A DNA stretch of 39,182 bases from Pseudomonadota bacterium. Lineage in GTDB: Bacteria > Pseudomonadota > Alphaproteobacteria > Caulobacterales > Caulobacteraceae. The DNA lies in NCBI GenBank assembly GCA_018241335.1, contig JAFEEA010000012.1, positions 1 through 39,182 on the forward strand, written 5' to 3'. The position numbers were made by a program, and so were the translations under genes. Positions 1-39,182 of the stretch are shown one piece after another (positions within the stretch are counted from its first letter, which is position 1; the number at the start of each line of letters is the position of its first letter). Under the pieces are notes generated by a model. That model saw nothing but the letters and a program-made list of their open reading frames with translations. It made no database searches and was not told where the DNA came from.

Positions 1-2
1 CC

Positions 3-2291
3 GGCGGGGTGATGGTGCAGGTCGCGCCCGCGGGCGAAGGCCGGCTGCGCCTGTCGGTGCACGACACCGGCATCGGCATTCCCGCCGACAAGATCGACGG
101 CCTGTTCGGCGCCTTCACCCAGGCCGACCAGTCCACCACGCGCCGGTTCGGCGGAACGGGCCTGGGCCTGGCCATATGCAAGCGCCTGGTCGAGGCCATG
201 GGCGGCGCCTTCAAGGTGACGAGCAAGGTCGGCCGAGGCTCGGTGTTCGCCTTCGAGATTCCTGTCGAGACCCTGGAAGAGGCGCACGCCTGGCCGCTGT
301 TCGACGGCGACGAGGCGGCGGTGGCGGTGGCCGGGACCTCGACCCCCGCCGTGCTGAACCGCTATCTGAAGGCCGCCGGCCTGACCCTGGCGGATGTCGC
401 CGCCCCGGCGGCGCGCCTGGTGATCGGCGACGCCCAGGCGCTGAAGGGCGCGCCGCGTTCGGGGGCCCCGACGATCTGCGTCGGCGAGTACGGCGACCCG
501 GCGCCTGGCCTGCTGCAGCGGGAGGGCCGCGCCGACCTGGTGCTGGTCCAGCCCCTGCGCCGCCGCGAACTGGTCGCGGCCCTGACGCGCGCCCATGCGG
601 GCCAGTCCATCGCCGAGGCCCTGGCGGACGAGGAGCGGGCCGCCGCGGGCGCCCTGCCCAGCTTCGCCGGGCGGCGGGTGCTGGTGGCCGACGACAGCGC
701 CGTCAACCGCGAAGTGGCCATGGAGGCCCTGTCGCGGCTGGGGATCGAGGTCGCCGCCTGCGCCGATGGCCGCGAAGCCGTGGAGGCCGTGTTCGGCGAA
801 GGCCGCTTCGACGCGGTGCTGATGGACGGCTCCATGCCGGTGCTGGACGGCTATGACGCCACCCGCGAGATCCGCCGCCGCGAGGCCGAGGGCGCGCTGG
901 CCGCCACCCCCGTCATCGCCCTGACCGCCCACGTGGTCGGCGCCGCCGCCGAGGCGTGGCGCGAGGCCGGCATGGACGCGGTGCTGCACAAGCCCTTCAC
1001 CCTGGCCGCCCTGGCCGAGACCCTGGGCCGCTTCATGACGCCGTCCGAGGCGACGGCCCCGGCGCAGACGGCGGCCGCCGCGATGGCCGCGCCGGAGAAG
1101 GCTCCGACCGGCCCCGCGCCCACCGGCCCGCTGGTCACCTCCGATCTGCTGGACCCCCAGGTGGCCGGCGAGCTGGCCCGCATGGCGGCCATGGGCAAGG
1201 CCGACTTCGTGGACCGCGTGCGCCGGCTCTATCGCGAGAACGCGCCGGAAGCCGTGCGCGCCGTGATCGAGGGCTCGGTGGCCGGCGACGCCGAGGCCAC
1301 GGCCAAGGCCGCCCACGCCCTGAAGTCCATGAGCCTGAACATGGGCGCCCGGGTGGTGGCCGAGAGCGCCGCCCGCATCGAGGCCCAGGCGCGCGAGCTG
1401 GCCATCGTCAACGTCGACCAGGCCCAGATCCTGCACCGCCAGCTGCTGGCGACCCTGGACGTGCTGGACGGCTATCCGCCCACCCAGGGCGCCCCGCCCC
1501 CGCCGACCAGCGCCGACACCGAGGAGCGGGCGTTGCTGGCCGACCTCGGCCAGGCCATCGCCAACAACGAGCTGAGCCTCGTCTACCAGCCGCAGTTCGA
1601 CCGCGACGGCGAGAAGATCACCGGGGTCGAGACCCTGCTGCGCTGGAACCATCCCGTGCGCGGCTTCGTCAGCCCGGCGATGTTCATTCCCCTGGCCGAG
1701 CGCCACGGCATGATCGGGCCGATCACCCAGTGGGTGCTGGACCGGGCCATGACCGAGACGGAAGGGCTGGGCGACATCGTCATCAGCTTCAACGCCTCGG
1801 CGGTGGAGTTCGCCGATCCGTCCTTCGTGGACGAGCTGTCGGTGCTCATCGCCCGGCGGCGCTTCGACCCGCGGCGGCTGGAAATCGAGGTCACCGAGAC
1901 CGCCGTCCTGGCCGAGGAGGACGAGGTGCGCCGCAACATGGCCCGCCTGCACGAGATCGGGCTGAAGATCGCCCTGGACGACTTCGGGGTGGGCTATTCG
2001 TCCCTAAGCCACCTGCGGCTGTTCCCCTTCGACAAGCTGAAGATCGACCGCGCCTTCGTCACCGGCTGCGCCGACAATGTGCAGTCGGCCACCCTGGTCC
2101 ACGCGGTGGTGGCCATCGGCCGCTCGCTGGGCATGAAGGTGGTGGCCGAGGGCGTGGAGACCGAGAGCCAGCGCAAGTTCCTGAAGGTGGCCGGCGTCCA
2201 CGCCATGCAGGGCTACCTCTTCGCCCGCCCCGAACCCATCGCCGCCCTGCGCGCGCGCCTGGGCGTCGCGGACGAGGCGCTCAGCGCCTAG
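3..2291 (+). CDS. Hybrid sensor kinase with receiver, Hpt and EAL domains (5' end missing)
   Basis: The reading frame is open to the left edge, so the sensory and dimerisation parts lie outside the window. Numbering from the GTG at position 9, residues 1-90 are the end of a histidine kinase ATPase domain with DTGIGI and GGTGLGL boxes. Residues about 95-205 resemble a receiver without a clear phosphorylation Asp. Residues about 220-345 are a true receiver (ADDS, phospho-acceptor D273 in LMDGSMP). An Hpt domain follows with H436 in AAHALKS. Residues about 510-750 are an EAL phosphodiesterase with the expected catalytic positions: E541 in GVETLLRW, FNAS, EVTET, D657/D658 in DDFGVGYSS, KIDRAF and AEGVET. 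I infer that the protein couples a phosphorelay to cyclic-di-GMP hydrolysis. No GGDEF domain is visible in the part seen. Confidence 0.9.
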   Translation, partial: GGVMVQVAPAGEGRLRLSVHDTGIGIPADKIDGLFGAFTQADQSTTRRFGGTGLGLAICKRLVEAMGGAFKVTSKVGRGSVFAFEIPVETLEEAHAWPLFDGDEAAVAVAGTSTPAVLNRYLKAAGLTLADVAAPAARLVIGDAQALKGAPRSGAPTICVGEYGDPAPGLLQREGRADLVLVQPLRRRELVAALTRAHAGQSIAEALADEERAAAGALPSFAGRRVLVADDSAVNREVAMEALSRLGIEVAACADGREAVEAVFGEGRFDAVLMDGSMPVLDGYDATREIRRREAEGALAATPVIALTAHVVGAAAEAWREAGMDAVLHKPFTLAALAETLGRFMTPSEATAPAQTAAAAMAAPEKAPTGPAPTGPLVTSDLLDPQVAGELARMAAMGKADFVDRVRRLYRENAPEAVRAVIEGSVAGDAEATAKAAHALKSMSLNMGARVVAESAARIEAQARELAIVNVDQAQILHRQLLATLDVLDGYPPTQGAPPPPTSADTEERALLADLGQAIANNELSLVYQPQFDRDGEKITGVETLLRWNHPVRGFVSPAMFIPLAERHGMIGPITQWVLDRAMTETEGLGDIVISFNASAVEFADPSFVDELSVLIARRRFDPRRLEIEVTETAVLAEEDEVRRNMARLHEIGLKIALDDFGVGYSSLSHLRLFPFDKLKIDRAFVTGCADNVQSATLVHAVVAIGRSLGMKVVAEGVETESQRKFLKVAGVHAMQGYLFARPEPIAALRARLGVADEALSA

Positions 2292-2302
2292 GGCGGGCGG
2301 CC

Positions 2303-2812
2303 TCAGCGGGCCAGGTTTTCCAGGTCGACGCCGTAGAGCGCCGCATTGCGCTGCATGTAGGCGGGCCGGGCCTCCAATGGCTCGCCGCGCAGGGCGCCGC
2401 CCAGCATGTCCAGGAAGGTGTGCCAGCCCATCATGTTCTGGGCCTCGAACTGGTCCAGCACTGGCAGGTGGGCGAGCACGAGGCGCACCTGGTCGCCCTC
2501 CGGGGTGAGGTCGAAGGTGAGATAGCTCTCAGGATAGGGCGAGGCCGCCTCGCCGGGGCCGAAGACGTTCCAGGTGTAGGCCAGGCGCGCGTGGGGCCGC
2601 CACTGGGTGACGACGCCGCGGATGTGGCCGCCCATGAGCCTGACCGCCCCGCCCTCGCGCGGCTCGATGGCGCCGTCTTCGCCGTACCAGGCGCTGAGCT
2701 TGCCCGTTTCGGTCAGGTGGGCCCAGACCCGCTCGAGGGGGCCGGGAAGCAGGCGTTCGAAGCGGACGGCGCAGACCTTGTAGGGCTGGCCGAGGGCGGC
2801 GGGATCACTCAT
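2303..2812 (-). CDS. AHSA1/SRPBCC-family protein
   Basis: This 169-residue soluble protein has the AHSA1-like START/SRPBCC pattern: an N-terminal strand ending in a helix (FERLLPGPLERVWAHLTE), a conserved tryptophan (SAWYGE), and central strands ending near TWNVFG. The family binds hydrophobic ligands, but the ligand here is unknown. The ATG at 2812 was chosen because it sits inside the end of the ArsR gene (ATGAGTGA, 8-base overlap), which indicates translational coupling; a longer start at 2848 would overlap the regulator further and adds only basic, low-complexity residues. ArsR-SRPBCC pairs are common in alphaproteobacteria and are usually autoregulated as a unit, so this protein is probably controlled by the operator in front of the regulator. 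Confidence 0.85.
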   Translation of the reverse strand: MSDPAALGQPYKVCAVRFERLLPGPLERVWAHLTETGKLSAWYGEDGAIEPREGGAVRLMGGHIRGVVTQWRPHARLAYTWNVFGPGEAASPYPESYLTFDLTPEGDQVRLVLAHLPVLDQFEAQNMMGWHTFLDMLGGALRGEPLEARPAYMQRNAALYGVDLENLAR

Positions 2813-3116
2813 GACCGGCCTCCTTCGTGAGGTTCGCCTCGAGCGCATCGAGGCGCGGGTTCCAGAACGCCCTCAGTTGGTCGACCCAGGCCGCGAGCTC
2901 GCCGACGCCCTCGGGGTCGAGTTCATAGATGCGGCGCTGGGCCTGGGCGCGCACCCGCACGAGGCGGGCCTGGCGCAGGGCCTTGAGGTGCTGGGAGACA
3001 GCCGGCTTGGTGATCGGGAACCGGCCGGCGATCTCGCCCGACGACATCGGCCCGCGCGCCAGGACCTCGACGATGCGGCGACGCGTGGGGTCGGCGAGGG
3101 CGGCGAGGGTGTCCAT
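2805..3116 (-). CDS. ArsR-family HTH transcriptional regulator
   Basis: This 103-residue protein is a compact winged helix. It begins with the typical LAALADPTRRRIVEVLARGP segment and contains the recognition-helix region ITKPAVSQHLKAL and a basic wing (VRAQAQRRIYEL). There is no Cys pair in the recognition helix of the kind that senses arsenite, so it is probably one of the non-metal ArsR proteins paired with an SRPBCC domain. It is the first gene of a two-gene leftward operon and overlaps its partner by 8 bases. A 38-base symmetric dyad lies directly upstream and is a good candidate for its own operator. The ligand is unknown. Confidence 0.88.
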   Translation of the reverse strand: MDTLAALADPTRRRIVEVLARGPMSSGEIAGRFPITKPAVSQHLKALRQARLVRVRAQAQRRIYELDPEGVGELAAWVDQLRAFWNPRLDALEANLTKEAGHE

Positions 3117-3124
3117 GCCGCCTA

Positions 3125-3162
3125 TTTGGTAGATATCACTTAATTAAGTCAAGACTACCAAA
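3125..3162 (-). promoter_or_regulatory. Nested palindromic operator upstream of arsR
   Basis: A perfect 12-base palindrome ACTTAATTAAGT (3138-3149) lies inside outer arms TTTGGTAG (3125-3132) and CTACCAAA (3155-3162). Both pairs share the same centre, between 3143 and 3144. The stretch is strikingly AT-rich for this genome. On the minus strand a TTGACT hexamer (3152-3147) overlaps the palindrome and could be the -35 element of the arsR promoter. The layout suggests repression by a dimeric ArsR protein; that is inference. Confidence 0.6.
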
Positions 3163-3179
3163 ATATCCAAGCCCCCAAA

Positions 3180-3462
3180 CCGTCACCCCCGGGCGTAAGT
3201 CCCGGGGGCCCATGACCGCGTGAGAGGCCATGGCGCGCTTCGAAGGGCGCGCCACGACGAAGCGGCGGACGCCCCTTTGGGGAACCACGAACCACACGAA
3301 CGACACGAACGGGCCTCAGCCAATCTGAGCGAGACCTCGCCGCGCTTGTTCGTGAGGTTCGTGTCGTTCGTGGTTGAAGACTCCTGCGACGCTCCGCTGC
3401 CGCTGCGCGACTTCGCTTCACGTGTTCATGGGTCCCCGGGACTTACGCCCGGGGATGACGGT
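3180..3462. repeat. Long inverted repeat with nested arms (intergenic, about 280 bp)
   Basis: The 369-base gap between arsR and the next gene is mostly this dyad. The outer arms, 3180-3224 and 3418-3462, are near-perfect inverted copies, each with a core of CCCGGGCGTAAGTCCCGGG type followed by CCATGA. A second inverted pair lies inside: CCACGAAC-rich 3282-3310 and its reverse complement at 3348-3378. No protein-coding potential is evident. A related dyad with similar CCGTCATCC ends and a CATGGGTCC(T/C) motif occurs at 14633-14813, so this looks like a dispersed palindromic element. Confidence 0.7.
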
Positions 3463-3485
3463 GGAGGGAGCGAATTTTGGGGGCG

Positions 3486-3911
3486 CTACTTCAGCTTGAT
3501 CGACACGCCCGAGGGGGCGAAGGCGAGCTTGAGGCCGGCGGAGGTGGAGTGGGCGTGGATCTCGACGCCCTTGTCGTTCTTCATCTGGATCTCGCCGGCG
3601 CCGGCGCCGGCCGTGGCGTTGGCGTCGAGGGCCGAGTAGGTCCCCTCGATGTCGCGCAGGTGGCGCAGGTGATAGACCGAGCCGGAGCCGGAGAACTTGT
3701 TGGCGCCCACCGCGCCCACCGACAGGCCGCTGACCTTGAGGCGGTAGGCGTGGCCCTTGTAGGTCAGGGTCCCGTCGCCCCAGTTCACCCCGGCGATGAA
3801 GGCCACCGAACCGCCGGAGAAGCGGATGCGGGCGTCCTGGGCGAAGCTGGGGGCGGCGAGGGCGCCGGCCAGAGCGACACCGGCGACGGCGGAGGCGAAA
3901 AGGCGGGTCAT
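3486..3911 (-). CDS. Hypothetical exported protein
   Basis: This 141-residue protein starts with a clear Sec signal peptide (MTRLFASAVAGVALAGALAA, then PSFAQ with likely cleavage after AQ). The mature part of about 115 residues is rich in Gly, Ser, Ala and short beta-type segments, with phrases such as RIRFSGGSVAFIAG and YKGHAYRLKVSGLSVGAVG. It has no cysteine and no membrane helix, so it should be a small soluble periplasmic or secreted protein, probably beta-rich. The start at 3911 is supported by AGGAG seven bases upstream; the frame stays open to 4097, but that extension has no such site. I do not recognise a family with confidence. It resembles in style the small alphaproteobacterial envelope proteins of unknown function (EipA/DUF1134-like), which is only a weak suggestion. 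Confidence 0.75.
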   Translation of the reverse strand: MTRLFASAVAGVALAGALAAPSFAQDARIRFSGGSVAFIAGVNWGDGTLTYKGHAYRLKVSGLSVGAVGANKFSGSGSVYHLRHLRDIEGTYSALDANATAGAGAGEIQMKNDKGVEIHAHSTSAGLKLAFAPSGVSIKLK

Positions 3912-4141
3912 GGTGATCTCCTGGAAAGGGACGGCTTGAGAACGGGCCGGGGCCAGGCGGGTTGCACGAAAGCGTGATGGCCGGGTCGGATGGCCGACAA
4001 TAGGGCGCATCGCCCCGCCGTCCTTGACCTTTTCGGCCTTTTCAGCGCATAAGCCGCCCCTTCCGGCGCCAGCATCAGCCAGCGCCTCCACCGCCACGAC
4101 CCCGTTCGGATGCCTATCTGATCGGACGAGGGCGGCGAGGA

Positions 4142-4169
4142 CCCCCGTCCGCGTGATCGCGCACGGGGG
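4142..4169 (+). other. GC-rich hairpin in the ffh leader
   Basis: CCCCCGT (4142-4148) pairs with ACGGGGG (4163-4169), and an inner CGCG/CGCG stem (4150-4153 with 4158-4161) closes a TGAT loop. It ends 30 bases before the ffh start codon. No T-run follows, so it is not a classical terminator. It may influence ffh translation or message stability; its role is unknown. Confidence 0.4.
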
Positions 4170-4199
4170 CTGGCTGCGTTTGCGTCATGAGGTGATTGA

Positions 4200-5750
4200 A
4201 TGTTCGACGGACTTTCAGAGCGGCTTTCAGGCGTCTTCGACCGACTCGCCGGCCGGGGCGTGCTCTCGGCCAAGGACATCGACGAGGCGATGCGCGAGGT
4301 GCGCGTGGCCCTGCTCGAGGCCGACGTCGCCCTGCCAGTGGTCCGCGAATTCATCGACAAGGCCAAGGAGGCCGCCACCGGCGAGGCGGTGATCCGCTCG
4401 GTCAAGCCGGCCGACCAGGTCATCAAGATCGTCTATGACGGCCTGGTGGAGATGCTGGGCGGCGAGGGCGATCCGGAGCCCCTGCGCCTGGCGCTGAACC
4501 CGCCCACCATCATCCTGATGGCCGGCCTGCAGGGCTCGGGCAAGACCACCATGTCGGCCAAGCTGGCCCTGCGCCTGTCGCGCCTGGAGCGCAAGAAGGT
4601 GCTGATGGCCTCGCTGGACGTGCGCCGTCCGGCCGCCATGGAGCAGCTGGCCATCCTGGGCAAGGAGGCCGGCGTCGAGACCCTGGCCATCGTGCCCGGC
4701 CAGGCCCCCGCCGACATCACCCGCCGGGCCCTCTCGGCCGCGCGCCTGGGCGGTTATGACGTCCTGATCCTTGACACCGCCGGCCGCACGACGCTGGACG
4801 AGGCGATGATGAGCGAGGCCGCCGAGGTGGCCCGCATCGCCCAGCCGGCCGAGACCCTGCTGGTGGCCGACAGCCTGACCGGCCAGGACGCGGTCCGCAC
4901 CGCCAAGGCCTTCCACGAGCGCCTGCCCCTGACCGGCCTGGTGCTGACCCGCACCGACGGCGACAGCCGCGGCGGCGCGGCGCTTTCCATGCGCGCCGTC
5001 ACCGGCCTGCCGATCAAGTTCCTGGGCACGGGCGAAAAGATCGACGCCCTCGACGCCTTCGACGCCCGCCGCGTGGCCGGCCGGATCCTGGGCCAGGGCG
5101 ACGTGGTGGCCCTGGTGGAAAAGGCCGCCCAGGACTTCGACCAGGCCAAGGCCGAGGTCATGGCCAAGAAGCTGGCCAAGGGCCAGTTCGACCTCGACAT
5201 GCTGGCCGACCAGCTGGCCCAGATGGAGAAGATGGGCGGCATGGAGGGCCTGATGGGCCTGCTGCCCGGGGTCCAGAAGGTCAAGAAGCAGATCGCCGAG
5301 AGCGGCATGAACGACAAGTCGATCCGCCGCCAGCGCGCGATCCTGTCGTCCATGACCAAGCAGGAACGCAAGAAGCCCGACATCCTGGCCGCCTCGCGCA
5401 AGCGCCGCATCGCGGCCGGCGCCGGGGTCGACGTGGCCGAGGTCAACCGCCTGCTCAAGCAGCATCGCCAGATGCAGGACGCCTTCAAGTTCATGGCCAA
5501 GGACGGTGGCAAGGGCTTCGCCCGCATGGCCGGCATGCTCGGCGGCGGCGGCATGGACCGGCTGAAGGCCATGGGCGGCGGGCGCCTGCCCGAGCCGGCC
5601 CCCGGCCAGGAGCTGCCGGAGAACCTCAAGAACCTGCAGAACCTTTCGCAGCTGCCGGGCCTCGGCAGCGGCAATGGCCCCGCCCCCGGCGGCGGCCTCC
5701 CCGGCCTGGGCGGCCTGCCGCCCGGCTTCAACCCCTTCAAGAAACCCTGA
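4200..5750 (+). CDS. ffh: Signal recognition particle protein Ffh
   Basis: This 516-residue SRP GTPase binds 4.5S RNA and signal sequences and delivers ribosomes to FtsY at the inner membrane. It shows the N-terminal four-helix bundle (residues 1-90), then the G domain with P-loop GLQGSGKTT (starting at residue 109), DTAGRT (about 191) and TRTDGDSRGGAALS (about 250). The methionine-rich M domain (about 305-460) contains the RNA-binding segment SMTKQERKKPDIL. The last 50 residues are a Gly/Pro-rich tail, longer than in E. coli (453 residues in total). The ATG at 4200 follows GAGG by a suitable distance. It heads the ffh-rpsP-rimM cluster. No 4.5S RNA gene was recognised in the window. Confidence 0.98.
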   Translation: MFDGLSERLSGVFDRLAGRGVLSAKDIDEAMREVRVALLEADVALPVVREFIDKAKEAATGEAVIRSVKPADQVIKIVYDGLVEMLGGEGDPEPLRLALNPPTIILMAGLQGSGKTTMSAKLALRLSRLERKKVLMASLDVRRPAAMEQLAILGKEAGVETLAIVPGQAPADITRRALSAARLGGYDVLILDTAGRTTLDEAMMSEAAEVARIAQPAETLLVADSLTGQDAVRTAKAFHERLPLTGLVLTRTDGDSRGGAALSMRAVTGLPIKFLGTGEKIDALDAFDARRVAGRILGQGDVVALVEKAAQDFDQAKAEVMAKKLAKGQFDLDMLADQLAQMEKMGGMEGLMGLLPGVQKVKKQIAESGMNDKSIRRQRAILSSMTKQERKKPDILAASRKRRIAAGAGVDVAEVNRLLKQHRQMQDAFKFMAKDGGKGFARMAGMLGGGGMDRLKAMGGGRLPEPAPGQELPENLKNLQNLSQLPGLGSGNGPAPGGGLPGLGGLPPGFNPFKKP

Positions 5751-5776
5751 AGACACTAGAACTGGACTGACCTGAA

Positions 5777-6277
5777 ATGCTGAAGATCCGCCTCGCCCGT
5801 GGCGGCGCCAAGAAGCGCCCCTACTACTCGATCGTCGTCGCCGACAGCCACTCGCCCCGCGACGGCCGCTTCATCGAAAAGGTCGGCGCCTACAACCCGC
5901 TGCTCAAGAAGGACGATCCGAACCGGGTCACCCTGAAGGTCGAGCGGATCACCGAATGGCTCGGCAAGGGCGCCCAGCCCACCGACCGCGTGGCGCGCTT
6001 CCTGTCCGTGCAGGGCCTGACCAAGTGGGAAGCCGGCAACAACCCGAACAAGGGCCAGCCGGGCCAGAAGGCCAAGGAACGCGCCGCCGAGCGCGCCGAG
6101 AAGGCCGAGGCCGCCGCGGCCGCCGCCGCCGAAGCCGCCGCCAACCCGCCGGCGCCGGAGCCGGAAGTCGTGGAAGAGGCTCCGGCCGAAGCCGCCGCCC
6201 CGGAAGCCGCCGCTGAAGCCGCTTCTGAAGAAGCTCCGGCCGCCGAAGCCCCGGCCGAAGAAGCCTCCGAAGGCTGA
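5777..6277 (+). CDS. rpsP: 30S ribosomal protein S16 with Ala/Glu-rich tail
   Basis: The first 85 or so residues are a standard bS16 ([20 protein letters not shown], then [16 protein letters not shown]). Bacterial S16 is normally 80-90 residues; here a tail of about 80 residues follows, made almost entirely of Ala, Glu, Pro and Lys ([14 protein letters not shown] at the end). Similar low-complexity extensions are known on alphaproteobacterial S16, so this is unlikely to be a frameshift. It starts 26 bases after ffh and precedes rimM, and is presumably co-transcribed with both. Confidence 0.97.
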
Positions 6278-6292
6278 ACCCTGTTGCGGCGC

Positions 6293-6446
6293 CCTTCTCC
6301 CCCTGTGGGAGAAGGTGTCGCCGCAGGCGACAGATGAGGGGTCGACGGGACCGTGGGGACAGGCTTGCGACAGGCTAACCCCGACGGGCGCACGACCCCT
6401 CATCCGACCCCCTTCGGGGGCCACCTTCTCCCGCAAGGGGAGAAGG
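6293..6446. repeat. CCTTCTCCC-type composite inverted repeat
   Basis: This element fills most of the rpsP-rimM gap. It has two outward hairpins, CCTTCTCCC/GGGAGAAGG at 6293-6315 and at 6424-6446, and a perfect 12-base inverted pair GATGAGGGGTCG (6333-6344) and CGACCCCTCATC (6393-6404). The two halves are mirror images, as in REP/BIME pairs. Related dyads occur at 12436-12567 and 37679-37829. Because it lies inside the operon, it may act on message processing or stability. Confidence 0.75.
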
Positions 6447-6480
6447 CTGACTTGAGCGGCCGTGGCGCGGCCGGAGTCCC

Positions 6481-6987
6481 ATGACTGAAAAACTGATCCA
6501 GGTCGGCCGCGTCGCCGGCGCGTTCGGCGTCAAGGGCGAGGTGCGGATCACCGCCTTCACCGAGGACCCGATGGCGCTGCTGGCCTATCGGGACCTGAAG
6601 CGCGAGGATGGGTCGCCCGGCCTGACCCTGACGGCCGCCCGCGCGGCCAAGGGCGGCGTCATCGCCCGCGCCCGCGAGATCGAGACCCGCGAGGAAGCCG
6701 AGGCCATGCGCGGGCTGAAGCTGTTCATCCCCCGCGACGCCCTGCCCGAGCCGGACGAGGACGAGTTCTACTTCGCCGACCTGGTGGGGCTGGAGGCGCG
6801 CGCGCCGGACGGCGCCGTCATCGGCCGGGTGAAGGCCGCCCAGGACTTCGGCGCCGGCGACCTGCTGGAGATCCAGCCCGCCGATGGGTCGGCGACCTGG
6901 TGGCTGCCGTTCACAATGGCGGCCGCGCCCACGGTGAACATCGCCGAGGGCTGGCTGACCGTCGTGCGGCCGGTGGAGACGGAATAG
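6481..6987 (+). CDS. rimM: Ribosome maturation factor RimM
   Basis: This 168-residue protein assists maturation of the 30S head by binding S19. It has the canonical N-terminal motif VGRVAGAFGVKGEVRI and the linker to the PRC-barrel domain (EFYFADLVGLEA), and ends near LLEIQPADG and AAPTVNIAEGWLTV. Its length is normal. It is third in ffh-rpsP-rimM, separated from rpsP by a composite inverted repeat. In most bacteria trmD and rplS follow directly; here the next gene is thrS on the opposite strand, 34 bases away, so the tail of the usual operon is not adjacent. Confidence 0.97.
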   Translation: MTEKLIQVGRVAGAFGVKGEVRITAFTEDPMALLAYRDLKREDGSPGLTLTAARAAKGGVIARAREIETREEAEAMRGLKLFIPRDALPEPDEDEFYFADLVGLEARAPDGAVIGRVKAAQDFGAGDLLEIQPADGSATWWLPFTMAAAPTVNIAEGWLTVVRPVETE

Positions 6988-7021
6988 GGCGGCGGGGCCT
7001 GCGCGGCCCCTCAGGCGCAAC

Positions 7022-8956
7022 CTACTCCGCCGCCGCGCGGACCTGGTCCGGGGCGCGGGCCTCGGCGGTCAGGAGAGCGATGGCTTCGTCGAGGGTGACC
7101 ACCGTCTGGGCGTCGGAGCCCAGGCGGCGCAGGGCGACCTTGCCCTCCTCGGCCTCGCGGCGGCCGACCACGGCGATGACCGGGACCTTGGCCAGGGAGT
7201 GCTCGCGGATCTTGTAGCCGACCTTCTCGTTGCGAAGATCGGTCTCGACCCGCAGGCCCGCCTTCTTGAACGCCGCCGCCGCCTTGTGGGCGTAGTCGTC
7301 GGCGTCGGAGGTGATCGTGGCCACCACCGCCTGGACCGGCGACAGCCATAGGGGGAAGGCGCCGGCATAGTTCTCGATCAGCACCCCGATGAAGCGCTCC
7401 AGCGAGCCGCAGATCGCCCGGTGCAGCATCACCGGCCGGTGCTTCTGGCCGTCCTCGCCCACATAGTCGGCGTCCAGCCGCTCGGGCAGGACGTAGTCGA
7501 GCTGGATGGTGCCGCAGGCCCACTGACGGCCGATGGCGTCCTTGAGGATGAAGTCCAGCTTGGGCGCGTAGAAGGCGCCGTCGCCCTCGGCGATCTTCGG
7601 CTCGACGCCGGCGGCGCGCGCCGCCGACAGCATCTGCGCCTCGGCCTTGTCCCAGAACTCGTCGGTGCCGGCGCGAATCTCCGGCCGCGTCGCCAGGGCG
7701 ATGTGGTCGCGCTCCAGGCCGAAGTCGGCGTGGATCGACGAGGCCAGCTCGATGAACCGCGTCGTTTCCGACTCGATCTGGTCCTCGCGGCAGAAGATGT
7801 GGCCGTCGTCCTGGGTGAAGGCGCGCACCCGCATCAGCCCGTGCAGCGACCCGGAGGGCTCATAGCGGTGGCACGAGCCGAACTCCGCCATGCGCAGGGG
7901 CAGCTCGCGATAGGAGCGCTGGCCGACGTTGAAGATCTGGATATGGCCGGGGCAGTTCATCGGCTTGAGGGAAAGCTCCTCGCCCTCCTCCGTCTCGCAG
8001 ACGAACATGTTGGGGCGATACTTCTCCCAGTGGCCCGACCGCTCCCAGAACACCCGGTCCAGGACCTGGGGCGTGCGCACCTCCACATAGCCGGCCGCGT
8101 CGAGCCGGCGTCGGATGTAGCTCTCGATCGTGCGCCACAGCGTCAGGCCCTTCTCGTGCCAGAACACCATGCCCTTGCCCTCTTCCTGCATGTGGAAGAG
8201 GTCCATGGCCCGCCCGATCCTGCGGTGGTCGCGCTTCTCGGCTTCCTCGACCCGCTTGAGGTAGGCCTCGAGGTCCGCTTCGGACGCCCAGGCCGTGCCG
8301 TAGATGCGCTGCAGCTGGGCGTTGTTCTGGTCGCCGCGCCAATAGGCGCCGGCCAGCTTGGTCAGCTTGAACGCCTTGCCGATGTGGCGCGTGGACGGCA
8401 GGTGCGGCCCGCGGCAGAGGTCCTTCCAGGACCCCTGGCGATAGACCGTGATCGGCTCGGCGCCCGGGATGCTCTCGATGATCTCGGCCTTGTAGGCCTC
8501 GCCGATGTCGCGGAAGTGCTTGATGGCTTCCTGGCGGTCCCAGACCTCGCGCGTGATCTTCTCGTCGCGGTCGACGATCTCCTTCATCCGCTTTTCGATC
8601 GTCGCCAGGTCATCGAGGCTGAACGGCTCGTCGCGGGCGAAGTCGTAGTAGAAGCCGTCCTCGACATTGGGGCCGATGGTCACCTGGGTGCCGGGGAACA
8701 GCTCCTGCACCGCCTCGGCCAGGATGTGGGCCGTGTCATGGCGGATGGTGTCGAGGGCCTCCGGCGCCTCGCGCGTGACGATCTCGATGGCCCCGCCGCC
8801 GTCCAGCGGTCGGTCGAGATCCAGCAGCTGGCCGTCCAGCTTGATCAGCAGGGCCTTCTTCTCCAGCGATTTCGAGATCGCGGCGGCGACGTCGCGGCCC
8901 GTGACGCCGGCGTCGAATTGACGGACGGAGCCGTCGGGGAACTTAAGATCGATCAT
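7022..8956 (-). CDS. thrS: Threonyl-tRNA synthetase
   Basis: This 644-residue class II synthetase charges tRNA-Thr. The order of domains is the N-terminal TGS domain ([17 protein letters not shown]), the editing/SAD domain (residues about 70-250), the catalytic core and the C-terminal anticodon-binding domain. The expected zinc ligands are all present: C335 in MNCPGH, H386 in QDDGHIF and H512 in MLHRAICG, each one residue beyond the E. coli positions. The start codon overlaps the yidD stop codon (ATGA), so thrS is translationally coupled to yidD and is the last gene of the leftward cluster that begins with cysS. Confidence 0.98.
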
Positions 8957-9207
8957 GTCTCACATGTCCTGCTCCGGGGGCCGGAGCTTGGGGGAACGGG
9001 GTCGTATCCGGACCCGCCCCAGGGATGGCATCGACACAGGCGCCGGGCGGCGAGGAGGCCGCCCTTGACGGGCCCGTGCTGGATCAGGGCCTCCGCCGCA
9101 TAGTCCGAACAGGTCGGCATGAACCGGCATTGGCGCCCGAACCAGGGCGAAAGCGTCAGCTTGTAGGTCCGGTGGACGAACCGCACGCTGCGTTCAAAGG
9201 GGGTCAT
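8953..9207 (-). CDS. yidD: Membrane protein insertion efficiency factor YidD
   Basis: This 84-residue protein has the YidD core: an amphipathic N-terminus ([15 protein letters not shown]), [15 protein letters not shown] and [21 protein letters not shown]. The conserved cysteines and the HP-GG-DPVP ending are present. YidD helps YidC-dependent insertion at the inner membrane and is usually beside rnpA and yidC; here it lies between an IscU-like gene and thrS. It overlaps thrS by 4 bases and begins 61 bases after the IscU-like gene. Confidence 0.93.
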
Positions 9208-9268
9208 GCCGGCGGAGGGTTCTGCGATCGGGCGGAGCGGGGCTTATCGCACCCGTCCGCGAAGCCGA

Positions 9269-9730
9269 TCAAGCCGCGCCGGCGCGGCTAGTTCGCGACG
9301 TTTGGGCCGCCTGGGCCTGGCGGCAAGCCTCCACCGTCGCTTCGAACGCCAGCAGCGTCGAGGCGTGACGGGGGGGATAGTCCTTCACCGGCTCCAGCAT
9401 CTTCAGATCCGAAAATCGTCCCGAGGGCGGCGCGCCGCCCGTCTTCAACATAGCACGGAATGCATCCCGGGCCATTTCGATTTCCTGAACGGTGGCGCCC
9501 ACCACGTGCTCGCCCAGCACCGAGGCGGCCGCCTGGCCCAGGGCGCAGGCCTTGATGTCCTGGGCGAAGTCGGTGACCACCCCGCCTTCGACCTTGACGT
9601 CCACCACCACGCGGCTGCCGCACAGCTTGGAGACCTTCTCCGCCGTGCCGTCGGGCGCGTCGAGGCGGCCCAGCCGGGGCGTATTGGCCGCCAGCGCCAG
9701 AACCTTCGCGGAATAGAGGTCGTCGATCAT
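9269..9730 (-). CDS. IscU/SufU-type iron-sulfur cluster scaffold protein
   Basis: This 153-residue NifU N-terminal-like protein keeps the three cysteine positions used to hold a nascent Fe-S cluster: SKLCGSR, IKACALGQAA and VEACRQ. It opens with MIDDLYSAKVLALAANTPRLGRL, typical of the divergent alphaproteobacterial scaffold found next to yidD. ATG 9730 was chosen because it matches the usual family N-terminus; an upstream start at 9766 only adds residues unlike the family. No other isc or suf genes are in the window, so its cysteine desulfurase partner must be elsewhere. It lies 5 bases after the SRPBCC gene. Confidence 0.85.
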   Translation of the reverse strand: MIDDLYSAKVLALAANTPRLGRLDAPDGTAEKVSKLCGSRVVVDVKVEGGVVTDFAQDIKACALGQAAASVLGEHVVGATVQEIEMARDAFRAMLKTGGAPPSGRFSDLKMLEPVKDYPPRHASTLLAFEATVEACRQAQAAQTSRTSRAGAA

Positions 9731-9735
9731 GGCTC

Positions 9736-10200
9736 TTAGGTAGGGCTTTCGGCCTGTCCGCGCCACGCCGCCTCGACGCGCGTCTTCACCGCCTCGCCCA
9801 TGGCCGCGAAGCCGGAGCGGATGGCGCCGCGCATGGAGCGCGCCACCAGGGGCCCCAGCGGGCCGTCGAAGATCTCGCCGTTGGAGAAGATGCAGCCGGT
9901 GTCGGTCAGCTTTTCGATCTCGATGTAGCGGATGGTGCGCACCAGCCCGCCCAGCATGGAGAGCCGCCAGTGGATCAGCTCCTCCGGGGTCCAGCTTTCC
10001 ACGGTCGGCCGGATCACCTGCGGCTTGCGGCCGGGCAGGACCAGGGTCAGCTTGAGCTGGGCGCCGAAGGCCAGGGTTCCCTCGGCCTCGGTGTAGAGAG
10101 GGTTCCAGTCCTTCCAGTGGGCCAGGTCGCCCACCAGCTTCCAGATCTCGTGCGCCGGCGCGGCGATGCCCAGGCGGTGCTCGATCTTGACGCGGGCCAT
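9736..10200 (-). CDS. SRPBCC-family protein
   Basis: This 154-residue soluble protein has the polyketide-cyclase/SRPBCC pattern: IEHRLGIAAPAHEIWKLVGDLAHWKDWNPLY at the N-terminus, central strands around LVLPGRKPQVI, and a long C-terminal helix (SGFAAMGEAVKTRVEAAW). The ligand is unknown. Its ATG overlaps the cysS stop codon by one base (TGATG), so it is translationally coupled to cysS. It is unrelated in detail to the AHSA1-like protein at 2303-2812. Confidence 0.85.
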   Translation of the reverse strand: MARVKIEHRLGIAAPAHEIWKLVGDLAHWKDWNPLYTEAEGTLAFGAQLKLTLVLPGRKPQVIRPTVESWTPEELIHWRLSMLGGLVRTIRYIEIEKLTDTGCIFSNGEIFDGPLGPLVARSMRGAIRSGFAAMGEAVKTRVEAAWRGQAESPT

Positions 10201-11597
10201 CACACCGTCCCCTTCAGCTTCCAGGTCGCCCCGGTGGGGTTGTCCATGACCTCAACGTTGAGCGCGGTGAGCTCGGCGCGGATGCGGTCGGCGGTGGCCC
10301 AGTCCTTGGCGGCGCGGGCGGCGACGCGCTGGGCGATGAGGTCCTCGACCTTGGCCTTGAGGCCCACGTCCACCCCGCCCTGGAACCAGGCCTCGGGCCT
10401 GGCGTGCAGGAAGCCGATCAGGTTGGCCGAGGCCAGGAGCTCGCCCTTCACCCGCGCCTTGGCCTCGGCGGGCGCGCGCTCCAGGGCCTGGCCGAGGGCG
10501 TGCAGCTCGGCATAGGCCTTGGGCGTGTTGAGGTCGTCCATCAGGGCGTCCAGGAAGGCCGCCGAGGGGCCGGTCGCCTCGGCCTCGACGTCCTCGACCC
10601 GGCGCAGGACGCCGTAGAGGTAGTCGAGGCTGCCGCGGGCCTGCTCGATCACCTCGTCCGTCCAGGTCAGCGGCTGGCGGTAGTGCGCCGACAGCAGGGC
10701 CCAGCGCAGGGCCTCGCCCGGCCAGCGGGTGACCAGGTCGTGCACCAGCTGCACATTGCCCAGGGACTTGGACATCTTCTCCGAGCCCATGTTCAGGAAG
10801 CCGTTGTGCAGCCAGTAGTTGGCGTAGCCGCCTTCCGCCTTGTGGGCGTGGCCGTGGGCGCAGACGCCCTGGGCCAGCTCGTTCTCATGGTGCGGGAAGA
10901 TCAGGTCGTTGCCGCCGCCGTGGATGTCGATGGGGATGCCCAGGGTCTGCTCGATCATCGCCGAGCACTCGATATGCCAGCCGGGCCGGCCGGGGCCGAA
11001 GGGGCTGTCCCACACCGGCTCGCCCGGCTTGGAGGGCTTCCACAGCACGAAGTCGGCCGGGTGCTGCTTGTAGGGGGCGACGTCCACCCGCGCCCCGGCG
11101 ATCATGTCGTCCATCGAGCGGCCCGACAGCTTGCCGTATTCGCTGTAGGCCTGGGTGTTGAACAGCACGTGCCCCTCGGCGGCGTAGGCGCTGTTGTTGC
11201 GCACCAGCCGCTCGATCATGGCGATGATGGCGTCCATGGTCCGCGTGGCCCGCGGCTCGGCCGACAGCGGCAGGGCGCCCAGCTCCGACATGTCGGCGTG
11301 GTAGGCGTCCAGGTAGCGGGCGGTGATCACGTCGATCGGCACGCCCTCGTCGGCGGCCTTCTGGTTGATCTTGTCGTCCACGTCGGTGACGTTGGCGGCA
11401 TAGACCACGTGGTCCGCCCCATAGAGGTGGCGCAGCACCCGGAACAGCACGTCGAAGGCCACCACGGGCCGGGCGTTGCCGATGTGGGCGTAGTTGTAGA
11501 CCGTCGGTCCGCACACATACATCGTCACCCGTTCCGGATTGAGGGGAACGAAATCCCGCTTCTCGCGGGCCATGGTGTCGTAGAGCCGAAGGGTCAT
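10200..11597 (-). CDS. cysS: Cysteinyl-tRNA synthetase
   Basis: This 465-residue class I synthetase charges tRNA-Cys. It shows MYVCGPTVYNYAHIGNAR with zinc ligand C29 and the HIGN variant of the HIGH box, then WHIECSAM, GGGNDLIFPHHENELAQ, and KMSKSLGN as the KMSKS loop. The ATG at 11597 gives the usual family N-terminus (MTLRLYDTMAREKRDFVP); the frame remains open 120 bases further upstream, but that part is unlike the family. It heads a leftward cluster with the SRPBCC, IscU-like, yidD and thrS genes and diverges from folE. Confidence 0.98.
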   Translation of the reverse strand: MTLRLYDTMAREKRDFVPLNPERVTMYVCGPTVYNYAHIGNARPVVAFDVLFRVLRHLYGADHVVYAANVTDVDDKINQKAADEGVPIDVITARYLDAYHADMSELGALPLSAEPRATRTMDAIIAMIERLVRNNSAYAAEGHVLFNTQAYSEYGKLSGRSMDDMIAGARVDVAPYKQHPADFVLWKPSKPGEPVWDSPFGPGRPGWHIECSAMIEQTLGIPIDIHGGGNDLIFPHHENELAQGVCAHGHAHKAEGGYANYWLHNGFLNMGSEKMSKSLGNVQLVHDLVTRWPGEALRWALLSAHYRQPLTWTDEVIEQARGSLDYLYGVLRRVEDVEAEATGPSAAFLDALMDDLNTPKAYAELHALGQALERAPAEAKARVKGELLASANLIGFLHARPEAWFQGGVDVGLKAKVEDLIAQRVAARAAKDWATADRIRAELTALNVEVMDNPTGATWKLKGTV

Positions 11598-11780
11598 GTG
11601 CGCACTGACGTAAGGTGAAGGTTGCCGGAGAAAGGCGTCCGCCCATATACAAGTTGGCCGGTCGGGAAACCAATGGGGCTTGAGCCTGGTTTTTCGATCG
11701 CTGTGAAAGGGTGGCACGCGTCATTTCCGGAGCCCTCGCTCCGGCGCAACTCAGCCCTGGAAAGACCAGCAATCATCAGA

Positions 11781-12413
11781 ATGGACGCCATTTCCCGCGA
11801 CCGAACCCTCGTCGGCGCGCCCGACGTTGACCTTGAAGCCGTGCACAGGCCCTCCCGCGAGGAGGCCATGGAAGCCGTGCGGACCCTGATCGCCTGGGCC
11901 GGGGACGATCCCCGCCGCGAGGGCGTGCTGGATACGCCCAAGCGCGTGGTGGAAGCCTTCGAAGAATGGTTCGGCGGCTATCACGCCGACCCGGCCGCCG
12001 AGCTGGAGCGCACTTTCGAGGACGTGCAGGGCTACGACAACATCGTCTTCATGCGCGACATCGAGGTGGAGAGCCACTGCGAGCACCACATGGCCCCCTT
12101 CATCGGCAAGGCCTATGTCGCCTACCTGCCGACCAACCGGGTGGTGGGGCTGTCGAAGCTGGCGCGGGTGGTGGAGATCTTCTCCAAGCGCCTGCAGACC
12201 CAGGAAACCCTGACCCAGCAGATCACCGACGCCATCGCCGACAACCTGCGCCCAGCGGGCGTGGCGGTGATGATCGACGCCGAGCACCAGTGCATGACCA
12301 CCCGCGGCGTGCACCACCGCCACGCCTCGACCATCACCACCCAGTTCACCGGCGCCTTCAAGACCGACGTCGAGCTGCAGCGGCGGTTCCTGGATTTCTG
12401 TAACCGGAAGTGA
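11781..12413 (+). CDS. folE: GTP cyclohydrolase I
   Basis: This 210-residue enzyme converts GTP to dihydroneopterin triphosphate, the first step of folate synthesis. The zinc-binding and active-site motifs are present: ESHCEHHMAPF and QCMTTRGVHH, with the core VAYLPTNRVVGLSKLAR and TQEQIT-like TLTQQITDAI. The ATG at 11781 begins MDAISRDRTLVG; an open stretch upstream (from 11622) has no family similarity and lower GC. It is divergent from cysS across a 183-base gap in which I see no clear regulatory site. Confidence 0.97.
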   Translation: MDAISRDRTLVGAPDVDLEAVHRPSREEAMEAVRTLIAWAGDDPRREGVLDTPKRVVEAFEEWFGGYHADPAAELERTFEDVQGYDNIVFMRDIEVESHCEHHMAPFIGKAYVAYLPTNRVVGLSKLARVVEIFSKRLQTQETLTQQITDAIADNLRPAGVAVMIDAEHQCMTTRGVHHRHASTITTQFTGAFKTDVELQRRFLDFCNRK

Positions 12414-12435
12414 GACCCGGCTCCGCCCGTTCATA

Positions 12436-12567
12436 GCCCTCTCCCCGCTCGCGGGGAGAGGGTTGGGTGAGGGGTCTCCGGGCCACGCGGAGCCTTTTCC
12501 GAGAGCGTGGCGTGGGCGGCGGCGCCCCTCACCCAACCCTCTCCCCTGCTGGCGCGGGGGAGAGGGC
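12436..12567. repeat. CCCTCTCCC-type composite inverted repeat
   Basis: The left half is a CCCTCTCCCC/GGGGAGAGGG hairpin followed by TTGGGTGAGGGG. The right half is its mirror image: CCCCTCACCCAA, then CCCTCTCCCC/GGGGGAGAGGG. The layout is the same as in the repeat between rpsP and rimM. It lies between the ends of the convergent folE and DUF817 genes, and its right half supplies the last codons of the DUF817 gene. Confidence 0.75.
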
Positions 12568-13443
12568 TAGCGCGACCGGCTCTCCCTCGGGCTCGCGCAC
12601 CCGGCTCACCATCGTCACCAGCACGAAGCTGAGGATCATCAGCAGGTACCAGGCGCCCATCTTGTCGATCGGCACCATGGCCCAGCCATGCTTCTGGCTG
12701 GGATAGGCCCAGGCGCCGGCGAAGGTGCCGAGGTTCTCGGCGAACCAGATGAAGAGGGCGACCAGGACGAGGCCGAGCAGCAGGGGCATGCGCCGGGGCG
12801 TCCGGTCCGGGGTGAAGACGATCCAGGTGCGCCGCCAGATCAGGGCGGAAAAGGCGAAGAGGCCCAGCCGGATGTCCGGCCACCAGTGGTGGGTGAAGAA
12901 GTTGGCGTAGCTGAGGACCGCCAGGGCCCACGGCGCCCAGGCCGGCGGCCAATGGGTGAAGCGGAACTCGAACAGCCGCCAGGCGCGGGCGATGTAGCTG
13001 CCGATGCAGGCGTACATGAAGCCCGAGAAAAGCGGCACGCCGCCGATGCGCAGGAAGTTGGGCTCCGGATATATCCACGAGCCGTGGGCGGTCTTGAACA
13101 CCTCCATGATGGTGCCGACGACGTGGAAGACGGCGATCACCGCCGCCTCCTCCCAGCGTTCCAGCCTGGTCGCCAGCATCAGCGCCTGGATGGCCAGGGC
13201 GGCCACCACCAGGAAGTCATAGCGCGCGATCGCCGCGTGGCCACCTAAGGTCTTTGGCCAGACAAGGTGCGTGCCCAGGATCAGGGCCAGCATCGCGCCG
13301 CCGAACAGGCAGGCCCAGGCCTGTTTCAGCCCGAACAGCAGGAATTCGTAGAGGCCGGCGTTGAGCCGCGAGCGCGACGCCCAGGGGCGCATGGCCCGGT
13401 CGAAGTCGCCGACCTTGCCCTTGATCCAGTCCTTCAGGCTCAA
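12529..13443 (-). CDS. DUF817-family integral membrane protein
   Basis: This protein of about 304 residues has about eight hydrophobic helices and the features of the uncharacterised DUF817 family: YEFLLFGLKQAWACLFGG, then FHVVGTIMEVFKTAHGSWIYPE, FSGFMYACIGSYIARAW and ANFFTHHWWPDIR. Conserved His, Glu and Trp residues sit in or near the helices, but no reaction is known. The start is uncertain. I chose TTG 13443 because it leaves 63 bases before hisI; ATG 13497 is also in frame but would put the two divergent starts 10 bases apart. The last dozen residues (ALSPAPAGERVG) are encoded by the adjacent inverted repeat, so they are probably an accretion. Confidence 0.8.
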   Translation of the reverse strand: MSLKDWIKGKVGDFDRAMRPWASRSRLNAGLYEFLLFGLKQAWACLFGGAMLALILGTHLVWPKTLGGHAAIARYDFLVVAALAIQALMLATRLERWEEAAVIAVFHVVGTIMEVFKTAHGSWIYPEPNFLRIGGVPLFSGFMYACIGSYIARAWRLFEFRFTHWPPAWAPWALAVLSYANFFTHHWWPDIRLGLFAFSALIWRRTWIVFTPDRTPRRMPLLLGLVLVALFIWFAENLGTFAGAWAYPSQKHGWAMVPIDKMGAWYLLMILSFVLVTMVSRVREPEGEPVALALSPAPAGERVG

Positions 13444-13506
13444 AGCGGCGCCCCCATTCGGGCATGAGGCTAGCGTGAGCCGGGCCAGCGGCGCCATATG
13501 CGGCCT

Positions 13507-13923
13507 ATGAGCGAGCCCCTGTTCCCGACCCTCGACGACCACGACGCCCTGGAGCGCGGCGCGGTCCTGGCCCCGCGTTTCGACGCCAACGGCCTGATGG
13601 CGGCTATCGTCCAGCATGCCGAGACCGGCGAGGTGCTGATGGTCGGCTGGATGAACGCGCAGGCGCTGAAGCTGACCCTCGACACCGGTTTCACCCACTT
13701 CTGGAGCCGCAAGCGCCAGGAGATCTGGAAGAAGGGCGACACCTCCGGCCAGCTGCTGCCGGTCGTCGAGCTGCGGCTCGACTGCGACCAGGACGCGTTG
13801 CTGGTGCGCACCGTGCCCGGCGGCGACGGCGGCGTCTGCCACGTGGCGGGGTTCCGGTCGTGCTTCTATCGCCGGGTCGAGGACGGGGCCCTGGCCGAGG
13901 CGCCGGGGAGCCGGCTGGCATGA
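13507..13923 (+). CDS. hisI: Phosphoribosyl-AMP cyclohydrolase
   Basis: This 138-residue enzyme catalyses the third step of histidine synthesis, opening the adenine ring of phosphoribosyl-AMP. Family motifs are LMVGWMNAQALKLTLDTG, FWSRKRQEIWKKGDTSGQ, the metal-binding LDCDQDALLVRTV and GVCHVAGFRSCFYRR. HisE is not fused. I chose ATG 13507 over 13498 on family length. The stop codon overlaps the next start (ATGA), coupling it to a LysE-type exporter. Other his genes are not in the window. Confidence 0.96.
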   Translation: MSEPLFPTLDDHDALERGAVLAPRFDANGLMAAIVQHAETGEVLMVGWMNAQALKLTLDTGFTHFWSRKRQEIWKKGDTSGQLLPVVELRLDCDQDALLVRTVPGGDGGVCHVAGFRSCFYRRVEDGALAEAPGSRLA

Positions 13924-14570
13924 CCGCGCCGCAGGCGCTGGGCGCCTTCCTGATCGCCGCGGGGCTGCTGACCATCACGCCCGGCCTGGACACCGCCATG
14001 GTGCTACGAACCGCCGCCGTGGAGGGGCCGAGGCGGGCGGCCCTGGCGGCCGTGGGCGTGGCCCTGGGCTGCCTGGTCTGGGGCCTGGCGGTGGCCCTGG
14101 GCCTCGGCGTCCTGCTGACGGCATCGACCCTGGCCTACACGGTCCTGAAGTGGGCGGGGGCCGCCTACCTGGTCTGGCTGGGGGCGGGGATGATCCTCAA
14201 GCCCCGCCAGGGCTTCGACTTCGAGGCGTCCCTCCAGTCGCAACCGGCGCCCAAGGGCCGCTGGGCCGGCGCGACCGGCAACTGGTTCGTCCGTGGGCTG
14301 ATGACCAACCTGCTGAACCCCAAGGTCGGGGTGTTCTACATCTCGTTCCTGCCGCAGTTCGTGCCCTCAGGCGTCGACGCCGCGCCGTTCATCGTCCTGC
14401 TGGCGGCGATCCATGTGGGGCTTGGCCTCATCTGGTTCGCCGGCCTGATCACCGCGACCCGGCCCCTGAAGCGGTGGCTGTCGCGCGGGGCGGTGGTGCG
14501 CTGGCTGGACCGGGTGACCGGCGGCGTGTTCCTGGCTTTCGGCCTGAAGCTGGCGCTGGACCGGCGGTAG
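13920..14570 (+). CDS. LysE/RhtB-family exporter
   Basis: This 216-residue membrane protein has about six helices and the LysE family signature near the N-terminus (LLTITPGLDTAMVLRTA, the ITPGP-type motif), with GVALGCLVWGLAVALGLGVLL and, in the middle, GLMTNLLNPKVGVFYISFLPQFV. LysE/RhtB proteins export amino acids or related metabolites; the substrate cannot be read from sequence. It overlaps hisI by 4 bases, so the two are expected to be translated together. Whether this reflects histidine metabolism is a guess. Confidence 0.92.
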   Translation: MTAPQALGAFLIAAGLLTITPGLDTAMVLRTAAVEGPRRAALAAVGVALGCLVWGLAVALGLGVLLTASTLAYTVLKWAGAAYLVWLGAGMILKPRQGFDFEASLQSQPAPKGRWAGATGNWFVRGLMTNLLNPKVGVFYISFLPQFVPSGVDAAPFIVLLAAIHVGLGLIWFAGLITATRPLKRWLSRGAVVRWLDRVTGGVFLAFGLKLALDRR

Positions 14571-14632
14571 GGGTGGACGTTCGACAGGTTGTCCTCAAGG
14601 GCGGGAGTTTCCGATACCCTGACACCCCCTCC

Positions 14633-14813
14633 CATCCGTCATCCTGGGCCGTCGGCGCCCAGGATCCATACGCGCTGTAGCGCGATCCGCGAGCGGCAGC
14701 GGAGCGGCGCACAGGCGTCGGCTAGGGCCTGCTCCCGGCGCGCCCTTCGGTACGCGCCGCTCGTTCTCACGTGTTCATGGGTCCTGGGCACAAGGCCCAG
14801 GATGACGGATGGG
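14633..14813. repeat. Long inverted repeat with GTCATCC ends
   Basis: The ends form a perfect 18-base inverted pair, 14633-14650 and 14796-14813. Each arm can itself fold (CCTGGGCCGTCGGCGCCCAGG on the left, CCTGGGCACAAGGCCCAGG on the right). The right arm includes CACGTGTTCATGGGTCC, which also occurs in the element at 3180-3462. It takes up most of the gap between the convergent lysE-type and phoD genes; nothing else was seen there. Confidence 0.7.
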
Positions 14814-14841
14814 GCAGGTGACGTCACACAAAGCCACGCGC

Positions 14842-16647
14842 TCAAACCTTCTTCGGCGCCGCGATCCCCGGCCCCTTGGTCGCCGCCACCGTCCAGGTGG
14901 AGGTCACCTCGGCCTTGTAGGGCTTGGCCGCCGTCTCGACCCCGATCAGTTCGGCGCGGGCCTCGGCGTGGGACAGGGTCAGGCGGATGTAGCCGCGGGT
15001 GACCTGGTCGCAATGCTTGACCTCGGGGTTCTGGGCCACGAACACCTCGCCGGCCTGGAAGCCGAAGTGGTCGCCCATGCCGGGGCTGGTGATGGCGCTG
15101 GTCCCGAACTCCACCGCCACCCGCGTCCCCGCCGCATCCGCCAGGTCGTTGACCCAGAAGGCGTGGCTGTCGCCGGACAGGACCAGGGTGTTGGCGCCGG
15201 GCGCGGACTTGATGGCGTCGTAGACCCGTTCGCGCGCGGCCGGATAGCCGTTCCAGGCGTCGAGGTCGTAGGGGGCGGGAATGCTCAGGGCGTCGAAGAC
15301 GCGCTCGATATAGGCCTTCTCCCTATCCGACTTGCCCGCCAGCAGCCGCGCATAACCGGCCGCGCCCAGGAAGCCACGGGCGTCCGGGTTCAGCATGCGG
15401 GCCATGACCACCTCGTTGCCGAGCACCTGCCAGGGCCGGCCGGCCTCGACCGAGGCGCGCAGCTCCGCCCCCAGCCAGGCCTCCTGGGCGGGGCCAAGCA
15501 TCTGGCGGGCGGGATCCTCGACATAGGCTTTCACGGCGACCAGGTCCGGACCGACGATGTAGGGCGCGGGCGGGCGGCCGTTCGCCGCCGCCATGGCCTC
15601 GCGCACCGTCTTGATCACGGCCGGATCGGTGACCTGGCGCGGGCGTCCGGGGCCGGAGGCGTCGAAGATCGCCTGGCCCACGTCGTCCGGCCGTTCGCGT
15701 TCCAGCTGGTACGAGCGAGCCATCAGCCGGCTCTCGACCATGATCAGGCTGGCCAGGTCGCCGAACTGGAAGCTGCGGTTGATGGCCTCGAAGGCCCGGC
15801 CCGGCTCCGGCTCGCGGATCGGCATCCACTCGTAGTAGGCCCTGAGCGCGGCCTGCTCACGCGCGCGCCAGTCGCCCTCGGTCTTGTCGTGGTGGTTCTC
15901 GGCCCCGCCGATCCAGTCGTCGTTGGCGACCTCGTGATCGTCCCAGACGCAGATCCAGGGCGCGCGGGCGTGGGCGGCCTGGAGGTCGGGGTCGCGCTTG
16001 TACTGGGCGTGGCGGGTCCGGTAGTCGGCCAGGGTGACGCAGTCGTGGGCCGGCTCATGCGCGCGGCCGAGCTTGTCGCCCATCTCCATGCCGTAGGAGC
16101 CGGGGCCGCCGTATTCGTAGATGTAGTCGCCCAGCTCGACCACGGCGTCGAGGCGGTCCAGGCCGGCGATGTGGTGATAGGCGTTGAACCAGCCCTGCGG
16201 ATAGAGCGAGCAGGTGACCACCGCCAGCACCAGGTCCGCCGTCGGCCCGCTGGGGAGGGTGCGCGCGCGACCGACCGCCGAGGTCGCGCCGCCGGTGCGG
16301 CCGCCCACGAGGAAGCGGTACCAGTAGTCCTGGCCGGGCTTCAGGCCCGTCACGTCGACCTTGACCGTGAAATCGCGCGGGGCGGCGGCCTGGGTCACGC
16401 CGCTGGCGGCGGGGCGGGCGAAGTCGGCGCTTTCGCTGACCTCCCAGCGCACGGGGATCGGCGCCGCGCCCTCGGCGGTCACCCGCGTCCAGATCACCAG
16501 CCGGTCGGCCAGGGGATCGCCGCTGGCGACGCCGTGCAGGAACCTGGCGTCCGCCGCCGCGACGGGCGCAACCTCGGCCGCGGCCTTCAGCGGCGCCGCC
16601 GCGCCCAGGCCCAACAGGGCCAGCGCCCCACGTCGATCGATCCTCAT
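14842..16647 (-). CDS. phoD: PhoD-type alkaline phosphatase/phosphodiesterase
   Basis: This 601-residue exported metalloenzyme hydrolyses phosphate mono- and diesters outside the cytoplasm. The N-terminus (MRIDRRGALALLGLGAAAP) looks like a Tat signal, as expected for PhoD, which folds with its metals before export. The PhoD N-terminal domain (FLHGVASGDPLADRLVIWTRVT) is followed by the catalytic metallophosphatase domain with VVTCSLYPQG, ELGDYIYEYG and WDDHEVANDDW, and a C-terminal SGDSHAFWVNDL and FGTSAITSPG. It diverges from the ferritin-like gene. I see no convincing Pho box. Confidence 0.92.
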   Translation of the reverse strand: MRIDRRGALALLGLGAAAPLKAAAEVAPVAAADARFLHGVASGDPLADRLVIWTRVTAEGAAPIPVRWEVSESADFARPAASGVTQAAAPRDFTVKVDVTGLKPGQDYWYRFLVGGRTGGATSAVGRARTLPSGPTADLVLAVVTCSLYPQGWFNAYHHIAGLDRLDAVVELGDYIYEYGGPGSYGMEMGDKLGRAHEPAHDCVTLADYRTRHAQYKRDPDLQAAHARAPWICVWDDHEVANDDWIGGAENHHDKTEGDWRAREQAALRAYYEWMPIREPEPGRAFEAINRSFQFGDLASLIMVESRLMARSYQLERERPDDVGQAIFDASGPGRPRQVTDPAVIKTVREAMAAANGRPPAPYIVGPDLVAVKAYVEDPARQMLGPAQEAWLGAELRASVEAGRPWQVLGNEVVMARMLNPDARGFLGAAGYARLLAGKSDREKAYIERVFDALSIPAPYDLDAWNGYPAARERVYDAIKSAPGANTLVLSGDSHAFWVNDLADAAGTRVAVEFGTSAITSPGMGDHFGFQAGEVFVAQNPEVKHCDQVTRGYIRLTLSHAEARAELIGVETAAKPYKAEVTSTWTVAATKGPGIAAPKKV

Positions 16648-16733
16648 GCGTCCTCCGGCTGCGCTCGTGCGTTATGGCCGCGCCACGACAACAACCGGGA
16701 CCTATGGTCCCATCGCATGACAGGAGCTTGACG

Positions 16734-17048
16734 ATGTCCAGCGAAGGCCTGCACGTCCCGCGTGAGAAGCTGCGGCGCGAGACCTTGAACCTGCACTACG
16801 CCATCACATCGCTGATCGAGGAGCTGGAAGCCGTCGACTGGTACCGCCAGCGCGCCGACGATTGCGACGACCCGGCCTTGCGGGCCATCCTGCTGCACAA
16901 CGCCGACGAGGAGGTCGAGCACGCCTCCATGGCCCTGGAGTGGATCCGCCGCCAGGACGCCCGCTTCGACAAGGAGCTGCGGGAATACCTGTTCACCGAG
17001 GGCTCGATCACCGGACGCGAGGAAGCGGCCATGGGCAAGGGCGCCTGA
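16734..17048 (+). CDS. Encapsulated-ferritin-type (EncFtn) ferroxidase homologue
   Basis: This 104-residue, mostly helical protein closely resembles the EncFtn family (Rru_A0973 type) normally packed inside encapsulin shells to oxidise and store iron. The segment EELEAVDWYRQR, then HNADEEVEHASMALEWIRR and LREYLFTEGSI are hallmarks. The expected iron ligands are kept with constant spacing: E30, E32, W36, Y37, E60 and H63, each about two residues before the R. rubrum positions as I recall them. ATG 16734 is preceded by AGGAG at seven bases. The protein ends GREEAAMGKGA, with no recognisable C-terminal encapsulin-targeting peptide, and no shell gene is within the window. It lies four bases before the pseudouridine synthase gene. 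Confidence 0.88.
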   Translation: MSSEGLHVPREKLRRETLNLHYAITSLIEELEAVDWYRQRADDCDDPALRAILLHNADEEVEHASMALEWIRRQDARFDKELREYLFTEGSITGREEAAMGKGA

Positions 17049-17052
17049 CGCC

Positions 17053-18090
17053 ATGACGGGCGGAACCGAGCTGACCGTGGCCCTGGACGACGACACCGAG
17101 GACGAGGGCCTGGCCGAGACCCTCGATCCCGGCGTGCGCGTGGTCGAACTGGACGCCGGCGGGCGGCTGGACAAGGCCCTGGCCGACAAGCTGCCGGAAC
17201 TGTCGCGCTCGCGCGTGCAGGCGCTGATGGCCCAGGGCGCGGTGACCCGCGACGACGTGGTCGTGGCCGATCCCTCCGCGCGTGCGATGGCCGGGCTCTA
17301 TCGCCTGCTGATCCCGGCCGCGGTCCCGGCCGAGCCCATGCCCGAGGCGATCCCGCTGAACGTCCTCTTCGAGGACCAGCACCTGATCGTGGTCGACAAG
17401 CCCGCCGGCATGGCCGCTCACCCGGCACCGGGAACCGAGAGCGGCACCCTGGTCAACGCCCTGCTGCACCATTGCGGCGCCAGCCTTTCGGGCATCGGCG
17501 GGGTGGCCCGGCCCGGGATCGTGCACCGCCTGGACAAGGACACCTCGGGCGTCATGGTCGCCGCCAAGACCGACGCCGCCCATCAGGGCCTGTCGGCCCT
17601 GTTCGCCGCCCACGACCTGGAGCGGACCTATGTGGCCCTGACCCGCGGCGCGCCCACGCCCGCCCAGGGGACGATCCGGACGCGGATCGGCCGCTCCGCC
17701 AACGATCGCAAGAAGATGGCGGTGCTGAAGGCCGGCGGGCGCGAGGCCGTCACCCACTATGTGACCGCCAGCGTCTTTGGCGCGGGCGGCAAGCCCGGCG
17801 CCCGGCCCCTGGCCGGCAAGGTCCGCTGCACCCTGGAAACCGGCCGCACCCACCAGATCCGCGTGCACCTGGCCTCCGTCGGCGCGCCCGTGCTGGGCGA
17901 CCCGCTCTACGGCGCCGGCTCGCCCGCCGCCCCGGTGAAGGCGGCGATCGCCGAGGCCGGGCTCGCGCGCCAGGCCCTGCACGCCGCCGTGCTCGGATTC
18001 CGCCACCCGATCACCGGCGAGGCCCTGCGCTTCGCGACCGCGCTTCCCGCCGACATGGCGGCCCTGGAGGCGCTGCTGGCGGGGCTGTGA
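17053..18090 (+). CDS. rluD: RluD-type 23S rRNA pseudouridine synthase
   Basis: This 345-residue RluA/RluD-family enzyme has an N-terminal S4 RNA-binding domain (residues about 25-90: GGRLDKALADKLPELSRSRVQALMAQGAV) and a catalytic domain with VLFEDQHLIVVDKPAGM, GIVHRLDKDTSG (catalytic D161) and LETGRTHQIRVHLASVG. The S4 domain and length favour RluD over RluA. The N-terminal 20 residues are acidic and unrelated to the fold. It starts four bases after the ferritin-like gene; the same order occurs, as far as I recall, just upstream of rpoH in Caulobacter relatives. Confidence 0.93.
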   Translation: MTGGTELTVALDDDTEDEGLAETLDPGVRVVELDAGGRLDKALADKLPELSRSRVQALMAQGAVTRDDVVVADPSARAMAGLYRLLIPAAVPAEPMPEAIPLNVLFEDQHLIVVDKPAGMAAHPAPGTESGTLVNALLHHCGASLSGIGGVARPGIVHRLDKDTSGVMVAAKTDAAHQGLSALFAAHDLERTYVALTRGAPTPAQGTIRTRIGRSANDRKKMAVLKAGGREAVTHYVTASVFGAGGKPGARPLAGKVRCTLETGRTHQIRVHLASVGAPVLGDPLYGAGSPAAPVKAAIAEAGLARQALHAAVLGFRHPITGEALRFATALPADMAALEALLAGL

Positions 18091-18103
18091 GGGGCTCCTC
18101 CAC

Positions 18104-18135
18104 CCGCTCACCCCGGCGAAGGCCGGGGTGAGCGG
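18104..18135. terminator. Perfect 14-bp hairpin after rluD
   Basis: CCGCTCACCCCGGC (18104-18117) pairs perfectly with GCCGGGGTGAGCGG (18122-18135) around a GAAG loop. It begins 14 bases after the rluD stop codon. There is no T-run, so it may be a repeat-type stabilising hairpin rather than a true intrinsic terminator. Confidence 0.5.
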
Positions 18136-18299
18136 ACGATAGGGGGCGGTCTTGAACCCCGACCGTCATTGCTGACAGAACGTGACGTGAACATCCGCTA
18201 GGGTTCCGGCGTTCGGTCTCCACGGAAACGGCCGGCGGCGCGCCTATGGTACAATAGCGCCGCTGACAGTCGCCTTAAGAAACCTTCACGTCCCGGCGT

Positions 18300-18328
18300 C
18301 TTAAAACCGGGGCAACCGATACCTATCT
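18300..18328 (+). promoter_or_regulatory. Candidate sigma-32 promoter of rpoH
   Basis: CTTAAAA (18300-18306), a 14-base spacer and ACCTATCT (18321-18328) resemble the heat-shock consensus CTTGAAA-N14-CCCCATNT. It lies about 70 bases before the rpoH start. In Caulobacter rpoH is known to be autoregulated from a sigma-32-type promoter. The rest of the 312-base gap (18091-18402) holds the hairpin above and a TACAAT at 18250-18255 with no matching -35 element. Confidence 0.45.
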
Positions 18329-18402
18329 TGTCTTGTTGAAGGGGGTGGCGCCGGCGCGTGCGCGCGTTGCGACGACATTCCGAGTCAGAAGGGGAAAGTA
18401 CC

Positions 18403-19296
18403 ATGGCCAATGCAACCGCGCTCGCCGTCATGTCGCCGGAAGGCGGCCTCTCGCGCTATCTGACGGAGATCCGCAAGTTTCCGATGCTGGCCAAGGACGA
18501 GGAGTTCATGCTCGCCAAGGCCTGGAAGGAACACCAGGACCCGCAGGCGGCCCACCGTCTCGTCACCAGCCACCTGCGCCTCGTCGCCAAGATCGCCATG
18601 GGCTATCGCGGCTACGGCCTGCCCATCGGGGAAGTGATCTCCGAGGGCAACGTCGGCCTCATGCAGGCGGTCAAGAAGTTCGAGCCCGACAAGGGCTTCC
18701 GCCTGGCGACCTACGCCATGTGGTGGATCCGCGCCTCGATCCAGGAATACATCCTGCGCTCGTGGTCGCTGGTGAAGATGGGCACGACGGCGGCGCAGAA
18801 GAAGCTGTTCTTCAACCTGCGCAAGGCCAAGAGCGAGATCAGCGCCCTGGAAGAGGGCGACCTGCATCCCGAACACGTCCGCCAGATCGCCACCAAGCTG
18901 GGCGTGCTGGACGAGGAAGTCGTGTCCATGAACCGGCGCCTCTCCGGCGGCGGCGACGCCTCGCTGAACGCGCCTCTGCGCTCTGACAGCGAGAACGAGT
19001 GGCAGGACTGGCTGGAAGACAAGGACGCCGTCAGCCAGGAAACCAAGCTGGCCGAGGACGAGGAACAGTCGATCCGCATGAGCCTGCTCGAAGAGGCGAT
19101 GACGGAGCTGACCGACCGCGAGCGCCACATCCTGACCGAGCGCCGGCTGAAGGACGACCCCACCACCCTGGAGGAACTGGCCTCGCAATACGGCGTCAGC
19201 CGCGAGCGCGTGCGCCAGATCGAGGTGCGGGCGTTCGAGAAGCTGCAGAAGGCCATGCGCGCGGCCGCCACCGAGCGCAATCTCGTCGACGCCTGA
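18403..19296 (+). CDS. rpoH: RNA polymerase heat-shock sigma factor RpoH
   Basis: This 297-residue sigma-32 factor directs transcription of chaperone and protease genes. Region 2 is complete (HLRLVAKIAMGYRGYGLP, GFRLATYAMWWIRASIQEYIL), the RpoH box QKKLFFNLRKAK is present and identifies the subfamily, and region 4 ends with SRERVRQIEVRAFEKLQKAM. ATG 18403 follows GGGGAAAG; an in-frame start at 18358 is less likely because it adds residues foreign to the family. The upstream gap carries a candidate heat-shock promoter. A hairpin terminator follows directly and is shared with the convergent histidine phosphatase gene. Confidence 0.98.
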   Translation: MANATALAVMSPEGGLSRYLTEIRKFPMLAKDEEFMLAKAWKEHQDPQAAHRLVTSHLRLVAKIAMGYRGYGLPIGEVISEGNVGLMQAVKKFEPDKGFRLATYAMWWIRASIQEYILRSWSLVKMGTTAAQKKLFFNLRKAKSEISALEEGDLHPEHVRQIATKLGVLDEEVVSMNRRLSGGGDASLNAPLRSDSENEWQDWLEDKDAVSQETKLAEDEEQSIRMSLLEEAMTELTDRERHILTERRLKDDPTTLEELASQYGVSRERVRQIEVRAFEKLQKAMRAAATERNLVDA

Positions 19297-19304
19297 TTTG
19301 GCGC

Positions 19305-19330
19305 GGCCTGCCCGGGAGACCGGGCGGGCC
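19305..19330. terminator. Hairpin terminator between convergent genes
   Basis: GGCCTGCCCGG (19305-19315) pairs with CCGGGCGGGCC (19320-19330), with one G-T pair and a GAGA loop. It occupies almost the whole 34-base gap between rpoH and the opposing gene and could serve both directions. The T-run is minimal. Confidence 0.6.
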
Positions 19331-19921
19331 TTAGCCTGCGGTGACGGCGGCGTCCGCCTCCAGGTGGGCGGTGTCGTTGAGGCTGACCAGGTTCCGCTGG
19401 CCGGCGCGGGCGCACATGTAGCGGTGCACGCTGGTGTAGACCGGCTCGAAGAACAGCCGCGGGGCCATGCCCAGCACATGGGCGGTCCAGACGTTGATCA
19501 CACCGCCGTGGCAGAACACCGCCACGCGGCGGCCGGGATTGTCGGCGATGATCTGTTCCAGGGCGGCCACCACGTCGGCCTGGAAGGCTTCGATGTCGGT
19601 TCCATGCTGGCCCTGGGCGAAGGCGAGCCAGGCGGCGTAGTCGTCGCGCTTGAGCTCTTCCATCGGCGTGTAGGCGCCGGTTCCCCGATCGAACTCGCAG
19701 ATGCCGTCGTGGGTCGAGATCGCGTGGCCGGCGGCGGCGGCGAAGGGCTCGGCGGTCTGGATGGCGCGCTTCATGGTGCTGGCCCAGACCGCGTCGATGG
19801 GCTCGCGCGCCAGCCTGGACGCGACGCGCCGGGCCTGGTCATGGCCGATATCGGACAGCGGCGGATCGGCGGTCTCGGCGCTGCGCACCGGCAGGCCATG
19901 GCGGATGAGGATCAGTTCCAT
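19331..19921 (-). CDS. Histidine phosphatase family protein
   Basis: This 196-residue protein belongs to the phosphoglycerate-mutase-like superfamily. The catalytic RHG motif is at the N-terminus (MELILIRHGLPV), followed by PLSDIGHDQARRVASRL, the second arginine in WASTMKRAIQTAEP, the acid in ICEFDRG, and the second catalytic histidine in VAVFCHGGVIN. All four catalytic positions are present, so activity is expected, but the substrate cannot be predicted. It converges with rpoH across a shared hairpin. Confidence 0.9.
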   Translation of the reverse strand: MELILIRHGLPVRSAETADPPLSDIGHDQARRVASRLAREPIDAVWASTMKRAIQTAEPFAAAAGHAISTHDGICEFDRGTGAYTPMEELKRDDYAAWLAFAQGQHGTDIEAFQADVVAALEQIIADNPGRRVAVFCHGGVINVWTAHVLGMAPRLFFEPVYTSVHRYMCARAGQRNLVSLNDTAHLEADAAVTAG

Positions 19922-20036
19922 GCGCCGCCATCAACATGAGGGGCGCGGCGGGCGCAAGGGGGCGGCGACCGCACGCCGCGGCGGCGGGCGACATCCGTCC
20001 TTGCTATTTGGGCGGCAAGCGCCCACGCCCTGATCC

Positions 20037-20189
20037 ATGGACACGCGCGCTGCATATCTCGAGAAAGCGGTCGACTGCCGCAAGAAGGCGGCCAAGGCCG
20101 CACCTATCGCTCTGGTGAAGCACTTCCAGGCCGAAGAAGCCCGGTGGCTGGCCCTGGCTGAGGCCGCGGGCAAGCCCAAGGACGAGTAG
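20037..20189 (+). CDS. Small helical hypothetical protein (50 aa)
   Basis: ATG 20037 opens a 50-codon frame ending TAG at 20187-20189. The protein has alternating charged and alanine residues (AYLEKAVDCRKKAAKAAP, then FQAEEARWLALAEAAG), which predicts one or two amphipathic helices. It resembles the very short proteins common in alphaproteobacteria with a YLxKAxxCxxxA...WxxLA pattern; their role is unknown to me. No strong ribosome-binding site is visible. It stands between two leftward genes, with 115 bases before it, and ends 21 bases from the opposing aldo/keto reductase gene. Confidence 0.65.
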   Translation: MDTRAAYLEKAVDCRKKAAKAAPIALVKHFQAEEARWLALAEAAGKPKDE

Positions 20190-20210
20190 TTCAGAGCAAG
20201 TGACGGCGCG

Positions 20211-21098
20211 CTAGGCCGCCGTCTGCGAGCCCTGCCAGCGGCGGTCGTCGACGACGTCGGGGTCGTCGAGGGCCATATCGTCCCAGTCGAGGTCCGGCGG
20301 CGGGCTGGAGGCGGCGGCGACCACGGCCTGAAGCTCGGCGGCGGTGGCGGCGCCGACGATGACGGCGTCGGCCTCCGGGCGCGACAGGGCGAAGCCGAGC
20401 GCCGCCTGGAGCGGGTCGGAGCGGCCCTCGGCGATCATCCGGCGGGCTCGCGACAGGCGCGCGGCGGCGCTCTTGTACTGGCTGGGCACCCGGTCGGGGG
20501 GCAGGAACAGCAGCCCGTTCAGGAACACCGAGCGCAGGTGCACCTCGATGCCCAGGGCCTTCACGGCGGCCAGGCTGCCGTCCATCAGCAGGCGCTGGTC
20601 GAGCAGGGACACCGGGGCCTGGATCAGGTCGGGCCGGAAGCGGCGGGCGAGGCCGGCCGGATCGTCCGACGCATAGGCCGAGATGCCGACACGGTTGAAC
20701 AGGCCGGCGTCGCGCAGGGCGAAGAGCCGCTCCCACATGGCCATGCCAGAGGGCGAGAAGAGATCGCCGGCGGACTGCACGACGATGGAGTCGGCGCCGG
20801 TCAGGCCCAGGCGGGCCAGGGCGGCGCGCGCTTCGGCCTCGACGAAGTCCGGGCCGCGATCGCCGCGCGGCGCCTTGATCGAGACACGCAGGCAGGACGG
20901 CCGCGGCAGCACCGAGCCCAGCACCGCCTCGGCGTGGGCGGAGGCCGCGCCGGTGTCGAGCACCGACAGGCCCGAACGCGCCGCGATGGCCAGGATCTCG
21001 CGCACCTCGAGCTCGGGGGGACGGCCGCGCCCCGCGGCGCCGCCATCGAGGCCGAACTGGGCCGTTCCGAGGCCGAGCTTGGAAACCAGGGGATGCAT
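20211..21098 (-). CDS. Aldo/keto reductase-like protein with altered active site
   Basis: This 295-residue TIM-barrel protein has the AKR outline: LGLGTAQFGL at the N-terminus, a strand-helix pattern with VLDTGAAS, VSIKAPRG and RVGISAYAS, and the C-terminal nucleotide-site region LGFALSRPEADAVIVGAATAAEL. The Asp (DTGAAS) and Lys (SIKAP) of the catalytic tetrad are in place. The Tyr expected in DTAxxYG is Ser, and the His expected near IVVQSAGDL is absent. It may bind NADP(H) without being a conventional reductase, or use different chemistry. It is convergent with the 50-residue gene and divergent from xdhC (121-base gap). Confidence 0.8.
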   Translation of the reverse strand: MHPLVSKLGLGTAQFGLDGGAAGRGRPPELEVREILAIAARSGLSVLDTGAASAHAEAVLGSVLPRPSCLRVSIKAPRGDRGPDFVEAEARAALARLGLTGADSIVVQSAGDLFSPSGMAMWERLFALRDAGLFNRVGISAYASDDPAGLARRFRPDLIQAPVSLLDQRLLMDGSLAAVKALGIEVHLRSVFLNGLLFLPPDRVPSQYKSAAARLSRARRMIAEGRSDPLQAALGFALSRPEADAVIVGAATAAELQAVVAAASSPPPDLDWDDMALDDPDVVDDRRWQGSQTAA

Positions 21099-21219
21099 CA
21101 GGTGGAGACTGATCCGTGCCGGGGGTGTCTTACGACTCGTTCACCGTCCTACGCCCAGACCCTAAAGAAGCCGTATCCAGGACATTGCCGAGCGGTTAAT
21201 CCGGGCCAATATCCATCCG

Positions 21220-22284
21220 ATGCCAGAAACCTCGCCCGAACCGTCCGTGGGGTCGATTTTCGAACCCCTTCCCGAGTGGCCGCTGTTCGGCTTCGCCGAC
21301 GACGCGCGCCCGGCGCTGCGGGCCGCGCTGGAGGCCGGCCTGCCCGCCGCCCTGGCCACCATCGTCGCCCTGGGCGAGGGCGGACCACGGCCGGTGGGAA
21401 CCCAGATGGTGCTGGCCGAGGGGGTGGTGTCCGGCTTCCTGTCCGGCGGCTGCCTGGAAAGCGACGTGGCCGGCCACGCCCGCCAGTGCCTCGCCGACGG
21501 CCGGCCGCGCCGCCTGGTCTATGGCGAGGGCAGCCCCTGGCCGGACATTCGCCTGCTCTGCGGCGCGCGCATCGAGATCCTGCTGGAGCGCATCGCGCCG
21601 GACGACGAGGCGGCCCTGGCCCTGCTGGCGCTGGAGCAGGCGCGCGTCCCGGCCCTCTGGGTGTCGGACGGCCTTCGCCGCGCCTGCGGGCCGGTAGCGA
21701 CGGGGCCCGACACTCAGGGGGCGGGCCGGACGCCCGACGTCTGGCAGGGCGCCTTCAGCCGCCGCTATGACCCGGCTCTGAAGCTGATCGTGCTCGGCTC
21801 CGACCCCACGGCCCTGGCGATCGCGACCCTGGGCGGCCAGGCAGGCTGCGAGACCACCCTGGTGCGGCCCAAGGGCCCCGAGGCGCCGCCCGCCCTGCCC
21901 GGCTTCGCCTATCGCCGCGAGGAGCCGGCGGAGGCCCTGGCGGCCATCGGGCTGGACCCCTGGACGGCGGTGGCCGTGGCCACCCACGAGGCGGAGATGG
22001 ACCACGCGGCCCTGGCCATCGCCCTGCCCTCGCCCGCCTTTTACGTCGGCGCCCTGGGCGCCCGGCGGCGGGTGGCCGACCGCAAGGCGGCGCTGAAGGC
22101 GGCCGGCGTCTCCGACGGCGACGTGGAGCGCCTGCACGCCCCCATCGGCCTCGACATCGGCGGCAAGGCGCCCTGGGAGGTGGCCATCGCCGTGCTGGGC
22201 GAGATCACGGCGCTGCGGTACGCGGATGGCCTCGGACGGGGCCATGCGGCCTCCCTCCCCGCCTTGGGCAGGGTCGGCCCCTAA
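21220..22284 (+). CDS. xdhC: XdhC-family molybdenum cofactor insertion/sulfuration protein
   Basis: This 354-residue XdhC/CoxI-type protein binds molybdenum cofactor, protects it during sulfuration and hands it to xanthine-dehydrogenase-family enzymes. The N-terminal XdhC domain has PVGTQMVLAEG and the hallmark GFLSGGCLESDVAGHA; the C-terminal Rossmann-like domain has LIVLGSDPTALAIA, AVATHEAEMDHAAL and YVGALGARRRVADR. Its place beside the moa/moe operon, and near an IorAB-type hydroxylase that uses this cofactor class, supports the role. It converges with moeA (17-base gap). Confidence 0.9.
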   Translation: MPETSPEPSVGSIFEPLPEWPLFGFADDARPALRAALEAGLPAALATIVALGEGGPRPVGTQMVLAEGVVSGFLSGGCLESDVAGHARQCLADGRPRRLVYGEGSPWPDIRLLCGARIEILLERIAPDDEAALALLALEQARVPALWVSDGLRRACGPVATGPDTQGAGRTPDVWQGAFSRRYDPALKLIVLGSDPTALAIATLGGQAGCETTLVRPKGPEAPPALPGFAYRREEPAEALAAIGLDPWTAVAVATHEAEMDHAALAIALPSPAFYVGALGARRRVADRKAALKAAGVSDGDVERLHAPIGLDIGGKAPWEVAIAVLGEITALRYADGLGRGHAASLPALGRVGP

Positions 22285-22301
22285 GGATCTGCAGGAAAGC
22301 C

Positions 22302-23491
22302 TCAGGCCCGCGCGAGCAGCAGGACGTCCACGGGGTCGCCGACGTCGGCGGCCGGGGCGCCGACCGGGCGGCGGACCAGGGCGTCGGCCTCGGCGAACAC
22401 CGTCACCAGCGAGGAATCCTGATCGCGGAAGGGCGTCGCCAGCACCGCGCCATCGTCGGACCAGGCCAGGCGCGCGCGCATCCAGTGCTCACGCCCGCCA
22501 TTGGCGGCGAAGGGAACGCCGGCCCGCGCCTTGACCAGCCGCACGGCAGGGTCGGCGCCCTGCATGGCGAGGATCAGGGATCGCAGGAAGAGCTCGGCGC
22601 AGACCATGGCCGAGGCGGGATTGCCAGGCAGGCCGACCACGCGGCGGCCGTCGCCCAGGGTTCCGAACCAGGTCGGCTTGCCGGGCCGCACCGCCACGCT
22701 TTCGACGACCACGGAAAGGCCCAGGCGACCCAGCGCCGGCTTGACCAGGTCGTGGTCGCCCACCGAGGCGCCGCCGAGGGTGACCACCACGTCGCCCCCC
22801 GCGCCGGCCACGGCGTCGGCGATGGCGGCCTCGCTGTCGCCCACCGAGGCCAGCGGCAGGGGCTCGGCGCCCCAGGTCCGCAGCATGGACGTCAGGGCCG
22901 TGGTCCCGGAGTTGAAGATGTGGAAGGGGCCCGGCGCGGCGCCCGGCTCGACCACCTCCTCGCCGGTGGAGAGCACCACCACCCGGGGCCGGCGACCGAC
23001 GCCGAGGCGCGCGCGACCGGCCGAGGCCGCCAGGGACAGCCGCCAGGGGTCCAGGCGATCGCCCGCCTTCAGCAGGGTGTCGCCGGCGTGGAAGTCCTGG
23101 CCGGCGGGGCGGACGTGGTGCGCGCTCGCCACCGCGGGGACGACGACGTGATCGCCCTGGCGCTCCGCATCCTCCTGGATGACCACCGCGTCGGCGCCCT
23201 CGGGAACCACGGCGCCGGTGAAGATGCGCACCGCCTCGCCCGCCTGCAGGGGGCGCTCGTAGGGGTGGCCGGCGGCGCTTTCGCCGGCGATCCTGAGCCG
23301 CCCGGGCGCGTCGGCGGCGCGCACCGCCCAGCCGTCCATGGCCGAGGCGCGGAAGGGCGGCTGGTCACGTCCGGCGGCGACGGTCTCGGCCAGGGTGCGG
23401 CCCAGGGCGTCGGCCAGGGCGACGGTTTCGATCACGGGCGCGGCGGCGGCGGCGAGGATGCGCGCCCGGGCGTCGTCGACGGTCAGCAGCT

Positions 23492-23495
<4 letters not shown>
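22302..23495 (-). CDS. moeA: Molybdopterin molybdenumtransferase MoeA
   Basis: This 397-residue enzyme inserts molybdate into adenylylated molybdopterin. Typical parts are the N-terminal [29 protein letters not shown], the motif [48 protein letters not shown] and [17 protein letters not shown]. The length is normal and all blocks are intact. It is the last gene of the leftward molybdopterin operon and overlaps moaC by 4 bases. Confidence 0.97.
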
Positions 23496-23958
<463 letters not shown>

Positions 23959-23962
<4 letters not shown>

Positions 23963-24507
23963 TTCTCCATGAGCCGGGGCATCAGTTCGACCATGTTGCA
24001 GGGGCCGTGGCGGCTGTCGAGCTGGGCGGCGATGACCTTGTCCCAGCCGTCGCGGACGGCGCCGTTGGAGCCGGGCAGGCAGAAGATGAACACCCCGTCG
24101 ATGATCCCCGCCAGGGCCCGCGACTGCAGGGTCGAAAGACCGACCGACTGGTAGCTGACCAGATGGAAGACCACCGAGAAACCCTCCATGCGCTTGTCCA
24201 GCAGGGGCTCGACCGCCTCGGGCGTGACGTCGCGGCCGGTGATGCCGGTGCCGCCGGTGGTGACGATGACGTCCACCTCGCCGGAGGTGGTCCAGGCCTT
24301 CACCTGGGCGCGGATGGCGGCGACGTCGTCGCGCACGATGGCCTTGCCCGCCAGGGCGTGGCCGGCGCTCGTGGCGCGTTCGACCAGCAGCTGGCCGGAG
24401 GTGTCGGTGGCCTCGTCGCGGGTGTCGGAGACGGTCAGCACCGCGATGCGCACGGGCTTGAGAGGCTGGTCGGTGTTGATCTTGCCGCCGGGGGTGAGGG
24501 CGTTCAT
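23959..24507 (-). CDS. moaB: Molybdenum cofactor biosynthesis protein MoaB
   Basis: This 182-residue MoaB/MogA-type protein adenylylates molybdopterin before metal insertion. It contains [20 protein letters not shown], the phosphate-binding [19 protein letters not shown], and [18 protein letters not shown] near the C-terminus. ATG 24507 is taken as the start because the following residues lead straight into the family fold; the frame is open further, but that region is moaE in another frame. A separate mogA is not in the window. It is 14 bases after moaE. Confidence 0.96.
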
Positions 24508-24521
24508 CGGCTTGTCTCCAG

Positions 24522-24962
24522 TCAGTCCCAGCGGGCGGCGTCGGCGAGGTCGCGGGCGGTGGGCTCGACCCACCGTTCGCCGCCGGGGCCGTGCTCCTTC
24601 TTCCAGAAGGGCGCGCGGGATTTCAAATAGTCCATCAGGTGGTCGCAGGCCTCGAAGGCGGCGCGGCGGTGGGCCGAGGCGGTGGCCACGAAGACGATGG
24701 CCTCGCCGGGCGCGATGCGGCCGACCCGGTGCAGGATCAGGAAGTCCTGCAGGCCGAAGCGCGTCACCGCCGCCTGGGCGATCTCGTCGATCTGGGCCTC
24801 GGTGAAGCCGGGATAGGCTTCCAGTTCCAGCGCCGTGGCCTGGCCCGCCTCGCCGCGGGCGATGCCGGTGAAGCTGGCGACGGCGCCGGTCTCGGTGCGG
24901 CCGGCGCAAAAGCGGTTCAGTTCCGCGCCCGGATCGAAAGGCTGGTCGAGGAGCCGGATCAT
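24522..24962 (-). CDS. moaE: Molybdopterin synthase catalytic subunit MoaE
   Basis: This 146-residue large subunit of molybdopterin synthase transfers two sulfurs from MoaD thiocarboxylate to cyclic pyranopterin. It contains [52 protein letters not shown] and the basic segment [14 protein letters not shown] carrying the catalytic lysines. It lies ten bases after moaD and is in the same operon. Confidence 0.97.
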
Positions 24963-24972
24963 CCCCCGCGCC

Positions 24973-25218
24973 TCAGCCGCCGCTCATGGGCGGCAGGAAG
25001 GCCACTTCCGCCGCGCCCGCCAGGCTGACGTCGCCGCGCACCAGGGCCTTGTCCACGGCCGCGCGCACCCCCGGCCCGTCCAGGGCCTCGCCGAGGCCGC
25101 GGTCGTCCTTGGCGATCAGGGCCTTGAGCGCCGACAGCCGCGCCGGCGTCGGGTCGAAGCGGCGCTCGCGCCAGCCGGCGATGTCGCTGAGGCGACCGAA
25201 GAGCAGGACGCGGGTCAA
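24973..25218 (-). CDS. moaD: Molybdopterin synthase sulfur carrier subunit MoaD
   Basis: This 81-residue ubiquitin-like protein ends PPMSGG, the double glycine that is adenylylated and thiocarboxylated. The N-terminal strand VLLFGRLSDIAGW is typical. The only suitable start is TTG at 25218, three bases after the moaA stop codon, so expression probably depends on ribosomes finishing moaA. The weak start may set the ratio of MoaD to the other subunits; that is inference. Confidence 0.93.
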   Translation of the reverse strand: MTRVLLFGRLSDIAGWRERRFDPTPARLSALKALIAKDDRGLGEALDGPGVRAAVDKALVRGDVSLAGAAEVAFLPPMSGG

Positions 25219-25221
25219 GGG

Positions 25222-26280
25222 TCAGCCGCCGGTAGTCGACATGTGCCGCGACACGGCCGGCGCCGCGCCCCGGTCGATTTGGAAGTCATGGCCCTGGGGC
25301 TTGGCGTCCACCGCCAGGCGGATCGCGGCCGTCAGGTCCTCGTCCGACCCGCCGGCGCGCAGCACCGCGCGCAGGTCGCTGGCGTCCTCGCGGCCCAGGC
25401 AGGTGTGCAGGGTGCCGGTGCAGGTCAGGCGCACCCGGTTGCAGGCCTCGCAGAAATTGTGCGTCAGCGGGGTGATGAAGCCCAGCCGCCCGCCCGTCTC
25501 GGCCACCTCGACATAGCGCGCCGGCCCGCCGGTGGTCAGGGGGATGTCGCGCAGGGTCCAATAGCTCTCCAGGTCGGCGCGGACCTTGGCCAGGGACAGG
25601 AACTGGTCGGTGCGGTCCTCGTCGATCTCGCCCAGCGGCATGGTCTCGATCAGGGTCATGTCGAGGCCCCGGCCGTGGGCCCACTTGATCAGGTCGGGGA
25701 TCTCGGCGGCGTTGTCGCGCGCCAGGGCGACCGCGTTCAGCTTGACCTTCAGCCCGGAGCCTTGAGCCGCCTCGATGCCGCCGATCACCTTGCCGAGGTC
25801 GCCACCCCGGGTCAGGCGGGCGAAGAGATCGGGCTTCAGGGTGTCCAGCGAGACGTTGATCCGGCGCACCCCGTGGCGCGCCAGCTCCGGCGCGAACTCC
25901 GCCAGGCGGGTGCCGTTGGTGGTGAGGGTCAGCTCCTCCAGGGCGCCGGACTTCAGGTGCCGCGACAGGCGCTCGACCAGGGTCATCAGCCCCTTGCGCA
26001 CCAGCGGTTCGCCGCCGGTCAGGCGCAGCTTGCGCACCCCCAGCCCCACGAAGGCCGAGGCGATGCGGTCCAGCTCCTCCAGCGTCAGGACCTCGGCCTT
26101 CGGCAGGAAGCGCATGTGCTCGGACATGCAGTAGACGCAGCGCAGGTCGCAACGGTCGGTGACCGAGACGCGCAGATAGGTCACCGTGCGCCCGAAGCTG
26201 TCCACCAGGCCGGTCGGCGCTTCGGCGCCGCTGAGACGCGCACGGCGCGCTTGCGGCAGGCTGGTGTCATAGGGCGTCAT
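25222..26280 (-). CDS. moaA: GTP 3',8-cyclase MoaA
   Basis: This 352-residue radical SAM enzyme carries out the first step of molybdopterin synthesis. The N-terminal cluster motif is CDLRCVYC, followed by the SAM-binding [12 protein letters not shown]. The C-terminal cluster ligands are in [21 protein letters not shown]. The protein ends STTGG; a free C-terminal Gly-Gly is required in known MoaA. ATG 26280 leaves 29 bases to the divergent MocA-like gene; a start at 26331 would overlap it. It heads the moaA-moaD-moaE-moaB-moaC-moeA operon. Confidence 0.97.
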
Positions 26281-26309
26281 GTCCCGGGCAACATAGGGGC
26301 TAAACACGC

Positions 26310-26981
26310 ATGGCGACAGGGGGCGAGGCAATTGGCGGCGGGCCGGACGACGCGGCCCGGCCCCTGGAGGCGGCGGTCCTGGAGGCCGTGGTCCTGGCTG
26401 GCGGCTTCGGCTCGCGCTTCGGCGGCGGCAAGCTGACCGCGCCCTGGCGGGACGGCCGGCTGATCGACGGCGCCCTGGCCGCCGCCTTCGCCGCGCCCGT
26501 GCGGACCGTGACCGTGGTCACCGGCGCGGACGCCGCCGTGGGCGAGGCGGCGCGGGCCTTCGCCGCGCGGGCGGGTCAGGGCGCGCGCCTCAGGCTGGTT
26601 CACGCCGCCGACCACGCCGAGGGCATGGCCGCCACCCTTCGCGCCGGGATCGCCAGCCTGCCGGGCGACGCGGGCGGCGCCTTCGTCTTCCTGGGCGACA
26701 TGCCGCGCGTTCCACCGGCCGTCCTGCCGAAGCTGGCCGAGGCCCTGGCGGGCGAGGCGGCGGGCGTGAAGGCCCTGGCCGCCGCCCCCGTGTTCGACGG
26801 CCAGCGCGGCCACCCGGTTCTGTTCGGCCGCGCGTTGTTCCCGGGCCTGCTGGCGCTGACCGGCGACGAGGGCGCGCGCAATGTCCTGCGCGGCCTCGGC
26901 CCGGCCCTGGCCATGGTTCCGGCGCCCGACGACGGGGTGCTGTTCGACGTCGATACGCCGGGGCAGCTAGGCGGGGATTAG
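26310..26981 (+). CDS. MocA/MobA-like molybdenum cofactor nucleotidyltransferase
   Basis: This 223-residue GT-A-fold nucleotidyltransferase has [14 protein letters not shown] as the nucleotide loop, [13 protein letters not shown] and [27 protein letters not shown], ending FDVDTPGQL. The last two blocks are closer to MocA, which makes the cytosine dinucleotide form, than to MobA, which makes the guanine form. That fits the XdhC and IorAB-type genes nearby, as enzymes of that family use the cytosine form. It is divergent from moaA and converges with the membrane protein gene with a 4-base overlap. CTP preference is inference. Confidence 0.88.
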
Positions 26982-27781
26982 CCCACCGCGGGCTTGGCGG
27001 CCGGCGGCGGGCCGGGCGGGTGGCCGAGCTCCAGCGGGGGGATGGCCGCGCCGGGCGAACCGGCCGCGACGGCCTTGTAGAGCGCCGCGCCGACCGGGCT
27101 GTAGGTGATCGCCTCGGTGGCGACGAAGACGCCGAGGGTGACGGCCAGGCCCACGAGCCAGGCGGGGTGCGCGCGGCCGGTGCGTCGCATGTCCGCGATG
27201 ATCCCGGCCAGGGGGAAGACCAGGCAGACCGCGAAGGTCGCCTCCCACGCCCAGGGCGCGATCAGCGGCATCGGCAGGAGCCGTCCGACCCCGGGGCCCA
27301 CCATCATCGCCATGCCGCTGAAGTGCAGGCGGCGGTGCCAGTCGGTCCGCTTGCGCAGGGCGATCGCCGCATAGGTCAGGCCGGCGAACCCGATCAGGGT
27401 CATCGGGTCGAAGACCAGGAAATGCAGCGGCTTGAAGAAGAACGGCACGTGGCCGGCGCGGATGTCGAAGACAGTGACCGCACAGCCCATCGCCAACATC
27501 AGCACCACCCAGCCGGCGGCCAGCCAGCCTAAGCGCCGGTGCAGGGCGATATGGCCCCGCGCCGCCAGGACGTTCTGGGTCAGGAAGATCACCACCCAGC
27601 CCATGAAGGTCAGGGCGTGGGCGTGGACGATCGGCGGCGAGGCGAAGGTCGAGCGCCCCATCGCCAGGTTGAGCACGAAGCCCGCGACGATGGTCAGGGC
27701 CATGGCGATGGCTCCGCCCAGGAAGAAACCCCGGTCGTCCCGACCTGGAGCCGAATGCAACGGTTCAGCGATGGCAGCCAT
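26978..27781 (-). CDS. Hypothetical multi-pass membrane protein
   Basis: This 267-residue protein has about seven predicted membrane helices (for example FFLGGAIAMALTIVAGFVLNL, WLAAGWVVLMLAMGCAV, LVGLAVTLGVFVATEAI) and a Pro/Ala-rich C-terminal tail. Histidines are placed at helix ends: IVHAHALTF, GHIALHRRLGW, FKPLHFLVF and DWHRRLHFSG. Such pairs could bind haem or metal, but I know of no proof. I do not recognise a named family. Its stop overlaps the end of the MocA-like gene by 4 bases on the opposite strand. The 186 bases upstream show no other feature. Confidence 0.8.
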   Translation of the reverse strand: MAAIAEPLHSAPGRDDRGFFLGGAIAMALTIVAGFVLNLAMGRSTFASPPIVHAHALTFMGWVVIFLTQNVLAARGHIALHRRLGWLAAGWVVLMLAMGCAVTVFDIRAGHVPFFFKPLHFLVFDPMTLIGFAGLTYAAIALRKRTDWHRRLHFSGMAMMVGPGVGRLLPMPLIAPWAWEATFAVCLVFPLAGIIADMRRTGRAHPAWLVGLAVTLGVFVATEAITYSPVGAALYKAVAAGSPGAAIPPLELGHPPGPPPAAKPAVG

Positions 27782-27967
27782 GACGTTCCCCCCGGATGGC
27801 GATGCGGGGGGATACTGGCGCCCGCATGACGGTCACGCTAGCCCTGTTCGGCGAACCTGGGTTGCGGGGCGATGGAGGCGCGATGTCGGCGTCGAGCCAT
27901 TGTGGACTTGGGCCAGGTCGGTGAGGGTGGGGGCGGTCCATCGCGGTGGACCCGGACGGGGCCAGCG

Positions 27968-28564
27968 ATGCTCAGGATCTATCATGCGCCGGGAACGCGG
28001 TCGGTGCGGCCAATCTGGGCCGCCTGCGAGCTTGGGCTGCAGTTCGAGATCGCGCCGGTCGACTTCTCAGCGGCCTACCGCGACACGCCGGAGTGGCGGG
28101 CGATCAGCCCGGCGGGCAAGCTGCCCGCGCTGACCGATGGCGAGCTGACCCTGTTCGAGTCGGGCGCGATGGTGGACTACATCCTCGACCGCTATGGGGA
28201 AGGGCGGCTCAGGCCACCCGCGGGCACCGCCGCGCGCGCACTCTGCCAGCAGTGGTGCTGGTTCAGCGAAGCGACGCTCCTGCGTCCGCTCGGCCTCGCC
28301 GCCCTTCTGCGCGACCCGCCCGAGGCCGTCGTCGCGGCCGCATTGGCGAAGGCCCGGGAGGCCATTGGCGTTGTCGATTCCGCGCTGGCTGGACGCGCCT
28401 ACATGCTGGGCGACGCGTTCACCGCGGCCGACATCATGATGGGCTATTCGCTCGCCTTCCTGGATCACCTGAAGCTGCTGGACGGCGACGCTCACCGCAA
28501 CGGCGTCGCCTACCTTGCGCGCCTCAAGACGCGCGAGGCGTTCCAGCGGGCGTTGAACGCCTGA
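27968..28564 (+). CDS. Glutathione S-transferase family protein
   Basis: This 198-residue protein has a thioredoxin-like N-terminal domain (MLRIYHAPGTRSVRPIWAACELG, with Ser in the activating position) and the cis-Pro/glutathione-site motif GKLPALTDGELTLFESGAMVDYI. The C-terminal helical domain has YMLGDAFTAADIMMGYSLAF with the N-capping Asp. Substrates cannot be inferred. ATG 27968 matches the family start; the open frame before it (from 27872) does not. Confidence 0.93.
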   Translation: MLRIYHAPGTRSVRPIWAACELGLQFEIAPVDFSAAYRDTPEWRAISPAGKLPALTDGELTLFESGAMVDYILDRYGEGRLRPPAGTAARALCQQWCWFSEATLLRPLGLAALLRDPPEAVVAAALAKAREAIGVVDSALAGRAYMLGDAFTAADIMMGYSLAFLDHLKLLDGDAHRNGVAYLARLKTREAFQRALNA

Positions 28565-28591
28565 AGGCGAGGGTCCCGACGAACGGCCTTC

Positions 28592-29287
28592 TCACCCCAC
28601 CCGGGCGCGGATCGCGTCGCGGTTCTTGAACAGGGTCCAGAAGGCTTCGGCGATGTCGGCGGGGTCGATCGTGGGCATGGCGGCGGCGTCGTAGCCGGTT
28701 CCGCGCACCACGCCGGCGATGGTGACCTCGCCCACATAGACGCCTTCGCTCCTGAGGCGGGCGGCCAGCAGGCCGACCAGCTTGGCCTTGGCGGCGTTGC
28801 CCAGGGGCACGCCCATCTCCTTCAGCATCAGGGCCAGGTTGTCGATCATCGGGTCTGGCTCGCCGAAGGCGCCGTTGGTGACCAGCACCGCCCCGTCACC
28901 GGCCGCCTTGAGGTCCGGCAGGGCCGCCTGCACCGCGGCCACCAGGCCCACCAGGGCGACGTCGAAGAGTCCGGCCAGGGCGGACGGGTCGGCGGTCATC
29001 AGGTCCTCGACGCCGTGGCCGCTGAAGGCGTTCCAGTGGATCACCCCGATGGGGCCGAGGGCGGCCCGGGCCTGTTCCACCGCGCCGCGGATCGCGGCCG
29101 GGTCGCCGGCGTCGGCGGGGAAGGCGGCGGCCGTGACGCCCTTGGCCTTCAGGGCCTCGACCCCCGCCGCCAGCCTGGCCTCGGTGCGCCCCACCAGGGC
29201 GACAGCATAGCCCGCCGCCCCGAACCGCTCGGCCATGGCGCTGGAGACGCCGGGCCCGTAGCCGACGACGAGAATGGTCTTGGGCAT
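28592..29287 (-). CDS. SDR-fold protein lacking the usual catalytic tyrosine
   Basis: This 231-residue Rossmann protein begins with ILVVGYGPGVSSAMAERF, a variant of the TGxxxGxG nucleotide loop, then AVALVGRTEARL. The NNAG position reads WNAFSG. The place where YxxxK should be reads LGNAAKAKLVGLLAARL, so a lysine remains but no tyrosine precedes it by four residues, and the usual active-site Ser is replaced in LVTNGAFG. It may bind NAD(P) without standard SDR chemistry, or use a different residue. It converges with the GST gene. Confidence 0.85.
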   Translation of the reverse strand: MPKTILVVGYGPGVSSAMAERFGAAGYAVALVGRTEARLAAGVEALKAKGVTAAAFPADAGDPAAIRGAVEQARAALGPIGVIHWNAFSGHGVEDLMTADPSALAGLFDVALVGLVAAVQAALPDLKAAGDGAVLVTNGAFGEPDPMIDNLALMLKEMGVPLGNAAKAKLVGLLAARLRSEGVYVGEVTIAGVVRGTGYDAAAMPTIDPADIAEAFWTLFKNRDAIRARVG

Positions 29288-29397
29288 GGGCGCGGCCTCC
29301 GGGTTTCGCAGCCGTCATCGTCCCTCCGCGCGAGCCGGAGGAAAAGCCGGAAACGCATACCGGTATGGCGGCTAACAGGGTGGCCGCCCTGCGGCGC

Positions 29398-30807
29398 CTA
29401 TTCGCCGTAGGTGGCAGGGTCGAGGGTGAAGGCCAGGCCTTGCCAATCGCCCCGGCCGGCGTCGCGGCGGGCGCGGTTCTCGGCGGCGGTGCGGCGGTAG
29501 AGGGCCAGGGCCGCGCGGTCGTCCATGTCGCCGGTGTCGATGTCCAGATGTTCGGCCAGAAGCTGCCGGCGAAGGGCGCGCACGGCGGCCGGATCCCAGA
29601 CCGAGGCGTTGATCTCGATATCGCCGAAGAACGAGCGGCGGGCGATGTTGCACGAGCCGATGGTCATCCAGGCGTCGTCCACCAGCATCACCTTGGCGTG
29701 GACATAGACATTGTGGCGGCGGCCCTCGGCGTCCGCGCCGGCGACGCCGACCAGGGCGAAGCGCTCGTGCCGGCCGAGCGCGGCGAGCTGATCGAACAGG
29801 GACCGGCCTTCCGGGCGCTGGCGGGCGGCGCGCAGCTCGCCGTAGGCCTCGGCCGGGGTCAGGGCGACGACCTCGACGCCCCGCTCGAGGGCGCCGCCCA
29901 GGGCCGCCAGGACGTCCGGGTCGAACACCGTCTGGTTCTCGATGTAGATCGAGCGGCGGGCGGCGGCGATGGCCAGGCGGTACTGCTCGGCGATGGCCAG
30001 TTCGCCGGCGGCGATGTCGTGCGCCGCGCCGCCGACGCAGGACCGGCCGTCGGCGTAGAGGCCGGCGCGCACGGTGCGCTGGATCTGCACACGGCTGGGC
30101 CCGGCCGGGGGCGCCGCGCGCTCGGGGAAGGCCAGGTCGTCGTCCGCCGCGCAGGCCCAGACGCCGTCCGGCTGGTCGCGGTCGCTGGCCTCGTTCCAGC
30201 GCTGCACGAAGTTGTGCGCCACGTCGGCGGCCGAGGGGCCCTCGATCTCGACATAGACGTCGTGCACGTGCGGCTCGCCGTCCACGATGCGGTGGCCGGG
30301 GGCGACGACATAGTCGCGGCCCAAGTTGATGCCGCCGACGAAGGCCACTTCGCCCGGGCGGCCGGCGTCGATCACCCAGCTCTTCTGGTGCTGGCAGTAC
30401 CCCTTCTGAGCCCGGTCCCAGCGCATGCGCACCGGCGAGGCCCGCTCGCCCAGCATGGCGCGCTGGTCGGCCGAGCCGGAGAAGGTCGCCCCCTCCACCC
30501 GCCGGGTCTCGTCGTTGACCCGCCAGAACAGGGCGCGCACCTCGACGCCGCGGGCGGCGGCGCGGTCCAGCACCTCGAACAGCGAGCCGCGGCCGTCCGG
30601 CATCTCGAAGTCGTGGCTGAGGAAGGCCACCGTCACCCAGACGCTGTGGCGCGCGGCCTCCACCGCCTCGCAGATGCGCCGGAAGGCCGGCTCGCCGTCG
30701 ACCAGGGGGACGACGCGGTTGCCGTCGCGGGCCGGATAGGCGCCGCCGGACGTCGCGGGGATGTGCGCCGCCGCCTGCAGGCCGATGTCCATCGCCGCTT
30801 CCGTCAT
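29398..30807 (-). CDS. Phospholipase D / cardiolipin synthase-type protein
   Basis: This 469-residue protein has two HKD motifs, the paired active site of the PLD superfamily: HQKSWVID followed by FVGGINLGRDY, and HAKVMLVDD followed by TIGSCNIARRSF. It lacks N-terminal membrane helices, unlike many cardiolipin synthases, so it could be a soluble phosphatidyl-transferase or phospholipase. It opens with TSGGAYPARDGNRVVPLVDG. ATG 30807 is favoured by GAGGGG upstream; ATG 30792 is possible. It is divergent from the ParDE genes. Confidence 0.9.
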   Translation of the reverse strand: MTEAAMDIGLQAAAHIPATSGGAYPARDGNRVVPLVDGEPAFRRICEAVEAARHSVWVTVAFLSHDFEMPDGRGSLFEVLDRAAARGVEVRALFWRVNDETRRVEGATFSGSADQRAMLGERASPVRMRWDRAQKGYCQHQKSWVIDAGRPGEVAFVGGINLGRDYVVAPGHRIVDGEPHVHDVYVEIEGPSAADVAHNFVQRWNEASDRDQPDGVWACAADDDLAFPERAAPPAGPSRVQIQRTVRAGLYADGRSCVGGAAHDIAAGELAIAEQYRLAIAAARRSIYIENQTVFDPDVLAALGGALERGVEVVALTPAEAYGELRAARQRPEGRSLFDQLAALGRHERFALVGVAGADAEGRRHNVYVHAKVMLVDDAWMTIGSCNIARRSFFGDIEINASVWDPAAVRALRRQLLAEHLDIDTGDMDDRAALALYRRTAAENRARRDAGRGDWQGLAFTLDPATYGE

Positions 30808-30917
30808 CGCTCGCCCCTCGCTCCGCTCGCCCGCCTGCTAACGGTCACAGGAGAGCGAGGAAAGCCGGAATCGGCGACGACTTGGCGACGGTCGGCGGCC
30901 AAGGTGACTAGAATGGG

Positions 30918-30934
30918 GTACGATTTCGTCGTAC
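30918..30934 (+). promoter_or_regulatory. Palindromic operator candidate upstream of parDE
   Basis: GTACGA (30918-30923) and TCGTAC (30929-30934) form a perfect inverted pair with a 5-base spacer, 24 bases before the antitoxin start. Ribbon-helix-helix antitoxins bind such sites to repress their own operon, so this is a reasonable operator. A TAGAAT at 30909-30914 just upstream could be a -10 element. Confidence 0.5.
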
Positions 30935-30957
30935 TTTTTCACACCCGGAGGTAAGCC

Positions 30958-31239
30958 ATGGCGACCAAGGTCGAGAAACTCTCCATCTCCATCACCACCG
31001 CCCAGGCCGAGGCGATCCGCCAGGCCGTGGAAGCCGGCGCCTACGCCTCGACCAGCGACGCCGTCCGCGACGCGCTGCGGCTGTGGGAAGATCGACGCCG
31101 CGAGCGCGCCGCAGCGATCGAGACGGTTCGCCGGCTCTGGCAAGAGGGGCTAGCCAGCGGCGTCGCCGAAGAGCGGCGCAGCGCCGACCAGATCAAGGCG
31201 GCCGGTCGCGCGCGGCTGGCGAAGGTCCGTGGCGCTTAA
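30958..31239 (+). CDS. parD: ParD-type ribbon-helix-helix antitoxin
   Basis: This 93-residue protein has an N-terminal RHH DNA-binding domain (KLSISITTAQAEAIRQAVEAGAY, then STSDAVRDALRLWE) and a charged, extended C-terminal part (EERRSADQIKAAGRARL) that would wrap the toxin. GGAGG six bases before ATG 30958 is a strong ribosome-binding site. It overlaps the toxin gene by 11 bases, so the antitoxin is made first and the toxin is coupled to it. Confidence 0.9.
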   Translation: MATKVEKLSISITTAQAEAIRQAVEAGAYASTSDAVRDALRLWEDRRRERAAAIETVRRLWQEGLASGVAEERRSADQIKAAGRARLAKVRGA

Positions 31240-31534
31240 GATCCGGCGGACTGTCGCCGCGGATCAGGACCTGGATGAGATCTGGATCTACATCGCCGTC
31301 GACAGCGACGCCGCGGCCGACCGACTCGTCGACCGGATCGTGGCCGCAGAAGACCGGCTGGCCGAGTTTCCGAACCTCGGCCGCCTGAGGCCCGATCTGG
31401 CCGAAGACGTCCGAAGCTGGGCCGTGGGCGACTATGTCATCCTTTACAGGCTGACGGCCGACGAAATTCTGGTCGCCCGCATCCTCCACGGTGCGCGCGA
31501 CCTCGGAGCGCTGTTCGCGGCCGATACGCCCTAA
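31229..31534 (+). CDS. parE: ParE/RelE-superfamily toxin
   Basis: This 101-residue protein has the ParE toxin pattern: [60 protein letters not shown] and [10 protein letters not shown] near the end. ParE toxins inhibit gyrase, although the exact target here is unproven. It starts with GTG inside the antitoxin gene. Its stop codon overlaps the end of the convergent molybdenum hydroxylase gene by 4 bases. Confidence 0.9.
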
Positions 31535-33705
31535 GCCGGCTTCACGAACGGCAGGCTGAGGGTCGGCTTGCCGGAGATGGCCAGCAGGGCGTTGGCGACC
31601 GCCGGGGCGATCACCGGGACGCCCGGCTCGCCAATACCGGAGGGCTTGTTGGCCGAGGGGACGATGTAGGTCTCCACGGTCGGGGCCTCGCTCATGCGCA
31701 GCACGCGGTAGGCGTCGAAGTTCTTCTGGTCCACGATGCCGTTCTTCATCGTGATCTGGCCATAGAGCGCCGCCGACAGGCCGTAGCAGACGCCGCCTTC
31801 CATCTGGGCGGCGATCTGGTCGGGCGAGATGGCCAGGCCGCAGTCCACCGCGCAGACCACGCGGCCGACCTTGGGAACGCCGCCGTCCAGCTTCACCTCG
31901 GCGACCTGGGCGACCACGGTGCCGAAGCTCTCGTGCACCGCCACCCCTTGCGTCCAGCCGTCGGCGGCCTTGCCGGCCTTTTCCACGGCCAGGTTCAGCG
32001 CCGCCAGGTGCCGGTCGGCCTTGGCCTTCTGGTAGAGGGCGCGGCGGTACTCCACCGGGTCCTTGCCGGCCTTGCGGGCCAGCTGGTCGATGGTGTGCTC
32101 CATCACGAAGGCGGTGTGGGTCGCGCCCACGGAACGCCACCACAGCACCGGCACGCCGGCGGGGGGCAGGGAGACCTGGCCGTCCACGATCGGCGTCGCC
32201 TTCAGGTAGGGCGAGCCCATGGCCCCTTCCACGGCAGTGGCGTCGGGGCCCTTGCCGGCCGGAATGGGCGAACCCTTCATGATCGACTGGGTGACCAGGC
32301 GGTGGCGCCAATGGGCGGGGAAGCCATCGGCGCCCAGGCTGACCTTGACCGCGTGGTGGACCATCGGCCGGTAGTAGCCGGCGGTCATGTCGTCCTCGCG
32401 CGTCCAGACCAGCTTCACCGGCCGGCCGTCGCCCACGTGCTTGGCGATGTGGACGCACTCGGAGACATAGTCGGACTGGAAGTTGGCGCGCCGCCCGAAC
32501 GAGCCGCCGGCGAACAGGGTCTCGATCTCCACGCTGCCGGGCAGGGCGCCGGCGATCTTGCCGGTGTTGAGCTGGTCGACGGTGGGGATCTGCGAGCCGA
32601 AGGTCAGCTTGTGCTTGCCGCCGCCGATCTCGGCCACGCAGTTCATCGGCTCCATGGTGGCGTGGGCGAGGAAGGGGAAGTCGTAGGCCGCCTCGACCAC
32701 CGTCCCCGACATCGGCTGGGCGGGATCGCCGCCGGTCTGGAAGACCTGCCACTTGGCCTCGCCGTCGGGCGTCTGCTGGCCCGAGGCGATGGCGTGGTAC
32801 TGGGCCATGATCTCGTCGCTGGAGCGGCGCTCGGCCTTGGCGTCGTCCCAGTCGACCTTGAGCGCGTCGCGGCCCTGGCGCGCGGCCCAGGTGCTGGACG
32901 CCACCACGGCGACCCCGCTGGGGATCTTGAACACGTCGACCACGCCGGGGACCGCGCGGGCCGCCTTGTCGTCGAAGCTCTTGACCTTGCCGCCGAAGCG
33001 CGGGGCGTGGGCCACCATCGCCGTCAGCATGTTGGGCAGGTGGACGTCCTGGGTGTAGCGGGCGGTCCCCGTGGACTTGGCCGCCGAATCCTTGCGCCGC
33101 ACCCGGTCGGTGCCGATCAGGGTGAAGGCCTTGGGGTCCTTGAGCGTCGGGTTCTCGGGCGGCTTGATCTTGGCCGCGTCGGCCACAAGCTCGCCGAAGG
33201 TCGCCGACTTGCCCGAGGCGTGGCCGACGACGCCGTTCTTGACCGTCACCTCGCCGGCCGGGACCGACCACCGGGCGGCGGCGGCCTGGACGAACATGGC
33301 CCGGGCCGCGGCGCCGGCCTGGCGCAGCTGCATCCAGGAATTGGCGATGGCGGACGAGCCGCCGGTGCCCTGAACCCCCATGCCGATGTTCTGGTAGACC
33401 TTGGCGATGGCCGGCGCCTGCTCGACCTTGACCTTGTCCCAGTCGGCGTCGAGCTCCTCGGCGGCGATGGCCGCCAGGCCGGCGTGGTTCCCCTGGCCGA
33501 ACTCGATGTGCTTGGAGATCACCGTCACCGCCCCGTCGGGAGCGATCTTGATGAACGGGCCGAAGGCGCCGAAGTCGGTCTTGGCGCCGATGGAGAGCAG
33601 GGTGGCCGGCGAGCAGCCGACCAGCAGGGCGCCGCCGGCGGTGGCGGCGGTGACCACCAGCACGTCGCGGCGGCTGGGCGTGAATCCCTTGGCGGGAGCG
33701 TTCAT
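31531..33705 (-). CDS. IorB-type molybdenum hydroxylase large subunit
   Basis: This 724-residue molybdopterin-binding subunit belongs to the xanthine dehydrogenase family in the isoquinoline 1-oxidoreductase (IorB) group. The N-terminus carries a twin-arginine motif (SRRDVLVV), a hydrophobic stretch and a lipobox-like LLVGC, suggesting Tat export and perhaps lipid anchoring. Later blocks include [65 protein letters not shown], and [16 protein letters not shown] with the catalytic Glu. ATG 33705 follows iorA by 14 bases. The substrate is probably an N-heterocycle or an aldehyde; sequence alone cannot decide. Cytosine-form cofactor and XdhC-dependent maturation are expected. Confidence 0.92.
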
Positions 33706-33719
33706 CGGTCCGTCTCCCC

Positions 33720-34196
33720 TCAGGCCTTGGCCACGGCGACGCCAGAGGCGTTCTGGGCTGCGTCCTTGATGGCCGCGCGGATGCGCTGGTAGGCCCCGCA
33801 GCGGCAGATGTTGCCGTTCATGGCCGCGTCGATGTCGGCGTCGGTGGGCTTGGGCTTTTCGGCCAGCAGGGCCGCGGCCGACATGATCTGGCCCGACTGG
33901 CAGTAGCCACACTGGGGCACGTCCAGCTTGACCCAGGCTTCCTGCAGCGGGTGGGTCCCGCCCAGACCCTCGATGGTGGTGATCTTGGCGCCCACGGCGG
34001 CGGCGATCGGGGTCTGGCAGGAGCGCACGGCCTGGCCGTTCAGATGCACGGTGCAGGCGCCGCACTGGGCGATGCCGCAGCCGTACTTGGTCCCGGTCAA
34101 CTGCAGCTCGTCGCGCAGCACCCACAGCAGGGGCGTGTCGGGCGCGGCGGTGACGCTGACGGTCTTCCCGTTGATATCCAGACTGGTGGCGGCCAA
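33720..34196 (-). CDS. IorA-type [2Fe-2S] small subunit
   Basis: This protein of about 158 residues has the two iron-sulfur domains of this family: plant-type ferredoxin cysteines in [19 protein letters not shown] and SCQTP, and the second cluster in [11 protein letters not shown] and [13 protein letters not shown]. The best start is TTG 34196, because GGAGGG precedes it by about five bases; another TTG at 34217 lacks such a site. It has no signal peptide of its own, so if the complex is exported it must travel with the Tat-bearing large subunit. Confidence 0.93.
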
Positions 34197-34358
34197 GGCG
34201 TCCCTCCGACGAAGCAAGTAAACAATGTTAAGACGCTTTCGCAGGCGCGCAAGGGCGGGTCTTCTTTCACAACGTCGCCAGGCGCGCGCGCAGCCGCTAG
34301 AAAGGTTTCACGCGACGCCCCCCGGCGCGCAGACGGGACGACGGAGGCGAGGCTTAAG

Positions 34359-35240
34359 GTGGAGGCGTTTCCGGCCTTCTTTCCGCTGGCGGGCCGGCGG
34401 GTGGTGATCGCCGGCGCTGGCGAGGCCGCCGAGGCCAAGGCGCGGCTGTTCGAAGGCTCCCCGGCCGAGATCGTCCGCCTGGGCGGCGACGAGGCCGCCG
34501 ATGCGGCGCGCTACCAGGGCGCGGCCCTGGCCTTCGTCGCCATCGCCGACGCGAAGGATCGCGAGGCGGCCTCGCGCGCGGCGCGGGCGGCGCATGTGCC
34601 GCTGAACGTGGTCGATCATCCCGAACTCTGCGACTTCCACACCCCTGCGGTGATCGACCGGGGGCAGGTGGTGGCGGCCATCGGCACCGGCGGCGCCTCG
34701 CCCCTGCTGGCCTCGATGCTGCGTGCCGACGTAGAGGCGCATGTGCCGGCCGGCGCGGGCCGGGTGGCCGCCCTGCTGCAGCGCCGCCAGGGCGCGGTGC
34801 GCGAAGCCTTTCCGGACCTGGCCCAGCGCCGGGCCTTCCTGCGCGCGGCGGTCTCCGGCCCGGCGGCGGAAGCGGCCCTGGGCGGCGACATGGCCGGCGC
34901 CGAGGCGGCGCTGGACGCCGCCATCGCCAGGGGCGCGGCCGGCCTTGGCGGGGTGACGGTGGTGCTGGGCGTGGCGACGCCGGACCTGATCTCCCTGCGC
35001 GCGGCCCGCGCCCTGGCCGAGGCCGACGTGGTGGGCGGCGACGAGGCCCTGCTGGCCCGTCACGCCCGGCGCGACGCCGGCCGCGTAGCCCCAGGCGACC
35101 ATGACGCCATCGCCGGCCTCGCCGCCGCCGGCCAGGCCGTGGCGCTGGCGCTGGCCGAGCCCGATACGGGGCTGGCCGAGCGCCTGACCCGCGACGGCCT
35201 TCGCCTCGACATCCTCGCCCCGGCGCCCGCGGCGGCATGA
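34359..35240 (+). CDS. Siroheme synthase dehydrogenase/ferrochelatase domain with a vestigial methyltransferase tail
   Basis: Residues 1-190 form a precorrin-2 dehydrogenase/sirohydrochlorin ferrochelatase (CysG N-terminal, Met8p type). They start VEAFPAFFPLAGRRVVIAGAG with the NAD loop, and include NVVDHPELCDFHTPAVIDRG (N83, D86), AIGTGGASPLLASMLR and a helical dimerisation part. From about residue 199 a stretch of 95 residues matches the start of uroporphyrinogen-III methyltransferase in outline (TPDLISLRAARALAEADVV and ending LRLDILAPAPAAA), but the GAGPGDP and GGDP motifs are lost and the rest is missing. GTG 34359 is preceded by GGAGG at 11 bases. It overlaps modB by 4 bases (ATGA). Confidence 0.85.
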   Translation: MEAFPAFFPLAGRRVVIAGAGEAAEAKARLFEGSPAEIVRLGGDEAADAARYQGAALAFVAIADAKDREAASRAARAAHVPLNVVDHPELCDFHTPAVIDRGQVVAAIGTGGASPLLASMLRADVEAHVPAGAGRVAALLQRRQGAVREAFPDLAQRRAFLRAAVSGPAAEAALGGDMAGAEAALDAAIARGAAGLGGVTVVLGVATPDLISLRAARALAEADVVGGDEALLARHARRDAGRVAPGDHDAIAGLAAAGQAVALALAEPDTGLAERLTRDGLRLDILAPAPAAA

Positions 35241-35920
35241 GCCTGGGGCCCGACGATCTGCAGGCCGTAGCGCTGTCGCTGAAGGTGGCGGCGACGGCGA
35301 CGGCGGCGACCCTGCCCGTCGCTTTGCTGACCGCCTTGGCCCTGGCGCGCGGGCGGTTCTGGGGACGGTCGCTGCTGGACGCCGCCGCCCACCTGCCCCT
35401 GGTGCTGCCGCCGGTGGCGACGGGCTACGCCCTCCTGCTGCTGTTCGGCCACAACGGGCCGCTGGGACGGCTGCTGGCGCCGATGGGGATCGTGTTCGCC
35501 TTCCGCTGGACGGGCGCGGCGCTGGCGGCGGGGGTGATGGCGTTTCCGCTGATGGTGCGGCCGATGCGGCTGGCCATCGAGGCCATCGATCGCGACGTGG
35601 ACGAGGCCGGCCGCACCCTGGGGGCCGGGCCCCTCGTGCGGTTCTTTCGCCTCACCGTGCCCCTGGCCGCGCCGGGCGTCGCCGCCGGCGCGGTGATGGG
35701 TTTCGCCAAGGCCCTGGGCGAATTCGGCGCCACCATCACCTTCGTGGCCGCCATCCCCGGCGAGACCCTGACCGTGCCGGCCGCCATCTACCAGGCCACG
35801 CAGAGCCCCGGCGACGAGGGCCACGCCATCGCGCTCTGCGCCATCTCCGCCGCCCTGGCGGTGGCGGCGGTGATCGGCTCGGACCTGATCAGCCGGCGGA
35901 TCGCCGCGCGGCGGGCATAG
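35237..35920 (+). CDS. modB: Molybdate ABC transporter permease ModB
   Basis: This 227-residue permease has five to six helices and a molybdate/sulfate-type pattern: LSLKVAATATAATLPVALLTALALARG, HLPLVLPPVATGYALLLLFG, the EAA loop EAGRTLGAGPLVRFFRLTVPLA that contacts the ATPase, and GFAKALGEFGATITFVAAIPGET. ModB forms the membrane channel with ModA (binding protein) and ModC (ATPase). Neither modA nor modC is adjacent; the next gene is on the opposite strand. Translation is coupled to the siroheme gene. Confidence 0.92.
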   Translation: MSLGPDDLQAVALSLKVAATATAATLPVALLTALALARGRFWGRSLLDAAAHLPLVLPPVATGYALLLLFGHNGPLGRLLAPMGIVFAFRWTGAALAAGVMAFPLMVRPMRLAIEAIDRDVDEAGRTLGAGPLVRFFRLTVPLAAPGVAAGAVMGFAKALGEFGATITFVAAIPGETLTVPAAIYQATQSPGDEGHAIALCAISAALAVAAVIGSDLISRRIAARRA

Positions 35921-35921
35921 G

Positions 35922-37598
35922 TCAGTCCAGGACCTTGCCGCTGGTTTCCTTGAGCAGGAAGGGCAGGGTCAGGACGCTGACGGCGGTGAAGATCGCCGGG
36001 TACCAGAGGCCGGCGTAGATGTTGCCGGTGGCGGTGACGATGGCGAAGGCCGTCACCGGCACGAAGCCGCCCACCCAGCCGGTGCCGATGTGGTAGGGCA
36101 GCGACATGGCGGTGTAGCGGACCCGGGTGGGGAAGGTCTCCACCAGGCAGGCGGCCATGGGGCCGAAGAGGGCCGTGCAGGCCACCACGAAGACGCTCAG
36201 CACCGCCAGCAGGCCCAGGAAATTGACCCGCGCCGGATCGGCCTTGGCCGGATAGCCGGCCTGGGTCAGGGCGGCCTTGAGGCGCCCGTCGAGGCCGGCC
36301 TTGGCTGCCTTCATCGCCGCCGCGTCGAGGCCGGCGCCCTCCACCGAGGGGACGACCGCGTCGCCGATGCGAACCTCGGCCACCGCCCCGGCCGGGGCGG
36401 CCTGATTGCGATAGGAGATGCCCGCGTTGGAGAGGGCGCTCTTGGCCAGGTCGCAGGAGGTGACGAAGGCCGTCTTGCCGGTGATGTCGAACTGCAGGGA
36501 GCAGCGGGCGGGGTCGGCGACCACCACCACGGGGGTGCGGCCCTGCGCCTCCGCCAGGGCCGGGTTGGCGAGCTCGGTCATCAGCCGGAAGCCCGGATAG
36601 AGGAAGGCGAGGAACAGGGTCATGCCGCCCCACATCACCCACTTGCGCCCGACCCGGTCGGACAGGGCCGCGAAGACGACATAGAGCGGGGCGCTGATCA
36701 CCGTGATGGCCATCAGCAGCAGGTTGCCGGTGGCGGGGTTCAGCTTGAGGAACCGCTCCAGGAACACCTGCTCGGCATAGAAGAACAGGGTGTACCAGGC
36801 CGCCCCCTGGGCGCTCATGAAGGCCACCAGGACGATCAGCACCAGCTTCAGGTTCGACCACTTGCCGAAGGCTTCGGAATAGGGGGCCTTGGTTTCCTCG
36901 CCGGCGTCCTTGAGGGCCTTGAAGGCCGGGCTCTCGCTGAGCTTGAGGCGCATCCAGATCGAGATGGCCAGCAGGCCGGCCGACAACAGGAAAGGCACGC
37001 GCCAGCCGCCGGTCCAGGTGGGGGCGGTGAAGTCGGCCTCGCCCATCAGCGAGCGGGTGGCGAGGATCGCGGCCAGGGCGCCGACCAGGCCGAAGGCGGC
37101 CGAGGCCTGCACCCAGGCGGTGGCCCCGCCGCGCTTGTGGCGGTCGGCGTGCTCGGCCACATAGATCGCCGCCCCGCCGTATTCGCCGCCGAGGGCCGTG
37201 CCCTGGACGATGCGCAGCAGGATCAGCAGCAGGGGCGCGATCGGCCCGGCCTGCTGGTAGGTGGGCAGAAGGCCGATGGCGAAGGTGGCGCCGCCCATCA
37301 GGCTGACCGTGACCAGGAAGGCCGCCTTGCGCCCGATCCGGTCGCCCAGGCCGCCGAAGATCAGCGCGCCCACCGGGCGGAAGAAGAAGCCCGTGCCGAA
37401 CAGGGCCAGGGCCGCCAGCAGGCCGGCCGTGGCGTCCAGGCCGGCGAAGAAGTTCTTGCCGATGATCGAGGTCAGGGCGCCGAAGACGAAGAAGTCGTAC
37501 CACTCGAACGCCGTGCCGGCCGACGAGGCCGCCACCACTGTACGCATCGACGCGCGCTTGGTCTCCGCCGGCGCCGCGCCTGCCGTCACATCAGCCAT
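35922..37598 (-). CDS. MHS-type MFS transporter with large periplasmic insert
   Basis: This 558-residue transporter belongs to the metabolite:H+ symporter (ProP/ShiA-like) group: AGTAFEWYDFFVFG in helix 1, GGLGDRIGRKAAFLV, RIVQGTALGGEYGGAAIYVAEH and ALSDRVGRKWVMWGG. Twelve helices are expected. Between helices 9 and 10 there is an insert of about 115 residues (about 343-457), on the periplasmic side by topology, with two cysteines (C366 and C382) and several basic and Gly/Ala-rich stretches. Usual MHS proteins are 430-450 residues. Its substrate is probably a carboxylic acid or related compound, but this is not determined. It starts with ATG 37598. Confidence 0.9.
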   Translation of the reverse strand: MADVTAGAAPAETKRASMRTVVAASSAGTAFEWYDFFVFGALTSIIGKNFFAGLDATAGLLAALALFGTGFFFRPVGALIFGGLGDRIGRKAAFLVTVSLMGGATFAIGLLPTYQQAGPIAPLLLILLRIVQGTALGGEYGGAAIYVAEHADRHKRGGATAWVQASAAFGLVGALAAILATRSLMGEADFTAPTWTGGWRVPFLLSAGLLAISIWMRLKLSESPAFKALKDAGEETKAPYSEAFGKWSNLKLVLIVLVAFMSAQGAAWYTLFFYAEQVFLERFLKLNPATGNLLLMAITVISAPLYVVFAALSDRVGRKWVMWGGMTLFLAFLYPGFRLMTELANPALAEAQGRTPVVVVADPARCSLQFDITGKTAFVTSCDLAKSALSNAGISYRNQAAPAGAVAEVRIGDAVVPSVEGAGLDAAAMKAAKAGLDGRLKAALTQAGYPAKADPARVNFLGLLAVLSVFVVACTALFGPMAACLVETFPTRVRYTAMSLPYHIGTGWVGGFVPVTAFAIVTATGNIYAGLWYPAIFTAVSVLTLPFLLKETSGKVLD

Positions 37599-37678
37599 GA
37601 AGTCCTCCCCGAACAGCCTGCCTTAGCATCCACGCCGAGCGGGACGGAAGCGGGGCGGCGCGAAGTTCCGCGACGGCG

Positions 37679-37829
37679 GAACCCCTCACCCTCCCCCGCC
37701 CTGGCGGGCGCGGGCCCCTCCCTCTCCCTCCGGGAGAGGTAAAGGCGCTGACGGGCGGCAAGAGTTCGACACCTCTCCCGGAGGGAGAGGGAGGGGCCCA
37801 TGGCGCAGCCATGGGAGGGTGAGGGGTTC
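37679..37829. repeat. Long dyad of the CCCTCTCCC type with near-perfect arms
   Basis: The outer arms are a perfect 17-base inverted pair (37679-37695 and 37813-37829). Inside is a perfect 29-base inverted pair (37712-37740 and 37771-37799) made of GGGCCCCTCCCTCTCCC followed by a CTCCGGGAG hairpin. It occupies most of the 240-base gap between the MFS gene and gcdH. It resembles the elements near 6.3 and 12.4 kb. Confidence 0.75.
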
Positions 37830-37838
37830 AGGCGCCGC

Positions 37839-39029
37839 CTAGAACGCGTTTTCGCCGGTGATGGCGCGGCCGAGGATCAGGGCGTGGACGTCGTGGGCGC
37901 CTTCGTAGGTGTTGACCGTCTCCAGGTTCGCCGCGTGGCGCATCACGTGGTACTCGCCCGAGATGCCATTGCCGCCGTGGATGTCGCGCGCCTCGCGGGC
38001 GATGGCCAGGGCCTTGCCGCAGTTGTTGCGCTTCATCAGGCTGATGGCTTCCGGGACCCACGCCCCCTGGTCGATCAGCCGGCCCAGCGCCAGGGCGCCC
38101 TCGTAGCCCAGGGCGATCTCGGTCTGCATGTCTGCCAGCTTCTTCTGGATCAGCTGGCGCGCCGCCAGGGGCTTGCCGAACACCGAACGGGTCTTGGTGT
38201 AGTCGCGGCTGGCGTGGAGGCAGAACTCGGCCGCGCCCATGGCCCCCCAGGCGATGCCGTAGCGGGCCTTGTTGAGGCAGGAGAACGGGCCGCGCAGGCC
38301 GCGCACGTCGGGCAGCAGGGCCTCGTCCGGCACGAACACGTCGGAAAGCGCGATCTCGCCGGTGATCGACGAGCGCAGCGACAGCTTGTTGTTGATCTTG
38401 GGCGTCTCGAAGCCCTTGGTCCCGCGCTCCACCAGGAAGCCGTGGATGACCCCGTCCCACTTGGCCCAGACCAGGGCGACGTCGGCGATGGGGGCGTTGG
38501 TGATCCACATCTTCGAGCCGTTGAGCACGAAGCCGCCGTCGACCTTCTTGGCCACGGTGCGCATCGAGGCCGGGTCGGAGCCGCCGTCCGCCTCGGTGAG
38601 GCCGAAGCAGCCCACGGCCTCGCCGGTCGCCATGCGCGGCAGCCACTTGCGGCGCTGCTCCTCCGAGCCGAAGGCGTAGATCGGGTACATCACCAGCGAC
38701 GACTGCACGCTCATGGCCGAGCGGTAGCCGCTGTCGATCGCCTCGATCTCGCGGGCGATCAGGCCGTAGGCCACGTGGTTCACGCCGGCGCAGCCGTACT
38801 CTTCCGGCAGGGTGGGGCCGAGGAAGCCCAGGGCCCCCATCTCGTTCATGATCTCGCGGTCGAAGCGCTCCTCGGCGAAGGCGCTGACCACGCGGGGCAG
38901 CAGCTTCTCGCGGGCGTAGGCGCGCGCGGCCTGGCTGACCATCCGCTCTTCCTCGGAGAGGCGCGAGGCCAGGTCCAGCGGATCTTCCCAGTCGAAGGTC
39001 TTGGTCGGTTCGCCGCTGTCGAGGGCCAT
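37839..39029 (-). CDS. gcdH: Glutaryl-CoA dehydrogenase (acyl-CoA dehydrogenase family)
   Basis: This 396-residue flavoenzyme converts glutaryl-CoA to crotonyl-CoA in lysine and tryptophan breakdown. The GcdH N-terminus ([20 protein letters not shown]) is present, then [53 protein letters not shown] and the diagnostic C-terminal [20 protein letters not shown] with the catalytic Glu. The downstream repeat begins 10 bases after its stop codon. The next gene upstream, only partly seen, is enoyl-CoA hydratase-like and would act on the product. Confidence 0.93.
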
Positions 39030-39093
39030 GGGGGTCTCCTTGGGGAATGCGGGCGCCTTATGGCGCGTTAGGGCCCGGGGGGAAAGAGCGGCC

Positions 39094-39182
39094 TCAAGTC
39101 CCCGTGAACACGCCCTTGCGCTTTTCGGTGAAGGCCAGGAACGACTCCTTCTGGTCGTTGACCGCCTTGCGGGCGAAGCCCA
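39094..39182 (-). CDS. C-terminus of an enoyl-CoA hydratase-like protein (partial)
   Basis: Only the last 28 residues before TGA are visible: [16 protein letters not shown] followed by [11 protein letters not shown]. The [18 protein letters not shown] pattern is typical of the C-terminal helix of the enoyl-CoA hydratase/isomerase family, where it packs against the neighbouring subunit. The start lies outside the window. Its place 64 bases upstream of gcdH suggests a shared role in glutaryl- or crotonyl-CoA breakdown. Confidence 0.65.

What the first reader, a model, noticed from the sequence alone, without database searches (positions are those of the whole stretch)
16734..17048. EncFtn-type ferroxidase without a shell gene or targeting tail
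The protein carries the full EncFtn core with all expected iron ligands at regular spacing (E30, E32, W36, Y37, E60, H63). Known members are encoded beside an encapsulin and carry a C-terminal targeting peptide. Here the gene lies between phoD and an rRNA pseudouridine synthase, the protein ends GREEAAMGKGA, and no encapsulin occurs within about 20 kb on either side. It may be a free-standing ferroxidase, or serve a distant shell.
Basis: partly seen in the sequence, partly recalled or inferred. Interest (0 to 1): 0.6.

Follow-up and report, generated by a model that had tools for sequence, protein, structure and literature searches.

The report
Shell-free encapsulated-ferritin-type iron oxidase
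A small iron-oxidising protein of a kind usually described as cargo of a virus-like protein shell is here encoded in a bacterium with no detectable classical shell gene; this tailless form turns out to be common, and in the genomes sampled the docking tail appears only when a shell gene sits next door.

Summary
The ORF at 16734-17048 encodes a 104-aa EncFtn-family protein (Pfam PF22277, 131 bits; about 58% identical to solved R. rubrum and H. ochraceum EncFtn) with every iron ligand present and no targeting tail. The whole genome (99.6% complete) has no classical encapsulin.

Tailless EncFtns are already described as 'Non-EncFtn' (He 2016) or 's-FLP' (Eren 2024; PDB 3k6c). In a sample of 289 alphaproteobacterial genomes, 42 carry a strong EncFtn. 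Ten have a long C-terminal tail with a targeting peptide and an adjacent encapsulin. Thirty-two are tailless and have no encapsulin anywhere (Fisher p 7e-10, not corrected for kinship; at least 3 changes on the tree). In Caulobacteraceae 26 of 149 genomes have EncFtn and none has an encapsulin. None of 128 tailless proteins has a targeting motif, yet the ligands are essentially invariant.

So it is most likely a free-standing cytosolic ferroxidase ring, an ordinary member of an under-studied but known group. The survey argues against the putative s-FLP targeting peptide proposed in 2024. Where the oxidised iron goes is unknown; bacterioferritin presence is uncorrelated with it.

The parts
16734..17048 (+). 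Tailless EncFtn (s-FLP) gene, 104 aa
   Evidence: PF22277 131 bits; PDB homologues 7oe2, 5da5, 3k6c; all ligand positions present and near-invariant in 128 tailless relatives
16722..16726 (+). Shine-Dalgarno AGGAG, 7 nt before the ATG
   Evidence: Read from sequence; a similar ACAGGAG..TGA stretch precedes the start in many Caulobacteraceae orthologues
17053..18090 (+). RluA/RluD-family 23S rRNA pseudouridine synthase, 4 bp after the EncFtn stop, probably co-transcribed
   Evidence: PF00849 and TIGR00005; downstream in most Caulobacteraceae loci
14842..16647 (-). PhoD-like alkaline phosphatase, divergent from EncFtn
   Evidence: PF09423 347 bits and PF16655; same arrangement in many but not all Caulobacteraceae loci
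18358..19296 (+). Heat-shock sigma factor RpoH, next in the conserved order
   Evidence: TIGR02392 367 bits; synteny

Best explanation
The gene encodes a tailless member of the EncFtn family that works without an encapsulin. Inferred mechanism: two-helix monomers pair across a symmetric di-iron site (E30, E60, H63, Y37 from each subunit) and five such dimers close into a ring. Fe(II) enters through the central channel past E29/E32, is oxidised at the site, and Fe(III) leaves at the outer rim (H55, E59, E62). With no shell the ring cannot store a mineral itself. It most likely acts as a cytosolic ferroxidase that removes Fe(II) and its oxidant and passes Fe(III) to other sinks. Shown here: family membership, ligand conservation, absence of targeting motif, absence of classical shells, retention under purifying selection. 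Inferred from relatives: the ring and the ferroxidase activity. Unknown: the fate of the iron.
For: Own genome: 0 Linocin_M18 and a single EncFtn. Caulobacteraceae: EncFtn in 26 of 149 genomes, encapsulin over cut-off in 0 of 149. 0 of 50 genomes of close relatives have an encapsulin. Class sample: 10 tailed with adjacent encapsulin, 32 tailless with none, no exceptions (Fisher p 7e-10). Phylum sample adds 15 genomes: 1 tailed with adjacent shell, 12 tailless without shell, 2 tailless with a shell elsewhere that sits beside its own DyP cargo in the one examined. Targeting motif in 11 of 11 tailed and 0 of 128 tailless proteins; E29, E30, Y37, H55, E59, E60, E62, H63 invariant in 128 of 128. 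dN about 0.06-0.18 against dS 0.47-1.3. Absence is not an assembly gap: several tailless genomes are single-contig (G047, G226, G318, G394, G400, G678). The tailless homologue 3k6c forms decamers (PMC11202242), and EncFtn alone is a ferroxidase that cannot mineralise iron (PMC5012862).
Against: No activity or oligomeric state was measured for this protein, and I found no solution study of any tailless member. Iron caused EncFtn without a shell to aggregate in vitro (PMC5012862), so a naked ring may be awkward in the cell. Non-classical shells (families 2-4) are not excluded: the family-2 search found nothing here, but no control genome rang either. The Fisher test ignores kinship; on the tree there are only 3 independent contrasts.
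Confidence: 0.7

Rival explanations
1. The tailless ring is an accessory that oxidises Fe(II) and hands Fe(III) to bacterioferritin, which is encoded elsewhere in this genome.
For: A true bacterioferritin (TIGR00754, 232 bits against a cut-off of 125.6) is present on another contig. A store is needed somewhere because EncFtn alone cannot mineralise iron (PMC5012862).
Against: Bfr is equally frequent with and without EncFtn in the family (18 of 26 against 86 of 123, p = 1.0). Four EncFtn genomes that are 99% complete or more lack a close Bfr homologue (G015, G030, G074, G093). Bfr has its own ferroxidase centre.
Confidence: 0.2
2. The protein is cargo of an encapsulin elsewhere in the cell, docked by an unrecognised short C-terminal sequence, as the 2024 review suggests for s-FLPs (LFTD[E/N]KPIAHE).
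For: The solved tailless protein forms decamers of the same shape as encapsulated ones, and fusion encapsulins show that an 8-residue linker is long enough (PMC11202242).
Against: No Linocin_M18 in the own genome, in 149 family genomes over cut-off, or in 50 genomes of close relatives. The genomes whose EncFtn ends in the very sequence proposed as a putative docking peptide also lack encapsulins. The extreme C-terminus is the most variable part of the tailless proteins.
Confidence: 0.04
3. The ring has moved to another metal or another oxidase or peroxidase chemistry, with iron oxidation incidental.
For: Without a store, bulk iron oxidation has no obvious benefit. In a few other alphaproteobacteria the gene lies near a putative second ferritin-like gene and a glycine-rich, possibly membrane-bound protein (no Pfam match).
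Against: Ferroxidase, entry and exit residues are identical to those of the encapsulated enzymes in essentially all 128 tailless proteins.
Confidence: 0.12

Closest known systems
s-FLP / Non-EncFtn, type protein NE0167 of Nitrosomonas europaea (PDB 3k6c)
   Same: 95-107 aa, EncFtn core with the same ligand positions, no targeting peptide; decamer in the crystal (PMC11202242)
   Different: The window protein is about 60% identical to NE0167-like proteins and has a longer, different C-terminus (GSITGREEAAMGKGA against KPIAHE); NE0167 itself carries L in place of W36
Encapsulated ferritin of Rhodospirillum rubrum (Rru_A0973, PDB 5da5)
   Same: Core about 58% identical, identical ferroxidase, entry and exit residues (PMC5012862)
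   Different: The R. rubrum protein is 140 aa with an SLGIGSLK targeting peptide and is housed in an encapsulin; neither feature is found here
Haliangium ochraceum EncFtn (PDB 5n5f, 7oe2)
   Same: Best PDB hit, E 4e-34 over residues 1-101
   Different: Tailed and encapsulated
Bacterioferritin (TIGR00754)
   Same: Ferritin-superfamily di-iron oxidase in the same genome
   Different: Four helices per chain and a 24-mer cage that stores iron; EncFtn has two main helices per chain and no cage

Membership tests
EncFtn-like family (PF22277) | Profile match over full core | tested here: met
   131.3 bits, profile positions 2-85 of 85
EncFtn-like family (PF22277) | Ferroxidase ligands E32, Y39, E62, H65 (Rru numbering) and entry site E31/E34 | tested here: met
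   E30, Y37, E60, H63, E29, E32 present and conserved in relatives
EncFtn-like family (PF22277) | D5 decamer with ferroxidase centre at the dimer interface | not testable with these tools
   Inferred from about 58% identity to solved decamers
Encapsulin-associated EncFtn (TIGR04535, FLP-TP) | Score over curated cut-off | tested here: not met
   122.2 against 125 bits; the cut-off does not cleanly separate the classes, since an NE0167-like tailless protein scores 137
Encapsulin-associated EncFtn (TIGR04535, FLP-TP) | C-terminal targeting peptide [LF]x[VI]xx[LIM] | tested here: not met
   Absent here and in all 128 tailless proteins; present in 11 of 11 tailed
Encapsulin-associated EncFtn (TIGR04535, FLP-TP) | Encapsulin shell gene adjacent or in the genome | tested here: not met
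   No PF04454 match in the genome; controls rang
s-FLP / Non-EncFtn | EncFtn core of about 95-107 aa without long disordered tail or targeting peptide | tested here: met
   104 aa; definition from PMC11202242
Family 2 encapsulin system (SrpI-like) | PF19307 shell gene in the genome | tested here: inconclusive
   No match, but no control genome rang

The most novel reading that the evidence does not exclude
Shell-free EncFtn rings are the main form of this family in Alphaproteobacteria and do something other than iron storage; association with a shell is an evolutionary add-on gained or lost at least three times, each time together with the tail, including an apparent regain (family f35: GLTIGRM tail plus adjacent encapsulin) inside the tailless clade.
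Probability: 0.45. Interest if true: 0.5.

Novelty: new member of a known kind. Interest (0 to 1): 0.35.

Why it matters
The family is named and annotated as encapsulin cargo (NCBIfam calls it 'encapsulin-associated'), yet in the alphaproteobacterial sample most members have no classical shell to go into. The strict pairing of tail with shell gene bears on a question the 2024 review left open (whether s-FLPs carry an undefined docking sequence), gives annotators a simple rule, and singles out a widespread ferroxidase ring whose iron has no known destination.

Tried and rejected
Distant-shell hypothesis: rejected by whole-genome searches. The six weak PF04454 matches in Caulobacteraceae genus g15 (20 bits, below cut-off, 39 residues inside a roughly 740-residue open frame) were treated as spurious; those genomes have no EncFtn. 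EncFtn replacing or accompanying bacterioferritin: no association (p = 1.0). Operon partner as a clue to function: outside Caulobacteraceae the rluD/phoD context is lost; the largest recurrent 'neighbour' clusters were antisense or shadow frames, and only small clusters of real-looking genes remained. Iron-responsive promoter box: none obvious by eye in upstream sequences, not tested statistically. One clade for all tailed proteins: supported branches force three changes, but the AU test does not formally reject one clade (p 0.079), and the core has only 92 columns. The dN/dS values for L010 and L086 are meaningless because their start was set out of register. Structure prediction was not run: a monomer model would add little to a 58%-identical solved structure.

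Full report
WHAT IS THERE. The ORF 16734-17048 (+) encodes a 104-residue protein preceded by AGGAG seven bases before the ATG. Pfam places it in EncFtn-like PF22277 with 131 bits. NCBIfam's 'encapsulin-associated ferritin-like protein' scores 122.2 bits, just under its 125-bit cut-off. Solved homologues are H. ochraceum EncFtn (7oe2, 5n5f), R. rubrum EncFtn (5da5 and mutants) and N. europaea NE0167 (3k6c). The weak rubrerythrin hit (19.8 bits, below cut-off) does not compete.

SURROUNDINGS. phoD is divergent (86 bp between start codons); an RluA-family pseudouridine synthase starts 4 bp after the stop, then rpoH. The order hisI - (lysE) - (phoD) - EncFtn - rluD - rpoH recurs across many Caulobacteraceae loci, with phoD missing in some, so this is a settled chromosomal gene. 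The order is lost outside the family. Among Caulobacteraceae genomes sampled, 26 of 149 have EncFtn, all tailless. Comparison with several near orthologues gives dN 0.06-0.18 and dS 0.47-1.3, i.e. purifying selection.

IS THERE A SHELL? The own genome (4.4 Mb, 458 contigs, 99.6% complete) has no Linocin_M18 match, while three control genomes rang. No Caulobacteraceae genome of 149 has one over cut-off, nor any of 50 genomes holding close EncFtn relatives. In 289 alphaproteobacterial genomes, 42 have a strong EncFtn (over 120 bits) and 10 have an encapsulin. All 10 encapsulin genomes carry an EncFtn next to an encapsulin gene, and those ten proteins are 126-138 aa with LGIGSL, LRIGSL or LTIGRM near the C-terminus. 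The other 32 are 95-105 aa with no such motif and no encapsulin anywhere (Fisher p 7e-10, which ignores kinship). Extending to the phylum gave 15 further genomes: one tailed with an adjacent shell (G740), 12 tailless without a shell, and two of a divergent group (f162, about 40% identical) that are tailless while their genome has an encapsulin at a distant place. In G526 that encapsulin is preceded by a DyP peroxidase-like gene carrying its own DGSLGIGSLKK tail (identified by sequence pattern and recall, not by a profile search), so that shell has its own cargo. Two other genomes of the same genus code have the tailless protein and no shell. Several shell-less genomes are single contigs, so absence is not an assembly gap.

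TREE. With 92 core columns, supported branches force at least three changes between tailed-with-shell and tailless-without-shell, and tail and shell change together each time. The f35 proteins (L136, L137, L149; LTIGRM tail) fall inside the tailless clade, which suggests a regain. This is not proven: the AU test of a single tailed clade gives p 0.079, and three independent contrasts are too few for a sign test.

RETAINED CHEMISTRY. In 128 tailless proteins E29, E30, D35, Y37, H55, E59, E60, E62 and H63 are invariant, E32 is present in 126 and W36 in 127. None has the targeting consensus, against 11 of 11 tailed proteins. The last seven residues are the most variable part (mean entropy 2.2 bits against 0.45 for residues 25-45). 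A conserved hidden docking peptide is therefore unlikely.

HOW IT PROBABLY WORKS. By homology it is a decameric ring with a symmetric di-iron centre at the dimer interface. He et al. (PMC5012862) showed for R. rubrum that EncFtn alone is a ferroxidase but cannot mineralise iron and aggregates when iron is added. A shell-free ring should therefore oxidise Fe(II) and pass Fe(III) on, or act in detoxification. The genome also has a true bacterioferritin (TIGR00754) and a rubrerythrin. Bacterioferritin is equally common with and without EncFtn in the family (18 of 26 against 86 of 123), so neither replacement nor obligatory hand-off is supported.

WHAT IS KNOWN. He et al. 2016 already had a 'Non-EncFtn' group lacking the encapsulin sequence. 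Eren et al. 2024 (PMC11202242) call the short class s-FLP, note the decameric structure 3k6c, list a putative and uncharacterised targeting peptide LFTD(E/N)KPIAHE, and leave encapsulation open. Proteins ending in that sequence were met here repeatedly; one example scores 167 bits (E 8.5e-49) to 3k6c. The genomes carrying them in the class and phylum samples have no encapsulin, which argues against that proposal. I found no paper in the held library that reports the genome-wide pairing of tail and shell, but most subscription papers are not in it.

VERDICT. Observation confirmed, interpretation half right: a genuine EncFtn, shell-free, but a member of a known and common tailless class rather than an anomaly.

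Noticed in passing
L136, L137, L149 (genus code g56): Tailed EncFtn with GLTIGRMKKRR and adjacent encapsulin nested among tailless proteins in the tree; possible regain of tail and shell.
   Followed up: partly
L180-L183 (genus code g252): Divergent tailless EncFtn, about 40% identical to the window protein; two of four genomes also carry a distant encapsulin, which in G526 lies just downstream of a DyP-like gene with its own targeting tail (L188 5840-7784).
   Followed up: partly
L191 4605-6471 and L148 (both genome G263): One genome with two classical encapsulins, one beside a DyP-like gene and one beside a tailed EncFtn, each cargo with a GSLGIGSL tail.
   Followed up: partly
L054, L127, L109 and L060/L118, within about 1.5 kb of EncFtn: Tailless EncFtn near a putative second ferritin-like gene (EALEDEYKARATYxKVIExFGPIRPFINIVEAEDRH) and/or a glycine-rich, possibly membrane protein; neither has a Pfam match.
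   Followed up: partly
L171 (NE0167-like tailless EncFtn), scored with NCBIfam TIGR04535: The 'encapsulin-associated' model passes a tailless NE0167-like protein (137 bits) while rejecting other tailless ones (122), so automatic names will mislead.
   Followed up: yes
window 12529-13842 (-): DUF817 protein of unknown function near folE and hisI.
   Followed up: no
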